From contig JAKIUC010000002.1 in NCBI GenBank assembly GCA_021647785.1, positions 62,001 to 126,000 of the forward strand: a stretch of DNA of 64,000 bases, written 5' to 3'. A program made the position numbers and the translations under genes. Source of the stretch: Melioribacteraceae bacterium (GTDB lineage Bacteria > Bacteroidota > Ignavibacteria > Ignavibacteriales > Melioribacteraceae). The notes under the pieces were generated by a model, which was not told the origin of the DNA, did not search any database, and saw nothing but the letters and a program-made list of their open reading frames with translations. Shown piece after piece: positions 1 through 64,000 of the stretch (its first letter is position 1; every line of letters starts with the position of its first letter).

Positions 1-1
1 T

Positions 2-286
2 ACAGATATCTACTCTATTTCCTTTGCACCCACTGATGGCTGGGTTGAATTGAAGCCTGGAGATAATATTAAATATCTACAAGCTATTAGAGGAAATACG
101 TATGTAATCAGGACTTGGGACAACCATTTTGCTAAAATCAGAATAAGTGAAATTTTTGCCGACCACATAGTGTTTGATTGGGCTTACCAAACTGCAGAAG
201 GTAATGTGGAACTAAAAATTAATAGAAATAATGGTGAGAGAGTTCTTCCAGAAAAAGTTAACGTTAATAGAAACATTATTAATTAA
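2..286 (+). CDS. C-terminal fragment of a probable secreted HmuY-like protein
   Basis: The reading frame is open to the left edge, so this is the last 94 residues of a longer gene; the internal TTG at 50 is not a convincing start. The fragment reads as beta-strand-rich, with the pattern TYVIRTWDNHFAKIRI followed by VFDWAYQTAEGNVEL. This resembles the C-terminal half of HmuY-type (heme-binding, outer-membrane or secreted) proteins common in Bacteroidota. The family is inferred from pattern only, and ligand residues cannot be judged without the N-terminus. A degenerate palindrome (295-317) and a strong terminator (349-378) follow, so transcription of this unit probably ends here. Confidence 0.45.
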   Translation, partial: TDIYSISFAPTDGWVELKPGDNIKYLQAIRGNTYVIRTWDNHFAKIRISEIFADHIVFDWAYQTAEGNVELKINRNNGERVLPEKVNVNRNIIN

Positions 287-294
287 GAAAAAGC

Positions 295-317
295 GTAGAG
301 ACATTTTGTGGAATGTC
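295..317. repeat. Degenerate half of a GTAGAGACATT palindrome
   Basis: GTAGAGACATTTTGTGGAAT then GTC. The inner GACATT/AATGTC arms pair, but the 3' outer arm is lost and replaced by AATTTTT, giving a weak terminator-like hairpin just after the stop codon. A second copy with the same layout lies at 43317-43338 after mraZ. Confidence 0.45.
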
Positions 318-348
318 AATTTTTGATATACAGGATTATCATTTTAGA

Positions 349-378
349 AAAATCCTCCAAAACAATGGAGGATTTTTT
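349..378 (+). terminator. Rho-independent terminator
   Basis: AAAATCCTCC (349-358) pairs perfectly with GGAGGATTTT (367-376) around an 8-nt loop and runs into six T. It separates the HmuY-like gene from the DUF4783 gene. Confidence 0.85.
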
Positions 379-431
379 CATTCAATAAAATACCATTCTC
401 TGATTTTCATCTCCATTTTAATTATTTTAAT

Positions 432-884
432 ATGCAAATTTCACTTAGAATGAAAAAATCTTTTTTAAAAATATTACCCCTTATTTTATTTTTCCTGATG
501 GGACTTTTTGGTTCTATTGTATATGGACAAAATTCCGATAATGAACAAATTGAAAATATATTTTCACATTTTGAAAGTGGAATTAAAACTGGGGCAGTAA
601 AGGAGTTCTCCGATTATTTATACACTGAAACATATATCAGTTTGGAAACAGGGGTAGCTGGTTACTTTAGTGCAAATCAATCGTTCTATATACTTAAAGA
701 TTTTTTGAGCCATTATAAACCAATTAATTTTAAGATAATAAAAATTAGTACTAATAATGAAAAACATTATGCTATCGGGAAATTAGTCTATAATAGGTCT
801 GGTGTTAAAGGGGAATCACAAGTTTTTGTTTCGCTTAAGCTGGAAAGTAAAAAATGGAAAATATATCAAATCACAATTAATTAG
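432..884 (+). CDS. DUF4783-like secreted protein (NTF2-like fold)
   Basis: This 150-residue protein starts at 432 or, perhaps better, at the internal ATG at 450, where a basic MKKSFLK is followed by a hydrophobic stretch ending near VYGQ, a typical signal peptide. The mature part, about 115 residues, begins with a helix (NEQIENIFSHFESGIKTGAV) and ends with strands ESQVFVSLKL and KKWKIYQITIN. This is the layout of DUF4783 proteins, small NTF2-like periplasmic proteins found widely in Bacteroidota with no established function. The stop codon lies 9 nt before the histidine kinase start, so the two are probably co-transcribed; a role linked to the kinase is only inference. Confidence 0.6.
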   Translation: MQISLRMKKSFLKILPLILFFLMGLFGSIVYGQNSDNEQIENIFSHFESGIKTGAVKEFSDYLYTETYISLETGVAGYFSANQSFYILKDFLSHYKPINFKIIKISTNNEKHYAIGKLVYNRSGVKGESQVFVSLKLESKKWKIYQITIN

Positions 885-893
885 AAGCTATTA

Positions 894-3800
894 GTGCAGA
901 GTTTATCAAAAAAATATTTGATTCTTACATTACTTGGAGTTTTTACAATACTCCTAATTGGAGTTCTATCACCAAAGATAGTTGAATCCTATTCGTCAAA
1001 CTGGAACAGCGAATTTGAGCAAATAAAAAGTAACATTACAGAGAGAGTTAGCGAAAAAATTTTTAATAAAGAGGAGACCATAACAAAACTTTCGAGTGAG
1101 ATAGTAAATCAAACGAGTGAGAGAAGCAATGTAAGCAGCATAGAATTCTTAGAGATAATTACATCCAATGTTTTTAAAAAAGTTTCAATAAATATTTTTA
1201 ATTCTGATAACAAACTAATTGGATGGAATAAAGATAGAGTAATTAATATCAAGAAATTAGAAGCTCTTAAAGAGGAACATTCGGGTGGCGGTGTTTTCTT
1301 CCTGAAAACACCATTAGTGATATATTTGGCGAAAATAGATTTCAGTAATAGTTATCTAATAATGAGTGCAATTCCAATCGAGAAAAGATATAGAATTTCA
1401 CAGTCAGATTTTGATGAGATAAGTCTTACAAAAGAGTTGAAAAATGAATTTGATGCTAATATTACTATTAAATATGATACATTAGAGAATTTTAATAATG
1501 GTATAAAAATTCGGAATAGTGCTGGGTCTCAAATAGGCTCGCTAATAATTGCAAATATTAGCAGAGATGCAGATGTTGCAAAACTTGCAAAAAATATTGA
1601 GTTAATTCAATCTATGTTTTTAATCTTAACTCTTTTCTTTCTCCTTTTATGGATTTATCAAAAAGTTAAAAATAAAGAAGAACTTATTAAACTAAGTTTT
1701 TTAATCTTGTCAATTTTATTTTTACGATTTCTTTTTTACTGGTTAAATCTTGTCGAATTATTAAACTTTTCCAATTTGGTAAATCCCATCTATTTTTCTT
1801 CCACTTTTGGAGATGGAATAACTAAGTCGCCTCTTGAATTATTTATTACAATAATAACTGTTCTCATAATTGTTTATAAACTTTATAAATACATAAACAA
1901 ACTATCAAAAAATAATTATTCGAATAGCAAAATAATTTTTGCTGCAATTTTATTCTCATCTCTTTCTGTGCTGTTGTACAACTCGTTTGCGTCAACTGTT
2001 AGAAGTGTAATATTCGATTCATCAATACTATACTTTAAGGATGCAGTTTTGTTTGGCAATTATCAAACATCGTTTATGTATCTAAATATTCTGCTTATTG
2101 GTTTGATAGCAGTGCTGTTCTCTATTTCTATTATCACATTTCTTGTTTCAGCTATTAGCAAAATTTCAAGTTATAGAAATAGTATAAACTTTATCCTGCT
2201 ATTTCTATTTGTTACTATAATTTTATTGATAGATGAAATTGTGTTTTTAAAAAGTTCGGTTTTTTTGGTAATCATATATTCTATTTTGGTTTTTTCAGTT
2301 ACTTATTATTGGGTTAATCTTAGAAGTGGAAAATATTCCGGCATTTTAATTCTTTTACTTTCAAGTTCAATTCTTTCAATCTCCTTTCTTAATTTTTTTA
2401 ATTCAGAATTAGAAAGGAATTCGCTTAGGAGAATTGCGAATGAATTAACCCGGTCTAATGTGGAACTTTACGAATATTATGTTGAAGACGCCCTAAGAGT
2501 AATCCAAAAAGAAGCAGAATTATTTGAAATGGTATCGGCAAAAGAGACCGACTTAAATGAAGTTGCATTTTCACTCTGGACAAAAACCGAACTCCCCTTT
2601 AGAACTCAGAGTTCAGTAGTAAATATAATTGATGTAAATAAAAATCTTTTGGGAAGTTTTAATTACAAATATAACGAGGAATTCCAGTGGAGATGGGGTG
2701 ATGAGCTAATTAAGAATGGGCATTTACCAAAATCTTTATATGACGTACAGAGTGCTGGGGTAAAAACTATCTCTGCAATTACGCCAATTATTAATGGTGA
2801 TTCTTTGGTGGGCTATGTAGAAGTAAATGTACGTCATGATGGATTTTGGTTTGACTTTGTGGAAGATGATAAAATACTTAGCACACTAAAACCAGCAGTA
2901 GAGATTTCAGTAAACCCCGATTTATTAAAAATATTTGAATTTAAAAATGGGGAACTCGTTAACTATTTTACAAATATTTTATTAACTGATGAGGAAGAGA
3001 GTTTACTAATTAATGCTGTGCTGGCATATGAGAAGGATGCATGGCTTAACATTCAAATTAATAATGAAAATAATATTTTTTATGTTAAAAATAGTTTAGA
3101 GAATGGTGATACCAAGACACTTGCAGTAGGTTTAAGCGACCAAGATATAACTTGGAATCTTTATGATTTTTTTAAAGTCTTTTTTATTCATAGCATTATG
3201 ATTTTAATTTTCATCCTATTTCTCGTATTCATAAATTTCAAAAAATGGAAAGATATCAGAATAAGTTTCAAAACTAAAATTCTATTTTCATTATTAATAG
3301 TTTCTATTATTCCAATAATTTTATTGGCTGTTTATTTTAAAGGTATCTCGGATGAAAAAAATAGTGATGCTGTAAATTATAAATTAGGCAAAAGGGCTGA
3401 TAGTGTTGAAGAGTATATAAATAATTACGTAAATGCTTCTACCCTAACAGAGAAGATGATTTTTGAAAAAGCTGTGCGAGACCTTGGAATTAGGTTCTCG
3501 TTATTTGAAGGAGAGGAACTGCTATTTAGCTCGGAAGGAAATTATTACTTGGCTGGAATTTTGCCGAAAATAATTAGTCCTTTAGCGTATCTAAGTTTAA
3601 ATAAGGATGGAGTTCGGGAAGTTATTATAAAAGAGAATTTTGAAAACATTTCATTTAATTCTCTTTACCATCGTGCTTTTATTGCAGGGAAAGAATACAC
3701 AATAAAAATAAGTGATGTTTTTAACAAGTTCCAGCTTCCCCTTACTGGCATTGAGTTAAATGTCTTTTTGTTTGGCACATATTCGTTAGCAATTATTTTA

Positions 3801-4655
3801 ATTATTATATTAAGTACTTTTCTTGCAAACCAAATATCGGCACCAATTGAAAAACTTACAAAAGCCACACGTTCTGTTAGCCATGGCGATATGGATATAC
3901 AAATTAAAAATATTGAAAGTGGTGAGATAAAAGAATTAATTGAGGGCTTCAATTTAATGGTGCGTGAACTAAAGAAAAACCAAGTTGAGTTAGCTGAGGT
4001 TGAACGTGAATCGGCTTGGCGTGAAATGGCAAAACAAGTTGCACATGAAATTAAAAACCCGTTAACTCCAATGAAATTGGCTGTTCAGCATTTAGTAATT
4101 GCTCATAAGGATAAAAGTGAAAAGTTCGATTCCATATTTGATAAAGTTACTAAAACAATAATTACACAAATAGATACATTGAAAAATATTGCATCTGAGT
4201 TTTCGAGCTTTGCAAAAATGCCAAGTATTAAATTAGAAGAAGTAGATCTTGTAAAGATAGCGAATGAAACTATTGATTTATTCATAGAAGAGAAATGTGG
4301 AATAAAAGTGGATGCTAGTGAAAGATCAATTATTTTAATGAGCGATAAAGAACAGACTCAGCGAATGTTTGTTAACCTTATAAGAAATGCAATTCAGGCT
4401 AACGCAAAAGAAATTAATATTTTAATTAGTCTATCCAAAGAAATTATCGGAATTGAAATAAATGATAATGGAGATGGGATAGATAAAGAAATTAAACTGA
4501 AAATATTTGATGAAAATTTTACAACAAAAGAGAGTGGTATGGGCTTGGGTTTAACACTTACTAAGCGGTTTCTTAATATGATTGGTGGTAAAATATCAGT
4601 TAGAGAAACCTCATCAAACGGAACAACACTATTTATTGAAATAGAAAATAAATAA
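894..4655 (+). CDS. Giant NtrY-like membrane sensor histidine kinase
   Basis: This 1253-residue protein starts at GTG 894. Reading left to right: an N-terminal transmembrane anchor (about 8-28), a first extracytoplasmic domain (about 30-240), a block of six to eight membrane segments (about 245-500), a second extracytoplasmic sensor region (about 510-755), further membrane segments flanking a third loop, then a HAMP linker. The catalytic core follows: the H-box has HEIKNPLTPMKLA with His1051 as the likely phosphorylated residue, the N-box NLIRNAIQAN begins at Asn1161, the D-box is DNGDGI (from Asp1191) and a GMGLGLTLT G-box follows. The HEIKNPLTP H-box is typical of NtrY-type kinases. The core looks intact. 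No response regulator lies in the window, so the output partner is unknown. The next gene starts immediately after its stop codon. Confidence 0.85.
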   Translation: MQSLSKKYLILTLLGVFTILLIGVLSPKIVESYSSNWNSEFEQIKSNITERVSEKIFNKEETITKLSSEIVNQTSERSNVSSIEFLEIITSNVFKKVSINIFNSDNKLIGWNKDRVINIKKLEALKEEHSGGGVFFLKTPLVIYLAKIDFSNSYLIMSAIPIEKRYRISQSDFDEISLTKELKNEFDANITIKYDTLENFNNGIKIRNSAGSQIGSLIIANISRDADVAKLAKNIELIQSMFLILTLFFLLLWIYQKVKNKEELIKLSFLILSILFLRFLFYWLNLVELLNFSNLVNPIYFSSTFGDGITKSPLELFITIITVLIIVYKLYKYINKLSKNNYSNSKIIFAAILFSSLSVLLYNSFASTVRSVIFDSSILYFKDAVLFGNYQTSFMYLNILLIGLIAVLFSISIITFLVSAISKISSYRNSINFILLFLFVTIILLIDEIVFLKSSVFLVIIYSILVFSVTYYWVNLRSGKYSGILILLLSSSILSISFLNFFNSELERNSLRRIANELTRSNVELYEYYVEDALRVIQKEAELFEMVSAKETDLNEVAFSLWTKTELPFRTQSSVVNIIDVNKNLLGSFNYKYNEEFQWRWGDELIKNGHLPKSLYDVQSAGVKTISAITPIINGDSLVGYVEVNVRHDGFWFDFVEDDKILSTLKPAVEISVNPDLLKIFEFKNGELVNYFTNILLTDEEESLLINAVLAYEKDAWLNIQINNENNIFYVKNSLENGDTKTLAVGLSDQDITWNLYDFFKVFFIHSIMILIFILFLVFINFKKWKDIRISFKTKILFSLLIVSIIPIILLAVYFKGISDEKNSDAVNYKLGKRADSVEEYINNYVNASTLTEKMIFEKAVRDLGIRFSLFEGEELLFSSEGNYYLAGILPKIISPLAYLSLNKDGVREVIIKENFENISFNSLYHRAFIAGKEYTIKISDVFNKFQLPLTGIELNVFLFGTYSLAIILIIILSTFLANQISAPIEKLTKATRSVSHGDMDIQIKNIESGEIKELIEGFNLMVRELKKNQVELAEVERESAWREMAKQVAHEIKNPLTPMKLAVQHLVIAHKDKSEKFDSIFDKVTKTIITQIDTLKNIASEFSSFAKMPSIKLEEVDLVKIANETIDLFIEEKCGIKVDASERSIILMSDKEQTQRMFVNLIRNAIQANAKEINILISLSKEIIGIEINDNGDGIDKEIKLKIFDENFTTKESGMGLGLTLTKRFLNMIGGKISVRETSSNGTTLFIEIENK

Positions 4656-7600
4656 ATGCCAAACTTAACTCCATATCAAAAAGAAGCACTAAATCATAGT
4701 AAGCACATTTCGCTTACGGCAAATGCTGGTTCAGGAAAAACATTTGTTCTTGCTCGCAGATTTTTATCAATTCTGTTGGAAGAAAATATTTCTTTAACCA
4801 ACATAGTTGCAATTACATTTACAGAAAAAGCGGCTTCGGAATTGTATAAAAAAATTGCAGATGAATTAGAGAGTAGAATTGAAACCGTTACCAACAAAGG
4901 GGATGAATACAAATTAATAAAACTAAGGCGAGAATTAGTCTCGGCAAAGATATCAACCATCCATTCGTTTTGCACAGAAATATTAAAAGAGTTTCCTACT
5001 GAAGCAAAGATTGATGCTAACTTTATTCCCATAGATCAAAGAGTTTCAAACGATTTAATAGTTGCCTCCATTGATGAAATTATTTCTAACTCACTTCGTA
5101 CTGAGGATGATTTTACAAAATATATTAAAAGCAACATTCGCCTATTTGGTTCCTCTGATACTTTTAAAAAGATTTTAAAGAGAATGATTAATGAACGAAG
5201 CACTCTGTTATACTTAAATAGTTCTCTCTATCAAAATGATGTTGGGCAAATAGCAAAAGCAATTGCTGATAAGTTTTCAAAATACTTTGAGGAAATATTT
5301 ACTGAAAGAACTAACGAAGTCATTGTTGCTATATATGAAATAAATGAAAGGGTTAAGTCAATTCAGAAAGATAATGAGATTGCTGAAAAAGTGAGCATGA
5401 TGTTGGCTGACTTGGACTTTGGAAAACGTCTTGTAAATTCTGTAAATGAAATGCATGAATTATTCTCGTTTCAACTGACTGCCAAGGGGGAAGTTAGGAC
5501 AGTAAGATACTTAACAAAAAAAATACGAGAGGGTTTGCATGTTGAAATTGAATCTATTGAAGAATTTTATAAAGAGTTCAAAATACTTAAGTTTACTGGA
5601 GAATATAAAAAAGCTGAATTAGAATTAGCAAAATTTGGGAAAGAAATTCTTATAGTTTGGGATTTGGTTTTAAAGAGATATACGCAGAAAAAATATCAAA
5701 AAGGTTATTTAGACTTTGAAGACTTGCTATTGTATTCAGAAAAAATTATTAAGAGAGATGATGTAAAAACATATCTATCGGAGCGGTACGAATATTTTAT
5801 GATAGATGAATATCAAGATACAAACGAAACTCAGTACAATATATTTATTCCAATATTAGATTACTTAAAAAGAGGCAATCTATTTATAGTGGGTGATGAG
5901 AAGCAGAGTATATATATGTTTCGTGGTGCCGACTTGCGAATCTTCAATAAAACAAAGGAGATTATTAGATCAACAAATAATGATGAAGGTTTACTGCAAT
6001 TACCGCACAGCTTTCGTTTGTCGCCAAAACTTACTCTCTTTACAAATAAAGTGTTTAGAGAGTTGTTCTCAAATCCGAAACTCTTATTTAATGAGGTCGA
6101 GTATAGTGAATTAATTTGTGCTCGGGGAAATAGTGATGAAGGGGAAATTGCATTTCTTCTTGATGATGGTTTAGACGAATCGGATAGTGAAAATGAATTA
6201 GTTGTTAAAAAAATTTTAGAACTTGTAAGTAAGGGTAAAGCAGAATATAAAGACATTGCAATATTAGCTCGGAAGAAAAAATCGTTTACAGAACTGGAAA
6301 CCGATCTATTAAAACTTGATATTCCCTATCGTATCTATGGTGGTAAAGGCTTTTATCAGCAACAAGAGATTTATGATATCTATAATTACTTGCTCTTTTT
6401 AATCAACCCAAATAGTGATGAATCTCTTGCAGCAATACTTCGCTCACCATTCTTTATGGTTTCTGATAGAAAGCTGTTTGAAATATCAAAAGAAAATGGA
6501 GATAGCTTTTGGGATAAATTTGTAAAACACTCGGAAAGTAAACCAGAAATTAAGGTTATAGTTGAGCAGCTACGCTCTGATATTCAAAAATCAAAAAGTT
6601 CTGAAATTTCACTTTTAATTAGAAACATTTTAACAGAGAGCGGTTATTTTGCAAAAACAAAAGCGAAAAGAAATGGGAATCAGATATTAGCAAACATCGA
6701 TAAATTAATTAGTACATCAATAAGTTTTATGAATAAAGGTTCGGTAACGCTTTATGATTTTGTGATTTATCTGAAAGAATTTATTCACAAAACTGAAGAT
6801 GAAAGTCAAGCTGCAATTGGGAGTGATGAAAATGTTGTAAAGCTTATGACTATCCATGCATCGAAAGGATTAGAGTTTCCCGTTGTGTTTCTAATTGATA
6901 CGAACAGCATGGGGATGAAAGACCAAATAAAAGCGAAGAGTGTAAGTATTGATAAGGAATTTGGAATACTTACTAAACTGCCAATTGATAATTATTTTGA
7001 AGAATATGTTTCGGCTCCTATTGTTGGTATTTACAATTTTATATCAGAGAAAAAAAGTATTGCTGAGTCTAAAAGGTTATTATACGTGGCTGTTACAAGA
7101 GCAGAAAATTATTTGTATATATCAGCAACTGCAAAGAGAAAAGCTGATGACTCTTTGAGTGTGCAGAAAGATTCTTTTCTTAGTCTGTTTCAAAAGAGTT
7201 TACAGATGGAGGATTTTAACAATACTCAGACAATTGCAGAGAATATAACTTTTATGTTAGAGGTTAATGATGAGTTTGTAAAATCGGGGGAGCTTGTTTC
7301 GCTTACTGTTCCAGTTATAAATTGCTTGGAGGAAGAAGAAAATAGTGAGACAAATACTTCTGAAAAAATGAAGGTTGAATATGACATTCAGATAAGCAGC
7401 ATTTCTGATTTACCGAAAAATGAAATTATCTCTGCAACAAAAATCTCCGTCTTTAATCAATGTCCGTTAAAATATCATTTAATTTATGACCTTGGCTATA
7501 CTGCACTCTATTATGATGGAAAAGAGAAGGATGAATCGTTTGACTTTACTCGCGAAGAGAGTGAGGGGAGTAATTCTAGTATCCCTGCAAATGTTAAAGG

Positions 7601-8207
7601 AAATATTGTTCACCAAATACTTGAAGAAGATGTACCCCATGAGAAACTTAATGATAGGATTGAGGAATTATTAGATACTATTCATGATAAATTATCGGAT
7701 GTGGATTTAGAGAATACTAAAAATATTATTTTTGACTTAATTGCTAACTATTATGCATCAGAGATTTATGGCAAACTTAAAGAGTATAAAACGTTTTATA
7801 ATGAATATGAAATTTATTTAAAGCAAAATGATTTTTATCTATATGGCATAATTGATAAATTAATTATTGATGGTGATATGGCAATAATTATTGATTACAA
7901 AACAGATAGTCTTCAAAAGTATTCTCCAAGTGAAAAATTAGAGAACTATAAATATCAACTTTTATTCTATTCTTTCTTGGTTAGTAAGCTGAACCCCAAA
8001 ATAAAAAGGATTAAAAGTATGTTGTTGTTTATAGAAGACCCTAATCAGGAGGCTTTTATTGATGTTACCCACGAAATGCTCCAAAAGTTTGAAACAGAAA
8101 TGCTTGATGGTATAAAATTGATGAGAGTTGAAAAGTATAATAATGAAAAATCTCATTGTAAAAGTTGTTATTTTTCAGATGATAAAAATAATTGTGTCGT
8201 AAAATAA
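4656..8207 (+). CDS. UvrD/RecB/AddA-like helicase-nuclease with PD-(D/E)XK domain
   Basis: This 1183-residue protein has an SF1A helicase core. Walker A is NAGSGKT (Lys28), Walker B is MIDEYQDTNETQ, motif III is GDEKQSIYMFRGAD, motif V is MTIHASKGLEF and motif VI is LLYVAVTRAENYLY. The C-terminal quarter carries a nuclease of the RecB/AddA type, with FNQCPLKYHL, then GIIDKLIIDG and IIIDYKTDS. The tail CKSCYFSDDKNNC, with the upstream Cys, gives a Cys-(CxxC)-Cys set like the iron-sulfur staple of AddB and Cas4. It probably resects double-strand DNA ends for recombination. No AddB or RecC partner is in the window. ATG directly follows the stop of the kinase, so translation may be coupled. Confidence 0.85.
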   Translation: MPNLTPYQKEALNHSKHISLTANAGSGKTFVLARRFLSILLEENISLTNIVAITFTEKAASELYKKIADELESRIETVTNKGDEYKLIKLRRELVSAKISTIHSFCTEILKEFPTEAKIDANFIPIDQRVSNDLIVASIDEIISNSLRTEDDFTKYIKSNIRLFGSSDTFKKILKRMINERSTLLYLNSSLYQNDVGQIAKAIADKFSKYFEEIFTERTNEVIVAIYEINERVKSIQKDNEIAEKVSMMLADLDFGKRLVNSVNEMHELFSFQLTAKGEVRTVRYLTKKIREGLHVEIESIEEFYKEFKILKFTGEYKKAELELAKFGKEILIVWDLVLKRYTQKKYQKGYLDFEDLLLYSEKIIKRDDVKTYLSERYEYFMIDEYQDTNETQYNIFIPILDYLKRGNLFIVGDEKQSIYMFRGADLRIFNKTKEIIRSTNNDEGLLQLPHSFRLSPKLTLFTNKVFRELFSNPKLLFNEVEYSELICARGNSDEGEIAFLLDDGLDESDSENELVVKKILELVSKGKAEYKDIAILARKKKSFTELETDLLKLDIPYRIYGGKGFYQQQEIYDIYNYLLFLINPNSDESLAAILRSPFFMVSDRKLFEISKENGDSFWDKFVKHSESKPEIKVIVEQLRSDIQKSKSSEISLLIRNILTESGYFAKTKAKRNGNQILANIDKLISTSISFMNKGSVTLYDFVIYLKEFIHKTEDESQAAIGSDENVVKLMTIHASKGLEFPVVFLIDTNSMGMKDQIKAKSVSIDKEFGILTKLPIDNYFEEYVSAPIVGIYNFISEKKSIAESKRLLYVAVTRAENYLYISATAKRKADDSLSVQKDSFLSLFQKSLQMEDFNNTQTIAENITFMLEVNDEFVKSGELVSLTVPVINCLEEEENSETNTSEKMKVEYDIQISSISDLPKNEIISATKISVFNQCPLKYHLIYDLGYTALYYDGKEKDESFDFTREESEGSNSSIPANVKGNIVHQILEEDVPHEKLNDRIEELLDTIHDKLSDVDLENTKNIIFDLIANYYASEIYGKLKEYKTFYNEYEIYLKQNDFYLYGIIDKLIIDGDMAIIIDYKTDSLQKYSPSEKLENYKYQLLFYSFLVSKLNPKIKRIKSMLLFIEDPNQEAFIDVTHEMLQKFETEMLDGIKLMRVEKYNNEKSHCKSCYFSDDKNNCVVK

Positions 8208-8226
8208 AATTTGGTAGGGTAAAATA

Positions 8227-10071
8227 TTGTTAGGTAATATTAAGAATAAAAAATGTTTTGAGACAGAGGAAAAAACTTCTGGATTGGTAAAAAGAGAAGA
8301 GATAAATAAAAAGTATAAATGGAATTTAAAAGATGTTTATTCTTCCGATGCAGAATGGGAAAACAAATTTAGTGAAGTAGAAAAGAAATCGAATGGAATA
8401 GTAACTTTCAAAGATACATTGGGCGACTCCTCCGAAAACTTATTGAGATGTATGAAATATGATGAAGAGATTGGTGTTGTATTAGACAGGCTACATCTTT
8501 ATGCTATGCTTGCCAAAGACTTAGATTTAGGTAATGAAAAGTATCAGGGGATGTATGATAGATTGATGATTCTTGCTTCAAAAATATCAGCTTCTTCCTC
8601 ATTTATTAAACCAGAAATTTTGGAAATTCCAGAAGATACATTAAGTGGTTTCATTAACAAGAATGAAAATTTGCATATTTATAAACAGCTAATTGATGAT
8701 TTACTAAGAACCAAAGCTCATACTCTTAATGCTGAGGAGGAAAAGATTTTAGCAAATGTTTCTCCTGCTTTGCAAGTTGCATCATCAGCTTTTGGGTTAC
8801 TTACAAATGCTGATCTTAAATTTCCAAAGATATTAGATGAGAGTGGGATAGAAATTGAAATTACGCATGGCAGATATAGTTCAGCTATGTACTCGTTAGA
8901 TAGAGAATATAGAAAGAGATTTTATAAAAATTATTACATTCCCTTTGTGGAACACAAAAATACTTTAGCTGCCCTATTTAGTGGCAATATTAAAGCAGAT
9001 TATTTTAATGCTCTTACACGCAAGTATAGCTCTAGTAGAGCCGCTGCACTTGATGCAAACAACATTCCCCTCTCAGTTTATGATAATTTGGTAAATTCCA
9101 TTAGCAGCAACTTAGAGCCTCTGCACAGATGGGCTAATATGAAGAAGAGTTATCTTAAACTAAAAACATTTCATGCTTATGATGCTTATGTTACTCTATT
9201 CCCATCTGTAAAGAAGAAATATACATACGAAGATGGAATTAAATTAGTCCTCAATTCAATTTCTCCTTTAGGGGAAGAGTATGTGAAAGATGTTAAGTAC
9301 GCTTTTGAAAATAGATGGATTGATGTTTACGAAACGAAAGCTAAACGAAGTGGTGCTTATTCCTCTGGAACTACATTCGGGGTTCATCCATACGTACTCC
9401 TAAATTGGAGTAATGAATTGAATGATGTTTTTACCCTAACCCACGAGATGGGGCATAATATGCACTCATTCTATACAGGAGAAAGCCAGCCATACCCTTA
9501 TGCTAACTACTCGATATTTGTTGCAGAAGTTGCTTCTACTGTAAATGAAGCACTGCTGTTGGATTATCTGATTGAAAATGCTAAAACTAAAGATGAGAAA
9601 TTATTTTTAATTGAAAAGCATATCAACAATATTGTAACAACTTTTTACCGACAAACTCTATTTGCGAAGTTTGAACAGATAGTGCATGAAAAAAATCAGA
9701 ATGGCGAAGCTCTAACTCCAGATGTACTATCAAAATTATATGGAGATTTACATTTGCAGTTTTGGGGTAACGGAATGACTTTAGATAAAGAGGAAACTTA
9801 TACGTGGGCAAGAGTACCTCATTTTTACTACAATTTTTATGTCTATCAATATGCTACAAGTTTTGCTGCCTCCGAGTCTTTATCAAACAAAATAAAATTG
9901 GATGGTAAAAAAGCGGTTGAGAAATATATCTCTTTTTTACATTCGGGAAGCTCTGATTATCCTATCGAGGTTTTAAAAAATGCTGGAATTGACATGACAA
10001 CATCAGAGCCAATTATTGCAGTTACAAAAAAAATGAATACTTTGTTGGATAAATTAGAAAAGTTAATTTGA
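8227..10071 (+). CDS. pepF: Oligoendopeptidase F (M3 family zinc peptidase)
   Basis: This 614-residue cytoplasmic metallopeptidase hydrolyses short peptides. The zinc site is LTHEMGHNMHS with HEMGH at residues 406-410, and the third ligand is probably Glu434 in FVAEVASTVNE. The N-terminal motif KYKWNLKDVYSSDAEW matches how PepF proteins begin. The TTG start at 8227 is supported by GGTAGGG about 8 nt upstream; there is no in-frame ATG near the N-terminus. Length is normal for PepF (about 600). It follows the helicase-nuclease by 19 nt in the same direction and converges on the next gene with almost no gap. Confidence 0.92.
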   Translation: MLGNIKNKKCFETEEKTSGLVKREEINKKYKWNLKDVYSSDAEWENKFSEVEKKSNGIVTFKDTLGDSSENLLRCMKYDEEIGVVLDRLHLYAMLAKDLDLGNEKYQGMYDRLMILASKISASSSFIKPEILEIPEDTLSGFINKNENLHIYKQLIDDLLRTKAHTLNAEEEKILANVSPALQVASSAFGLLTNADLKFPKILDESGIEIEITHGRYSSAMYSLDREYRKRFYKNYYIPFVEHKNTLAALFSGNIKADYFNALTRKYSSSRAAALDANNIPLSVYDNLVNSISSNLEPLHRWANMKKSYLKLKTFHAYDAYVTLFPSVKKKYTYEDGIKLVLNSISPLGEEYVKDVKYAFENRWIDVYETKAKRSGAYSSGTTFGVHPYVLLNWSNELNDVFTLTHEMGHNMHSFYTGESQPYPYANYSIFVAEVASTVNEALLLDYLIENAKTKDEKLFLIEKHINNIVTTFYRQTLFAKFEQIVHEKNQNGEALTPDVLSKLYGDLHLQFWGNGMTLDKEETYTWARVPHFYYNFYVYQYATSFAASESLSNKIKLDGKKAVEKYISFLHSGSSDYPIEVLKNAGIDMTTSEPIIAVTKKMNTLLDKLEKLI

Positions 10072-10076
10072 TAGAA

Positions 10077-10490
10077 TTAATTCCATCCATCCCGCTTTGG
10101 GTTAATATCCATTGAATGATATTTGGGGTCACCTTTGGGAGCATTAACAATCTCAATTCTACTTTTCTTTTCTTCTTTTGTAGGTCTTTTATATAGCTTG
10201 CCGCTACTTGTATTGCTAGAAGAAGTTGTCTTCTTTTTCTCCTTCTGTTCGCTACCTTTAAGTTTAGAACGGGTTTTAACTTTTGGATGATGAGATCTTT
10301 TTTCTGCTGGTTTTTTATCAGGATTTGTAACTTTTATTTTCTTGTCTCTAGATGCACCTTTAATTTCTGTGCTTGGAATATTTCCCATTTTTTTTCTAAC
10401 ATTAAAAGTAATGTAAGAGAACACAATAACAATAACAGCTAATAACCCAACACCAATTAATGACCAATATATAATAGGAAGTAATTCCAT
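10077..10490 (-). CDS. Small single-pass membrane protein with basic tail
   Basis: No family recognised. The 137-residue product has one transmembrane helix near residues 5-28 (IIYWSLIGVGLLAVIVIVFS), then a hydrophilic, strongly Lys/Arg/Ser-rich tail of low complexity. The C-terminus, PKGDPKYHSMDINPKRDGWN, is more ordered and may be a short conserved motif. The topology suggests an inner-membrane anchor with a disordered basic cytoplasmic tail. It converges tail to tail with pepF, leaving 5 nt between the stop codons. Confidence 0.6.
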   Translation of the reverse strand: MELLPIIYWSLIGVGLLAVIVIVFSYITFNVRKKMGNIPSTEIKGASRDKKIKVTNPDKKPAEKRSHHPKVKTRSKLKGSEQKEKKKTTSSSNTSSGKLYKRPTKEEKKSRIEIVNAPKGDPKYHSMDINPKRDGWN

Positions 10491-10642
10491 TTAAACCTTT
10501 ACTAAATAAACAAAGTGCAAATATAATTCTATTGTCATTCCAAATCAAATTGAAATACATTTTGTTTCTCTTTTGAAAAAGAACGCAAGTTCTCAAAAAA
10601 CCTCTAACTTATTGTTAAATAGACGGTTATAAGAGAAACAGT

Positions 10643-10673
10643 TTTGAACTTAACATTGTTTTCCTTAACTTTC
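10643..10673 (+). promoter_or_regulatory. Candidate Bacteroidota-type promoter for the HU gene
   Basis: TTTG (10643-10646), 19 nt, then TAACTTTC (10666-10673), one mismatch from the TAnnTTTG -7 element. It lies 43 nt upstream of the HU start. Assignment is by eye. Confidence 0.35.
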
Positions 10674-10716
10674 GTAGCTCTAATAGATTTTTCTTAATAA
10701 GTTATAAGGAATGAGT

Positions 10717-11019
10717 ATGACCAAAGCTGATATAGTTGAAAGAGTTGCAGATGGTACCGGCTTAACAAAACTAGAGACTGAAGCCATTATTGAAGGTTTT
10801 TTGAATACTGTAATTCAATCATTGCGTGACGGAAATGGTATAGAGATTAGAGGATTTGGTAGCTATAGAGTAAAAAAGAAAAATGCACGATATGCAAGAA
10901 ACCCGAGAACTGGGGAAAAAGTTTTTGTTGATGAACATTATGTTCCTACATTTAAGTTTTCGAAAGATTTTAAAAATTCTGTAAATAAAGGGATGAAACA
11001 GAAAGAGAGTGAAGGTTAA
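10717..11019 (+). CDS. HU/IHF-family DNA-binding protein
   Basis: This 100-residue histone-like protein binds and bends DNA as a dimer. It shows the full family pattern: MTKADIVERVADGTGLTK, the core GFGSYRVKKKNARYARNPRT and the arm-to-C-terminus stretch ending FKFSKDFKNSVN. Two ATG codons occur at 10711 and 10717. The AAGGA Shine-Dalgarno ends only 1-2 nt before the first but about 7 nt before the second, so the second is chosen. The following TPR gene starts just after or inside its end. HU or IHF subtype cannot be settled by eye. Confidence 0.93.
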   Translation: MTKADIVERVADGTGLTKLETEAIIEGFLNTVIQSLRDGNGIEIRGFGSYRVKKKNARYARNPRTGEKVFVDEHYVPTFKFSKDFKNSVNKGMKQKESEG

Positions 11020-11023
11020 GAGA

Positions 11024-11614
11024 ATGGGAAATAAAAATAATAATTTAGCATTGAGTACAACTAAAATAATTTATCTAATAATATTTTTATTGATTGTTGG
11101 TATGGTTATACTTGATGCAGGTGGTACTTTTGTTACTCCTAAAACTGTCTATAGTAATGGTGCAGATAAGTCTTCTGCAAATGATCATGTTCACAATAGT
11201 GCTGATATGACTACGTTAGCTGAAATTAAATCATTGGAAAATATTGTTGATAACAACCCTAATGATATAGAATCACTTTTAAGATTATCCCACTTATTAA
11301 ACGATTCTGGCTTTTATCAGAAAGCAATAGATAGTTATAAAAAATACTTAGATAAAAAACCAACAGATGTTGATGTAATTATAGATATGGGAGTTTGTTA
11401 CTACCAGCTTAAGAATTATGATTTGGCTATAAAAACTATGGAGAATGGAATTTCAATAAATCCGAAACACCAAATAGCTAACTTTAATTTAGGAGTTGTA
11501 AGTTTTGCAAACGGGGATCATGATAACGCAGTAAAATATTTAGAAAACGCTATAGATATTAATCCAACATCAAATATTGGGATTAATGCAAAAAAATTAT
11601 TAGATAATCACTAA
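11024..11614 (+). CDS. Membrane-anchored TPR protein
   Basis: The 196-residue product starts at ATG 11024; a further in-frame start at 11009 overlaps the HU gene. A transmembrane helix near residues 15-37 (IIYLIIFLLIVGMVILDAGG) is followed by a polar linker. Three tetratricopeptide-type repeats then cover about residues 85-190, with FYQKAIDSYKKYLDKKPTD, NYDLAIKTMENGISINPKH and DHDNAVKYLENAIDINPTS each closing on the typical helix B. TPR proteins are protein-protein scaffolds; the partner is unknown. Co-transcribed with HU and with the bS22-like gene 13 nt downstream. Confidence 0.75.
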   Translation: MGNKNNNLALSTTKIIYLIIFLLIVGMVILDAGGTFVTPKTVYSNGADKSSANDHVHNSADMTTLAEIKSLENIVDNNPNDIESLLRLSHLLNDSGFYQKAIDSYKKYLDKKPTDVDVIIDMGVCYYQLKNYDLAIKTMENGISINPKHQIANFNLGVVSFANGDHDNAVKYLENAIDINPTSNIGINAKKLLDNH

Positions 11615-11627
11615 AGGAGAATTAGTT

Positions 11628-11717
11628 ATGCCTAGTGGAAAGAAAAGAAAACGTCATAAAATGGCAACTCACAAAAGAAAGAAAAGATTAAGAAAAAATA
11701 GACATAAAAAGAAATAG
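11628..11717 (+). CDS. 29-residue bS22/mS38-like basic protein (AURKAIP1/COX24 domain)
   Basis: A very short gene with an excellent Shine-Dalgarno (AAGGAGAA, 11613-11620) and ATG at 11628. The product starts MPSGKKRKRHKMATHKRKKR and is 62% Lys, Arg and His. From memory, this matches a widely conserved Bacteroidota mini-protein annotated with the AURKAIP1/COX24 domain, related to mitochondrial mS38 and mycobacterial small-subunit protein bS22. It is probably a small-subunit ribosomal protein, with basic side chains packed on rRNA. Its position after HU and a TPR gene and before a terminator and a tRNA gene fits a housekeeping role. Confidence 0.8.
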   Translation: MPSGKKRKRHKMATHKRKKRLRKNRHKKK

Positions 11718-11740
11718 TTTGTTGTTTTTAATTGAAAATT

Positions 11741-11774
11741 AAAATGGGTTCTACTTTTGTGGAACTCATTTTTT
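11741..11774 (+). terminator. Rho-independent terminator
   Basis: AAAATGGGTTC (11741-11751) pairs with GAACTCATTTT (11762-11772), one G-U pair, followed by T residues. Ends the HU-TPR-bS22-like operon just before tRNA-Thr. Confidence 0.8.
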
Positions 11775-11784
11775 AATTTTAAAA

Positions 11785-11857
11785 GCCAACTTAGCTCAGT
11801 TGGTAGAGCAACTCATTCGTAATGAGTAGGTCAGTGGTTCAATTCCGCTAGTTGGCT
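11785..11857 (+). tRNA. tRNA-Thr(CGT)
   Basis: A complete cloverleaf of 73 nt. The acceptor stem is GCCAACT/AGTTGGC with discriminator T. The D arm is GCTC-AGTTGGTAGA-G, the anticodon stem is ACTCA/TGAGT with loop TTCGTAA (anticodon CGT), and the T arm is AGTGG-TTCAATT-CCGCT. CCA is not encoded. A toxin-antitoxin pair begins 67 nt downstream, which is a common arrangement at tRNA insertion sites, but no attachment-site duplication was found. Confidence 0.95.
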
Positions 11858-11924
11858 CATTCCAACCCTTTATAAATCAGTATCTTACACTCCAAACACA
11901 TTCATAATATTTACTATGCTTTCA

Positions 11925-12185
11925 TTATCTTTTATAAACATCCTTTCTATGCCTAACACGGTAAACAGTTATTATTTTAATTTTACCTTCAACATCATAA
12001 AGAATTCTGAAATTGCCTACACGTAATCTATATGAATTGGAAGTCCCTTTAAGTTTTTTGTGTTGTGAAACTGGGAATGGGTTTGATGCCAAATTCTCGA
12101 TTGCATCAAATAAGGGGGTGTGGTTTTTTAAAGGAATTTTTTTAAAATCTTTCTCAACAGATTTTGTAATTTCTATTTTATACAT
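11925..12185 (-). CDS. RelE/ParE-family toxin
   Basis: The 86-residue protein has the RelE/ParE pattern: MYKIEITKSVEKDFKKIPLK, then LKGTSNSYRLRVGNFRILYD, and the C-terminal IKIITVYRVRHRKDVYKR. RelE toxins cleave mRNA in the ribosome; Arg and His residues in the tail are the usual catalytic candidates. It overlaps the upstream antitoxin by 8 nt, the classic translationally coupled toxin-antitoxin layout. RelE versus ParE cannot be separated by eye, although the basic tail favours RelE. Confidence 0.88.
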   Translation of the reverse strand: MYKIEITKSVEKDFKKIPLKNHTPLFDAIENLASNPFPVSQHKKLKGTSNSYRLRVGNFRILYDVEGKIKIITVYRVRHRKDVYKR

Positions 12186-12378
12186 TATTTGAAGTTGACA
12201 AGTTTTGTTTTAAATCTTGCAAAGATATTTTTTCCTCTTTTCTTCTATCTTCAATAACAATCAAATCATTATAATCTTCAATTAATCTATTAAACTCTTT
12301 TATTGGTAAAATAACCAGAGAATCTTCTCCTTTAGGTGATTTTATATATTGAGGATGTAATGTTTCTACAGTAATCAT
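12178..12378 (-). CDS. Antitoxin partner of the RelE-type toxin
   Basis: The 66-residue product starts MITVETLHPQYIKSPKGEDS and continues VILPIKEFNRLIEDYNDL, a Phd/YefM-like DNA-binding N-terminus where a short strand precedes an EF-L-E helix. The charged C-terminal tail (EDRRKEEKISLQDLKQNL) is the likely toxin-neutralising segment. It precedes and overlaps the toxin gene. By analogy with known pairs the complex should repress its own promoter; no operator was identified. Confidence 0.8.
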   Translation of the reverse strand: MITVETLHPQYIKSPKGEDSLVILPIKEFNRLIEDYNDLIVIEDRRKEEKISLQDLKQNLSTSNNV

Positions 12379-12509
12379 AATCAGTTCTCTATTTTATAAC
12401 TAATAATATAAGATATTTATAAAAAAAATCAAAAAAAAACAGAAGGAAGATTCAACCCCCAAGTGCGACAGATTTAAGTTCACTAATAAAAAACCCATAT
12501 TTTAAAAAG

Positions 12510-12552
12510 ACCTAAATTGAGCAATTTATAATTGCAGTAAAATTCCCGCAAT
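12510..12552 (+). repeat. ACCTAAATTG dispersed repeat, copy A
   Basis: Begins ACCTAAATTGAGCAATTTAT and ends TTCCCGCAAT. It shares both ends with copy B (42478-42521) and its start with copy C (39429-39479). Confidence 0.5.
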
Positions 12553-12613
12553 CTGCTTAATTTATAATCATAGAATTACAAAATACATTGTTTTCTCAAA
12601 TGCGATTGCGGGA
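12544..12613. repeat. Inverted repeat with T-run
   Basis: Perfect 10-bp arms separated by 50 nt, followed by six T on the plus strand. Could be a long-loop terminator or the edge of a decayed insertion element; its left arm is part of repeat copy A. Confidence 0.5.
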
Positions 12614-12843
12614 TTTTTTAAGAATAAGCTCCTTATGTTAGTGACATTACGCAGTAGCGGGATAATGAGCAGTACAAAGGTTCACCATAGTGTTATTTGG
12701 CTAAAATTACTTTCCATACAGTTTACATAGTAGTATCAGGGTATCTCATCCATCAGGTTATCATTAAAAAATTATCACCCTTACTCCTCCAAAAAAATCT
12801 TAGAGCAAGTAGAGCATTATGCATAACTAATGTAAAAACTTTA

Positions 12844-15039
12844 TTAATCAAATAAAAAACTTAAACCAGTATAAAAATTTCGCCCCCTGCTTGGCAAATT
12901 ATTTATAGCTAAATGTTCATTATAAAATTTGTCGGTTATGTTTTCAACACCAAACTTAAGTTCAAAATAATTCCACAGATTTATCTGCCCCCTAAAATTA
13001 AAAATGATAAATGCCGCAGTTCTATCCTCTGTTGTAGTGGTATTAGCAATTTTTGTTTGTTTGCTTGCAAATCTACTTTCAACAGAAAACCTAAATTTTT
13101 CCTCAATAAATTGTAAACCTATTCTCCCTTCAAGTGGTGGTATCATCGGGAGAGGCTCATTATACTCACGGTTGTATCCATAAGCATAAGCTGCGTTTGC
13201 AGAAAATTTGAGTTTGGACATTAAGCTAATACTTCCTGATATCTCTGCTCCAGTAATATAGGCAGAAGATATGTTTGTGAAAATCTTAAATTCATCAGAT
13301 TGGAGCAATCCACTAATGTAATTGTTGATATTATTGTAGTAAGCATTAAATTTAAAGTAATACGATTCTGAAGAAAAAAGTGTGGAGAACTCAATCTGTC
13401 TGCTTAACTCGGGCTTTAGTGTTGGATTACCAGTATAAAAATAATCATCAGTATAGTTATATAAATAGAAACCATAGTTTTCTATATGTGTAGGTAATCT
13501 TTCACTTTGTGCTATAGCAAGTGTAAATGCTATCCCTTTTGTTAACTCATATTCTAACGCACCACTAAAACTAAATATGTTGTAAGTTTGTTCTATTTCA
13601 TTAGATTTCCAAAATCCTTCGAGAAGTCTTCGAGCATCTTCATTGTGAATATCACGCATAGAATAATCGTATCTCAAATTTGAGCGGAATCTTAACTTGT
13701 TTGTAGGAACCCAATTGTAATCTAATGTTGCTGAACTATTATTTAGAACTGCATCACCAATGTTAATAAGATACATGTCAGATACATCATCGAAAACACT
13801 AATCATTGTCATATCAGCAAATGCTGCAACTCTGTAAAAATCTAAAATCATTTTAAAACTATGTCTATTTTCGATAACCAAAAACTCAACCATTGCTCCA
13901 ACTGTTTTTGTATTGCCAAACATTGGCATGTACATATTTGTCATTACAGGGCGTTGTGTAACATCACGGTTGTAGTCATCCATCCAATGATCAATACGGT
14001 TATAATAGATTTTACTATTGATGTAGTTCAAGTTAGCAAATGGGTTATTCCATTTATGTTCTAATCTATAAATTTGAGATAGCGCTTTTGTTGCATCCAT
14101 CAAAAGTACCGGATACCCAATGTTGTAGGCATTATCACCAATAAAGGCGAATTCAAAACTGTGATTATTGTTAAATTTATTAGTGAAGTTAAATGTATAA
14201 TTATTTTTTCTATACCCAGAGTTTTCTATTTTGGTATTTTTGCCAGCGTAATAATCTGAGGAGTTTTTTATAGAAAAAGTTCCACGTGCTGCCCATTTTG
14301 TGTTCGATATATTTATTTCGCTACGCAATCTTTTTAGTTTGGATACAGATTCATATCCCATCTCAGCTTGAATTGCAAGGGGATGAGAGAAATCAGCTTT
14401 TTTAGTAATCATATTTATAGTACCACCAACACTTGCCGATTGTGTCATATCAAATGAACCTTTACTTATCTCCATTTTTTTTAGGTTTTCAACTTCTATA
14501 TATGCAGTAACAGGATCCATACGGTCAATACATGCCGAGAAAATTTTCATACCATCAACCACTACTCCTATTTGACCTGCACTCATACCTCGAATTGAAG
14601 GTTCTAATGCGAAGTTTGCTCGGCGTTGTAAAGAAACACCTTCAGGTTTCTGCATAATATCATCAGTAGAATTCAACCATCCCTCAATTTTTGTAGTTTT
14701 ATTTACCCCATAAACTACAACATCATCGGATAGTTTTATTGTTTCATGTTTTAGTTTAATAACTATGTTTTTGCTTTGATTATTTGCGTTCACCAATAAT
14801 ATCTCTGATTCATACCCAACAGCACTAATTTTAATATTATGGGTTCCTGATGGCAGTTTAATAGTGAATTCACCATTCTCATTGCAAGCAGTACCAGTAC
14901 TTAGTTTCAAAACAAAAATATTGGCAAAAGAAATTCTTTCTCCGTTGGCTATATTTATAACTATTCCGGAAATTTGGTGCTGCCCCATTATTGAAGCAGC
15001 TACCAAAAAAAAGGCAATTATGTGAAAAATTCTATTCAT
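12844..15039 (-). CDS. TonB-dependent outer-membrane receptor with OprC-type copper site
   Basis: The 731-residue protein has a signal peptide (1-19, ending IMGQ), a CarboxypepD_reg-like beta-sandwich (about 21-100), a plug (about 120-215; RGMSAGQIGVVVDGMKIFSA) and a long beta-barrel ending in Phe-Leu-Phe-Asp. The substrate clue is residue pattern: Cys170-x3-Met174 in SACIDRMDPVTAY and His351-x-Met353 in RIDHWMDDYNR. The Pseudomonas copper importer OprC binds copper through Cys143/Met147 and His323/Met325, with nearly the same 180-residue spacing. A Met-rich loop (NMYMPMFGN) follows. I infer copper import. It lies 23 nt downstream of a YtkA-like lipoprotein gene in the same operon. Confidence 0.9.
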   Translation of the reverse strand: MNRIFHIIAFFLVAASIMGQHQISGIVINIANGERISFANIFVLKLSTGTACNENGEFTIKLPSGTHNIKISAVGYESEILLVNANNQSKNIVIKLKHETIKLSDDVVVYGVNKTTKIEGWLNSTDDIMQKPEGVSLQRRANFALEPSIRGMSAGQIGVVVDGMKIFSACIDRMDPVTAYIEVENLKKMEISKGSFDMTQSASVGGTINMITKKADFSHPLAIQAEMGYESVSKLKRLRSEINISNTKWAARGTFSIKNSSDYYAGKNTKIENSGYRKNNYTFNFTNKFNNNHSFEFAFIGDNAYNIGYPVLLMDATKALSQIYRLEHKWNNPFANLNYINSKIYYNRIDHWMDDYNRDVTQRPVMTNMYMPMFGNTKTVGAMVEFLVIENRHSFKMILDFYRVAAFADMTMISVFDDVSDMYLINIGDAVLNNSSATLDYNWVPTNKLRFRSNLRYDYSMRDIHNEDARRLLEGFWKSNEIEQTYNIFSFSGALEYELTKGIAFTLAIAQSERLPTHIENYGFYLYNYTDDYFYTGNPTLKPELSRQIEFSTLFSSESYYFKFNAYYNNINNYISGLLQSDEFKIFTNISSAYITGAEISGSISLMSKLKFSANAAYAYGYNREYNEPLPMIPPLEGRIGLQFIEEKFRFSVESRFASKQTKIANTTTTEDRTAAFIIFNFRGQINLWNYFELKFGVENITDKFYNEHLAINNLPSRGRNFYTGLSFLFD

Positions 15040-15062
15040 AAAATTATTTCCTGCTTACCTTA

Positions 15063-15839
15063 TTATAAAGTAATGTTAAAACTTGTAACTAAAAGTGAAT
15101 CTGTTTTACTTAAGTAAAGGTCAATTAGCCAATCACCTGTCATAGTGAAATTAACTTTTCCTAAATAATGACCATCTGCTTGATGAACAGGGTTTACATT
15201 GTTTGGCGAACCATGTCCCATCGAGGGCATACTTGGCTCCATTGTTACATTTACATCTTCAACTGCTGGAAATAACATCATGCTCTCTTTTGTATGTATG
15301 CTTATTTCAAAATCATTCAATCCTACTTTAGGATCCATCGGATTTATTAAGGTTACAAAGTATGTTTTGTTATCTGAGCCATTAACTTTTTTAACATTAC
15401 TACTTGGGGCAACTTCAAGAGGAATTGTAAACTCACCGCTGTTTTCAACTTCAATTGTTATTTCCCACATTCCCGACATAATAAAAACAGCAGCACTCGG
15501 AAATAGACTGTTGATAGCATCAGTCCCAGATATATTCTCTAAAGGAGATGAGTGTTTCATTGTACCCATATCCATAAGTGTCTTCAACTTAACAGAAGCA
15601 CTTGTAATAAGTGAATTATCTGATAATTTTGTGAGCTTCACATAAAACTTGCAGTAGCCAACCTCTATAGCTGCATCGGTATAAACTTCTGCTTTAATTT
15701 CAGAAAATGAATGTTCACCAACTTTTGTTAAACCTTCTGCTGGGTCTATAGGTTCAGGTGTTACAGGATTATCTTCTTTACAAGAAATTAAGGTTACGGT
15801 TAATAATAGTGTTACTAAGATTGATTTTATATATTTCAT
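15063..15839 (-). CDS. YtkA/FixH-like lipoprotein, probable copper-binding partner
   Basis: The 258-residue protein has a lipoprotein signal (LLLTVTLISC, lipidated Cys20). The mature part has two immunoglobulin-like halves of the YtkA/FixH type, each with a Met/His-containing loop: MDMGTMKHSSPLENISG in the first and MEPSMPSMGHGSPNNVNPVH in the second. The second half ends DGHYLGKVNFTMTGDWLIDL, typical of YtkA-like domains. Met and His side chains exposed this way commonly bind Cu(I) or Cu(II). Its gene is 23 nt upstream of the OprC-like receptor, so it may hand metal to, or collect it from, that receptor. Metal identity is inferred. Confidence 0.75.
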   Translation of the reverse strand: MKYIKSILVTLLLTVTLISCKEDNPVTPEPIDPAEGLTKVGEHSFSEIKAEVYTDAAIEVGYCKFYVKLTKLSDNSLITSASVKLKTLMDMGTMKHSSPLENISGTDAINSLFPSAAVFIMSGMWEITIEVENSGEFTIPLEVAPSSNVKKVNGSDNKTYFVTLINPMDPKVGLNDFEISIHTKESMMLFPAVEDVNVTMEPSMPSMGHGSPNNVNPVHQADGHYLGKVNFTMTGDWLIDLYLSKTDSLLVTSFNITL

Positions 15840-16343
15840 TGGTATTTTCCTTTAATAGATATTTTAAATTATTAAGTAAGTGGAATAACCTATTAATAGC
15901 ATTCCGACTTCAAATTCTTTTAATCCCAAATTTTGCATTCTAATTAATAAGTATGCCTAATTGTAATAGATGAAGTTGCTATAACTACAACATTTGGAAG
16001 AATATACTACACTTCCAAAAATGAGTTTTGCAAACCAAACTTCTATTATAGTGGGTTTAAATAGATTTAATCATATAGACGATGAATATGCTTATTGATT
16101 TTTTCTATAGGTTAAATTTGTAATTGTATATAGTTTCTATAGTACACCAACAATTTTGGTGCATATACATATAGCTATCTAATTATGCAGTTTGTTTAAT
16201 TACAGAAAATACTAGTGTCGTGTCAAGTTTGTAGTGTCGTATGTCTGGAGGGGTGAGGGATTTTTGTACGATATTATATACTTAACACAACACTAGTTGT
16301 GTAACTACAAAAGCATGTTAGAATTGTTTATGTTTTTTTGAAA
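15840..16343. other. Gene-free 504-base spacer in the copper locus
   Basis: No coding frame seen. It contains the 87-bp inverted-repeat element at 16211-16297. The part next to the lipoprotein start (15840-16000) presumably carries that operon's promoter, but no clear motif was identified. Confidence 0.4.
16211..16297. mobile_element. MITE-like 87-bp element with 17-bp terminal inverted repeats
   Basis: ACTAGTGTCGTGTCAAG (16211-16227) and CTTAACACAACACTAGT (16281-16297) are inverted repeats with two differences, both of which become G-U pairs in a minus-strand transcript. The centre holds GTAGTGTCGTATG and GTACGATA, a smaller inverted pair. It is compact enough for a miniature transposable element; a regulatory hairpin is the alternative. 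No clear target-site duplication. Confidence 0.45.
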
Positions 16344-16757
16344 CTAAAACAAAGAAGAATTCTGGGGAGGTTTTTCGATAGAAGATATAAACAAACTGCC
16401 CTTTGCTGGTTTAAAATTATCTAATGGTTTATTTATATTTGGAAAAGTATTCAGATATTCTGATGGGTCAACAATAAAATCGAACTTAATGGTTATGGCT
16501 TTAATTATTTGTGGTTGACCGCAAGCACCTGCTAAAAATGAAATTCCTAAATTAGTACCCGAAGAACAGCAACTACCACCACATTCGCATTCATCAACCA
16601 TTTCTCCAGCACAACAGCAATATGTGCTTACATGGTTATCTTTTGCCTGAAGATATTGATAAACTCCATTTACTGTGCCGGTAAAAAACAAGCATAAAAA
16701 TCCAATTATTAAATACTTGCAAAATGTGATATGTATTTGAATTAATTTCTTTATCAT
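16344..16757 (-). CDS. Cysteine-rich secreted or membrane-anchored protein of unknown family
   Basis: Family not recognised. The 137-residue product has an N-terminal hydrophobic segment (YLIIGFLCLFFTGTVNGVY), either a signal peptide or an anchor. A Cys cluster follows, YCCCAGEMVDECECGGSCCS, with eight Cys in 20 residues. Another Cys occurs in AGACGQPQ. The C-terminal half, about 60 residues, is free of Cys and ends FISSIEKPPQNSSLF. Cys density of this kind usually binds soft metals (Cu, Zn) or forms disulfides outside the cytoplasm. It lies upstream of, and in the same direction as, the YtkA-like lipoprotein and OprC-like receptor, about 500 bases away, which makes a copper role plausible but unproven. 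Confidence 0.6.
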   Translation of the reverse strand: MIKKLIQIHITFCKYLIIGFLCLFFTGTVNGVYQYLQAKDNHVSTYCCCAGEMVDECECGGSCCSSGTNLGISFLAGACGQPQIIKAITIKFDFIVDPSEYLNTFPNINKPLDNFKPAKGSLFISSIEKPPQNSSLF

Positions 16758-16822
16758 TCTCAGACTTTTTAGTTCTCTTAATAAAACTATAAAATTTTAT
16801 GATATAATTCAATCTAAGAACT

Positions 16823-18244
16823 TTAATTTTTCTGCTTCATCAAAAATAAGTATAGAAAAAATGCAACTGCAAATCCTACAAACCAAGCATAATCATATAG
16901 AAATGAAATTGAAGGAATAAGGAGACCGATTAGGGCAACACCAACTCCAGCAATAAGTGCGTATATTGCTTTTAGATTAAATCCGTTTTTATAAGAATAA
17001 ACACCATCATGTTTATATAAATCGGCAACAATAAGTTCTTGCTTTCTGAAGATAAAATAATCTGCAATTAAGATGCCTGCTATTGGACCCAAAAAACTTG
17101 AATAGCCAACAAGCCATCCAAAAATATATGCACTGTAATCGGAAAGAAGTTTCCATGGCATCATTACTATCCCAAGTACTGCTGTAATTAGTCCGCCTCT
17201 AACAAAAGTAATATGCTTTGGTGAAAGGTTAGCAAAATCGTTAGCTGGCGATACAACATTTGCAGCAATATTAGTTGTTAGCGTTGCAATAACAAGTGAA
17301 ATTAAAGCCACAAAAACTACAACGGGATTCTCGAATTTTGAGAGGAGCACTACTGGATCCCAAATTGCTTCACCAAAAATTAATACTGTTGCCGATGTAA
17401 CTGCAATTCCGATAAATGAAAATATTACCATAGATGGCGGCAATCCTATTGCTTGTCCTATTACTTGTGATCTTTGACTTTTTGCATAACGTGTGAAATC
17501 GGGGATATTTAATGAGAGAGTTGCCCAAAAGCCAACCATCCCTGTAAGTGATGGAATAAAAAACGCCCAGAATTCCCCATCAGTTTTAAATTTACTTGGT
17601 TGATCTAAAATTGGACCGAAACCACCGGCATTCAAATAAGCCCAAACTAATAAACCAAAACCAACCAACAATAAAAATGGTGCTCCGTACGCTTCCAAAA
17701 ACTTTATCGAGTTCATTCCTTTAACAATAAAGTAAACATTCATTCCCCAGAAAAGCATGAAACCAACTGCTGGTCCCCACGAAAACAAAGCCCAACTTGG
17801 AAAAAGAATTATAAGTAGTGAGTTAATAGCCTGTCCACCTATCCATGTTTGAATACCGAACCAACCGCAAGCAACTATTGCTCTTAATATTGCGGGGATG
17901 TTAGAGCCGGCAGTACCGAAGGATGCTCTAGCCAACACTGGAAAGGGAATTCCATATTTTGTACCGGCATGTGCATTTAAAAACATTGGGACCAATACAA
18001 TAATATTTCCTAATGCAATTGTCATTAACGCTTGCCACCAATTCATACCTCCGGCAATAAGTCCGCTAGCAAGCATATATGTAGGGATGCAGACTCCCAT
18101 CCCAACCCAAAGTGCAGCAATATTATAAGTTCCCCACGACCTCTCTGAAATGTAAGTCGGTGATAAATCTTCATTAATCAATCTTCTATCTTCAATTGAA
18201 GAAATATCAGTTTCAATAAGTTCACTATCTAAAAATTTATGCAT
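16823..18244 (-). CDS. NCS1-family nucleobase/hydantoin transporter
   Basis: The 473-residue, about 12-helix membrane protein imports uracil, hydantoin, allantoin or a related base by cation symport. Family signs: the N-terminal ERSWGTYNIAALWVGMGVCI, the LASGLIAGGMNWWQAL helix, the substrate-site region ILRAIVACGWFGIQTWIGGQ and the GFWATLSLNIPDFTRYAKSQ motif. It is the last gene of the pyrimidine operon, 41 nt after dihydropyrimidinase, so uracil or thymine (or dihydropyrimidine) is the likely cargo. No energetic coupling residues were assessed. Confidence 0.9.
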   Translation of the reverse strand: MHKFLDSELIETDISSIEDRRLINEDLSPTYISERSWGTYNIAALWVGMGVCIPTYMLASGLIAGGMNWWQALMTIALGNIIVLVPMFLNAHAGTKYGIPFPVLARASFGTAGSNIPAILRAIVACGWFGIQTWIGGQAINSLLIILFPSWALFSWGPAVGFMLFWGMNVYFIVKGMNSIKFLEAYGAPFLLLVGFGLLVWAYLNAGGFGPILDQPSKFKTDGEFWAFFIPSLTGMVGFWATLSLNIPDFTRYAKSQRSQVIGQAIGLPPSMVIFSFIGIAVTSATVLIFGEAIWDPVVLLSKFENPVVVFVALISLVIATLTTNIAANVVSPANDFANLSPKHITFVRGGLITAVLGIVMMPWKLLSDYSAYIFGWLVGYSSFLGPIAGILIADYFIFRKQELIVADLYKHDGVYSYKNGFNLKAIYALIAGVGVALIGLLIPSISFLYDYAWFVGFAVAFFLYLFLMKQKN

Positions 18245-18285
18245 AAGATTCCTTTCAAAAAATCTTTTTCAATTTCATATGTAAT

Positions 18286-19674
18286 CTAATCCCAAGCACT
18301 TCCATAAGGAGCTCTTTTTATGAAACTACCTTCTCCGGCAGTTCCTTTGAACTCATTATCCTGCACAATCACTTTACCTCTTGATAATACAGTATCAACA
18401 TCTCCTTTAATTTTTTTTCCTTCGTACATTGAATAATCAACATTCATGTGATGTGTTTCTGCAGATAAGATGTGTTCCGCATTAGGATCCCACACAACAA
18501 TATCTGCATCAGAACCGACTGAGATGCTCCCTTTTTTGGGATACATTCCAAATATTTTTGCTGGTGCAGTTGAGTTTATTTCAACCCATCTGTTTAATGA
18601 AATTCGTTTTTCATTTACTCCACCTTCAAAAGTTAAGTGTAGCCGGTTCTCTAAACTTGGTCCGCCATTAGGGATTTTAGTAAAATCATCAATTCCCATA
18701 TCTTTTTGTCCCTTAAAATTAAATGGACAATGGTCTGTTGCAACTACTTGAAGTGTATTCTGTTTTAATCCTGCCCAAAGTTTTTCCTGATTCCATTTTT
18801 CTCTAAGTGGTGGTGAAAAAACTAATTTTGCACCTTCAAAATCGGGTGTGTCCATATCATCAATTGAATGAAATAAATATTGCGGACAAGTTTCGGCAAA
18901 TGCCGGCAGCCCTTTTGCACGTGCATTTGCAACATGCTCAAGTGCATCGTTGCAAGTTAAGTGAACAATATAAACCGGTGCACCTGCCATTTGTGCAAGT
19001 GCAATGGCTCTGTGAGTAGCTTCACCTTCCGCAAGTGCAGGGCGGCTAATGGCATGATTAACCGGACTCAACTTTCCAGCGGCGACAGTCTCTTTTACAA
19101 TATCATCTATCACCATTCCATTTTCGGCGTGCATACAAATTAAAGCCCCTATGCTTGCAGCATGTTTCATTGCCTTAAAAATTGTTGCATCGTCAACCAT
19201 TAATATGTTCGGATAGGCAAGAAATAATTTGAAACTTGTAACACCCTCATCAATCATTTCGGTCATTTCGCTTATTCTCTCATCAGGCAAATCGGTAATT
19301 ATCATATGAAAACCATAATCGATAACTGCTTTTCCTTCAGCTTTGGCTTTCCAAATATTTAGTCCGTCCCGAAAACTTTTACCCTTCGGTTGAATTGCAA
19401 AATCGATTAAAGATGTTGTACCACCAAAAGCGGCGGCTCGTGTTCCGGTAAAAAAATCATCGCTCGAAGTAGTACCACCAAACGGCATATCAAGGTGAGT
19501 GTGAACATCAATACCACCTGGGATAACGTATTTATTTTTTGCATCAATCACAGTATCTGCTGTTATATCAAGGCTCTCACCTATTAGTGTAATCTTTTCA
19601 TTTTCAATAAAGATATCACCAATGTAGTCTTGTTCCGCTGTTACTATTCGTCCATTTTTTATTAATGTTGACAT
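18286..19674 (-). CDS. Dihydropyrimidinase
   Basis: This 462-residue amidohydrolase opens dihydrouracil or dihydrothymine to the N-carbamoyl-beta-amino acid, step 2 of reductive pyrimidine breakdown. Visible features: the metal-binding GGIDVHTHLDMPFGG (His58 and His60), the carboxylated lysine in SFKLFLAYP (Lys149), HAENG and TDHCPF motifs. Two ATG codons are available; GGAG sits 4 nt before the second and is inside the first-start reading, so the second (19674) is used. Downstream is the transporter; upstream, a four-helix-bundle gene separates it from preA. Hydantoinase activity is a possible alternative, but preA, preT and the amidase favour pyrimidines. Confidence 0.93.
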   Translation of the reverse strand: MSTLIKNGRIVTAEQDYIGDIFIENEKITLIGESLDITADTVIDAKNKYVIPGGIDVHTHLDMPFGGTTSSDDFFTGTRAAAFGGTTSLIDFAIQPKGKSFRDGLNIWKAKAEGKAVIDYGFHMIITDLPDERISEMTEMIDEGVTSFKLFLAYPNILMVDDATIFKAMKHAASIGALICMHAENGMVIDDIVKETVAAGKLSPVNHAISRPALAEGEATHRAIALAQMAGAPVYIVHLTCNDALEHVANARAKGLPAFAETCPQYLFHSIDDMDTPDFEGAKLVFSPPLREKWNQEKLWAGLKQNTLQVVATDHCPFNFKGQKDMGIDDFTKIPNGGPSLENRLHLTFEGGVNEKRISLNRWVEINSTAPAKIFGMYPKKGSISVGSDADIVVWDPNAEHILSAETHHMNVDYSMYEGKKIKGDVDTVLSRGKVIVQDNEFKGTAGEGSFIKRAPYGSAWD

Positions 19675-19694
19675 ATTTTGCTCCATATTTGTTG

Positions 19695-19823
19695 ATTTGA
19701 AGATTTTATGATTCGTTGATTTTGTAAAACACTAATTATCTAATATATTTTGTTGATTTAGTAATTGATTATTTTTTTATGCTTTTCAAATCATAAAATC
19801 TCTAAATCATAAAATCTTCAAAT
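19695..19823. repeat. 19-bp perfect inverted repeat plus tandem AAATCATAAAATC words
   Basis: ATTTGAAGATTTTATGATT (19695-19713) is repeated inverted at 19805-19823. Next to the second arm the 16-bp unit AAATCATAAAATCTCT occurs in tandem. Another near-copy, AAATCATAAAATCTCCAAAT, lies at 20385-20404, so these words flank the four-helix-bundle gene on both sides. Confidence 0.6.
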
Positions 19824-19829
19824 AATAAA

Positions 19830-20183
19830 TCATTTATTATTCTTTGCTGTAAAATAAGATTTTGCAAATATTGCTGTTAATTCATTTGCTTCCTCTAACA
19901 CAGAGTTAATTTTCTTTTCTGGCAATAATTTAGCTTCTATGATCAACTCAAGCCAAAAAACACTTTCATCAGCTTCTTCTAAAACAATATGTAATTTTGA
20001 ATTAAATTCTGCTTTGCTTCTTCCTCTACATGCAGCTCTATAATTTGCTCCCACCGAAGTGCCACATTTAATTAACTGATTGCCAATAGCTCTGCCAGTA
20101 ACATTATTTGGCAAAGCATCAACAACCTTAATAATTCTTAATGCAAATTGTTTCGTTCTATCTTTTAATATTTCACGAGTCAT
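19830..20183 (-). CDS. Four-helix-bundle protein (S23/23S rRNA intervening-sequence type)
   Basis: The 117-residue all-helical protein shows the S23 pattern: ILKDRTKQFALRIIKVVDAL, GRAIGNQLIKCGTSVGANYR, AACRGRSKAEFNSKLHIVLE and EADESVFWLELIIEAKLL. Relatives are found inside 23S rRNA intervening sequences and as the Avd accessory protein of diversity-generating retroelements; a reverse-transcriptase remnant in this window lies about 20 kb away, so no link is claimed. The gene sits between dihydropyrimidinase and preA, surrounded by AT-rich repeated words and a CCGAAGGA palindrome, suggesting insertion into the operon. Cellular function unknown. Confidence 0.88.
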   Translation of the reverse strand: MTREILKDRTKQFALRIIKVVDALPNNVTGRAIGNQLIKCGTSVGANYRAACRGRSKAEFNSKLHIVLEEADESVFWLELIIEAKLLPEKKINSVLEEANELTAIFAKSYFTAKNNK

Positions 20184-20206
20184 AATATTTGTTGATTTGT
20201 TGATTG

Positions 20207-20225
20207 TCCGAAGGACTCCTTCGGA
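20207..20225. repeat. Perfect palindrome TCCGAAGGA-C-TCCTTCGGA
   Basis: Nine-bp perfect arms around one base, just upstream of the four-helix-bundle gene. It is GC-rich compared with its surroundings, which suggests a repeat-element remnant. Confidence 0.6.
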
Positions 20226-20405
20226 GAATGATTTGGTGATTTTTTTTTATTACTAATTCTTTTAGATATTTTAAATCAATAAATCCTAACTCCTTTGTTC
20301 TTTTTTTGTTTAATTATTTTTCTGATAAATTATTTACTGATTTATAATTCACCAACTTTAAATCTTTTAAATCACCAAATCTTAAAATCATAAAATCTCC
20401 AAATA

Positions 20406-21725
20406 TTAATGTATTTCAATTCCATGTTTCTTCTGAAATTCTGCTAAATTATCCCATGTTAAAGGTACACCATTATCATTAAATTCTTTTGTTAATTCAT
20501 TCCAAGTTTTTGATGTAGATTTATCATCCACGCGCACCATTTCTAAACAGCCATCAACAGGGCAAACCATTGCACATAAACTACAGCCTACACATTCTTC
20601 CTCTTTTACTGTTGTCTCACTATGTCCGTTTACTTCTTTCAAATCAATTGCCTGATGTGCAGCATCCTCGCAGGATATATAGCATAGATTGCAATGGATA
20701 CATGTCTCTTGGTCAATCCTGGCAACGGTTTTATGCAGTAAGTTAAAATTACCAAAGTCTGAAATTTGATTTAAAGCTTTTCCTCTAATTTCATCTAATG
20801 TAGAGTAGCCTTTTGATTCCATCCAATTTGATAATCCGTCAACCAAATCATCAATAATTCTAAATCCATAATGCATAACAGAAGTACAGACTTGAACACT
20901 ACTTGAGCCAAGTAAAATAAATTCGAGTGCATCTCGCCATGTTGCAATTCCGCCAATACCTGAAATGGGTAGGTTTACCTCAGGATCAATTGCAACTTGT
21001 GAAACCATGTGCAGAGCTATTGGTTTTACTGCAGGTCCTGCAAATCCGCCATGACTACTTTTACCAGCAACGGAGGGTAAAATTTTCATTGTGTCAAGAT
21101 CAATTCCCATTATACTGTTGATAGTATTAATGAGTGCAATGCCATCAGCATTTGCTCGTTTTGCTGCTCGTGCTGGAGATTGAATATTAGTAACATTAGG
21201 TGTTAGTTTAACAAGCACTGGAATAGTTGATACTTCAGTAACCCATTCGGTAATCATTTGGCAGTACTCAGGTACTTGACCAACAGCAGCACCCATGCCA
21301 CGTTCACTCATACCGTGCGGGCATCCATAATTTAGTTCAATACCATCAGCACCGGTATCAATGGTTCGCTTTACTAAATCCTGCCAAACTTCTTTTTTCG
21401 ATTCAACCATTAGTGATACAACAACAGCTCTATCTTGCCACAATTTTTTTGTTTCTGCAATCTCTTTTAAGTTGGTTTCAATATTGCGGTCGCTGATAAG
21501 TTCCACATTATTTATTCCAACAAGTCTCTCTCCGTTTAAGTTCAGTGAGCCATACCTGTTGCAAACATTCATAACCGGACCGCCTATTGTTTTCCAAACA
21601 GTTCCGCCCCATCCTGCTTCAAAGGCTTTGCAGTTTTGATAAGCAGAATTGGAAGGGGGTGCAGATGCAAGCCAAAAGGGGTTTGGTGATTTTATTCCAC
21701 CACAATTTGTTGAGAGATCAACCAT
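20406..21725 (-). CDS. preA: NAD-dependent dihydropyrimidine dehydrogenase, PreA subunit
   Basis: This 439-residue FMN protein reduces uracil or thymine to the 5,6-dihydro form with PreT. The N-terminal two thirds form a dihydroorotate-dehydrogenase-like barrel (ELNYGCPHGMSERGMGAAVG, VKLTPNVTNIQSPARAAKRA, SGIGGIATWRDALEFILLG). The C-terminus carries two [4Fe-4S] ferredoxin motifs: Cys342/345/348/352 and Cys378/381/384/388. The electron path NADH-FAD (PreT)-clusters-FMN follows from the homologous enzymes. preT is directly upstream, 46 nt away. Length is close to the enterobacterial subunit (about 410) with a slightly longer tail. Confidence 0.93.
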   Translation of the reverse strand: MVDLSTNCGGIKSPNPFWLASAPPSNSAYQNCKAFEAGWGGTVWKTIGGPVMNVCNRYGSLNLNGERLVGINNVELISDRNIETNLKEIAETKKLWQDRAVVVSLMVESKKEVWQDLVKRTIDTGADGIELNYGCPHGMSERGMGAAVGQVPEYCQMITEWVTEVSTIPVLVKLTPNVTNIQSPARAAKRANADGIALINTINSIMGIDLDTMKILPSVAGKSSHGGFAGPAVKPIALHMVSQVAIDPEVNLPISGIGGIATWRDALEFILLGSSSVQVCTSVMHYGFRIIDDLVDGLSNWMESKGYSTLDEIRGKALNQISDFGNFNLLHKTVARIDQETCIHCNLCYISCEDAAHQAIDLKEVNGHSETTVKEEECVGCSLCAMVCPVDGCLEMVRVDDKSTSKTWNELTKEFNDNGVPLTWDNLAEFQKKHGIEIH

Positions 21726-21771
21726 ATAAAACCTCAGTAAAAATATTTATTTAAATAATGAAAATTTTAAT

Positions 21772-23118
21772 TTAAAAATTCGATAAATATTTATCAATTC
21801 CATACGCAGCTTGTTTTCCATCATACGCTGCATTTACTACTTCTTTACCACCGTTAATACAATCGCCACCGGCAAACACTTTTGGGTTAGCGGTTTGAAA
21901 TGATTCAGGGTTAACTTCTACTTTATCGTCAACTATTTTAATATCAGGGATTGATTGTAAAAACTCCGCCTTAAAATTTTGACCTAATGCAAATACTACC
22001 ATATCACAACTAATATCAAATTCGGAATTCGGTACTGGTATTGGTCTTCGTCGTCCCTTACTATCATTTTTACCTAATTCCATTTTCTGGCATCTAATAC
22101 CTTCCACACAAGAATCACCATAAATCTTTACAGGTGAAGTTAAAAATTGAAATACTACACCATTATTTTTAGCAAGTTCAAACTCAAAATCATTTGCAGG
22201 CATTTCCGCTCTACTCCTTCTGTAAATAATTTTTACATCTTCGGCACCAAGATGCACAGCCCCAGCAGCAGCGTCTATTGCCGTATTACCAGCACCAATA
22301 ACAACTACTCGTTTTCCAATATCAACAGCACTCCAATTCTCTTTTTTTACTTCCCTTATAAATTCTATTGCATCAAATACACCCGACAAATTCTCACTCG
22401 AAATATTAAGTATCCCACTTTCACCCAAACCGATTCCAATAAAAATGGAATCGTGTTTCACTAATAAATCATCAAATGAAATTGATTCTCCAACCGTAAC
22501 ACCAGTGTTAATAGTAACGCCCAAGCTTTTTACAAGTTCAACTTCTTTTAAACTATCCGCTCGGTTAGTTTTATATGGAGCTATTCCCCATGTGTTTAGA
22601 CCGCCAGGTATTTTATCCGATTCATAAATTTGAACATCATAACCCAAGAGTGATAATTCAGCTCCGCAAGATAATCCGGCAGGTCCAGAGCCAATAATAC
22701 CAACGGATTTACCATTTGTCGGTTTTTTGTCAAAAAGGTTTTTCGTTTCTCTATTCAAAAAATCCTCTACAGCAAATCGTTGAAGTCGTCCAATCTCTAT
22801 TGGCTTTTCACCCTTCTCATGCAGCACACATGCACCTTCACAGAGGTCATCAACCGGACACGCTTTTGCACAGGTTAACGCAACCCAGTTCGATTCATAA
22901 ATTGTTTTAGCCGAACCAAGTATGTTACCTGTTGATATTTTTTTTATAAAAGTCGGGATATCAATATGAGTGGGACACGCTTTTGTGCATGGTGAATCAT
23001 AACAATAGAGACAGCGGATAGCTTCAACCACCGCAGCGTTATTTGTGAAAGGGCTGATTAGTTCTTCAAAGTTTTTCTCATATTCAGCATCAGAAAGTTT
23101 TTGTGTAATATTCTTCAT
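21772..23118 (-). CDS. preT: NAD-dependent dihydropyrimidine dehydrogenase, PreT subunit
   Basis: This 448-residue electron-transfer subunit resembles glutamate synthase small chain. The N-terminus holds eight cysteines for two [4Fe-4S] clusters (36, 39, 44, 48 and 83, 87, 93, 97). The FAD-binding motif is GIIGSGPAGLS (Gly143-Gly148), the NAD(P)-binding motif is VVIGAGNTAIDAAAG and the C-terminal FAD contact is VFAGGDCINGGKEVVNAAYDG. It passes electrons from NADH to PreA. The start ATG is 13 nt after the RhuM stop codon. A GltD paralogue is the alternative, but adjacency to preA settles the call. Confidence 0.92.
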   Translation of the reverse strand: MKNITQKLSDAEYEKNFEELISPFTNNAAVVEAIRCLYCYDSPCTKACPTHIDIPTFIKKISTGNILGSAKTIYESNWVALTCAKACPVDDLCEGACVLHEKGEKPIEIGRLQRFAVEDFLNRETKNLFDKKPTNGKSVGIIGSGPAGLSCGAELSLLGYDVQIYESDKIPGGLNTWGIAPYKTNRADSLKEVELVKSLGVTINTGVTVGESISFDDLLVKHDSIFIGIGLGESGILNISSENLSGVFDAIEFIREVKKENWSAVDIGKRVVVIGAGNTAIDAAAGAVHLGAEDVKIIYRRSRAEMPANDFEFELAKNNGVVFQFLTSPVKIYGDSCVEGIRCQKMELGKNDSKGRRRPIPVPNSEFDISCDMVVFALGQNFKAEFLQSIPDIKIVDDKVEVNPESFQTANPKVFAGGDCINGGKEVVNAAYDGKQAAYGIDKYLSNF

Positions 23119-23131
23119 AATTATTTCAAAT

Positions 23132-24148
23132 TTAATTTATCAGTTTCTTTATCTCTTTATCAAAATCACTTTCAAAAAGCTTGTTCTGAATTGGACGATA
23201 TTTCTCAAACTCACTCTCTGCAAAGTTTTTTGCAATTTCGGCAGTTATTTCTCCGGCATCTTTTAGAATATTTGCTCTATTGAACTTCAAAAAGGCATTT
23301 AGTTTTTCCGCCCAATCGTTCATTGTCATTGGAATGCCATGCTCTGCTTGATGTTCTGCATAATCAAGATACATTGTTACTATTCTATTCAAAAATTTAA
23401 TCTCTTTTTCGCTTAAATAATTTTTGGCAATTACCACGTCCGATTTAATAATTTTACCATCGGGTGCTTTTCCCCAGGTAGTTAATCCCATATATTCTTT
23501 TTTATGATCCGCTCGTTTTACAATAAGTTCTGCCGCGGTTTGACCGTGAGTTGCAAAATGAAGTTTGTTTTGAACTTTTGCAAAAAAGGTTTTTGTTGTA
23601 GGGGAGTGCAAATCATAGTCAATAGCTGATGAATAAATATCGGTGATTTGTTGGTAAAAATTTCTTTCACTCTCTCGTATATCACGAATTTCGAGAATTA
23701 AATCTTTAAAATATTGTTTGCTTAAATATGCTCCGTTTTTAAGCCTCACATCATCAAGAACATATCCCCGTATAGCAAAATCTTTTAATACTTGCGTTGC
23801 CCATCTTCTAAAATTTGTAGCTCTTTCAGAATTGATTCTGTAGCCAAGTGATATTATTACTTCTACATTATAATGTTTTGTATTGTAATTTTTCCCATCT
23901 TCGGCAGTTATTAGGTATTTCCTAATAACTGAATTTTCATCTAACTCTTTTGTGGCAAATATCCTTTTTAAGTGTTCATTTATTGTTGGTATCTTTACAT
24001 TAAAAAGTTTCGCAATAAGTTTTTGAGTAAGCCATACATTTTCGTCTTCAACCCGAACTTCAATACCATCTGTATTAGCTTGCGATGTAAATATCAAAAA
24101 CTCTGCTGTACTATTTCTTATTGTAAGTCTGTTTTCTTTCTTTTTCAT
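23132..24148 (-). CDS. RhuM-family (virulence-type) protein
   Basis: The 338-residue protein matches the RhuM family from memory of its signature: EVRVEDENVWLTQKLIAKLF, then KIPTINEHLKRIFATKELDE, EVIISLGYRINSERATNFRR and WATQVLKDFAIRGYVLDD. The N-terminus looks like a phage-antirepressor or KilA-type DNA-binding module; the C-terminus is a helical domain. RhuM proteins are sporadic, often near mobile elements, and have no defined biochemical role. It is embedded in the pyrimidine operon, 13 nt before preT, with no visible link to the pathway, which suggests a horizontally acquired passenger. Confidence 0.88.
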   Translation of the reverse strand: MKKKENRLTIRNSTAEFLIFTSQANTDGIEVRVEDENVWLTQKLIAKLFNVKIPTINEHLKRIFATKELDENSVIRKYLITAEDGKNYNTKHYNVEVIISLGYRINSERATNFRRWATQVLKDFAIRGYVLDDVRLKNGAYLSKQYFKDLILEIRDIRESERNFYQQITDIYSSAIDYDLHSPTTKTFFAKVQNKLHFATHGQTAAELIVKRADHKKEYMGLTTWGKAPDGKIIKSDVVIAKNYLSEKEIKFLNRIVTMYLDYAEHQAEHGIPMTMNDWAEKLNAFLKFNRANILKDAGEITAEIAKNFAESEFEKYRPIQNKLFESDFDKEIKKLIN

Positions 24149-24177
24149 AATTCAGTAACGGTTATTCCTGAATCGAG

Positions 24178-24375
24178 TTAAAGTAATTAATAATATTTTC
24201 ATACATTGTTGTGCGTTCATTATGTTTCAATTTTCTTTTTTTCAACAGCCATTCTATAACATAAAATTGCTGATATAAATGTTAATGGTGTAAAAATAAT
24301 CATTTCCCAAAAATTGTTGGAGAATAAATTTCCTATTGTGTTTATCGCTAGTTTTAAGTTTATTCTTTGTATCAT
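24178..24375 (-). CDS. Possible 65-residue single-pass membrane protein
   Basis: An open frame from ATG 24375 to TAA 24178-24180 encodes 65 residues: an amphipathic start (MIQRINLKLAINTIGNLF), one hydrophobic helix (FWEMIIFTPLTFISAILCY) and a basic tail (EKRKLKHNERT). It fills most of the gap between the aminotransferase and RhuM genes on the same strand. The only Shine-Dalgarno candidate is a weak GGA. No family recognised; it could be a chance frame. Confidence 0.35.
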
Positions 24376-24479
24376 TCTTTTATTCCATCTTACTAATTAT
24401 TATTTAAAGATATAAATCATATTTCAAATATAAAAATGACCTACAACTTCTGGATATTTGAAAACAATAATTCAAATTA

Positions 24480-25796
24480 TCAACATCGCTCCAAGCACAA
24501 ATCCATAGTTTTAAGAAAATCATCAACCTCACTTTTTGAAACGGTGAGGGATGGAGAAATTCTAACAACATTTCCATATAATCCGCCTTTGCCAATAAGT
24601 ACGTGCTCTTTCTTCATCTCTTCAAAAAGTTTACCAACTATTGCGGGGTCAGGTACTTTATTCTCTTTTACAAATTCACAAGCCTGCATTAAACCCATTC
24701 CGCGAACATCTCCTATTGAAGAATATTTCTTTTGCAAATTTTCTAATCCGTCTCTTAAATATTGTCCAACAGTTGCAGCGTTTTCTGCTAATTTTTCTTC
24801 TTCAATCACATCAATAGTTGCTAATGCTGCAGCCATAGATACGGGGTTTCCACCAAAAGTAGAAATTGTTAATCCGGTAAAACTATCAGCAATTTCTTGA
24901 GTAGCAATAGTTGCACCAACAGGGGCACCGTTAGCAATACCCTTTGCTGCTGTAAGTATATCGGGTTCCACTCCCCAATGCTCAATACCAAACATTTTAT
25001 CACCGGTTCTGCCAAAACCTGTTTGCACTTCATCGCAGATAAATACTCCTCCATACTTTTTAATTATTGGAACGGCAACTTCAAAATACTCTTTTGGCGG
25101 AGTTATAAAACCACCCACGCCTTGTATAGGTTCAGCAATAAAACCGGCAATTTCTCCGGTTGTTGTTGTCATTATTAATTCTTCAATATCCTTTGCACAT
25201 TTTATATCACACGAAGGGTATTCCATCGCAAAGGGACATCTATAACAATATGGACTCATTGCATGTTTAATGCCCGCAACTTGAGTACCACCGTGCCTCC
25301 AAGGGGAGTGGGCTGTTAAACTCATTGCCAGTAGTGAACGTCCGCTGTAGCAATGACGCAGTGCAATAATTTCTTGTTTCCCGGTATAATGCTGTGCCAT
25401 AAAAATTGCAGTTTCATCCGCCTCAGTACCACTGCTGGTGAAGAAACTTTTCTTCAGTTTACCGGGAGTAATTTCAGCAAACTTTTCTGCCATCCGTACA
25501 ATGTTTTCAGTTTGATAAAGCGTTGATGTATGCTGTAGTTTCTTAAGTTGCTCTGCAATTTTATCCGTTACTTTAGGATTACAATGCCCAACACTTACTG
25601 TTAAAATGCCTCCGAAAAAATCAAGGTACTTATTTCCTTCAGGATCAAACACATAAACCCCCTCGCCACGATCTATAGCAAGCTGTTTACTGTAGTAATT
25701 AACAACACTGGGGAATAAGTATTCTTTATGCTTAGCAAGAATTTCTTCTGAACTTAAATTATTTTCCATTCCTGCATTTGTATCTGTAGTATCCAT
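24480..25796 (-). CDS. Class III aminotransferase, probable beta-alanine aminotransferase
   Basis: This 438-residue PLP enzyme has GVYVFDPEGNKYLDFFGG, FFTSSGTEADETAIFMAQ, FICDEVQTGFGRTGDKMFG and the lysine-bearing DILTAAKGIANGAPVGA. In this operon it most likely converts beta-alanine (or 3-aminoisobutyrate) to malonate semialdehyde (or the methyl form), the substrate of MmsA. An in-frame TTG lies 6 nt upstream, but AAGGA is spaced 7 nt from ATG 25796, which is therefore chosen. It follows the amidase gene by 21 nt. The amino acceptor (pyruvate, 2-oxoglutarate or glyoxylate) cannot be told by eye. Confidence 0.88.
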   Translation of the reverse strand: MDTTDTNAGMENNLSSEEILAKHKEYLFPSVVNYYSKQLAIDRGEGVYVFDPEGNKYLDFFGGILTVSVGHCNPKVTDKIAEQLKKLQHTSTLYQTENIVRMAEKFAEITPGKLKKSFFTSSGTEADETAIFMAQHYTGKQEIIALRHCYSGRSLLAMSLTAHSPWRHGGTQVAGIKHAMSPYCYRCPFAMEYPSCDIKCAKDIEELIMTTTTGEIAGFIAEPIQGVGGFITPPKEYFEVAVPIIKKYGGVFICDEVQTGFGRTGDKMFGIEHWGVEPDILTAAKGIANGAPVGATIATQEIADSFTGLTISTFGGNPVSMAAALATIDVIEEEKLAENAATVGQYLRDGLENLQKKYSSIGDVRGMGLMQACEFVKENKVPDPAIVGKLFEEMKKEHVLIGKGGLYGNVVRISPSLTVSKSEVDDFLKTMDLCLERC

Positions 25797-25817
25797 TATC
25801 AATTCCTTAGGAAATTA

Positions 25818-26690
25818 TTAAATTTGTACAATTTTATTATACGCTTCTGGACGGCGGTCTCGGTAAAACTGCCAGATATCCCTAACTTCGCGTATTTGAT
25901 CAAGTTCTAAATCGGCAATTACCAATTCATCTTTATCACGGCTGGCTTGTGCAATTATTTTACCTTTTGGATTACAGAAATAACTACTCCCATAAAACTC
26001 ACCAATATTCCAAGGTGCTTCCTTTCCAACTCTATTAATTGCTCCAACAAAATATCCATTAGCCACAGCATGGGCAGGCTGTTCAAGTTCCCATAAGTAT
26101 TCCGATAATCCAGCCACAGTTGCTGATGGATTGAAAATTATTTCTGCTCCGTTTAATCCAAGAATACGTGCTCCTTCGGGGAAATGACGATCGTAACAAA
26201 TGTAAACTCCAACATCTGCATAAGCCGTTTTAAAAACCGGGAAGCCAAGGTTCCCGGGTTTAAAATAAAACTTTTCCCAAAAGCCCGGTTCACAATGTGG
26301 GATGTGATGTTTCCTATATTTTCCGAGGTATGTGCCATCGGCATCAATAACCGCAGCGGTATTATAATATACGCCCGTTATTTCTTCTTCATAAATTGGA
26401 ACAACAATTACCATGTTATGCTTCTTTGCTAACTCCTGCATTAGTTTTGTTGTTTCACCTTCAGGTATTTGTTCAACTAATTGGTACCACTTTGTTTTTT
26501 GTTCAGCACAAAAATATGGACCGTAAAATAATTCTTGCAGACATAAAACTTGAACACCTTTTGAACCTGCATCATCAATCATTGTAATATGTTTTTCAAG
26601 CATTCTCTCTTTAATTTTTTCTATTGGGTCATCACCAGAACCGGTGAGTGTTGTTTGGATTAAACCTCCGCGTACAATTTTACTCATCAT
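25818..26690 (-). CDS. Beta-ureidopropionase-like carbon-nitrogen hydrolase
   Basis: This 290-residue nitrilase-superfamily amidase has the catalytic triad Glu53 (LQELFYGPYF), Lys127 (KYRKHHIPH) and Cys165 (VGVYICYDRHFPEG). Beta-ureidopropionase hydrolyses N-carbamoyl-beta-alanine to beta-alanine, CO2 and ammonia, step 3 of reductive pyrimidine degradation. The close relative N-carbamoylputrescine amidase has the same motifs, so the substrate is inferred from preA, preT and dihydropyrimidinase in the same operon. The gene starts with ATGATG; either may be used. Confidence 0.88.
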   Translation of the reverse strand: MMSKIVRGGLIQTTLTGSGDDPIEKIKERMLEKHITMIDDAGSKGVQVLCLQELFYGPYFCAEQKTKWYQLVEQIPEGETTKLMQELAKKHNMVIVVPIYEEEITGVYYNTAAVIDADGTYLGKYRKHHIPHCEPGFWEKFYFKPGNLGFPVFKTAYADVGVYICYDRHFPEGARILGLNGAEIIFNPSATVAGLSEYLWELEQPAHAVANGYFVGAINRVGKEAPWNIGEFYGSSYFCNPKGKIIAQASRDKDELVIADLELDQIREVRDIWQFYRDRRPEAYNKIVQI

Positions 26691-26816
26691 TTAACCTTTC
26701 TCTATTTAGTAAAAATATAATGTTATATATAATCAAAAAATTTGAATGTTTCGTAACTAAATTTATCAATAAGTTTATTGTATTAATTTGTGTTCCAATG
26801 TTGTTGGTGTATATTT

Positions 26817-27725
26817 TTATTTTTTTAATAAATTATGCAGTGCAATTTCAAGTTCAGGAAACAGAAAGTTGTATTCGGCTGCCTCAATCTTATCGGATGA
26901 TATTCTGCTCCCACTTAAAAGTATTTCAGACATTTTACCAAGCATTAATTTAATTATGATAGCAGGAAGATTTGGAAACCAAAAGGGCTTCTTTAATACA
27001 CGTGCTAATATTTGAGTGAATTCTTTGTTAGTCTTGTGGTCTTGTGCAACTGCGTTGTATGCACCCTCCATTTCTATATCCTCTATTGCCTTAATATAAA
27101 TTTTGCATAAGTCATCAATGTGTATCCAAGGTAAGTATTGATTTCCTTTCCCTATTGCTGACCCAATACCCATTCTAACAGGTATTATCATTTTTGATAA
27201 TGCTCCTCCTTCACTTGTGAGGACAACGCCTGTCCTTATTTTGACTACTCTTATTCCTAATTCTTGAAATTTATTGGCTGTTTGTTCCCATCTTCTGCAA
27301 GTTTCTCCTAAAAAATCTTTGGATGGTGGGTCTGTTTCGGTAAAAATTTTATCTGATGTTTTTGTACCATAATATCCAATGGCTGATGCAGAGATATATG
27401 TTTTCAAATCTTTATTCTGTTCTTTTATTTTACTGAAAATTAGTTCTCCTGTTTTTATACGGCTGTCAATGATTAGTTGCATTCTTTTATCAGTCCATCT
27501 TTTCTCCCCGATGTTTGCACCTGCAAGGTTTATGATGCAGTCCGCTCTGTTGATAGCTTCTTTTTCAATCTCCTTTTTCTCCAAGTCCCAAATATAAGTT
27601 GGTATTGTTCCCTTTTTATTTCTTGCCCTGCTTAAAATAGCAACGTCATATCCTTTTTCCTGCAATCTCTTGCAAAGATGTTTTCCGATAAGTCCTGTTC
27701 CTCCTGCTATTAGTATTTTTACCAT
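26817..27725 (-). CDS. TIGR01777-family NAD-dependent epimerase/dehydratase
   Basis: The 302-residue extended SDR protein has a Rossmann start ILIAGGTGLIGKHLCKRLQE, DCIINLAGANIGEKRW, the active-site region YISASAIGYYGTKTSD and RTGVVLTSEGGALSKMIIPV. The C-terminal DUF1731-type segment is VLKKPFWFPNLPAIIIKLML. Members are widespread with no established substrate. It lies between the pyrimidine genes and the CNNM gene on the same strand but has no obvious role in pyrimidine breakdown. Confidence 0.9.
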   Translation of the reverse strand: MVKILIAGGTGLIGKHLCKRLQEKGYDVAILSRARNKKGTIPTYIWDLEKKEIEKEAINRADCIINLAGANIGEKRWTDKRMQLIIDSRIKTGELIFSKIKEQNKDLKTYISASAIGYYGTKTSDKIFTETDPPSKDFLGETCRRWEQTANKFQELGIRVVKIRTGVVLTSEGGALSKMIIPVRMGIGSAIGKGNQYLPWIHIDDLCKIYIKAIEDIEMEGAYNAVAQDHKTNKEFTQILARVLKKPFWFPNLPAIIIKLMLGKMSEILLSGSRISSDKIEAAEYNFLFPELEIALHNLLKK

Positions 27726-27771
27726 TTATTTATTGCTCTCATCTTCATTTTAGCACTATCTACCAAATGCA

Positions 27772-28848
27772 CTATATTTTTTGTTGGGTGGCGTTTTTTT
27801 CAGGATTATCTATAATGTTATATTTGGCTTTTCTTTCATTCCATCTTTGGCGGGCATACTGTTGCATATCTACTATCTTATCTTTCTCATCTACAATTTC
27901 TAAACCTAATAAAGTTTCAATTACGTCTTCCATTGTTACAATTCCTTCCATTCCACCATACTCATTCACAACAATTGCAATATGCTCTTTTTTCTCAATC
28001 AAGACCTCCCAGAGACTCATAAGTGTCTGATACTTTGGGACAAATAAAATTTCTCTGCGAATATCTCGAAGTTTTAACTTCGTTTCATCTTCTGCAAGTT
28101 TTTCAAATACAGTTTGACGAAACACATATCCTGTAATATTCTCTGTGTTTTCTGAATAAATGGGAATTCGTGAAAAATGTAAAAGCTCCTTTTTTATTAG
28201 AAACTCTTTCAATGACATATTTTCGTCTCCAAGAGTAACAACTACTCGTGGAGTCATTATTTCCCCAACTTTCACATTCTTAAGTCGGATTATATTTTGA
28301 ATGATTTTATTTTCCTTTTCATCAAAAATTCCTTCTTCTGTTCCAATATTTGCCATCGCAGATATTTCTTCTCTACTTGAAGACAATTCATCTTTGTTTT
28401 GGGAAAACAAATTTGTTAAATAACCTGTCATTACCACTAATGGATAGGTAATAATTACCATAATATTAATAATTATTCCGGAAACTAATGCCAGTCTTCT
28501 CCAATATCTTGCTCCTATTGTTTTAGGAATTATTTCAGAGAAGATTAATATTAAAAAAGTAAGGATAACTGTAATAATTCCAAAATAATATTCTCCAAAT
28601 ATCCTTGTCGCTTGTACTCCAACCCCAGCAGCTCCGATAGTATGGGCAATTGTATTTAAAGAAAGGATTGCCGATAATGGTCTTTCTATGTTGTTTTTGA
28701 GCTTTATAAATACTTTTGCCGATTTATGTCCGCTTTCATCTTTCACATTCAAAAATGATACTGGGGTTGAAAGTAAAACAGATTCCATTATAGAACATAG
28801 AAATGAAACAAACAAAGCAAGAAATAAATAAAAAAATAGTAGTATCAT
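27772..28848 (-). CDS. CNNM-type transporter domain plus CBS pair (HlyC/CorC-like)
   Basis: The 358-residue membrane protein has an N-terminal CNNM (DUF21) domain of three to four helices (FSEIIPKTIGARYWRRLALV signature), then a CBS-domain pair (about 190-315; KVGEIMTPRVVVTLGDENMS and IAIVVNEYGGMEGIVTMEDV). Such proteins are linked to Mg2+ or other divalent-cation export, with CBS domains sensing adenine nucleotides. The usual C-terminal CorC_HlyC transporter-associated domain is missing; the protein stops about 45 residues after the CBS pair, which is common in this subfamily. Confidence 0.88.
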   Translation of the reverse strand: MILLFFYLFLALFVSFLCSIMESVLLSTPVSFLNVKDESGHKSAKVFIKLKNNIERPLSAILSLNTIAHTIGAAGVGVQATRIFGEYYFGIITVILTFLILIFSEIIPKTIGARYWRRLALVSGIIINIMVIITYPLVVMTGYLTNLFSQNKDELSSSREEISAMANIGTEEGIFDEKENKIIQNIIRLKNVKVGEIMTPRVVVTLGDENMSLKEFLIKKELLHFSRIPIYSENTENITGYVFRQTVFEKLAEDETKLKLRDIRREILFVPKYQTLMSLWEVLIEKKEHIAIVVNEYGGMEGIVTMEDVIETLLGLEIVDEKDKIVDMQQYARQRWNERKAKYNIIDNPEKNATQQKI

Positions 28849-28913
28849 ATTGTTAATAATTTAATCTTCATAAAAATATAGTTAGTATTAAATCTCATTT
28901 TTTAAAATGCTAC

Positions 28914-29060
28914 ATAACGGCAGTCTGACTATGAGTATATAAGGCGTTGGGCGTTTTATTGCACCTAACTTTCAATTTACTATGCCGTTTGTTTATATTC
29001 ATAATCTTTTAATTTAACCATCACTCGCCCAATGCCTTATATACATTGTGTGTGCGGTTG
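28914..29060. repeat. attC-like cruciform, copy 1
   Basis: Two nested inverted pairs. AACGGCA (28916-28922) pairs with TGCCGTT (28983-28989). TATATAAGGCGTTGGGCG (28936-28953) pairs with CGCCCAATGCCTTATATA (29026-29043) with one G-T wobble. It starts CATAACGGC, as do copies at 39301 and 40724 (TATAACGGC), and ends just after the stop codon of the DUF4143 gene, a position typical of integron cassette recombination sites. Confidence 0.5.
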
Positions 29061-29075
29061 CTCTTTTTATTCTAT

Positions 29076-30302
29076 TTATTTTTCTAATAACCATTCAAAG
29101 ACATTTTTATGAATTATGCCGGATTTGTTTTGAGTAAAAGAGTCTGTTGTCAATAAATATTTTGGATAATTATCTTTTATAGTTTCCAGTGGTGTAAATT
29201 CTCTTTTTTGAGTTTCATGATTTGAAATTTCCCAAGAAACTTGATAATATTCAATTTCACCATTTCGATTTTTAATAGTAAAATCCACTTCTGCGTTACG
29301 CAATCTGCCTGTCCATACTTTATAACCTTTCCTTAATAATTCAAGATATACAATATTTTCAAGAATATGTCCTTTGTCGGTAGTTCTTTCTCTACCAATC
29401 AACACATTTAACAAACCTACATCTACAATATAATATTTTTCCAAAGTTGCAAGTTGCTTTTTACCTTTTATGTCAAAACGATTAACTCTGTAAAACACAA
29501 AACTTTCAACAAGATATTCAATGTGTTTTTCAACGGTTAGGTGATGTACATTTTGCTTGTCAGCCTTTAATGCTTTTGATATACTGCTTGGTGAAACTTG
29601 GTTGCCAATATTATTCGCCAAAAACCTAATAAGATTACCAAATGCCCTTTTATCTTTAATTATGTGTCGTTGAGTTATATCTTTTTCGATAATAGTCGTA
29701 TATAAAGCATTCAGATATTCGTATATTTTATCATATCCTCCTTCTCGCAAATCAATTCCTTTGGGCAAAGAAGTTTCATTTACATAATCATAAAATAAGG
29801 CTTCGTAGTTTAGGTATTTATTGCTTATGTTTATATTTCTACCTTGTAGATATTCGGCAAAAGAAAATGGTAAAATGGAAATCTCAATATACCTTCCGCT
29901 CAATAAAGTTGCTAACTCACTTGATAGCAAATTTGCGTTAGAACCTGTAATATAAATATCTGTATTTTCTGTGGCATAAAGTCCATCAACTAACCTTTCA
30001 AAATCAGGAATATTTTGAATCTCATCAAGAAAGATGTAATTAATTTTATCAGATTGTAATCTTGATTTTATTTCAAAATACAGCGTATCCCAAGATTTAT
30101 TCAGAAAATTTTCGGGTAATTCAAAATTGTAAAATTGTACTTGTCTATCTGTTACTTCTTTTTTTGATAAATCATCTCTAAACATTTGCAAAAGTGTGGA
30201 TTTGCCTGAACGACGCAAACCCGTTACAACTTTGATAATATCTTTGTCTTTATACGACAATAATTTATCAAGATATTCTTTTCTTATAATTCTTTTATTC
30301 AT
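29076..30302 (-). CDS. DUF4143-containing AAA+ ATPase
   Basis: This 408-residue P-loop ATPase has Walker A VTGLRRSGKSTLLQMF (Lys34), Walker B YIFLDEIQNI, the sensor DIYITGSNANLL and LSGRYIEISILPFSFAEYL. The C-terminal DUF4143 half includes KYYIVDVGLLNVLIGR and the nuclease-like VDFTIKNRNGEIEYYQVSWE. The family is abundant in Bacteroidota, archaea and mobile regions; its function is unknown. ATG 30302 is preferred over the upstream TTG 30320. It sits beside the attC-like structure, between CNNM and mmsA, so it looks like a mobile single-gene cassette. Confidence 0.88.
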   Translation of the reverse strand: MNKRIIRKEYLDKLLSYKDKDIIKVVTGLRRSGKSTLLQMFRDDLSKKEVTDRQVQFYNFELPENFLNKSWDTLYFEIKSRLQSDKINYIFLDEIQNIPDFERLVDGLYATENTDIYITGSNANLLSSELATLLSGRYIEISILPFSFAEYLQGRNINISNKYLNYEALFYDYVNETSLPKGIDLREGGYDKIYEYLNALYTTIIEKDITQRHIIKDKRAFGNLIRFLANNIGNQVSPSSISKALKADKQNVHHLTVEKHIEYLVESFVFYRVNRFDIKGKKQLATLEKYYIVDVGLLNVLIGRERTTDKGHILENIVYLELLRKGYKVWTGRLRNAEVDFTIKNRNGEIEYYQVSWEISNHETQKREFTPLETIKDNYPKYLLTTDSFTQNKSGIIHKNVFEWLLEK

Positions 30303-30563
30303 ATTACAAATATACGCCAATTATCGAAACTTGCAAAAAATGTAAATTTTGATAACTGACAATCGTGACATTCAATTTTTGAGTGCCGTACAACATCCCC
30401 AATAAAGGCAATACGTTTATCCCGTACATTTTCGGTTATCTTGTATTGTATATATCGGGGCTATAGTTTAATTTCCTCAATAACTTTGGCTAAAGCTAAT
30501 CATTTAATTCAAACATCACAAAACAGTTAGTTTTCTCAATTCCAATATAACTCAACTATTTCA

Positions 30564-32018
30564 TCAACTCATCCAATTTACTTGTGATTCCGGATTCCAT
30601 TTGGTGGTAATTTTTTTTGTTTTAGTCCAAAATTGTATTGAACTTCTACCGGTTATATCACCAACTCCGAATCTCGATTCGTTCCATCCGCCAAAAGCAA
30701 AAGGTTCACGCGGAACTGGAACGCCTATATTTACTCCAATCATTCCGGCACTTACTCTTTCGGTAACATAATTTGCAGCACCCCCGCTTTGAGTAAATAC
30801 GGCAGCAGCATTTCCGTAGTTCGAGTTATTTTCAATCTCAATTGCTTCATCAACATTATCTACTCTTAGTATTGAAATAACAGGACCAAAAACTTCCTCT
30901 TTTGCTATTCTCATTTCAGGTTTAACAAAATCGATTACTGTTGGTGCAACATAAAATCCATTCTCTTTTCCAGCTACGGTAGAATTTCTTCCGTCAACCA
31001 ATATCTTAGCTCCATCATTTTCAGCTTCGGTGATGTAATTTTCAATTCTTTCCTTTGCCTCTGCGGAAATTACTGACCCGAGATTTTCACCAGGCACAAT
31101 TTTCCGTGCTTCATTGCAAAGCTCGTCAATTATATGATTAACATCACCAACTCCCACCATAACTGCGGCTGCCATACATCTCTGACCGGCACAACCCGAC
31201 ATTGAAGCTGCAACATTTGAAGCAGTCATTTTAAGGTGTGCATCGGGTAAAACAATTAGATGATTTTTTGCTCCGCCAAGAGCGAGAACTCTTTTCAGAT
31301 TTGAAGCTGCACGCCTATATACAATTTTTGCAACTTTAGTAGAGCCAACAAATGAAACTGCATCGATACCCGGATTATCACAAATTGCTTCAACTGCTTC
31401 TTGCGTACCTTGAACAATATTTAGGACACCTTTGGGTAATCCGGCTTCCTCTAAAATTTTAACAATTCTCATAGCACTTAACGGTACAACTTCGGATGGT
31501 TTTAATATCATTGTGTTACCTAAAACTAAGGCATTTGGGATTGTCCAATTTGGTACCATATTAGGAAAATTAAATGGTGAAATGGAAGCAACAACACCTA
31601 CAGGATATCGTTCTTCCCGGCATTCTACACCCTTACTAACTTCTAACAATTCAGTCGATAAAAGTTGTGGCATTGAACATGCAAATTCTGTTAGCTCGGC
31701 ACTTTTTAATACTTCGGCTTTTGCTTCACCGTAGGTTTTCCCGTTTTCTTCAACTACAAGATTGGTTAGCTCTTCCATGTTGTTTTCTAATAATTGCTTA
31801 TACTTAAAGAATATTTGAACTCGTTCTTTTATTGGCATTTCGGACCAAGCGGGGAGTGCTTCTTTTGCTGCTCGTACTGCTTTATCAACATCTTCGGCAG
31901 ATGAAAGAAAAACCTTTGTAATTATTGAGCCGTCAATTGGTGATAGTACATCTAAACTACCATTACTTCCATTAATTAATTCTCCCCCTACGTAGTTAGA
32001 GACTGGTGGGTATTTCAT
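30564..32018 (-). CDS. mmsA: CoA-acylating (methyl)malonate-semialdehyde dehydrogenase
   Basis: This 484-residue aldehyde dehydrogenase oxidises malonate semialdehyde or methylmalonate semialdehyde to acetyl-CoA or propionyl-CoA with CO2 release. Signs: ISPFNFPNMVPNWTIPNALV, GSTKVAKIVYRRA, catalytic Cys281 in SGCAGQRCMAAAVM, and KEEVFGPVISILRVD. The SGCAGQRCMA form with GQRC is typical of MmsA among ALDHs. It completes the reductive pyrimidine route encoded downstream (beta-alanine or 3-aminoisobutyrate side). It is separated from those genes by the DUF4143, CNNM and epimerase genes, so it may have its own promoter upstream of 32018, divergent from the sulfate operon. Confidence 0.93.
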   Translation of the reverse strand: MKYPPVSNYVGGELINGSNGSLDVLSPIDGSIITKVFLSSAEDVDKAVRAAKEALPAWSEMPIKERVQIFFKYKQLLENNMEELTNLVVEENGKTYGEAKAEVLKSAELTEFACSMPQLLSTELLEVSKGVECREERYPVGVVASISPFNFPNMVPNWTIPNALVLGNTMILKPSEVVPLSAMRIVKILEEAGLPKGVLNIVQGTQEAVEAICDNPGIDAVSFVGSTKVAKIVYRRAASNLKRVLALGGAKNHLIVLPDAHLKMTASNVAASMSGCAGQRCMAAAVMVGVGDVNHIIDELCNEARKIVPGENLGSVISAEAKERIENYITEAENDGAKILVDGRNSTVAGKENGFYVAPTVIDFVKPEMRIAKEEVFGPVISILRVDNVDEAIEIENNSNYGNAAAVFTQSGGAANYVTERVSAGMIGVNIGVPVPREPFAFGGWNESRFGVGDITGRSSIQFWTKTKKITTKWNPESQVNWMS

Positions 32019-32252
32019 ATTGTTTCCTCAAAGATTTATTTAAAATTATGGTTGCTGATATTACTCATAGTGTAGAGAACAAAGTAAAATAGTTAGTTAT
32101 CTCAACAAATAGGGTTTGAAGATAGAGATAATTAACTAAAGTTTCAAACAAAATTAGACTATACAATCTACACTTTATTAGTTTGGATTAAATGATTTTG
32201 GAAGGCAATTCATTATCAATTAAATTATTTTTGCGAATTTCCGATAAAATTC

Positions 32253-32283
32253 TTGTTATAAATAAAACAATTATTTAGCTTTG
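32253..32283 (+). promoter_or_regulatory. Bacteroidota-type promoter of the cysteine leader
   Basis: TTG (32253-32255), exactly 20 nt, then TAGCTTTG (32276-32283), a perfect TAnnTTTG -7 element. Initiation a few bases downstream would place the start almost at the leader peptide ATG (32295), giving a nearly leaderless first message. Confidence 0.6.
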
Positions 32284-32294
32284 CACATCAAATT

Positions 32295-32375
32295 ATGAAA
32301 AATGAAAAACAAAATATCGCAAGTAAATTCAATTCAATGAACGCATGTATGTGTTTGTGCTGCATTAATTGTTGA
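32295..32375 (+). CDS. Cys-rich leader peptide (26 residues) of a probable attenuator
   Basis: ATG 32295 to TGA 32373-32375 encodes a 26-residue peptide whose end is NACMCLCCINC, five Cys codons (TGT, TGT, TGC, TGC, TGT) at residues 18, 20, 22, 23 and 26. The stop codon is the start of TGAAGGG (32373-32379), which is perfectly complementary to CCCTTCA (32425-32431), the 5' arm of the next terminator. A ribosome stalled on Cys codons would leave TGAAGGG free to pair and block the terminator; a ribosome reaching the stop would cover it. This is the classic amino-acid attenuation layout, here sensing charged tRNA-Cys before a sulfate-assimilation operon. The mechanism is inferred from sequence only. 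Confidence 0.75.
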   Translation: MKNEKQNIASKFNSMNACMCLCCINC

Positions 32376-32420
32376 AGGGATTATTACTGATATTTGTTTT
32401 ATAACATAGAATTTTTATTA

Positions 32421-32450
32421 AAAGCCCTTCATTTCTGAAGGGCTTTTTTT
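32421..32450 (+). terminator. Attenuator terminator 1 (cysteine-responsive, inferred)
   Basis: AAAGCCCTTC (32421-32430) pairs perfectly with GAAGGGCTTT (32437-32446) around ATTTCT, then runs into T residues. Competes with the TGAAGGG segment of the leader peptide. Confidence 0.85.
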
Positions 32451-32461
32451 GTTTAAAAAAT

Positions 32462-32558
32462 ATTTATCAAGAAAGGTCGAGGAAACAGGTCCTATGACGC
32501 CTTAGCAACCGCCAAAATGGAAAGGTGCTAAATCCTGCCCTACAAGGGAAAGATAAGA
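32462..32558 (+). ncRNA. SAM-I (S-box) riboswitch
   Basis: The core shows the S-box signatures in order: TTATCAAGAAAGG with P1 TTATC (32464-32468) pairing with GATAA (32552-32556), GAGGAAACAGGTCC, TATGACGCC then TTAGCAACC, and AAGGTGCTAAATCCTGCC. These are the conserved SAM-binding elements of RF00162. Binding of S-adenosylmethionine should favour the terminator at 32570-32605 and shut off the downstream sulfate genes. Confidence 0.93.
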
Positions 32559-32569
32559 GTAGAAAATTA

Positions 32570-32605
32570 AACCTCTCTGGTACTTTCTCCAGGGAGGTTT
32601 TTTTT
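32570..32605 (+). terminator. SAM-I riboswitch expression-platform terminator
   Basis: AACCTCTCTGG (32570-32580) pairs with CCAGGGAGGTT (32589-32599) with one mismatch or wobble, followed by eight T. It ends 14 nt before the DUF2061 start. Confidence 0.9.
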
Positions 32606-32619
32606 ATTCACTAATACTA

Positions 32620-32859
32620 ATGGATTTTATGAAAGAGAAATTTAAAAGAAGTCTTGTAAAGACATTCTCATGGAGAATTACAGGTACTTTAGATACAATT
32701 GTTGTATCGTATTTTATAACTGGAGATATAAATACTGCCGCAGCAATTGGTGTTGTTGAGGTATTCACAAAACTGCTCCTTTATTTTCTTCATGAAAGAA
32801 TTTGGAACAGAATAAAGTATGGAAAAGAACCATCAAATAATATTGAATATCATATATAG
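32620..32859 (+). CDS. DUF2061 small membrane protein
   Basis: This 79-residue protein has the DUF2061 pattern FKRSLVKTFSWRITGTLDT, then two hydrophobic helices (IVVSYFITGD..AAAIGVVEVFTKLLLYFLHE) and RIWNRIKYG. DUF2061 proteins recur beside or fused to sulfate-activation genes in Bacteroidota, hence a suspected but unproven role in sulfate or sulfite handling at the membrane. First gene of the operon after the riboswitch; a second in-frame ATG lies at 32629. Confidence 0.8.
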   Translation: MDFMKEKFKRSLVKTFSWRITGTLDTIVVSYFITGDINTAAAIGVVEVFTKLLLYFLHERIWNRIKYGKEPSNNIEYHI

Positions 32860-32871
32860 GAGAGAAAGAAA

Positions 32872-33585
32872 TTGGAGATTGAAAAGGAAAACCAAATTAT
32901 CAGCAACTTATTGGCTGAACAGATATTGGAGAGATATATAAGTTCTAACAAAGGGAAAATAGCTTTGGCTACCAGCTTTAGCATTGAAGACCAGGTTCTT
33001 ACAGATTTGGTTTTAAAGATTGACCCTAACATTAAGATATTTACTTTAGATACCGGAAGACTTTATTCCGAAACACATCAATTAATTGATAGAACAAATG
33101 AACATTTCGATATTAAAGTTGATATCTATTATCCAAATAATTTTGCACTTGAAAAATTTGTTAAAGAGAAAGGAAGTAATTCCTTTTATGAAAGTTTGGA
33201 AAACAGAAAACAATGCTGCGACATAAGAAAAATTGAGCCTTTAAAAAGAGCATTAAAGGGGATTGATATTTGGATTGCAGGCTTGCGAAAAGAACAATCG
33301 TTAACAAGAACTAATCTAAAAATTATTGATAAAGATTTGTTAAATGAGAATCTAAAATTGTATCCCTTATTAAATTGGACTGAGGATGAGGTTTGGGAAT
33401 ATATCAAAAAAAACAATATACCCTACAATCCCCTTTATAATAAGGGCTTTTCAAGTATTGGCTGTGCACCTTGTACACGTGCTGTAACTGTGGCGGGTGA
33501 TATACGGAGCGGCAGATGGTGGTGGGAAAACCCTGAAACAAAAGAGTGCGGATTACATTTACCAAAAGGAGTTTCAAATGGATAA
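32872..33585 (+). CDS. cysH: Assimilatory adenylyl-sulfate (APS) reductase
   Basis: The 237-residue enzyme reduces activated sulfate to sulfite. Cys115-Cys116 (RKQCCDIRK) and Cys198/Cys201 (GCAPCTRAV) are the four ligands of the [4Fe-4S] cluster that marks the APS-using type, and Cys226 in ECGLHL is the catalytic thiol. No CysC kinase is in the operon, which fits direct use of APS. TTG 32872 is the start: AGGAGA precedes it by 8-9 nt, and no ATG is near. It overlaps cysD by 8 nt. Confidence 0.94.
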
Positions 33586-34459
33586 TTTAGAAAAATTAGA
33601 AGAAAAAGGAATTTATATTCTTAGAGAGGCATACAGAAATTTTGATAACCTTGCCATGCTTTGGTCAATAGGGAAGGATAGTACAGTACTTTTGTGGCTT
33701 GCTCAAAAGGCTTTTCTGGGGCATGTTCCTTTTCCGCTTGTACACATTGATACTTCATTTAAGATACCCGCAATGATTGAATATCGAAATAATTTGATAA
33801 AGAAGTATGGTCTCAATTTAATTGTTGGTCAAAATAAAAATGCAATTAAAAATAAAGAAACTTTTCCTGATGGTAATACTGATAGACTTGTGTGCTGCAA
33901 GAAGTTAAAAAGCGATGCTCTTAACAAATCACTTTCGGGCGAATGGGAAAGACACCGTTTGGATTTAACAACAGGAGAGTTTGTTGTTGATGAAAACAGG
34001 GAAGCCTATACTGGCGTTATAGTTGGCGTGCGTGCGGATGAAGAGGGAAGCCGCTCGAAGGAGAGATATTTTTCGCCGCGCGATAAAAATGCAGATTGGG
34101 ATGTTGGAGATCAGCCCCCTGAATTTTGGAATCAATTTAAAACCGATTTTGAGCCAGGCACTCATGTACGAATTCATCCATTATTAGATTGGACTGAACT
34201 AAATATTTGGGAATACATTAAAAGTGAAAATATACCTGTAACCGATTTGTATTTTGATAATGGAAGTGGGGAAAGATACAGATCGCTCGGATGTTTTCCT
34301 TGTACTAATTCGGTTCAATCAACTTCAAAAAATGTGGATGAAATAATTGAAGAATTGAAATCAGGAAAGTTTGCAAATATTGCGGAGCGTTCCGGACGTG
34401 CACAAGATAGCGAAGGTGGTGGCACGCTGGAAACATTGCGCCGCGAAGGTTATATGTAA
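33578..34459 (+). CDS. cysD: Sulfate adenylyltransferase subunit 2
   Basis: This 293-residue ATP-pyrophosphatase forms APS from sulfate and ATP with CysN. It has [19 protein letters not shown] (PP-motif), [39 protein letters not shown] and the C-terminal [21 protein letters not shown] longer frame opens at 33497, but that part is cysH read out of frame; ATG 33578 with AAGGAG 7 nt upstream is the real start, overlapping the cysH stop. Confidence 0.94.
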
Positions 34460-34489
34460 AAATTAAAAAAAATATAAGGTGTAAATATT

Positions 34490-35866
34490 ATGAAAGAAAG
34501 AATGGATGTAGTAATTGTAGGTCATGTAGATCATGGCAAAAGTACTTTAGTTGGAAGACTTCTAACCGATACGGGTTCACTTCCTGAAGGGAAATTAGAT
34601 GCGGTAAAAAAGCTTTGCATTAGAAATGCTAAGCCATTTGAATATGCATTTCTACTTGATGCGTTAAAAGATGAGCAATCTCAGGGTATTACAATTGATA
34701 CTGCAAGAATATTTTTTACTTCTGCTAAGCGAGAGTATATAATAATAGATGCACCTGGTCATATCGATTTTTTGAAAAATATGATAAGTGGAGCTGCAAG
34801 AGCTGAAGCAGCAATTTTATTGATAGATGCTGATGAGGGGATTGCAGAAAATAGTAGAAGACATGCGTATATGCTCTCTTTGCTCGGTATAAAACAAATT
34901 GCTGTAGTAATAAACAAAATGGATTTGTGCGAATACAGCGAAGAAGTTTATAACAAAATTAAAACCGATTTTGGAAAATACTTAAAAGGGATTGGGATTG
35001 AATCAAAAGCCTATATTCCAGCTTCTGCCAGAAACGGAATAAATTTAATTGATATTTCAGAAAAAACAAGTTGGTACAATGGAGTCTCGCTTCTAAATGT
35101 TATGGATTCATTTACGAAAGAAAAAAGTCTGAAAGAGAAACCTCTGCGAATGTACTTGCAGGGGATATATAAATTTCAAGGAGATAAAAACAAAAGAAGA
35201 ATTTATGCAGGAAGTATTAGTTCCGGCGAATTAAAAGTAAATGATGTAATCGGGTTTCTTCCATCAAATAAAAAGACAACAATTAAATCAATTGAGGTTT
35301 TTAATAGAACAGGAATTGAGACGGCTGTTTCTGGTAACGCTATTGGCTTAACGCTGGATGAAGAACTATATGTAACCGAAACAGATTTAATATATAAAGT
35401 TGATGAAGAAAAACCTTTATTGAGCGATAGGTTTCTTGCTAATATATTTTGGATGGATAGTGAACCGTTAAGAACTGCGAAGGAATACAAATTCAAAATG
35501 GGTACTCAAAATATTTCTGCTTCAATAGAAAAAATTGAGAGTGTTCTTCATACTTCTGAGCTTACCAGCAATACAGATGCAAGTCTTGTTAAAAAACATG
35601 AAGCAGCAAAATGTATAATAAAAACAAGGAGAAAAATTCCATTTGATTTAGTAAATCAGAACGTAAATACCAGTAGATTTGTGCTTGTAGATAATTGTAA
35701 TATTGTTGGCGGAGGTTTAATAATTGAGAACCTTTATGAAAATAATAGAAAAAAAGAGTATTCAAATTTTGAACTTGAGTTTAACCAATTAGTAAGAAAA
35801 CACTTTCCACATTGGGAAGCAAAATCACTTGAAGGAGAAATAAATGAGCAAGGTAGTTTTATATAA
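34490..35866 (+). CDS. cysN: Sulfate adenylyltransferase subunit 1 (GTPase)
   Basis: The 458-residue elongation-factor-like GTPase drives APS formation. It has G1 GHVDHGKST (11-19), G3 [12 protein letters not shown] and G4 NKMDL, followed by two beta-barrel domains. No APS-kinase domain is fused to the C-terminus, in line with the APS-type cysH. The end overlaps the sulfite reductase start by 23 nt, indicating tight coupling. Confidence 0.94.
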
Positions 35867-37727
35867 TGTCACATTAAATGAATTGGAAGTAGCTCTATCT
35901 GAAAGAGATTTAAATAGAGATGAACTTAATAAACTTAAGAATGGAATACTTGGCGGAAATAAATTAAAGGATGAACTGGAGAATTTTGATAAAGATGATA
36001 TAGATAAAACTGTTCAAATTCATATTAAATCGCACGGTATATATCTACAAACTGATCGTGATGAACTAAAGAATAAAAACAAAGTATTTACTTTTTTGGT
36101 TCGCATCCCTTTCTGGGGAGGTGGAGATATTTCGGCAGAGCAATTTTTACAAATTAGCAAACTCTCTGATAAATATTCCAAGGACGAATTTGGTAAACCA
36201 TCGATGCGGCTTACTACAAGGCAGGCAATTCAATTTCATAGAGTAAAGAAAAGTGATTTATTTCCTTTGGTGAAAACATTAGCAGAGATGAAATTATTAA
36301 CTCTTAATGCTTGTGGTGATAATACAAGAAATCCCATAGCAAGTCCAATAAAATCAAGCATATTTGATGCCTCGGCATTAGCGGTTCGGTTAGGGCAATA
36401 TTTCCAATTACCTGTTAAGGAGCATTTAGAAACATTTGGAATAGAGAGTAGTAATCATCAGCAAAATGTTGGATACAAATATGGAAAAGAAGGATTGCCC
36501 CGAAAATTTAAGATTGGAATTGCCGGCTACTTTATTGATGAAGAAACAGGAAATGGAATTAGAGATAACAGTCCGGATATTCAAACGAATGATCTTGGCA
36601 TTGCTCCAATAATTAAAAACAATAAAAAAGTTGGATACCAAATATATGTTGGGGGCGGACTTGGACAGAAGAATGGAAAGGTTACTCTTGCACTACTTGG
36701 CGTACCTTTGGGTATTGTAAATAGTGATGATGAACTAATTAAAGTTATTGAAGAGGTAGTTAATATTTGGAGTGCATTGGGCGACCGAAAAAACAGGCAT
36801 TATGCACGTATCAAAAATATGATTGTGAAAAAAGGATTAGATAGAGAAAAATTAGAAATAGAAGACATTTTAAATGATAAAACGAAACTAAGTATTGTTC
36901 AAAAGAGTGGTGTAGCTTGGTTGAAAGAGAAGTTGGTAAAAAGAAATTTAAAAATAAGAGACGCTCTAAACTTAAACTTAGGCAAGCAATTACGGCATCA
37001 TGGTTGGATAAAACAATTTGACGGAAATTATACTTTTGGTCTGTGGATTGAAAATGGAAGAATCAGCGATTCCAGAAACAACGTAAAATCTATGGTTGAA
37101 AAAATTGTAAATAAATTGAAACCAAATATACGTCTAACAACTTTTCAGGACTTACTGTTAACTGACATCAAAGAGGAAGATAAAAATATATTAGAAAATA
37201 TATTTACCGAATATAATTATTCACTTCCGTCCTACCTTGTTAGAAACTCTTTGGCATGCGTTGGGCTGCCTACTTGCGGGTTATCTGTTGCTGATTCTGA
37301 AAGGTATTTTATGCCGTTAATGAATGAGCTGGAAAAACTTGGATTGGAGAACATACCCAAGCTAACCGTTGGTATCAGTGGCTGTGAGCGGCATTGCTCG
37401 CGGAATATACGTCATGCTGTTTCTATTGAAGGAAAAAGTTTTGGGTTTTATCAGTTAAAATTATTATTTGGTAAAACAGAAGGGGAGGTACTTGCTGAGG
37501 ATATAGTTTATAACGGCAGAAAATATTTTAGGTCAGTTGCATCCTCTGATGTTCCAAAAGTAATTAAATTATTAGCAGATAATTATTTGGAGAACAAACT
37601 CCCTGACGAGATAGAAATTGGATTATTCTTTAAAAGAATTGGACACAAAGGAATTGTAAAACTAATAGAGCAAGATGAAAATCTGAACCATTTAACAGAG
37701 AAAACTTATGACCCATACATTACATAA
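35844..37727 (+). CDS. Siroheme/4Fe-4S sulfite (or nitrite) reductase
   Basis: This 627-residue hemoprotein carries the siroheme-cluster cysteines Cys472 and Cys478 ([11 protein letters not shown]) and Cys514 and Cys518 ([12 protein letters not shown]), the canonical C-x5-C and C-x3-C pattern. The N-terminal half shows two ferredoxin-like half domains ([20 protein letters not shown], then [14 protein letters not shown]). Context (between cysN and siroheme synthase) points to sulfite to sulfide reduction. No CysJ flavoprotein is present, so ferredoxin or another donor is likely. ATG 35844 has AAGGAG upstream. The last 20 nt overlap the next gene. Confidence 0.92.
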
Positions 37728-39063
37728 AATAATTAGATATGAGGAAGTGATTGCTCCCCAAAGTGAACTCAATACTTTACCTATATTATTGAGGAATCCG
37801 AAGATACTACTGATTGGCGGCGGTAAGGTAGCTCTACAGAAAGCCGAAGTTTTAAAAGATAATAATATAGATTTCAAAATCATCACAATTAATATACTTC
37901 CGCAATTTAAAAAGTTAGATATAAAACCGAGTTTAAAACCAATAGAAGTTGAGGATATAAAGAGGTTCAATATTGTAATTAATGCTACAGGTAATAAGGA
38001 TGTTGAATCTTTAATCGACAAATGTAAACTAACCCAATCCTTTCTTCTAAATACAGTAGATGTTCCTGAAAAGTGTGATTTCTATTTTTCAGCTTTGTTA
38101 AATTATGGAAAATTAAAAGTTGCAATTTCCAGTGATGGAGCAAGTCCAACTATTTCTAAGATAGTTCGCAATAAAATTAAAGAGGTTATTCCTTCTAATA
38201 TTGAATCTTTAGTAGATACCGAATTTGAAAAAAGAAGATCAAAAATAATTGATATTAAATCGGTAAATAGGGATGCAGAGAGTCTATTTGGCTCTGTAAC
38301 ATTTGTTGGTGCCGGACCAGGCGACCCCGATTTACTTACTGTAAAAGGATTGAAAGAAATTAAAAAAGCCGATGTAATTCTGCACGATTATCTTGTAAGT
38401 AAAGAGATACTGAGTCTTGTTAATCGAGATACAAAAATAATTAATTGCGGAAAACCACATGGCAGTAATAATCTAACGCAAGAAGAGATAAACAATAAAA
38501 TGGATTATTATGTAAGAGAAGGAAAAAGAGTTGTACGCTTGAAAGGAGGCGACCCCTTTGTTTTTGGACGATTGGTTGAGGAGACAGAATATCTGATAGC
38601 AAATAATATTAGATTTGAAATTATACCTGGCATTACCTCTTCCATTTCCGGAGCCGGAAGTGCTTTTATTCCTGTTACGGCAAGAGGTACCTCCAATGGA
38701 TTTTCGGTTGTCTCGGGATGTTTGAAAGGGAATAGGTTTAATGATAATTGGATTGAACTTCTGAAAATTCCGAACCATACTACGGTAGTTTTAATGGGGT
38801 TAAAAAAAGCATCGATAATAGTTGAAAAGGCTTTACGGATTGGTGTAAAACCAAATCTTCCAGTAGCTATTATTTCCAATGCGACATTACCAAACCAAAC
38901 AGAAATTTTTACAACATTGGAAAATCTTGCATCTCAGAGCATAAATGTACCTACTCCAGCAATTCTTGTGTTTGGGGATGTTGTTAATCTTAGAGATAAA
39001 TTGAAATCTAATAAAAACATTCTTGAACAAAACTTGAAAAATACGTTTGAGTATTATTCGTGA
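37708..39063 (+). CDS. cysG: Fused siroheme synthase (precorrin-2 dehydrogenase plus SUMT)
   Basis: The 451-residue protein makes siroheme for the reductase encoded upstream. Residues about 20-185 form the NAD-binding precorrin-2 dehydrogenase/ferrochelatase part (KILLIGGGKVALQKAEVL, INATGNKDVESL, ISSDGASPTISK). Residues about 197-440 form the SAM-dependent uroporphyrinogen-III methyltransferase (VTFVGAGPGDPDLLTVKGL, RLKGGDPFVFGRL, VVSGCLKGN). The order of domains matches CysG. The start overlaps the reductase gene by 20 nt. This is the last gene of the SAM/cysteine-controlled operon. Confidence 0.93.
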   Translation: MTHTLHKIIRYEEVIAPQSELNTLPILLRNPKILLIGGGKVALQKAEVLKDNNIDFKIITINILPQFKKLDIKPSLKPIEVEDIKRFNIVINATGNKDVESLIDKCKLTQSFLLNTVDVPEKCDFYFSALLNYGKLKVAISSDGASPTISKIVRNKIKEVIPSNIESLVDTEFEKRRSKIIDIKSVNRDAESLFGSVTFVGAGPGDPDLLTVKGLKEIKKADVILHDYLVSKEILSLVNRDTKIINCGKPHGSNNLTQEEINNKMDYYVREGKRVVRLKGGDPFVFGRLVEETEYLIANNIRFEIIPGITSSISGAGSAFIPVTARGTSNGFSVVSGCLKGNRFNDNWIELLKIPNHTTVVLMGLKKASIIVEKALRIGVKPNLPVAIISNATLPNQTEIFTTLENLASQSINVPTPAILVFGDVVNLRDKLKSNKNILEQNLKNTFEYYS

Positions 39064-39300
39064 TATCCAGAAAAACTCTTTAAAACAATTTTTTGATTTT
39101 TACTATTCCGACAAGTATTTGTTTGTGTGAAGTGTTTGCAAAACGCAAGAGAAGATTTAAAATTATTGATTTGAGCTTAATTCTTTTGTAGTTTCAATTT
39201 ATGAAACAACAGCGATACAAATTAAGTAAAAAGTTATCCAAAATGACAAAGGCTGAAATCTTCAATAAGCGAAAGACAGAGTTAACAACAATGCCGAGTG

Positions 39301-39335
39301 CATAACGGCGACATTGCTACCTTGCCGCCGTTTGA
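39301..39335. repeat. attC-like hairpin, copy 2
   Basis: CATAACGGCG begins it; AACGGCG (39304-39310) pairs perfectly with CGCCGTT (39326-39332) around a 15-nt loop. Shares the ATAACGGC start with copies at 28914 and 40723. Confidence 0.45.
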
Positions 39336-39428
39336 ACGACCCCAAATTAAGCATAGCCAACCAGCTATTATAAATTTAAAAACTTACTTTCTTGAACTGC
39401 TTTTCAATTACAACAAACTTAAATATGT

Positions 39429-39479
39429 ACCTAAATTGCGAAAAAACCGTGCATAAAGGTGGTCAATGTTGAGCAATTT
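39429..39479 (+). repeat. ACCTAAATTG dispersed repeat, copy C
   Basis: Starts ACCTAAATTGCGAAAAAACC and includes AAAGGTGGTCAATGTTGAGC. The AAGGTGGTCAA word is shared with copy B (42478-42521). Confidence 0.45.
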
Positions 39480-39496
39480 GTTGGACGTGGTAGTAC

Positions 39497-39793
39497 TTAA
39501 TTTTTGTCCCTTTTTTGCCAATAATACGGCTTTTTGTGTAGATGAGATACTGCGATAATATAAATATAATCCGATTTTATTTGATATATTACTCCAAATG
39601 GAAATTTGTTTGTTAGACAACGACGTGTGTTTTTGGATAGCTTTGCAAATGCTTCGGGAAATGCAATTATCCGTTTAATAGTTGTGTAAACTTCTTCTGC
39701 GAAATTAAAACCAAGATTTTTTTCGCATCTGTTGTAATATTCAATTGCCTCATTAAGTTCGTTTTCGGCATCTTTGTGAAAGATAAATTTCAT
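39497..39793 (-). CDS. RelE/ParE-family toxin (second TA pair)
   Basis: The 98-residue product starts MKFIFHKDAENELNEAIEYY at ATG 39793, one base after the antitoxin stop codon. An upstream extension of the frame merely overlaps the antitoxin gene. The pattern HKDAENELNEAIEYYNRCEK with AEEVYTTIKRIIAFPEAFAK and FPFGVIYQIKSDYIYIIAV is typical of ParE/RelE toxins in the plasmid-stabilisation family. The target (gyrase or ribosome) cannot be told by eye. Confidence 0.85.
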   Translation of the reverse strand: MKFIFHKDAENELNEAIEYYNRCEKNLGFNFAEEVYTTIKRIIAFPEAFAKLSKNTRRCLTNKFPFGVIYQIKSDYIYIIAVSHLHKKPYYWQKRDKN

Positions 39794-39794
39794 T

Positions 39795-40022
39795 TTAATA
39801 CTGTGAACGAATTTTTCTAAAAACTTCTTCGCCATTTATGGCTTCGGCTGTCCCGTTGTTCAATTCTTCTACGCGCTTTTCGGCTTCAATTGCCCATGCT
39901 TTATCTATGCTATCTTGCAGAGGTAAATTTAAACTTTTAATTAATTCATCAACTAAAATAATTCTTTCGTTTGATGGCAGCAACATTGCTTCGGCTGCAA
40001 CTTTGTTTGTTAAAGCATTCAT
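39795..40022 (-). CDS. Addiction-module antitoxin (TIGR02574-like)
   Basis: The 75-residue protein reads AAEAMLLPSNERIILVDELI, then DKAWAIEAEKRVEELNNGTA and GEEVFRKIRSQY. This matches the family of small antitoxins with a helical N-terminus and a conserved WAIEAEKRVEE block found upstream of RelE/ParE toxins. It is directly followed by the toxin, and a Shine-Dalgarno-like GAGA lies before ATG 40022. Confidence 0.85.
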   Translation of the reverse strand: MNALTNKVAAEAMLLPSNERIILVDELIKSLNLPLQDSIDKAWAIEAEKRVEELNNGTAEAINGEEVFRKIRSQY

Positions 40023-40084
40023 TGTTTCTCCTATTCAATTTTAGAACAATGATAATTCTAAATTATACAAAATGCAAATACATT

Positions 40085-40719
40085 TTATTTTAACAGAATC
40101 ATTTTTTCAAAGTTATTTGGCATTGCAAAATATTCTAAAAAGTAATTGTCTAAATTAACATCTATCATTTTCTTTCGCAAGTTGTATGTTTTGTAATGTT
40201 TTAGTAAACCAAGATATGAATTTATATTTGCTCTAAATGCTTCTTTTTCTTCTTTTGTTGATTTCCCTTTTGTGGGTTCAATTAAATCGTTCCAGTAATC
40301 TATTTTAAGAAAGAGGTTTTTCTTAATCCGTTTACCGGCGTATATTCTGTGTGGTTTTTTGAGCATTGGCTAATAAATCGATTTATTCTTTTTATTCCGT
40401 AATGCGTCCCTTTTCCTTTACGGCAACTGTAAGTATCATGAATAAATGTTTTTTCAAAAAGTGGGTTAATGTATTTAAAAACAAGATGGTGAACAATGCG
40501 GTCTCTAAAATCTGCTGCAAAAATTTCTCGTTTTATTGGCGAAAAGTTTATGAAGCAAATAGAGTTAGAAATTTTATATGTGCCATTTTTAATTTCTTCG
40601 TATAGTTCGAAAAGTTTCGATTCGTAATTAATCTCAAATGCTAATGCGTTTAGAGTATTCCGTTTGTTTTTACGTGCTTCAAAGTATGCGTTGAATATGT
40701 CTTCTAATAAAGTGTCCAT
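40085..40719 (-). pseudogene. Reverse transcriptase remnant lacking the catalytic palm
   Basis: Two frames overlap. The 5' part (from ATG 40719) has the RT finger region: EIKNGTYKISNSICFINFSP, REIFAADFRDRIVHHLVFKY and DTYSCRKGKGTHYGIKRINR. The 3' part, in another frame to 40085, matches the C-terminal thumb of the same family: KKPHRIYAGKRIKKNLF and INSYLGLLKHYKTYNLRKKM. Everything between, including the YxDD motif, is missing and the junction near CSKN shifts the frame. This is an internal deletion in a bacterial RT of the type seen in diversity-generating retroelements or related unknown-group RTs. It cannot be an active polymerase. Confidence 0.8.
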
Positions 40720-40722
40720 TTT

Positions 40723-40756
40723 ATAACGGCGTCTTGGCTAAGGCGTCCACCGTTGC
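40723..40756. repeat. attC-like hairpin, copy 3
   Basis: TATAACGGCGTCTTGGCTAA begins at 40723; AACGG (40725-40729) pairs with CCGTT (40750-40754), with GGCG/CGTC imperfect pairing inside. It lies directly upstream of the reverse-transcriptase start. Weaker than the other two copies. Confidence 0.35.
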
Positions 40757-40944
40757 AAACTTTACCTTAATTTATACACCTAAATGTTACCTGCCCCGCT
40801 CTCTTTGCGGGGTTAAAAAACAATTTTGCTAACTAAATTTACTTTTACAAACCTACAACTTTAAACACACATTTAAAAACCCAAAAGACCAAGCGTAACT
40901 GCGGTCGGAGTAGAGCTGTTTGTTATAAAGCGACACGCAATACA

Positions 40945-42039
40945 TTATTGTAATTCAATAACTACATCATCAAACCATCCCGTCAACTCGTCATTGTATG
41001 AATCTTCTTTTTGTATCCATAATCGAATAGTTATAACTGAAGCATCATTTGGTATTTGGAATTCTGTTGTTAATTCACCCCAATCAGCACCTTCTGGGTG
41101 TTGAAGAACCGTAGTTATTAAATTCATACCATTTTTGTCATAGAAAATATAAGCTCCCATTGGAGTATTTTCTGATTTCATTTTTACCGAAAACTTGTAA
41201 GTTCTTCCTTCAATAAATTTAGATGCTGGTATATCTTGATTAAGGTTATAATCATTCATTGCTTCGGGTTGCTTGTTTGCTTTTAAGCTATACATACCAT
41301 TATAAACAGTTGTGGAATCAAGGGTGAATATATCAACGTTGCTTGCCCAATCTTGAATTGCTTGGTTTTCTAATGGTTTTTCAAAATCTCCGTTTTGTAC
41401 TATGCTTGGCTGAGGTGTTGCTTTACTCATAATATTGCTACCACCTAATTTACCAAATGCTGACAATGTGTAAACTCTATAAAAATATTCTAATCCCATC
41501 TCAAATGAATCATCAACAAAAGAGGTATCTTCATTTTCGGTACTCACAAAAATTAGTTCTCCAGTAGTTTCATCAATCCCAGCATCATCCTTTCTATAAA
41601 GTTTATATTCACGAAATTCTGTATCAAGACTCCGACTCCAACTCAACTTTAATTTGTTTTGAGCTATTTCTGTAGTGTCAATTTCATAAAGCTCTGGTGG
41701 TTCTGGCAAGCGTATTTCCCCTAAGTCCGTTAATCCTTCATTGACTGAAATGGTTGATTTAATTGAAACTAATTGACCATTTTCTTTTATTTTTGTTGAT
41801 TGAAGAAAATGTTCACCTTTTGTAACATTTTTTATTTCAAAATACCCTTCTTCGTTAGTTGTAGTTTTCCAATTTAGAACATCATCAATTTGCACCTCAG
41901 CATTTGTGAGCGGTTGGTTCTGAATTTTTAGAAATCCTTTGACCGAAGAATCAGTAGAAGTCTCAGTTGGATTTTCTGATTTTGTACAGAATGTCAACAA
42001 AAGCATTAACGCACTTAAAAAGATAATTTTTCGATTCAT
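40945..42039 (-). CDS. Multidomain lipoprotein: CarboxypepD_reg, FN3, carbohydrate-binding-like
   Basis: The 364-residue surface or periplasmic lipoprotein has lipobox LLLTFC (Cys18). About 32-108 is a carboxypeptidase-regulatory-like beta sandwich (GFLKIQNQPLTNAEVQIDDV); about 112-212 is a fibronectin type III domain (LKLSWSRSLDTEFREYKLYR). About 216-364 is a CBM-like jelly roll (VQNGDFEKPLENQAIQDWAS, then YSLKANKQ, and GWFDDVVIEL at the end). It has no catalytic motif; sugar or cell-surface binding is inferred. A non-coding spacer with attC-like sequence separates it from the RT remnant. Confidence 0.8.
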   Translation of the reverse strand: MNRKIIFLSALMLLLTFCTKSENPTETSTDSSVKGFLKIQNQPLTNAEVQIDDVLNWKTTTNEEGYFEIKNVTKGEHFLQSTKIKENGQLVSIKSTISVNEGLTDLGEIRLPEPPELYEIDTTEIAQNKLKLSWSRSLDTEFREYKLYRKDDAGIDETTGELIFVSTENEDTSFVDDSFEMGLEYFYRVYTLSAFGKLGGSNIMSKATPQPSIVQNGDFEKPLENQAIQDWASNVDIFTLDSTTVYNGMYSLKANKQPEAMNDYNLNQDIPASKFIEGRTYKFSVKMKSENTPMGAYIFYDKNGMNLITTVLQHPEGADWGELTTEFQIPNDASVITIRLWIQKEDSYNDELTGWFDDVVIELQ

Positions 42040-42477
42040 TTTCTCTTCTCAATTTTTAGCTTTATAACTAGTCATTCTGTTACTTTTATCTGTATTACAA
42101 ACTTGCGGATATTCGGAGTTTTTTGGATTGATTACCCTCATAAAATTCTACAGATATTTATTGAGCAATAAGTTAAATATATTTATATATAATAACAACT
42201 TCTTTTTATTCTGAATAATACGATAATAAATAATTTAAAAAAATCGAATCTCTTCTGAAATTTAGATTGGATTCATATTGAAAATGACGCTATACTGCAT
42301 AATCCAACATAACATACCCATCAATATGTGAACTTATTATACCTAAGCAAAAACTATTAAATTGAGTCTATTCGCTTAAAATTTTACACTAACCAAAAAA
42401 AAGAAAATTAATTTTAGTTTGTTGTAAGCATCACAATGGAACAGACCTTTGGGAGGATTACAAGACTAAATGTTATA

Positions 42478-42521
42478 ACCTAAATTGAGCGATTCTTCAA
42501 GGTGGTCAAATTCCCGCAATT
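42478..42521 (+). repeat. ACCTAAATTG dispersed repeat, copy B
   Basis: Begins ACCTAAATTGAGCGATTCTT, carries AAGGTGGTCAA and ends TTCCCGCAAT, combining the features of copies A and C. Confidence 0.5.
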
Positions 42522-42761
42522 CAAAATTCTAAACTTCTTAAACTATCTGCACTGTTTGGTTATTGATTATTTGTCCGTGGGACTCTGTGAGAAAATTGGA
42601 ATTTATTTGATTTTTGTTGTTTGTAATTTCTGGTTTATCCATGTTAGGTATAAGTTTAACAATAGATTTATAACCGCTTAGTAATCTACTTCATTTCGTT
42701 TATTAATCCCTCTAACTTCAATATTTACTTTTATTTAACTAAAAAAAAATATAAATATTAC

Positions 42762-42792
42762 TTGACTTTTCCCTGCTAAAAGAGTTATTTTG
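42762..42792 (+). promoter_or_regulatory. Promoter of the mraZ/division cluster
   Basis: TTGACT (42762-42767) with TTATTTTG (42785-42792), one mismatch to TAnnTTTG. TTG to the -7 element is 20 nt, the same spacing as the leader promoter at 32253-32283. Confidence 0.5.
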
Positions 42793-42808
42793 GTGGAGTA
42801 GTGGGGAA
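42791..42808 (+). promoter_or_regulatory. Candidate MraZ operator
   Basis: Tandem GTGGAGTA-GTGGGGAA (42794-42809 region), two direct GTGG repeats immediately after the -7 element and 48 nt before mraZ. MraZ in other bacteria autoregulates through TGGG or GTGG direct repeats upstream of its own gene. Confidence 0.4.
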
Positions 42809-42855
42809 AAAACATTAAGTTTCCCTAATAATATTTAAAACAAACTGATAATGAC

Positions 42856-43296
42856 ATGTTTTTAGGCAGCTTTAATTACACACTTGATGCCAAAGGAAGG
42901 ATTGCAATTCCTGCAAGATTAAGGAAGTTTGTCTCCCCTGATGCTAACAATACTTTTGTTTTAACACGGGGTTCAGCAAAGTGTATTAATATATATCCAA
43001 TGAATTATTGGAAGGAACTTCTTGAAAGTAAATTGGATAAACTAAATAGTTTTGACCCTAAAGAGACAAAATTTATGAGACTCTTTTTGCAGGAAGCCTC
43101 CGAGGACCAGTTCGATACACAATCCAGATTATTAGTTCCAAAAAAATTAATCGATTTTGCAGAGATTGAAAAGGATATAGTTATTCTTGGAATGAATAAA
43201 TATATCGAAGTATGGAACCCGAAATTATATGAGCAATATTTGAATGAGATTGAGGAGCCATACGAGACAATTGCAAAAGAAGTTATGAATATGTAA
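42856..43296 (+). CDS. mraZ: Transcriptional regulator MraZ
   Basis: The 146-residue protein contains two AbrB-like SpoVT-type halves, each with a DXXXR signature: YTLDAKGRIAIPARLRKF and FDTQSRLLVPKKLIDFAEIE. MraZ forms rings that bind direct repeats and controls the division and cell-wall cluster that follows. Full length for the family. A degenerate palindrome (43317-43338) separates it from rsmH. Confidence 0.95.
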   Translation: MFLGSFNYTLDAKGRIAIPARLRKFVSPDANNTFVLTRGSAKCINIYPMNYWKELLESKLDKLNSFDPKETKFMRLFLQEASEDQFDTQSRLLVPKKLIDFAEIEKDIVILGMNKYIEVWNPKLYEQYLNEIEEPYETIAKEVMNM

Positions 43297-43316
43297 AACA
43301 ATAAATTATGATTATA

Positions 43317-43338
43317 TAGAGATATTCTGTGGAATGTC
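43317..43338. repeat. Second copy of the degenerate TAGAGA-palindrome half
   Basis: TAGAGATATTCTGTGGAATG then TC, followed by TGTTTTT. Aligned with 295-317 it keeps TAGAGA-ATT-TGTGGAATGTC; like that copy it sits just after a stop codon. Confidence 0.45.
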
Positions 43339-43356
43339 TGTTTTTAACTTAAAAAC

Positions 43357-44277
43357 ATGAATAAACATACACCTGTATTATTGAACGAAAGCATCGAGAA
43401 TTTAATTTCCAATAAATCGGGAATCTATTTTGAAGGAACAATTGGCTTTGGTGGACATACCGAATTAATTTTATCGCACCTTGATGCTGACGCCAAATAT
43501 ATTGGAACCGATAAAGATATTGCTGCTTACGAGCATTGTAAAAATAAGTTCAAAGATGATAAAAGAGTTGAACTATACAATGCGAGTTTTACTAACATAA
43601 TTGATATTTCAAAAATTGAGTTCATTGAAAAGTTTGATGGCATTTTTGCTGATCTTGGTGTTTCTTCTTTCCAATTAGATAATAAGGATTCCGGATTTAC
43701 ATTCCGAGAAGATGTACAGCTCGATTTGCGAATGGATAAATCGCAAGGTGAACCAGCTTCATTTTATCTAAACAAAATTAGTGAAAAAGAGTTGGCAGAT
43801 ATTTTTTTTAAGTATGGCGAAGAAAGAAATTCAAAAAAAATTGCACAGGCAATTTGTAATTACAGATTGAATGATAAAATTGAGACTACTGGTCAGTTGA
43901 AAGGAATAATTGAAGAGTTTACTCCGGAAAGATTTTTGAATAAAACTCTTGCAAGAATTTTTCAGGCACTAAGAATATTTGTAAATAATGAGCTTGATGA
44001 GTTAGAGGAATTTTTGGAGAAAGCGGTATCAGTACTTAATTCGAATGGAAGGTTAGCAATAATTACGTTTCATTCTTTGGAAGATAGAATTGTTAAGAAT
44101 TATTTTAAGGAGAAAACGAAAACATGCGTTTGTCCTACAGAGTACCCAGTGTGCATGTGTGATACAAAACCAGAATTAAAAATAGTAACAAAAAAACCCA
44201 TTGTACCAAGTGCTGAAGAGGTTAAACTAAACAGACGTTCTCGTAGTGCAAAATTAAGAGTTGCTGAAAAGTTATGA
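43357..44277 (+). CDS. rsmH: 16S rRNA (cytosine-1402-N4)-methyltransferase
   Basis: The 306-residue SAM methyltransferase shows HTPVLLNESIENL, the SAM site EGTIGFGGHTELIL, DGIFADLGVSSFQLD and RLAIITFHSLEDRIVKNYFK, all standard RsmH motifs. It modifies C1402 in the decoding centre. It is the second gene of the division cluster and overlaps ftsL by 4 nt. Confidence 0.95.
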   Translation: MNKHTPVLLNESIENLISNKSGIYFEGTIGFGGHTELILSHLDADAKYIGTDKDIAAYEHCKNKFKDDKRVELYNASFTNIIDISKIEFIEKFDGIFADLGVSSFQLDNKDSGFTFREDVQLDLRMDKSQGEPASFYLNKISEKELADIFFKYGEERNSKKIAQAICNYRLNDKIETTGQLKGIIEEFTPERFLNKTLARIFQALRIFVNNELDELEEFLEKAVSVLNSNGRLAIITFHSLEDRIVKNYFKEKTKTCVCPTEYPVCMCDTKPELKIVTKKPIVPSAEEVKLNRRSRSAKLRVAEKL

Positions 44278-44627
44278 AAAAGAAGAGAGTAAATAAAAAA
44301 GCTAAGAATAAGGGATCAATAGCAAACTTGTTCATCTATTTTATTTTACCAACTGTTGCAGTTGTATTTCTCTTTTTGATTCTTCAGACAGAGATAAAAT
44401 TTCTTTACAAAGAGAAAGATAAGAAAGAGATGGAACTTGGAAACTTACAGAGTATGATTGAAGTGAAATTAGTTGAAGTGCAAAAAAATTCAGCCGAAAA
44501 TGTAATTATTGGATATGCACGAGACTCTCTAAGAATGGTACGAATTAATAATTCGGTTGATAATATTTATTTAAGTAATCTTAAAATAAATCAAATTAAA
44601 AGGATAGTTGATAGCAAGTATGAATAA
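44274..44627 (+). CDS. ftsL: FtsL-like division protein
   Basis: The 117-residue bitopic protein has a short basic cytoplasmic start, one transmembrane helix (LFIYFILPTVAVVFLFLILQ) and a predicted coiled coil (KEKDKKEMELGNLQSMIEVK). Sequence identity in this family is very low, so the call rests on topology, size and position between rsmH and ftsI. FtsL works with FtsB and FtsQ to activate FtsW and FtsI. Confidence 0.75.
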   Translation: MKKKRVNKKAKNKGSIANLFIYFILPTVAVVFLFLILQTEIKFLYKEKDKKEMELGNLQSMIEVKLVEVQKNSAENVIIGYARDSLRMVRINNSVDNIYLSNLKINQIKRIVDSKYE

Positions 44628-46629
44628 TTCCCGAGTTCTTGTTATAATCTTAATACTATTTATAGTACTTGCAGTACTTATTGGGAAATTATTCACTATT
44701 CAAATAACACAACATGAAAAATATTCAAAAATAGCAGAACGTCAGCAAAATAAAACAATAAAAATTAAAGCCGAACGCGGCTTAATTAAAGATAGAAATG
44801 GTGAACTTTTAGCATATACAAAGGATGATGTCTCCTTATTTGTTGATACGAGAATGACCAACAAAAAAGAGAAAGGAATAATTGCTAAACGATTTGCAGC
44901 ACAATTTGGAAAATCAGAAAAACATTATTTAAAAAAATTGAATAGCGCTTCTAAAAATATCTGTCTCGAAAAGAAAGCTTCGCAAGGTGATGTGCTTAGT
45001 TTATCCGATTTTATTGCAAGCGGGTATTTTCAGGTTGAGGATTATTCGAGGGTATATCCCTACGGCAGCCTTGCATCGCACATACTTGGCTATGTTGATA
45101 TAAATTTAGTTGGTGGTAATGGAATAGAAAAACAATTCAATAAAAATTTAACTGGTGTTGATGGATACAAATATATTGAGCGAGATGTACAGGGCAGAAT
45201 TGTAACAGTTAACCAAGAATTCTCGGTTAAGCCAGCAGCAGGAAATAATGTAGAATTAACAATAGATAAAAATCTACAAAGAATTCTTGAAGAAGAATTA
45301 TACCAAGGATTAAAAAAATACAAAGGTAAATCGGCTATGGGTATTATAATGAATCCTAATAGCGGAGAAGTACTTGCGTGGTCTAATCAACCAGATTACG
45401 ACCCAACCCATGTTCCAGAAGATTCTGTAGTACGGCGCAACCGAGCCTTAACTGATATGTATGAACCAGGTTCAACAATAAAACCTTTAATTATGTCAAT
45501 CCTTTTGGAAGAAGAACTAACCTATGAAAAAGAAGTAACAAATACTGAGAATGGTAAATACAAAGTAAAAGGTGTAACAATTCGTGATACTCATAAATAT
45601 GAAAAGTTAAATTCAACAGATATTATTATCCATTCAAGCAATGTTGGTATTGCAAAACTAAGTGATAGAATTAATGATAATATTTTTTACAGATATTTAA
45701 GAGATTACGGTTTTGGAAATATAACTTCTATTAATATACCAGGCGAAATTGCCGGACAATTAAAAAAGCCAAAGTACTATTCAAAAATTTCTAAAAATTT
45801 CATTTCCTTTGGATATGAAATTGGGGTAACTCCAATTCAGCTATTAACTGCTTATTGTGCTTTGGTTAATGGGGGCAATTTACTACAACCGTATATTGTT
45901 AAATCTGTGCGTGATGCTGATGGTAATTATATCGAAGAATTTTCATCCAAAAAAATACGCAAAGTCATTTCAAAAAGAACTTCCAAAAGAGTTATTGAAA
46001 TGATGAAAGGTGCAGTATCTGATGGTACTGGAAGCGAAGCGATTCTGCAAAATGTAACGGTTGCCGGAAAGACCGGAACAACGCAAAGACTTATTAATAA
46101 AAAGTATTCAAGTTCAGATTACAATGCTTCGTTCGTAGGATTTTTCCCAGCGGATAATCCTAAGTATATCTCTTTAATCATTGTTAAGTCACCGCAAATT
46201 GGAAAATATGGTGGAAGAGTTGCTGCTCCAATATTTAAAAAAATAGCAGAGCGTATTGTCGATTCAGATAAAAATATTTTTGATAACAAGAAGAATGAAA
46301 AGACGATTGATAATCCCCAATATGCTGCTGGTGATGAAGCTAATCAAGAAATATTTATTACTTCAAATTTACCAAATCAGAATATGGATAATAGGATTGA
46401 ACGAAAAATTGAATACTCTGGAAATAGATCAACAATGCCAAATCTCTATAACTACACAAAGCGAGATGCAATTAAATTGATGAATGATTTAGGAATTAAA
46501 TATAAAATAGTAGGAAGTGGAAATGTTATTTGGCAAAGTGCAGTGCCAGGAACAAGTCTTGAAAATATTACTGAGTGTGAAATTAAATGTCAACTATCAA
46601 ATACAAATAGCAGGTTACGAATTAACTAA
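44620..46629 (+). CDS. ftsI: Division transpeptidase PBP3/FtsI with a C-terminal PASTA domain
   Basis: This 669-residue protein starts at ATG 44620, overlapping the ftsL stop; an upstream TTG in frame is not favoured. A transmembrane helix (LVIILILFIVLAVLIGKLF) is followed by the dimerisation domain and a transpeptidase with SxxK Ser285-Lys288 (EPGSTIKP), HSSNVGI (SxN) and VAGKTGTTQR (KTG). The last about 65 residues are a PASTA domain (TMPNLYNYTKRDAIKLMNDL). It cross-links septal peptidoglycan. A PASTA domain makes it resemble SpoVD and Gram-positive PBPs, as is usual in Bacteroidota. Confidence 0.94.
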   Translation: MNNSRVLVIILILFIVLAVLIGKLFTIQITQHEKYSKIAERQQNKTIKIKAERGLIKDRNGELLAYTKDDVSLFVDTRMTNKKEKGIIAKRFAAQFGKSEKHYLKKLNSASKNICLEKKASQGDVLSLSDFIASGYFQVEDYSRVYPYGSLASHILGYVDINLVGGNGIEKQFNKNLTGVDGYKYIERDVQGRIVTVNQEFSVKPAAGNNVELTIDKNLQRILEEELYQGLKKYKGKSAMGIIMNPNSGEVLAWSNQPDYDPTHVPEDSVVRRNRALTDMYEPGSTIKPLIMSILLEEELTYEKEVTNTENGKYKVKGVTIRDTHKYEKLNSTDIIIHSSNVGIAKLSDRINDNIFYRYLRDYGFGNITSINIPGEIAGQLKKPKYYSKISKNFISFGYEIGVTPIQLLTAYCALVNGGNLLQPYIVKSVRDADGNYIEEFSSKKIRKVISKRTSKRVIEMMKGAVSDGTGSEAILQNVTVAGKTGTTQRLINKKYSSSDYNASFVGFFPADNPKYISLIIVKSPQIGKYGGRVAAPIFKKIAERIVDSDKNIFDNKKNEKTIDNPQYAAGDEANQEIFITSNLPNQNMDNRIERKIEYSGNRSTMPNLYNYTKRDAIKLMNDLGIKYKIVGSGNVIWQSAVPGTSLENITECEIKCQLSNTNSRLRIN

Positions 46630-48104
46630 TGAAATTAGATAAGCTCATTCAAAATATCGAAGTTGTTTCTATAATTGGTAATCCTGAAACTATGGAAATT
46701 AATAATATTACGAATAATTCCAAAGAAGTAAACAGTGGAAGTTTGTTTGTGGCTGTTAAAGGATTTTCTGTTGATGGACACAAATTTATTACGAACGCTA
46801 TTAGTAACGGAGCTATTGCAGTTGTTGTTGATAATGAAGATGCGTTACCTGTGGAATTATTTATTCAAAACAATGTTGTACGTATTGTTGTTAAAGAGAG
46901 TAGAAAAACCCTTGCCGATTTATCGTGCGAGTTTTTTGGACATCCATCGAAACAACTAAAATTGGTTGGTATCACTGGCTCAAATGGAAAGACAACTACA
47001 TCATTTTACGTAAAAAATTTATTTGAAACCGCAGGATATAAAACTGGCTTGCTTGGTACAATCTCAAATATTGTTGGAAAGAAGGAAGATGATTCATCTT
47101 TAACAACCCCTGAAAGTAATACTATAAATAAATATTTAAGAAATATGGTTGATGAGGGAATTACACATTGTGTGATGGAAGTCTCTTCGCACTCTTTATC
47201 CCTTGATAGAGTAAGGGGTTTAAGTTTTGATTATGCATTATTTACAAATATTACTTCTGACCATTTAGATTTTCATTCCAATTTTGAAAACTATTTGAAT
47301 GCTAAGAAAATACTTTTTGATAACCTTGATACTACTGCAAAAGTAATTTATAATAATGATGATGAGAGCAGCAGTTTGCTTTTGGCTGATTGTACAAATA
47401 GCTCAGACTCTTATGGCAAAGGGACTTCCTCTGATTTTATAATTGAAAATATTTTTTTTAACATGGATGGAACTTCCTTTGAGCTTATAAATAATGAATT
47501 AGAATTAAAATTTAAGACAAGTTTAATTGGTGAGTTTAATGCTTACAATGCTGCAAGTGCTGCTATTATTGGAGTAAATGAAAATTATAGCAATGAAATA
47601 ATTATTAGAGGGATTAATACAACACCACAAGTCCCCGGAAGATTTGAAGTTGTTGGTGATGGTGACAAAAAAGTTGTTGTTGATTATTCCCACACAGCAG
47701 ATAGTTTAGAGAAAGCATTGCAGGCAATTCAGAGTATTGTTGATGGTGAAAAATCAATCCATACTGTATTTGGGTGTGGCGGCAATAGAGATAAAACTAA
47801 ACGACCAATTATGGGTGAAATTGCAGATAAGCTAAGTGATGAAATATATGTAACATCCGATAATCCAAGATTTGAAAATCCTCGTGAAATTCTTAATGAA
47901 ATCTTGATTGGAATTAAAAGAGAAAACCCCAATGTGATTGAAGATAGGGAAGAAGCAATAAAAAGTGCGATTTGTAATTCTGAAAAGAATGCTGTTATTC
48001 TCATTGCTGGTAAGGGTCATGAGGATTATCAAATAATTAATGGAGTGAAGCACCACTTCTCTGATAAGGAAATGGCAATTAAATATTTGGAGAATTGCGA
48101 TTGA
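46629..48104 (+). CDS. murE: UDP-MurNAc-L-Ala-D-Glu:meso-DAP ligase
   Basis: The 491-residue Mur ligase has the ATP site GITGSNGKTTTSFYVKNLF, FTNITSDHLDFHSNFENYL and the C-terminal CGGNRDKTKRPIMGE. VTSDNPRFENPREI contains the DNPR motif that marks meso-diaminopimelate rather than lysine specificity. The start codon shares its first base with the ftsI stop. It adds the third residue of the stem peptide in the cytoplasm. Confidence 0.95.
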   Translation: MKLDKLIQNIEVVSIIGNPETMEINNITNNSKEVNSGSLFVAVKGFSVDGHKFITNAISNGAIAVVVDNEDALPVELFIQNNVVRIVVKESRKTLADLSCEFFGHPSKQLKLVGITGSNGKTTTSFYVKNLFETAGYKTGLLGTISNIVGKKEDDSSLTTPESNTINKYLRNMVDEGITHCVMEVSSHSLSLDRVRGLSFDYALFTNITSDHLDFHSNFENYLNAKKILFDNLDTTAKVIYNNDDESSSLLLADCTNSSDSYGKGTSSDFIIENIFFNMDGTSFELINNELELKFKTSLIGEFNAYNAASAAIIGVNENYSNEIIIRGINTTPQVPGRFEVVGDGDKKVVVDYSHTADSLEKALQAIQSIVDGEKSIHTVFGCGGNRDKTKRPIMGEIADKLSDEIYVTSDNPRFENPREILNEILIGIKRENPNVIEDREEAIKSAICNSEKNAVILIAGKGHEDYQIINGVKHHFSDKEMAIKYLENCD

Positions 48105-49480
48105 CAATTAACTTAACTGACATATTTAATCTAAAGGATTCTGTTATATATAATCCGGATAACTTCAAATCAGTTTCTAAGGTATCAATTGATAGCCGAA
48201 CTATGAAGAAGAATTCTCTATACGTAGCATTGAAAGGGAATAGATATGATGGACACAATTTTGTTGATGATGCTATTGCAAAAGGTGCTTCTTCAATTAT
48301 GATTAATAGAAACAGACTTAAAAACTTCAAAGATGTTGATTGTACTATTATTACAGTACCAAACACTACTTATGCTTATGGTGAGTTAGCTTCTGCATAC
48401 AGAAGAAAGTTTAAAGGTGAAGTTATTTCAATAACTGGAAGCAACGGTAAAACAACAACTAAAGAGATATTGGCTACAATTTTAAGTGAGAAATATAAAA
48501 CGCAAAAGACCGAAGCCAATAATAATAACCATATTGGAATTCCTAAAACAATTTTGGCAACAAAAAGAACAACAGAAAAATTAGTGTTAGAGCATGGTAC
48601 AAATCACTTTGATGAAATAAAATATACAGCAAATATTGCGAAACCAGATTATGCAATAATTACTAATGTTGGGGATTCACACCTTGAATATTTAATTGAC
48701 AGAGATGGAGTCTTTAAAGAGAAAAATGCTCTCTTTGCTGAAACTCTAAAAAATGGTGGAACAATTTTCGTAAACAATGATGACCCAATAATTAAATACG
48801 AAACTCGTTCAGTAAAAAGAAAAATTACATTTGGTTTTAAAGGCAAGCCCAATATTAAAGGTAGGTTGAATGGATTTACTTCTGAAGGACGAACTAAACT
48901 TTCTGTAGAGTATTCAAGCAAAAAAATAGCTGCTGAACTTCCACTTTATGGAATTTCAAATGCTAAGAATACCCTTGCCTCTGTTGGTGTTGCAATGCAC
49001 TTGGGTGTTCCATCAGGAAAAATTAAGAGTGGAATAAATAAAGTTAAACAAGTTAAAGGAAGGCTTTATGTAGAGCAGTTCACTAACCTAACTTTAATTG
49101 ATGATACATATAATTCTAATCCGGCATCTATGGAAGCTGCAATTGATTTACTTAAAAGAATTAAAACTCATTCTACAAAAACATTGATAATTGGGGATAT
49201 GTTTGAGCTTGGTGCAGATGCGGAGTTAATCCACGCAAAACTTTCGCAGCTAATTTTAGGCAGCAAAATACAAAATATTTTCATGCACGGAAAATTGATG
49301 GAGAATTTATCTAATGCACTTCAGAACAAAAAAGTAAATTCAAAACACTTTGCAACAAGAAGATTACTTAAAGTTTTTATAGATGAAAATAATTTTGACA
49401 ACCAAATTATTTTAATTAAGGGATCGCGAGGAATGCAGATGGAAGAATTTGTAGAACAAATAAGGAGCAAAGCAAAATAA
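48101..49480 (+). CDS. murF: UDP-MurNAc-tripeptide:D-Ala-D-Ala ligase
   Basis: The 459-residue Mur ligase has VISITGSNGKTTTKEILATI, NNNNHIGIPKTILA and LIDDTYNSNPASMEAAIDLL, standard MurF motifs. TTG is the start codon. Of two TTGs, the one at 48101 is spaced 8 nt from GGAG inside murE, whereas 48095 is only 2 nt away, so 48101 is chosen. It completes the UDP-MurNAc-pentapeptide. Confidence 0.94.
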   Translation: MTINLTDIFNLKDSVIYNPDNFKSVSKVSIDSRTMKKNSLYVALKGNRYDGHNFVDDAIAKGASSIMINRNRLKNFKDVDCTIITVPNTTYAYGELASAYRRKFKGEVISITGSNGKTTTKEILATILSEKYKTQKTEANNNNHIGIPKTILATKRTTEKLVLEHGTNHFDEIKYTANIAKPDYAIITNVGDSHLEYLIDRDGVFKEKNALFAETLKNGGTIFVNNDDPIIKYETRSVKRKITFGFKGKPNIKGRLNGFTSEGRTKLSVEYSSKKIAAELPLYGISNAKNTLASVGVAMHLGVPSGKIKSGINKVKQVKGRLYVEQFTNLTLIDDTYNSNPASMEAAIDLLKRIKTHSTKTLIIGDMFELGADAELIHAKLSQLILGSKIQNIFMHGKLMENLSNALQNKKVNSKHFATRRLLKVFIDENNFDNQIILIKGSRGMQMEEFVEQIRSKAK

Positions 49481-50589
49481 TGTTTTATTACTTGTTTGAT
49501 TATATAAATAGTCTGTTCGACATACCTGGATTGGGGATGTTTAAGTATTTATCTTTTCGCTCTGCTATCTCTGCCATTACTGCACTTAGCATTGCATTCT
49601 ATCTCGGACCAAAGATTATTAAGAAGTTAGAAAAACTTCAAATTGGAGAGACAATCCGTGATGATGGTCCGCAAATACAAAAACAGAAAGCTGGCACACC
49701 AACAATGGGTGGAGTAATTATAATATTCTCGATAGTTATACCTGTTCTTTTGTGGAGTGATATTGGCAGCACCTATATTCTCCTTTCACTTTTCGGCTTG
49801 CTATTCTTGGGGTTTGTAGGTTTTGTTGATGATTATTTAAAAGTAGTGAAGAAGTATTCTAAAGGATTAATTGCACGATACAAATTGTTAGGACAAATAT
49901 TTGTTGGTCTAATAGTTGGGTCGGCAATTTATTTTCTTCCGGAATTTGCGGAATACAATACACAAACTACTCTGCCATTTTTTAAAAATTTAAATTGGGA
50001 TTTTCAATACTTATATATTCCTGTTGTGATATTTATAATTACAGCTACATCAAATGCCGTAAATCTCACTGATGGCTTGGATGGATTGGCGATGGGAACT
50101 ATCACCTTTGTAATGTTAGCACTTGCAGTGATGAGTTATGTATCGGGAAATGTAATTTGGTCTGATTACCTAAACATAGTCTATTTGCCAGGTTCCGGAG
50201 AATTAACAGTATTTATTGCTGCAATTATTGGTGCTGGGCTTGGATTTTTATGGTTCAATTTTTATCCAGCCCAAGTATTTATGGGGGATACCGGCTCACT
50301 TGCACTCGGAGGTGTTTTCGGTATTATTGCAATACTTGTAAAGAAAGAATTACTACTTCCACTTCTCGGAGGAATCTTTTTCATTGAAACTCTTTCTGTA
50401 ATTCTTCAAAGAGCATATTTTAAATACACAAAGAAGAGATACGGTGAGGGGAAAAGAATATTTAAAATGTCACCGATCCACCACCATTACGAGTTGTTAG
50501 GATGGGCTGAACCAAAGATTGTAATGCGTTTTTATATAATCACAATAATTTTAGTAATAATTAGTCTGGCTTCATTTAAGGTACGATGA
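49480..50589 (+). CDS. mraY: Phospho-MurNAc-pentapeptide translocase
   Basis: The 369-residue integral membrane enzyme with about ten helices makes lipid I from UDP-MurNAc-pentapeptide and undecaprenyl phosphate. Catalytic Asp-rich motifs: FVDDYLKVVKKYSKGL, NAVNLTDGLDGLAMGT and FMGDTGSLALGG, with the SPIHHHYELLGW loop near the end. Its ATG overlaps the murF stop by one base. Confidence 0.96.
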   Translation: MFYYLFDYINSLFDIPGLGMFKYLSFRSAISAITALSIAFYLGPKIIKKLEKLQIGETIRDDGPQIQKQKAGTPTMGGVIIIFSIVIPVLLWSDIGSTYILLSLFGLLFLGFVGFVDDYLKVVKKYSKGLIARYKLLGQIFVGLIVGSAIYFLPEFAEYNTQTTLPFFKNLNWDFQYLYIPVVIFIITATSNAVNLTDGLDGLAMGTITFVMLALAVMSYVSGNVIWSDYLNIVYLPGSGELTVFIAAIIGAGLGFLWFNFYPAQVFMGDTGSLALGGVFGIIAILVKKELLLPLLGGIFFIETLSVILQRAYFKYTKKRYGEGKRIFKMSPIHHHYELLGWAEPKIVMRFYIITIILVIISLASFKVR

Positions 50590-51929
50590 GAAATATTAAA
50601 GATAAACATATTACCATTTTGGGTGCTGTACGTAGCGGAATTGCTGCGGCTAAGCTGGCAAAGAAGATGGGAGCAATTCCATTTGTGAGTGATTATTCTA
50701 ATAAACTAAGTAACATCCAAGAATTGGATGCGAATGAAATTAAATATGAACTTGGCGGGCATACTGATAAAGTATTTGACTGTGAATTTATAGTAACCAG
50801 TCCTGGCGTGCATTCTGATGCTTCAGTAATTGTTGATGCAAAAAAACAAGACATTAAAATTATTAGTGAAATAGAATTTGCATCGTGGTTTTGCAAAGGG
50901 AGTATAATTGCAATAACAGGTAGTAATGGAAAAACAACTACTACTTCATTATGCACTCATTTACTAAACAACTCCGGAGTTAAAGCATACTCAGCTGGAA
51001 ATATTGGTAATGCTTTTTCGGAAATTGCATTGGATGTTGAGGAAGATGAATTTGTTGCTCTCGAAGTTTCCAGTTTCCAATTAGATTTTATTGATTCATT
51101 CAAGCCAAAATATACAGTAATATTGAACATAACTCCTGACCATCTTGATAGGTATGAAAATGATTTTCAAAAATATACAGCTTCAAAGATGAGAATATTT
51201 GAAAATCAAACAGATAGTGATTATTTAATAATTAATGAAGATGATGAATATTTATCAAATAGAGAACATCAAAAAATTATGAAGTATGGATTTTCACTTA
51301 CTCCAATGAATAATAGTGGATGCTATATTAAAGATGAGAATTTTGTTTATAGAAATGAAGAAAGTGAAGAAATAATTTGCTCTACTAATTCATTGAAAGT
51401 AAAGGGTGAGCATAATAAGTATAATGCTATGGCAACAATAAATCTTGCAAAAATAATTGGAATTGAAAATAATAAGATTGAGGAATCGTTGAAATCATTT
51501 GCTGGAGTTGAGCATAGGCTTGAGTCTGTTAGAGAAATTAATGGAATTGAATTTGTAAATGATTCCAAAGCAACAAATGTAGATTCTGTTTGGTATGCTC
51601 TCAGAAGTTTTAATAATCCGCTAAGATTAATTCTGGGCGGTAAAGATAAAGGGAATGATTACAGCAGTATTGTTGAGCAAGTTAAAAATAATGTTAAAAA
51701 AATATATGCCATTGGTTCTTCTGCTGAAAAAATTATCAGTTACTTCGTTTCAATGGTGGAAGTTGAAAAAATGGAAACTCTCGAAGGCACAGTATTAAAG
51801 GCGTATCAAGAAGCTAACGCTGGGGATGTAGTACTCCTCTCGCCTGCGTGTGCTAGTTTTGATATGTTTGATAGCTATGAGCATAGAGGAAAAATATTTA
51901 AACAATCAGTGATGAAATTAGAAGAATGA
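50586..51929 (+). CDS. murD: UDP-MurNAc-L-alanine:D-glutamate ligase
   Basis: This 447-residue Mur ligase has an N-terminal UDP-binding domain (ITILGAVRSGIAAAKLAKKM), the ATP site IIAITGSNGKTTTTSLCTHL, LNITPDHLDRYENDFQKYTA and ILGGKDKGNDYSSI. It ends with DVVLLSPACASFDMFDSYEH. The gene overlaps mraY and ftsW by 4 nt each (ATGA). Confidence 0.95.
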   Translation: MRNIKDKHITILGAVRSGIAAAKLAKKMGAIPFVSDYSNKLSNIQELDANEIKYELGGHTDKVFDCEFIVTSPGVHSDASVIVDAKKQDIKIISEIEFASWFCKGSIIAITGSNGKTTTTSLCTHLLNNSGVKAYSAGNIGNAFSEIALDVEEDEFVALEVSSFQLDFIDSFKPKYTVILNITPDHLDRYENDFQKYTASKMRIFENQTDSDYLIINEDDEYLSNREHQKIMKYGFSLTPMNNSGCYIKDENFVYRNEESEEIICSTNSLKVKGEHNKYNAMATINLAKIIGIENNKIEESLKSFAGVEHRLESVREINGIEFVNDSKATNVDSVWYALRSFNNPLRLILGGKDKGNDYSSIVEQVKNNVKKIYAIGSSAEKIISYFVSMVEVEKMETLEGTVLKAYQEANAGDVVLLSPACASFDMFDSYEHRGKIFKQSVMKLEE

Positions 51930-53038
51930 AAATCTTAGTTAGAATATTGATATCAATTGTGTTGTCACTTATGGTGCTTGGTGCGGTGCTTGTCTTTACT
52001 GCAAGTAGTACTTATAGTGAAATTCGATTTGATAATATTTATTTCTTATTCAAATCTCACATTGGAAAGATGGTGTTAGCACTACTGATTGGAATTACTT
52101 TTTCGATTATTCCTTATCAATACTACAGAAAGTATAGTAAGCAAGTTCTTATTGGAGTGATAGTAATTCTGATTCTCACTCTTATTTTTGCTCCTAAATT
52201 TAAAGGTGCAGCTCGGTGGATTGATTTAGGAATATTTCAATTTCAACCATCGGAATTAGCAAAGTTAGTTTTGTTTATGCATCTCGCTGGTATGATTGAA
52301 CGGAAAGGTAAACTAATTGAAGATTTCAAAAATGGATTTAAATTTACACTGATATCGATTTTCACTGTTGCTGGCTTAGTTGTAATTCAACCAAATTTAA
52401 GTACAGCAATGATAATTGTTTTTACAAGTTTTACACTACTATATATAGGAGGAAGTAGATTTAAACATATTGCTGCTACACTTGGAATTGCAAGCATAGC
52501 TGGTGCTGGGTTGATGATGTTGTTTACACATTCACGCCAACGTATATTAGGGTATCTGGAAAGTTTTAGTGGAAATAGTGAAGCAAACATCCAAGTTCTG
52601 CAAGCCAAAATTGGACTTGGTAGTGGTGGTGTTTTTGGTATTGGCGTTGGTCAGAGTAGGCAAAGCGATTTGTTTTTACCAGAAGCGTATGGGGATTTTA
52701 TCTTCTCAATTCTCGGTGAGCAATTCGGGTTGATAGGTACGTCAGTAGTACTTGCTCTATTTTTTGCACTCTTTGTTGTAGGTGTAATAATAGCAAAAAA
52801 ATCAGATAATCAATATGGACAGCTTTTAGGATTTGCGATTTCATTTAACATAATATTAAGTGCATTCATTAATGCTGGTGTTGTTACTGGCTTAATGCCT
52901 ACTACAGGTATCACACTTCCATTTATTAGTTTTGGAGGAACTTCAATTATTATCTTTAGTGCATCAATAGGGATATTGATAAATATTGCTAATCAGGGCA
53001 ACAGGAAAAAATCATTAAGGCTTAGTGAAATTGAATAA
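51926..53038 (+). CDS. ftsW: SEDS glycosyltransferase FtsW
   Basis: This 370-residue membrane protein with about ten helices polymerises lipid II at the septum together with FtsI. Motifs include LGAVLVFTASS, GAARWIDLGIFQFQPSELAK, FLPEAYGDFIFSILGEQFG and TGLMPTTGITLPFISFGGTS, all SEDS signatures; the Asp in PEAYGDF-type loop corresponds to the catalytic residue region. FtsW rather than RodA is set by its position in the division cluster. Confidence 0.94.
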   Translation: MKILVRILISIVLSLMVLGAVLVFTASSTYSEIRFDNIYFLFKSHIGKMVLALLIGITFSIIPYQYYRKYSKQVLIGVIVILILTLIFAPKFKGAARWIDLGIFQFQPSELAKLVLFMHLAGMIERKGKLIEDFKNGFKFTLISIFTVAGLVVIQPNLSTAMIIVFTSFTLLYIGGSRFKHIAATLGIASIAGAGLMMLFTHSRQRILGYLESFSGNSEANIQVLQAKIGLGSGGVFGIGVGQSRQSDLFLPEAYGDFIFSILGEQFGLIGTSVVLALFFALFVVGVIIAKKSDNQYGQLLGFAISFNIILSAFINAGVVTGLMPTTGITLPFISFGGTSIIIFSASIGILINIANQGNRKKSLRLSEIE

Positions 53039-54134
53039 CAGTACAATTAAATATCGTTATTTATTTGCAGGTGGCGGAACTGGTGGACATTTATATCCCG
53101 CAATAGCAGTAGCACAAAGGATTAGGGAGTTGCAGCCAAATTCTGATATTCTTTTTATAGGCACAAAAAATAAAATTGAATCGAGAGTTGTTCCGAATCT
53201 TGGTTTTAGGTTTAAGTCAATAATTATAAGTGGATTTAACAGGCAACTAAATATGAAGAATATTTTGTTTCCATTTAAACTTGTAATAGGAATGATTCAA
53301 TCACTTCTTATCAACATTAAATTTAAACCACTTGTTGCAATTGGAACGGGGGCTTATGTTTCTGGTCCCGCTATATGGGGTGCAACTTTTATGGGTGCAA
53401 AAGCTGTATTGTTAGAGCAGAACAGTTATCCAGGACTTACAAATAGATTATTAGAAAAGCGGGCAAGAAAAATATTTTTAAGTTTTGAAGAATCCAAAAA
53501 GTATTTTAGGAATGCTTCTAAATTGGAGGTCTCAGGGAACCCTATTAGAGTTGATATAACATTAAGCAATAAAGAAGAGGCAAAGAGAAGTTTTGGTTTA
53601 GATGCTATTAAGAAAACCCTTGTTATTATTGGTGGAAGTCTCGGTGCTAAATCTATTAATGAAGCTCTTAAAAATAATGTTGAAAACCTAACTGCACTTG
53701 GTATTGAAGTTCTCTGGCAGACTGGTGAACTCTATTATAATACATACTCTTCAATAGAAAATGAAAATATTAAAATTGTGAAATATTTCGATGACATTGC
53801 TAAAGCATATTCTGCTGCTGATTTATTAATTGCAAGAGCAGGTGCAACTACAATTGCAGAAGTTGCTCAGATTAGTATTCCTGTAATATTTGTTCCATCT
53901 CCCAATGTTGCAGCTAATCATCAATATAAAAATGCGAAAGTACTGGTGGATGCAGAAGCAGCTGAATTGATTGAGGATAGAGAGTTAAATGAAAAACTTG
54001 TAGATGTAGTTAAAGATATAATATTTGATAATACTAAATTAGATAAGTTAAAATTAAGTATAAAAAAATTTGCAAAACCAGATGCAATTAAAACTATTTC
54101 AAATGAGATTATTAAAATGGCGAGTACTATTTAA
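53025..54134 (+). CDS. murG: Lipid II synthase (UDP-GlcNAc transferase)
   Basis: The 369-residue GT28 enzyme adds GlcNAc to lipid I. It has YLFAGGGTGGHLYPAIAVAQ, the lipid-binding GTGAYVSGPAIW and LLEQNSYPGLTNRLL, and the sugar-binding IARAGATTIAEVAQISIPVI. Start is either GTG 53025 (AAGG only 4 nt upstream) or TTG 53031 (10 nt); both overlap the end of ftsW. The N-terminal few residues are therefore uncertain. Confidence 0.95.
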   Translation: MKLNNSTIKYRYLFAGGGTGGHLYPAIAVAQRIRELQPNSDILFIGTKNKIESRVVPNLGFRFKSIIISGFNRQLNMKNILFPFKLVIGMIQSLLINIKFKPLVAIGTGAYVSGPAIWGATFMGAKAVLLEQNSYPGLTNRLLEKRARKIFLSFEESKKYFRNASKLEVSGNPIRVDITLSNKEEAKRSFGLDAIKKTLVIIGGSLGAKSINEALKNNVENLTALGIEVLWQTGELYYNTYSSIENENIKIVKYFDDIAKAYSAADLLIARAGATTIAEVAQISIPVIFVPSPNVAANHQYKNAKVLVDAEAAELIEDRELNEKLVDVVKDIIFDNTKLDKLKLSIKKFAKPDAIKTISNEIIKMASTI

Positions 54135-54143
54135 GGAATAGAA

Positions 54144-55529
54144 ATGATTAAACATGCAATTCATAAAATACACTTTGTCGGAATTGGTGGAATTGGAATG
54201 AGCGGAATAGCAGAAATAATGCTTAATCGTGGGTTCAAAATATCAGGTTCTGATTTGAGTGCATCAGCAACAACTGAACGCTTGCTAAGTCTCGGAATCT
54301 CTGTAGCAATTGGGCATTCAGAAGATAACCTTAGTGATGTTGATGTTCTTGTCTATTCTTCTGCTGTGAGTATATCAAATTCTGAAGTTAAAGCTGCTAT
54401 TGATTTGGGCATTCCAGTTATAAAACGTTCTGAAATGCTTGCTGAAACAATGAGAATGAAATATGGAATTGGTATTGCAGGAACTCATGGAAAAACTACA
54501 ACTACATCGATGGTAGGACTTGTATTAACAGAGGCTGGCATAGACCCAACAATTATTGTAGGTGGTAAATTAAGCGGACTTGGCGGAACCAATGCACGGC
54601 TTGGACATAGTGATTATATAGTTGTGGAAGCTGATGAGTTTGATAGAACGTTTTTAAGTTTAACTCCGTGCATAGCTGCAATTACAACGCTTGAGACAGA
54701 ACACCTTGACACCTACAAAGATTTGAATGATATAAAAGGAGCATTTATTGAGTTTGCAAATAAAGTGCCTTTCTTTGGTTTTGTTGTACTTTGCTTGGAT
54801 GAGACAGCCTTGCAGGATATTCGTCCGTTAATAAAAAAGAAAGTTATATCATACGGCACAACACAGCAAGCAGATGTAAGAGCTATGGATATTGAGTATA
54901 ATGAGTTTACATCATCTTATACCGTTGATTATAAAGGGGAAGAGCTTGGAAGAATTACAATAAATATTCCGGGTGAACATAATGTTAATAATTCCCTTGT
55001 AGCAGTTACAATTGCAAAAGAACTTGGAATTGAGTTTGAAGTAATCAAAAAAGCATTGGAATCTTTCAGTGGTGTTTATCGTAGATTTGAAACGAAATAC
55101 AATAATGAAATATTAGTGGTTGACGATTATGCACATCATCCAACTGAAATAAATGCTACTCTTTCGGGAATAAGAAATGGCTGGAAGCGACGATTGGTAA
55201 CGGTATTTCAGCCGCATCTCTATTCTCGTACGAAAGATTTTTATGCAGAGTTTGGCAGAGCATTTCTAAATTCTGATATCTTTATCTGTACTGATGTTTA
55301 TCCGGCACGCGAAGAAAAAATTGAAGGAATATCCGGAGAACTAATTGCTAATGCTGCAAAGAGTTTCGGACATAAGAATGTAATATATGTTGCTGATAAA
55401 GAGGAGTTGACATCAAAACTTTTAGATTTGGTAGAGGATAATGACATAGTAGTTACACTTGGTGCAGGAGATATCTGGAAATATGGTGAAGAATTTGTTG
55501 CACAGTATAAAGAACAAAAGGAAAACTAA
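54144..55529 (+). CDS. murC: UDP-MurNAc:L-alanine ligase
   Basis: The 461-residue Mur ligase has HFVGIGGIGMSGIAEIMLNR, the ATP site GIAGTHGKTTTTSMVGLVLT, EADEFDRTFLSLTPCIAAIT and VDDYAHHPTEINATLSGIRN, and FQPHLYSRTKDF. It catalyses the first stem-peptide step. Preceded by AAGGA 7 nt upstream of ATG. In many genomes murB or ddl follows here; in this cluster an ftsQ-like gene starts immediately after the stop. Confidence 0.96.
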   Translation: MIKHAIHKIHFVGIGGIGMSGIAEIMLNRGFKISGSDLSASATTERLLSLGISVAIGHSEDNLSDVDVLVYSSAVSISNSEVKAAIDLGIPVIKRSEMLAETMRMKYGIGIAGTHGKTTTTSMVGLVLTEAGIDPTIIVGGKLSGLGGTNARLGHSDYIVVEADEFDRTFLSLTPCIAAITTLETEHLDTYKDLNDIKGAFIEFANKVPFFGFVVLCLDETALQDIRPLIKKKVISYGTTQQADVRAMDIEYNEFTSSYTVDYKGEELGRITINIPGEHNVNNSLVAVTIAKELGIEFEVIKKALESFSGVYRRFETKYNNEILVVDDYAHHPTEINATLSGIRNGWKRRLVTVFQPHLYSRTKDFYAEFGRAFLNSDIFICTDVYPAREEKIEGISGELIANAAKSFGHKNVIYVADKEELTSKLLDLVEDNDIVVTLGAGDIWKYGEEFVAQYKEQKEN

Positions 55530-56303
55530 TTGATTAAAAAAGTGAAAATAGGCAGCGTAATATTTTTCAGTGCATTACTACTATTAGTATTCTCACTCTC
55601 TTTAATTATTAATAATAATAAAAATGGAGAAATAAAATTTATTGAATTAAAGGGTGATTATCATTTATCGCAAAACGACTATTTAATTTTTGCAAAAATC
55701 GAAAATCAAGATAATTACAACCTACTAACTCCTCGAATTGTAAAAGACAGATTGGAGAAGCACCCTTATATATCTAAGGTTGATGTACTTCTGATAGAAA
55801 ACAAATTGAGTGTTGAAATTGTTGAAAAAAAGTTTGAATCTCTTTTAATGTTTGGCAGAAAAGAATTTCTAATTTCTGCAGAATCAATAATAATTCCAAA
55901 ACTGCCAAACTCAGAAAAAATTGATTATCCAATAATCAGTAATCCGTTTGATGGAAATAAAATAAAGGAATTTAAAAAAGCAACAGAGAATGAAGATGTA
56001 AAAATTGGATTAAAAATACTTTCAGCACTTAAAATTATCAACCCAAATCTGTATGATAATTTATCAGAAATAAATTTAAGAAATGGAAAAGATATTTTGC
56101 TTCAATTCTCAAAGTTCAATGCACCGGTGGTTTTAGGAAGAGATAATGAAATTGAAAAGATAATGTATTTAGAAAAGTTAATTCAAAAATATGATCAAGT
56201 ATATATCAATAATGATTTAAGCTATATCGATTTAAGATATTCAAATTATATCTATATAGGAAAATCAAAAAAGAGTGATATTATGCAGGAAAGTAATACA
56301 TGA
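55530..56303 (+). CDS. ftsQ: FtsQ/DivIB-like division protein
   Basis: The 257-residue bitopic protein has one transmembrane segment (SVIFFSALLLLVFSLSLII) and a periplasmic POTRA-type region, where LTPRIVKDRLEKHPYISKVD and LSVEIVEKKFESLLMFGRKE match the FtsQ pattern of alternating helix and strand. Start is TTG 55530, directly after the murC stop codon, with AAGGA about 8 nt upstream. Similarity in this family is weak; position before ftsA supports the call. Confidence 0.82.
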   Translation: MIKKVKIGSVIFFSALLLLVFSLSLIINNNKNGEIKFIELKGDYHLSQNDYLIFAKIENQDNYNLLTPRIVKDRLEKHPYISKVDVLLIENKLSVEIVEKKFESLLMFGRKEFLISAESIIIPKLPNSEKIDYPIISNPFDGNKIKEFKKATENEDVKIGLKILSALKIINPNLYDNLSEINLRNGKDILLQFSKFNAPVVLGRDNEIEKIMYLEKLIQKYDQVYINNDLSYIDLRYSNYIYIGKSKKSDIMQESNT

Positions 56304-57544
56304 AAAAGAATATAGTAGTTGGATTAGACCTTGGTACAACAAAGGTCTGTGCGGTTATTGCCGAAAAGACCGAAACAAGTCTTAAGGTTCTTGGCTTTGG
56401 CGTTGCTCCATCCGATAGTTTAAATAAAGGACTTGTGGCAAACATTGCTAAAACAAGTCAAGCGATATCCGATGCTCTTGATGTAGCACAAAATAGAGCT
56501 GGAATTGAAGTTAAGGAATTAAATGTTGGCGTTGCTGGAGAGCATATTACAAGTTTGCGGCATCGTAATTTTGTTACAATAAGTAGCGATGATGATGAAA
56601 TAACTCAAAGTGATTTAGATAGATTAAAGGCTGATGTTCGTACAATTAAAATTCCCGTTGATAGACAGATACTACATATTATACCTGAGGAATTTTCTGT
56701 TGATCACCAAGGTGGCATTGATAACCCTATTGGAATGTGCGGTACAAGATTGGAAGCTGTAAATCATGTAGTCTTAGCTGCAATACCGGCAATACAAAAT
56801 ATTAGGCGATCAGTCGAGAAATCCGGTTATGTAGTAAGGGATTACATACTTCAGCCAATAGCCTCTAGTGTTTCTGTGTTGGAAGATAACGAAAAAGATT
56901 TAGGAGTTTTATTAATTGATATTGGTGGGGGTACTACTGATATTGCAATATTTCATGACAATAGTATTAAGCATACAAAAGTTTTTGGTGTTGCCGGTAA
57001 TCAAGTAACAAATGATATTAGAGAGTCTTTAGGAATTGTTACAGCAGATGCGGAGGAGTTAAAAAAGGATTATGGATACGCATCGCAAGAAGCAATAATT
57101 AAGGATGAAACAATTTATATTAAAGGAGTTGGTGCAAGGGGGAATGTTAAAATTCCAGTTACGCTATTAACACAAATTATTAGTGTTAGGATGAGGGAAC
57201 TATTTGCCCTTATCGATAATGAGCTTCGTCAATCAGGATTGAAAAATAAAATTAAAGCCGGTGTTGTTCTTACTGGAGGTGGCTCTTTACTACGCGGGTG
57301 TCCGGAGTTAGCAGAAAGTGTTCTTGGCTTACCTTGTAGAATTGGAGTTCCATTAGAATTTGGCGAAGGCTTATCGGATGAGATCGGGAGTCCGGAATTC
57401 GCCACTGTATCGGGGCTAATAAAGGGTGTACCCGGTTCAACCTCAAGTGATACTTGGGGAGGAACAAATGATAAAAAGAGAAGAGGGAAATTTGGTATTC
57501 ACGGAATATTTAAAAAAGTAATAGAGTTTTTTGATGAACTATAA
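56300..57544 (+). CDS. ftsA: Cell division actin homologue FtsA
   Basis: The 414-residue actin-fold ATPase tethers FtsZ to the membrane. Motifs: VVGLDLGTTKVCAVIAEK (phosphate 1), LLIDIGGGTTDIAIFHD (phosphate 2) and VVLTGGGSLLRGCPEL (adenosine). The C-terminus has KFGIHGIFKKVIEFFDEL, an amphipathic helix that serves as the membrane-targeting sequence. The ATG overlaps the ftsQ stop by 4 nt. Confidence 0.95.
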   Translation: MKKNIVVGLDLGTTKVCAVIAEKTETSLKVLGFGVAPSDSLNKGLVANIAKTSQAISDALDVAQNRAGIEVKELNVGVAGEHITSLRHRNFVTISSDDDEITQSDLDRLKADVRTIKIPVDRQILHIIPEEFSVDHQGGIDNPIGMCGTRLEAVNHVVLAAIPAIQNIRRSVEKSGYVVRDYILQPIASSVSVLEDNEKDLGVLLIDIGGGTTDIAIFHDNSIKHTKVFGVAGNQVTNDIRESLGIVTADAEELKKDYGYASQEAIIKDETIYIKGVGARGNVKIPVTLLTQIISVRMRELFALIDNELRQSGLKNKIKAGVVLTGGGSLLRGCPELAESVLGLPCRIGVPLEFGEGLSDEIGSPEFATVSGLIKGVPGSTSSDTWGGTNDKKRRGKFGIHGIFKKVIEFFDEL

Positions 57545-57567
57545 CAAAACCACAACAAGGAGGAATT

Positions 57568-58818
57568 ATGCCTAAATTTGCTACACTTGATCATGAGCCA
57601 ACTTTATCTGCAAAGTTAAAAGTAATAGGTGTTGGCGGCGGCGGATGTAACGCAATTGAAAGTATGATGAAGAGAGGACTTTCAGGAGTTGAGTATGTTG
57701 CAATTAATACTGATGCACAAGTATTAGCTACCAGTAACGCTAATCACAAACTTCAAATAGGAACCAATTTAACTAAGGGACTTGGTGCTGGAGCTGACCC
57801 TAACGTTGGTAAAAAAGCTCTTGAAGAGGATAGAGAGAAAATTACAAAAATTCTTGAAGGGAGTGATATGATATTTATCACTGCTGGAATGGGTGGAGGC
57901 ACTGGTACTGGTGGTGCACCAATAGTTGCTTCAATTGCCCAGAGTATTGGAGCACTTGTAATTGGAATTGTTACAAAGCCTTTTAGATGGGAAGGGAAGA
58001 AGAGGATGTTGAATGCTGAAGATGGAATCAGTGAAATGCGTCAGTACGTTGATAGCTTAATTGTAATTCCGAATGAAAGAATATTAAATATACTTGATGA
58101 TTCTGCAGGTGCATTTAAAGCATTCGATAAACCAAACGAAGTACTTCATGAGGCTACACGCGGAATTGCTGATATTATAACAGTCTCTGGAAGAATAAAT
58201 GTTGACTTTGCAGATGTTCGTTCTGTAATGAACCACAGTGGTGAAGCACTTATGGGATGTGGAATTGCAAGTGGCGAAAATAGAGCAGAAGAAGCTGCAC
58301 AAAAAGCAATATCATCACCTCTACTTGAAGGTATTAGCATAAACGGAGCAAAAAATATTTTACTAAATGTAACTGCATCATCTAATTTAACAATGAAGGA
58401 AATTAATGATGGTAACCAAGTTATATATGATGCCGCTGGGGAAGAAGCAAATATTATTTTCGGATTAGTTCAAAAAGAAGAGATGAACGAGTATGTTTCA
58501 TACACTGTTATTGCAACAGGATTTAATGCTGCTTCAGGTTTTGGAAAAACAACCAAACCAATAGTAGAAGATATTAAACCTAAGAAAGATGAAGATGTAT
58601 TTACACCATTCAAGTTAGGGGATTTTCAACCAAACGAGAATGATGATTTAGAAGTTCCGACCTACAAAAGAATGGGGGGAAGTATTAATCTATTTGGTGA
58701 AGAAAATATTAATAAAAATGGTTTCAATTTTGAAAGCAGAATGTCAAAAAAAGATAGTAAAGATGAAAAACGAGACGATGATGAAAGTTCAGATTTTCTT
58801 CGCATGATGATGGATTAA
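57568..58818 (+). CDS. ftsZ: Tubulin-like division GTPase FtsZ
   Basis: The 416-residue GTPase forms the Z ring. It has IGVGGGGCNAIESMMKRGL, the tubulin signature GMGGGTGTGGAPIVASIAQS, the T7 catalytic loop NVDFADVRSVM and ISINGAKNILLNVTASSNLT. After the globular part a charged linker (about 330-400) leads to SSDFLRMMMD. This keeps the FLR core of the C-terminal peptide but ends in MMMD rather than the usual basic residues. AAGGAGG sits 8 nt before ATG. Confidence 0.97.
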   Translation: MPKFATLDHEPTLSAKLKVIGVGGGGCNAIESMMKRGLSGVEYVAINTDAQVLATSNANHKLQIGTNLTKGLGAGADPNVGKKALEEDREKITKILEGSDMIFITAGMGGGTGTGGAPIVASIAQSIGALVIGIVTKPFRWEGKKRMLNAEDGISEMRQYVDSLIVIPNERILNILDDSAGAFKAFDKPNEVLHEATRGIADIITVSGRINVDFADVRSVMNHSGEALMGCGIASGENRAEEAAQKAISSPLLEGISINGAKNILLNVTASSNLTMKEINDGNQVIYDAAGEEANIIFGLVQKEEMNEYVSYTVIATGFNAASGFGKTTKPIVEDIKPKKDEDVFTPFKLGDFQPNENDDLEVPTYKRMGGSINLFGEENINKNGFNFESRMSKKDSKDEKRDDDESSDFLRMMMD

Positions 58819-58860
58819 TATTTGATTAAATAATATTAATCTATTAAGTAGTTTTAAATT

Positions 58861-58929
58861 AGGCTGTATCAAATTCACCTTGTTGTGGTAACTTGGTAGA
58901 AATGCTATGAAATTGATACAGCCTTTTTT
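58861..58929 (+). terminator. Long-loop terminator after ftsZ
   Basis: AGGCTGTATCAAATT (58861-58875) pairs with AATTGATACAGCCT (58911-58924), one bulge, followed by TTTTT. The loop of about 35 nt is unusually long. Probably ends the division cluster transcript. Confidence 0.7.
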
Positions 58930-58975
58930 ATATTTAAATTCTATAATTTAGTAAAACTAATGGTTGTCAGAAGTT

Positions 58976-59689
58976 ATGGAAAAAAGTAAAATACCAGATA
59001 CAACAATTGAGGCACTAACTCGTAATTTCTTTAAGGAATCATTGGACTATGGATTCAAGTATGAAGACTATTTAAAGTTTGTGAACTCACTTCTTGAATA
59101 TGCTATTAGAAATAGAAACAATGGAACCGGAAAAGAGATAGAAACAATAAGTTCTTTAAGGAATTCTTTAACAACACCCACCCTACCAATTGAAACTAAA
59201 AATCTAATTATTAGAGCTTTCAACAAAGAGAGTGATACCAAGTTGATAGATACTTGGAGTCTTGATAAATTTGGAAGATATTTTTTGCTATCTATGACGA
59301 GTTCCTTAGATGGAAATATTGAAAAAATAATTTCTTCTAACAACCACCATTTTGGAATTATTACATTAAAAGATGAGACCCCGATAGGTGTTGTTGCATT
59401 TTTAAATTGTGATAAAACTCATCGAAAAGCAGAACTAAGAAAACTAATTGGAGTTCCAGAATATAGAGCACTTGGTTATGGAAAGGAAGCAACTCGATAT
59501 TGGATTGAATATGGTTTTAAAAAATTGGAACTGAAAAAGATTTACTTAAACACCATTGATACAAATATTCATAATATTAAAATTAATGAAAAAATGGGAT
59601 TTAAAGTTGAAGGCATTCTGCGTGATGAGGCAATAGTAGATGGTGTTTCACGCGATGTTTTAAGAATGGGATTAGTGCGTAAAGAATGA
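58976..59689 (+). CDS. GNAT acetyltransferase (RimJ/RimL type) with N-terminal extension
   Basis: The product has about 237 residues from ATG 58976 (TTG 58964 is the alternative). The C-terminal 165 residues form a GNAT domain: LIIRAFNKESDTKLIDTWS, FGIITLKDETPIGVVAFLNC, LRKLIGVPEYRALGYGKEAT (acetyl-CoA loop) and INEKMGFKVEGILRDEAIVD. The first about 75 residues, including KESLDYGFKYEDYLKFVNSL, are helical and not part of a standard GNAT; I do not recognise them. The substrate could be a protein N-terminus, a small amine or a sugar amine. It stands alone, after the ftsZ terminator. Confidence 0.85.
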   Translation: MEKSKIPDTTIEALTRNFFKESLDYGFKYEDYLKFVNSLLEYAIRNRNNGTGKEIETISSLRNSLTTPTLPIETKNLIIRAFNKESDTKLIDTWSLDKFGRYFLLSMTSSLDGNIEKIISSNNHHFGIITLKDETPIGVVAFLNCDKTHRKAELRKLIGVPEYRALGYGKEATRYWIEYGFKKLELKKIYLNTIDTNIHNIKINEKMGFKVEGILRDEAIVDGVSRDVLRMGLVRKE

Positions 59690-60007
59690 AAAGGATTTTT
59701 GAAAGGAACGAACCCTCCACCAAAGGTGAACATGAACTGATTACCTCTGCAATACAGCATTGACAACCAATTTTAAGAGTAACTCTACACAAAAGATCTC
59801 CCACTTGAACAAAGATTCACCAGCCTCAATTTTAAATGATTTTCTGGTATAGACTATATAATCAAAGATGAACTGAACGTATTCCCTATTCGGTTTGTTT
59901 CCACTCATTCATTATTTTATCAAAATATATAATTATCTTTGATGTTAAAAGATAATTATATATTTTTTATTTATAAAATAATCTATTAAGCGGAAGCGAG
60001 AGGTCCT
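59690..60007. other. 318-base spacer with a strong AT hairpin
   Basis: No gene seen. The right part holds a perfect 19-bp hairpin (59922-59966). The left part (59690-59910) has no recognised structure. Confidence 0.5.
59922..59968. terminator. 19-bp perfect AT-rich hairpin
   Basis: AAAATATATAATTATCTTT (59922-59940) and its exact inverse (59948-59966) enclose a 7-nt loop, followed by TT. Symmetric T-runs on both strands suggest a bidirectional terminator. Confidence 0.55.
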
Positions 60008-61015
60008 ATGAAAAGACATTTAATATTATTTTTAGCATTAATTCTCACCTTATTCATTTCATCTTGCGGAGGAACAAAAGAGTTCACAAAAACTGATTCT
60101 AGGGATATTCCGGAATGGTATTTAACAACTCCGACCGAAGAAAACTATCTGTATGCAGCTGCTTCTGCCACATCCCGCGATATGGACCTTGCCATTTCAA
60201 AAGCTTCTACAGAGGCTAGAGCAAAATTAGCTAGAACTCTTGAAGTAAAAGTTAATTCAATGCAAAAGAAATTTGAAGAGGAAATTGGAACGGGCGAAAA
60301 TTCTGAATACTTATCTCAGTTTACACAAGCAACCAAAACTGTGGTTTCAAAAGAGATGAAAGGAAGTCAAATAAGTAAAAAAGAACTATTAAAGGATGGG
60401 AAGAATTGGCGTGCTTATGTGTTAGCAAAATATCCTACAGGCTCGGCACAGAAAGCATTTCTGAAACAAATTGAAAGTAATAAAAAATTATATACTAGAT
60501 TTAGAGCTTCAGAAGCGTTTAATGAATTAGACAATGAGGTTTACAAGAACAAAGAACCAACAGCCAAAGTAAAAGAAACAAAGGTGGTTAAGTCTATACC
60601 AGAAGTAGAAGAAACTGTTATTAGTGATGACAAAAAAATGATTGTGAACTATAATAATTTCATCTTCGAACTTACTAATGTTAAATATGAAAATAGAAAC
60701 ATTACTATTTCGTTAATTGTTAAAAACACCTCTGAGGATGATTCTTTTTTAAAATTTTGGATTAGTGATACAAGAATATTTGATGAATCTGGAAATGAAT
60801 ATATAGCGAGTAATTGCAGAATCGCCAATACAGTTTCAAAAGATAGTTGGACAAGATTAGAAAAGAAATTCATTTCAGGTGTTCCAACAACTGTTGAATT
60901 TGTTTTTAAAAAAGTTTCCTCAGAAACGAAAAAAATCTCACTATTTAGTATAAGTTTTGTTAGTGATGACAATAAAGTGGAATTCAGATCAATACCAATT
61001 GACAGCAATAAATAG
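60008..61015 (+). CDS. LPP20-like lipoprotein
   Basis: The 335-residue protein has a lipoprotein signal ending FISSCGG (Cys20). Residues about 35-165 follow the LPP20 pattern: RDIPEWYLTTPTEENYLYAA, ASATSRDMDLAISKASTEAR and AKLARTLEVKVNSM, then NWRAYVLAKYPTGSAQKAFL. The C-terminal half (about 205-335) is a separate beta-rich domain (FELTNVKYENRNITISLIVK, VPTTVEFVFKK) that looks immunoglobulin-like. LPP20 proteins are outer-membrane or periplasmic with unclear roles. The next gene, an unknown membrane protein, lies 71 nt downstream. Confidence 0.8.
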   Translation: MKRHLILFLALILTLFISSCGGTKEFTKTDSRDIPEWYLTTPTEENYLYAAASATSRDMDLAISKASTEARAKLARTLEVKVNSMQKKFEEEIGTGENSEYLSQFTQATKTVVSKEMKGSQISKKELLKDGKNWRAYVLAKYPTGSAQKAFLKQIESNKKLYTRFRASEAFNELDNEVYKNKEPTAKVKETKVVKSIPEVEETVISDDKKMIVNYNNFIFELTNVKYENRNITISLIVKNTSEDDSFLKFWISDTRIFDESGNEYIASNCRIANTVSKDSWTRLEKKFISGVPTTVEFVFKKVSSETKKISLFSISFVSDDNKVEFRSIPIDSNK

Positions 61016-61086
61016 ATATTTGTAATATTTAATAAATAGAGTAACATTTAAATAATAAAATATATCAACATTTATTGAGGATAATT

Positions 61087-62019
61087 ATGAGTAAGAAGTT
61101 TTTATTTATTATTGGCTTTTTGATATTATCAAGTATTGCCTTGCTTGCTCAAGCAGAACCAGAGGTTGCGAAAACAGAAAGCAGTATTGATTGGTTAGAA
61201 TTAATTATGATAGTTGGATACTTAGGCGGAGTTTTTGTTTTGTTCCCGTGGGTAGTTTACACAAATCTTAAAGAAAAACTCTTTACGGTTGAATTGAACT
61301 ATACAGAAGATTCATTACTTAATTCAAAACTAAGTGTTGATGAAAGAAATAATAGGGCGAGAGCAATTTTAGAGGAGATTGAAAACAAGCTTTCTCCTTT
61401 TCACGATGAAGAATCTGGAGAAGAATTAAAAACAATTACAAAAGGTTCACAAGCTCGGTTTATTAAAAGGGGAGTTGAGCATATTCAACAAAATCTGAAA
61501 CCAACTGATACTGAAGTAATTAATAGAATGAATGAAATTATTCAAGTATATGAAGATCGTACAAAAAGAATATTTACTGGTTCTAAATGGGTGCTTGGTG
61601 CAGCTATTGCAATCGGTGCATTGTTTATTTATCAAATGGGTATTTCTGTTTTTATTGTTATTCATATAATTGGTATTCTGTTTTATTATATGTCTAGCCG
61701 AGTCCCTGTTTATATCTTTGAAAAAAGAACTCGACTTTTTGGCAGATTAGGATTTCTTGGAACCATTTTATCAGGACTTGCAATGAGTGCTAATACTAAA
61801 CACTACGCAATTTATTCCGATGGCACAAAGAAGAGAGATTATGAGTCGGAGGCGACTGGGGGAATTATTGTTTTGTTTGCTACAATTGTGATTTCGCTAT
61901 TTTTAGGATTTCTTGCAGCAGCATTGGGTGTAGTGAATTTCTTAATGAACTATATGAACAACGCACTTATTCCAACAAATTTGAATAAATGGTATGATGA
62001 AAAATTTGCTTCTCCCTGA
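61087..62019 (+). CDS. Membrane protein of unknown family
   Basis: Not recognised. The 310-residue product starts at ATG 61087 (GAGG 6-7 nt upstream); the frame also opens at 61075. An N-terminal signal-like helix (FLFIIGFLILSSIALLAQAE) is followed by a membrane helix (LELIMIVGYLGGVFVLFPWV), a soluble helical stretch of about 110 residues, two adjacent helices (WVLGAAIAIGALFIYQMGIS and VFIVIHIIGILFYYMS) and a final helix (GIIVLFATIVISLFLGFLAA). It may be co-transcribed with the LPP20-like lipoprotein; no catalytic motif seen. Confidence 0.6.
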   Translation: MSKKFLFIIGFLILSSIALLAQAEPEVAKTESSIDWLELIMIVGYLGGVFVLFPWVVYTNLKEKLFTVELNYTEDSLLNSKLSVDERNNRARAILEEIENKLSPFHDEESGEELKTITKGSQARFIKRGVEHIQQNLKPTDTEVINRMNEIIQVYEDRTKRIFTGSKWVLGAAIAIGALFIYQMGISVFIVIHIIGILFYYMSSRVPVYIFEKRTRLFGRLGFLGTILSGLAMSANTKHYAIYSDGTKKRDYESEATGGIIVLFATIVISLFLGFLAAALGVVNFLMNYMNNALIPTNLNKWYDEKFASP

Positions 62020-62036
62020 TTTTTGAAATTGTTTTT

Positions 62037-62067
62037 AAATGAAGGTATCTAATAGATGCCTTCATTT
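62037..62067. terminator. Bidirectional terminator between convergent genes
   Basis: AAATGAAGG-T-ATCT (62037-62050) pairs with AGAT-G-CCTTCATTT (62054-62067) around AAT. The right arm overlaps the gmhA stop codon region, so the hairpin serves both strands. Confidence 0.8.
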
Positions 62068-62628
62068 AAAATTATCATCAATTATCTGACAAATAATATG
62101 CCCAATTAAAATATGCATCTCCTGAATTCTAGCAGTATCATCTGAGGGAACAATGATACTATAATCACTCTCACCAATAATCTTCCCACCATTTTTACCA
62201 GTTAAGGCAATAGAATTACATCCAACTAATTTCCCTTTTTGAAATGCTTTAATCACATTCTCGCTATTCCCTGATGTTGAAATACCAATCAGCAAATCCC
62301 CTTTAGTGGCAAGGGCTTCCACTTGTCTTTCAAATATTGCCCAGTATCCATAGTCGTTTGCAATAGCAGTTATTGCAGAAGTATCGGTAGTTAATGCAAT
62401 TGCAGGTAAAGCACCTCGTTCAGATTTATAACGTCCTGTTAACTCGGCAGCTATGTGCTGTGCATCCCCAGCACTGCCGCCATTTCCAAAGAGAAGAATT
62501 TTATTTCCAGCTTTAAGGGTAGCAATTACTAACTCCGAAGCAGTTAAAATATCATCTTGCAACGCAGCAATTACTTTTTCAATTGTATCTTTGTGAGATT
62601 GTAATTCGTTAAGAATGGTCTCTCTCAT
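62062..62628 (-). CDS. gmhA: Sedoheptulose-7-phosphate isomerase
   Basis: The 188-residue SIS-domain isomerase makes D-glycero-D-manno-heptose 7-phosphate, the first step of LPS inner-core heptose synthesis. It shows LLFGNGGSAGDAQHIAAELT, GRYKSERGALPAIALTTDTS, LLIGISTSGNSENVIKAFQK and EMHILIGHIICQIIDD, where His and Glu residues in the loops bind zinc and substrate. Full length. It lies 42 nt downstream of glyQS on the same strand. Its presence implies an outer membrane with heptose-containing lipopolysaccharide. Confidence 0.93.
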   Translation of the reverse strand: MRETILNELQSHKDTIEKVIAALQDDILTASELVIATLKAGNKILLFGNGGSAGDAQHIAAELTGRYKSERGALPAIALTTDTSAITAIANDYGYWAIFERQVEALATKGDLLIGISTSGNSENVIKAFQKGKLVGCNSIALTGKNGGKIIGESDYSIIVPSDDTARIQEMHILIGHIICQIIDDNFK

Positions 62629-62670
62629 ATTATCCTCAAAGTTACATGCTTAAAAATCAGTAAGTTAAAA

Positions 62671-64000
62671 TTACTTTAATTTATTTATAAGATAGATAAG
62701 AAGTGAATCAATGCTAACCCGTTCTTGTTCCATTGTATCTCGTTCTCTAACAGTAACGGTTTTATCTTCAAGAGTTTGGTTATCAACAGTTATGCAATAT
62801 GGAGTTCCATTTTCGTCTTGGCGTCTGTACCTTCTTCCAATTGCACCTTTGGAATCGTAAAAAACTCTAAGATGCGAACTTAGATCTGCTTCAATTTCTT
62901 TTGCAATCTCAGGCATGCCATCTTTATTTACCAATGGAAATATTGCAGCTTTTATTGGAGCTAATTTTGGATGAAATTTAAGAACTACACGTTGCTCTCC
63001 GTTCACTTCCTCTTCATGATAAGCATTTACTAAAAATGCCATAAAGGAACGACTTGCACCAGCAGAGGTTTCAATAATGTATGGAATGTATTTCTCTTTT
63101 AATTCATCATCAAAATATTGTTGAGATTTTCCCGAGAACTCTTGATGACGACTCAAATCAAAATCTGTCCTGTTATGAATTCCTTCAATCTCTCCCCATC
63201 CAAAAGAAAACTTGTACTCAATATCGGTAGCATCTTTTGCATAGTGTGCTAACTTATCAGCAGGATGGTCATGGAATCGTAAATTCTCTAAATCCATTCC
63301 AAGATTTGCATACCAATTTATTCGTTGTTCCTTCCAAGCATCGTAATGCTCCTTATCTGTACTGGGGTTCACAAAATATTGCATCTCCATTTGTTCAAAC
63401 TCTCTGGTTCGAAACAAGAAATTTTTTGTGTTTATTTCATTTCTAAATGCTTTCCCAATCTGTGCAATTCCAAACGGAAGTTTTTGGCGACTTGAGTTTT
63501 GAACATTTTGGAAGTTTACAAAAATTCCCTGTGCAGTTTCCGGACGTAGGAATACTACATTATCATCACTCTCTACCGGACCAATAAATGTTTTGAACAT
63601 CAAATTAAAATTACGCGGTTCAGTAAATTCCCCTTTAGTTCCACATTTAGAACAGTTTGTTTCGCTAAGTATATCAACGGATAGCTCTTTGCTCTCAAGA
63701 ATTGCTTCAAATCGTTCATCCAACTCTTTATGTATTTTATAGATTTCTTCCAAAGCATCTTTTTTCTCGGCTGAAAGTTTCTCCTCAAAAATAGCAATTA
63801 TTTTCTTCTTCTTTTTCTCTGCAATCGAGTCTCCGAGTGTGTCAACTCTATATCTTGTTTTACATTGTTTGCAATCAATCATCGGGTCAGAAAAATTCTC
63901 AACATGTCCAGAGGCTTCCCAAACTTTAGGATGCATCAATATAGATGCGTCCAGTCCTTCCACATCATTGCGGTAGGTCATTGATTTCCACCACTCCTCC
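62671..64000 (-). CDS. glyQS: Glycyl-tRNA synthetase (alpha2 type), N-terminus cut off
   Basis: The frame runs past the window edge: EEWWKS precedes MTYRNDVEGLDASIL, so the internal ATG at 63981 is not the start. 443 residues are visible, about the C-terminal 85-90% of a typical 480-500-residue enzyme. Motifs: FLRPETAQGIFVNFQ, FGIAQIGKAFRNEI (motif 2), LRFHDHPADKLAHYAKDATD and ISAGASRSFMAFL-like ETSAGASRSFMAFLVNAY (motif 3). It charges tRNA-Gly in the cytoplasm as a homodimer, the form found in Bacteroidota rather than the alpha2beta2 enzyme. Confidence 0.95.
   Translation of the reverse strand, partial: EEWWKSMTYRNDVEGLDASILMHPKVWEASGHVENFSDPMIDCKQCKTRYRVDTLGDSIAEKKKKKIIAIFEEKLSAEKKDALEEIYKIHKELDERFEAILESKELSVDILSETNCSKCGTKGEFTEPRNFNLMFKTFIGPVESDDNVVFLRPETAQGIFVNFQNVQNSSRQKLPFGIAQIGKAFRNEINTKNFLFRTREFEQMEMQYFVNPSTDKEHYDAWKEQRINWYANLGMDLENLRFHDHPADKLAHYAKDATDIEYKFSFGWGEIEGIHNRTDFDLSRHQEFSGKSQQYFDDELKEKYIPYIIETSAGASRSFMAFLVNAYHEEEVNGEQRVVLKFHPKLAPIKAAIFPLVNKDGMPEIAKEIEADLSSHLRVFYDSKGAIGRRYRRQDENGTPYCITVDNQTLEDKTVTVRERDTMEQERVSIDSLLIYLINKLK

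Follow-up and report, generated by a model that had tools for sequence, protein, structure and literature searches.

A putative leader-peptide attenuator for cysteine, perhaps methionine, supply in series with a SAM-I riboswitch ahead of cysH in a Melioribacteraceae bacterium

The window analysed here is a stretch of 64,000 nucleotides from a Melioribacteraceae bacterium (GenBank assembly GCA_021647785.1, contig JAKIUC010000002.1, positions 62,001 to 126,000 of the forward strand), in which the genes DUF2061-cysH-cysD-cysN-sir-cysG follow a short Cys-rich open reading frame (ORF), two predicted terminators and a SAM-I riboswitch (Table 1). The riboswitch begins thirteen bases after terminator 1, and cysH is, as far as the sequence alone tells, guarded by two terminators in series. 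A preliminary description of this DNA had placed one attenuator ahead of cysH-cysG; it was right about the leader and terminator 1 but overlooked the SAM-I riboswitch with its own terminator, and it also omitted the DUF2061 gene ahead of cysH. One more SAM riboswitch was found in the same genome, before metY, and no leader was seen there. On the minus strand of the window, a ParE-type toxin gene (PF05016) was located at 39497-39835, and two short overlapping ORFs at 40085-40719 were judged by eye to resemble reverse-transcriptase pieces, the larger of them without a Pfam match.

Table 1. Features of the cysH locus, in positions of the window.
Feature	Position	Strand	Basis or remark
Predicted promoter (TTGTTA 32253-32258, TAGCTTTG 32276-32283)	32253..32283	+	Bacteroidota-like
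Leader peptide ORF, 26 codons, MKNEKQNIASKFNSMNACMCLCCINC	32295..32375	+	Sequence; matched in relatives
Internal ATG, could yield a 12-residue leader version	32337	+	Sequence
Regulatory codon cluster, TGT ATG TGT TTG TGC TGC ATT AAT TGT	32346..32372	+	Sequence, positional profile
Putative antiterminator 5' strand TGAAGGG, overlapping the leader stop codon (TGA)	32373..32379	+	Sequence, pairing, geometry
Intrinsic terminator 1 (predicted)	32420..32447	+	12 pairs, 4-nt loop, T tract
SAM-I riboswitch aptamer, RF00162	32461..32559	+	Covariance model, 79.1 bits (cut-off 44.4)
Intrinsic terminator 2, presumed riboswitch expression platform	32569..32600	+	Hairpin finder
DUF2061 gene	32620..32859	+	PF09834
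cysH-like gene, TTG start	32872..33585	+	PF01507, ORF
cysD-like gene, ATG start at 33578 (our choice)	33578..34459	+	PF01507, ORF
cysN-like GTPase gene	34490..35866	+	PF00009
Sulfite/nitrite-reductase-family gene	35844..37727	+	PF01077, PF03460
cysG-like siroheme synthase gene	37708..39063	+	PF00590, PF13241, PF14824

The preliminary description had also proposed a 26-residue Cys-rich frame with its stop codon inside TGAAGGG, and complementarity of this heptamer to CCCTTCA in the 5' arm of a downstream terminator. Both were borne out: CCCTTCA lies in the 5' arm of terminator 1 at 32425-32431, 45 nt past TGAAGGG, and the best leader/arm duplex reaches -11.6 kcal/mol. Five Cys and one Met are found among the last 9 residues of the leader. 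The promoter site was called with what we take to be the Bacteroidota consensus. A strict form of this pattern, TTGA[CT]..TANNTTTG, was present upstream of 57/72 leaders and of 8/359 control ATGs; the window's own site did not match the strict pattern and is a weaker match. Screening of both strands of the whole window gave 25 terminator-like hairpins and 7 pairs of an upstream ORF (uORF) with a terminator, two of which passed a loose Cys/Met filter: the cysH leader and a pair on the minus strand (reverse-strand coordinates 29239-29337) with weak pairing (-6.3). The 7-bp complementarity in the window alone is within chance, as 7.5% of shuffled leaders pair equally well (p 0.075) and 41% of exchanged arms pair better with the window leader than its own arm does; the claim is therefore carried by the comparison with relatives. 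No T-box was matched by its covariance model, either in the window at the gathering score or within 32200-32640 at E<=1. Nor did a relaxed Rfam scan assign the leader to an attenuator family; the remaining matches with E up to 1 all fell short of their cut-offs, the best being Phe_leader on the terminator region (28.1 bits, cut-off 55).

A CysH search of 79 genomes from the window's family yielded 13 full-length copies in 12 genomes. A leader with a terminator was found at 12 of the 13 copies; at the thirteenth (L030, the second copy of G063) the contig stops short, which leaves no basis for a judgement. At 11 of them the Cys/Met-rich leader and terminator stand immediately before DUF2061-cysH; in G016 the leader lies 4.3 kb upstream of cysH and heads a co-directional sulfate-transporter-like run, read by eye as solute-binding protein, two permease-like proteins, ABC ATPase-like protein, cysH and cysD. 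The leader, its Cys codons and its pairing thus recur before cysH in relatives, which is the outcome that the comparison proposed in the preliminary description had looked for. The four other genomes of the window's genus yielded no full-length CysH, and the nearest CysH to that of the window (L036, 77%) sits in another genus (G063), so that operon and leader may have moved together. When loci L001-L115 were scanned for uORFs with at least 3 Cys that precede a terminator, the device turned up in L038 and in relatives of the window, the remaining rows being on the other strand or beyond the cysH start. L009, L010 and L014, with few Cys and a larger number of Met, escaped this filter and were recognised separately.

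Two architectures were observed downstream of terminator 1. Leader and SAM-I riboswitch occur together in the window, L007, L008 and L038. In L009-L012, L014-L017 and L126 there is no SAM-I match, and the riboswitch's place is occupied by a second uORF, which ends in three to five Cys codons followed by TAA and is separated from the next gene by a spacer of 74-142 nt without a terminator. Folding of these second uORFs gave no common structure, and they may act through Rho or translation.

Covariance models built from 12 leaders (R1) and 34 leaders (R2) were run over genomes. R2 at E<=0.001 matched in 63/164 genomes of the order, 8 of which had solely matches judged false by eye; 55 remain, G022 being weak. 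In the window's own genome its leader was the only R2 match. The genes behind the matches are mainly metY, cysH and cysK, and more rarely a sulfite-reductase-like gene or gamma-glutamyltranspeptidase, the latter in three loci (L143, L199 and L200, Pfam-tested in L143) whose leaders carry LCC in two cases and a weak LWC in L199. Other genes stand between leader and cysK in G158 (a hexapeptide-transferase gene directly before cysK, likely cysE) and in G093 (a DUF4395 gene). Cys-rich leaders also precede a carbonic anhydrase and two Omp28-like proteins with no obvious sulfur role (L194, L168 and L172). Among 391 sampled genomes of the class, 17 matches were found in 16 genomes outside the order, 5 of them with Cys/Met leaders. 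Three of the downstream genes there were Pfam-tested, giving two of the OsmC family (L225 and L228, behind Met/Cys leaders) and one sulfite/nitrite reductase; L230 and L231 are OsmC-like by eye, with a pairing that is less well placed and lies at the margin of the stretch searched. Matches without a Cys/Met leader were removed by eye (L137, L145, nine more, and 12 of the 17 outside the order), and 85 candidate leaders were reduced to 82 by leaving out one for which the finder gave no terminator and two duplicates. Most leaders came from models trained on such leaders with false matches cut by eye, so the figures for the 82 leaders are post-selection; the CysH-based search of relatives and a residue-blind search at cysK and metY served as independent checks. 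By these comparisons of sequence, the putative attenuator of the window is one member of a wider set of sulfur-gene attenuators.

In the residue-blind search, cysK and metY were sought by protein and found at strict cut-offs in 107 and 75 of 164 genomes, respectively. Seventy loci of each were taken, the gene start was located in 59 and 62, and the longest ATG-initiated ORF ending 8-50 nt before any intrinsic terminator was picked. No gene start was found by pattern at 11 cysK and 8 metY loci; these include the leader-bearing G065, G148 and G158 (cysK) and G054 and G055 (metY), so that the counts are low. At cysK, 13/59 loci had a qualifying pair, with 14 uORFs in which Cys was the commonest residue (12.5%, with Met at 3.6%); 12 of the 14 had at least 3 Cys and none had at least 4 Met. 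At metY, 42/62 loci qualified with 61 uORFs, and here Met was the commonest residue (14.4%, with Cys at 6.4%), 42 of the 61 having at least 4 Met and 18 at least 3 Cys. None of the reverse-strand controls (6 cysK and 14 metY uORFs) had at least 3 Cys or at least 4 Met. Cys in the cysK uORFs, Met in the metY uORFs and clean reverse strands indicate that the codons follow the pathway product. An ordinary terminator that happens to follow an unrelated short frame, with the SAM riboswitch doing all the regulation, would accord with the non-significant pairing of the window by itself; it is practically untenable against this residue-blind enrichment and the retention of the device before cysH in relatives, and since the gene upstream of the leader is divergent, the hairpin of terminator 1 is not that gene's terminator.

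The same codon specificity was observed in the curated set, where Cys exceeded Met in 12/12 cysK leaders, and Met exceeded Cys in 39/47 metY leaders with the reverse in 2; the cysK versus metY difference was not reached in 20000 permutations. The 13 cysH leaders carry Cys and Met equally often, with a mean of 2.54 each in the stall zone, and the cysH leader of G023 has one Cys and several Met. Of the cysteine-only sensing first proposed for this locus, the recurrence of Cys codons before cysH stands; given the equal frequency of Met, 'cysteine only' may be too narrow. Frame controls showed that the Met excess is strictly in frame (cysH leaders, 0.112 in frame, 0.006 and 0.012 in the other frames). 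Cys is enriched in frame in cysH and cysK leaders and not in metY and ggt leaders; in metY leaders the Cys codons of frame +1 match those of the reading frame in frequency (0.079 vs 0.067), and in the three ggt leaders they exceed them (0.097 vs 0.052). That cysteine alone is sensed, with Met codons as spare starts or by-products and the SAM riboswitch alone reporting methionine, remains possible, if rather unlikely. The preponderance of Cys at the end of the window leader fits this explanation, as do the cysK leaders, which are nearly Met-free (mean 0.42; none in 8/12). It is opposed by the in-frame Met excess, by the parity of the two residues in the cysH stall zone, and by the Met-dominated metY leaders, 10/47 of which have no Cys in the stall zone.

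Short peptides rich in Cys and Met are able to bind copper. On this ground, the nascent leader peptide could be the sensor in place of tRNA charging, by binding copper or another metal or by arresting the ribosome chemically; moreover, some leaders precede OsmC-family, carbonic anhydrase or Omp28-like genes, whose role is not plainly biosynthetic. We give this explanation very little weight, as the codons match the product of the pathway, with Cys ahead of cysK and Met ahead of metY, and the downstream genes are mainly those of sulfur amino acids.

The pairing between leader and terminator was specific to each locus. Across the 82 leaders, the duplex of the leader end with the 5' arm of its own terminator averaged -13.97 kcal/mol. 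When arms were exchanged among the 82 leaders the mean was -11.40 (sd 0.22), and within gene classes it was -12.00; in neither case did any of 20000 permutations reach the own-arm mean, although relatedness of the loci inflates these tests. The leader itself beat shuffled leaders at p<=0.05 in 62/82 loci, and 20/82 missed. Outside the GAAGG/CCTTC core, the first pair was formed in 41/59 loci (G-C 18, T-A 11, C-G 11), with 19.9 +/- 3.3 paired and a maximum of 31 in shuffles. The compensatory changes for which the preliminary description had proposed a check were thus seen at one pair next to the core. Covariation was weak farther out (at offsets +2 to +5, 199-385 of 5000 shuffles reached the observed value); offsets -1 and -3 were uninformative owing to an invariant arm, -2 nearly so, and 23/82 leaders without an anchored core were omitted from the test. 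Pairing was kept with other letters in L225 (CGGGAACGGA/GCCGTTCTTT), L316 (CAGAACGGGA/GCCCGTTTTT) and L359 and L367 (AGCTGACGTCGGC/ACCGGCTTCAGCA). The last two are the metY leaders MTLNSAMWMCMIMMFPQGS and MSMWMCMMIPLGS, which combine a very different terminator sequence with the same layout and pairing and are perhaps of independent origin.

The regulatory codons are so placed that a ribosome stalled on them would leave the pairing strand free. Counted back from the stop, Cys/Met codons made up a fraction of 0.60-0.65 at positions 10-15 and 0.43 at position 16, at most 0.11 at positions 1-6, and mostly at most 0.05 beyond position 20. When the entire leader and spacer were searched, the best helix ended -15 to +9 nt from the stop in 78/82 leaders. 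Ribosome states were modelled by folding only the RNA left free by the ribosome, up to the terminator loop; the terminator 5' arm was sequestered before the 3' arm exists in 81/81 stalled states, compared with 25/81 for a ribosome at the stop codon. The window's antiterminator was at about -12.6 kcal/mol, vs -3.7 when the last Cys codon is occupied by the ribosome. At full length, minimum-energy folds of the window favour the terminator (about -20 kcal/mol) even with a stalled ribosome; as the completed terminator is always more stable than the antiterminator, the choice must be kinetic. As to a pause or protector (1:2) hairpin, considered for the window alone, the fold without a ribosome had the leader self-paired and the terminator kept.

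Cys-run leader ORFs of mycobacterial cys operons were reportedly described by Canestrari and colleagues in 2020. For those operons the available part of one source reports Cys leaders and no conserved terminator hairpins (PMC1262725). Translational coupling or Rho, as proposed for mycobacterial polycysteine leaders, might likewise operate here with the hairpin as an incidental feature, and some relatives do carry a second Cys-run uORF without a terminator. In both systems a short ORF with Cys codons precedes genes of sulfur assimilation; the window differs in having a terminator and a putative antiterminator strand, and it is the second uORF of some relatives that fits the mycobacterial type better. 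For the leader itself we consider this mechanism very improbable: it is opposed by the terminator that follows the leader, with an antiterminator that is specific to each locus and covaries in part, by the narrow gap of 19-44 nt between stop and terminator, and by the riboswitch standing between leader and first gene.

We therefore regard it as highly probable that the leader and terminator 1 form a ribosome-mediated transcription attenuator for cysteine, and perhaps methionine, supply, placed in series before the SAM-I riboswitch. The attenuator proposed earlier is supported by the conservation, the locus-specific, partly covarying pairing and the codon position, while leader translation, ribosome stalling for want of charged tRNA, kinetically governed antitermination with read-through, SAM binding and the combined two-signal logic are inferred, with no experimental data. 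Transcription would start just upstream of the leader ORF, with a ribosome trailing RNA polymerase. When charged tRNA-Cys is ample, the ribosome at the stop codon would cover TGAAGGG, the terminator would form and transcription would end near 32450. Under a shortage of Cys-tRNA, the ribosome would wait on the Cys (or Met) codons and leave TGAAGGG free to pair with CCCTTCA ahead of synthesis of the 3' terminator arm, and the polymerase would read on. It would next meet the SAM riboswitch and pass only if SAM is low, so that full expression of DUF2061-cysH-cysD-cysN-sir-cysG would require both signals to be low.

The arrangement before metY was more varied. The Rfam scan covered 60/70 metY loci plus two more, and of the 58 loci both located and scanned, 22 had SAM-I alone, 23 had SAM-I with one leader, 13 had one or two leaders without SAM-I, and none had neither. 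Tandem leader-terminator units were observed before metY in 13 genomes (G016-G019, G021, G023-G025, G038, G054, G055, G065 and G066), with tandem Met-rich units at loci L128, L129, L130, L132, L133, L139, L140, L141 and L142.

Leader-peptide attenuation is textbook for trp and his, and the closest class to the set described here is classical ribosome-mediated attenuation. In common with the trp, his, leu and ilv attenuators, it has a short leader ORF near the 5' end with clustered codons for the pathway product, a putative antiterminator strand at the stop codon and an intrinsic terminator; it differs in its regulatory residues, which are Cys and/or Met, in its Ignavibacteria-like lineage, and in standing in series with a SAM-I riboswitch or a second attenuator. 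With the S box (SAM-I riboswitch, RF00162) it shares a full-length match and a terminator directly downstream of the leader unit, but the riboswitch is the second of two switches and the leader attenuator does not belong to the S box. Tandem riboswitches also place two sensor-plus-terminator units in series on one transcript, without the leader-peptide attenuator that forms one of the units here; the survey of contiguous riboswitches (PMC12452182) contains neither 'leader' nor 'Bacteroid-' in its main text. Leader-peptide systems had previously been shown in Proteobacteria and Actinobacteria, according to the accessible part of a report that adds a histidine leader in bacilli (PMC2965389). An article available in excerpt describes ilvB1 attenuation in Mycobacterium tuberculosis and assigns the Cys genes there to translation attenuation (PMC13236596), and the accessible sections of PMC4833913, PMC9094748, PMC1183508 and PMC2659441 contributed no terminator-bearing attenuator for Cys or Met. 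Among the matches listed in the literature search, Cys leaders were found only without terminators, and Met-coded attenuators, Cys attenuators with an intrinsic terminator and tandems of a leader peptide with SAM-I were all absent; most subscription papers were outside the coverage of that search. Within the literature among these matches, the Met-coded leaders and the serial stacking are the novel points.

For the Ignavibacteria-like lineage as a whole, we lean towards a set of leader-peptide attenuators that would be coded by Cys for cysK, Met for metY and both for cysH, include the first Met-coded transcription attenuators, and be stacked with SAM-I or a second attenuator, one transcript thereby integrating Cys-tRNA, Met-tRNA and SAM as a serial logic gate. 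The occurrence of metY with a SAM riboswitch, a Met leader, both, or two leaders amounts to sensors swapped on one gene, and offers a natural experiment in how the RNA sensors of one pathway replace one another and stack. In uncultured bacteria, the leader codons provide a readable hint as to which sulfur amino acid controls which gene.
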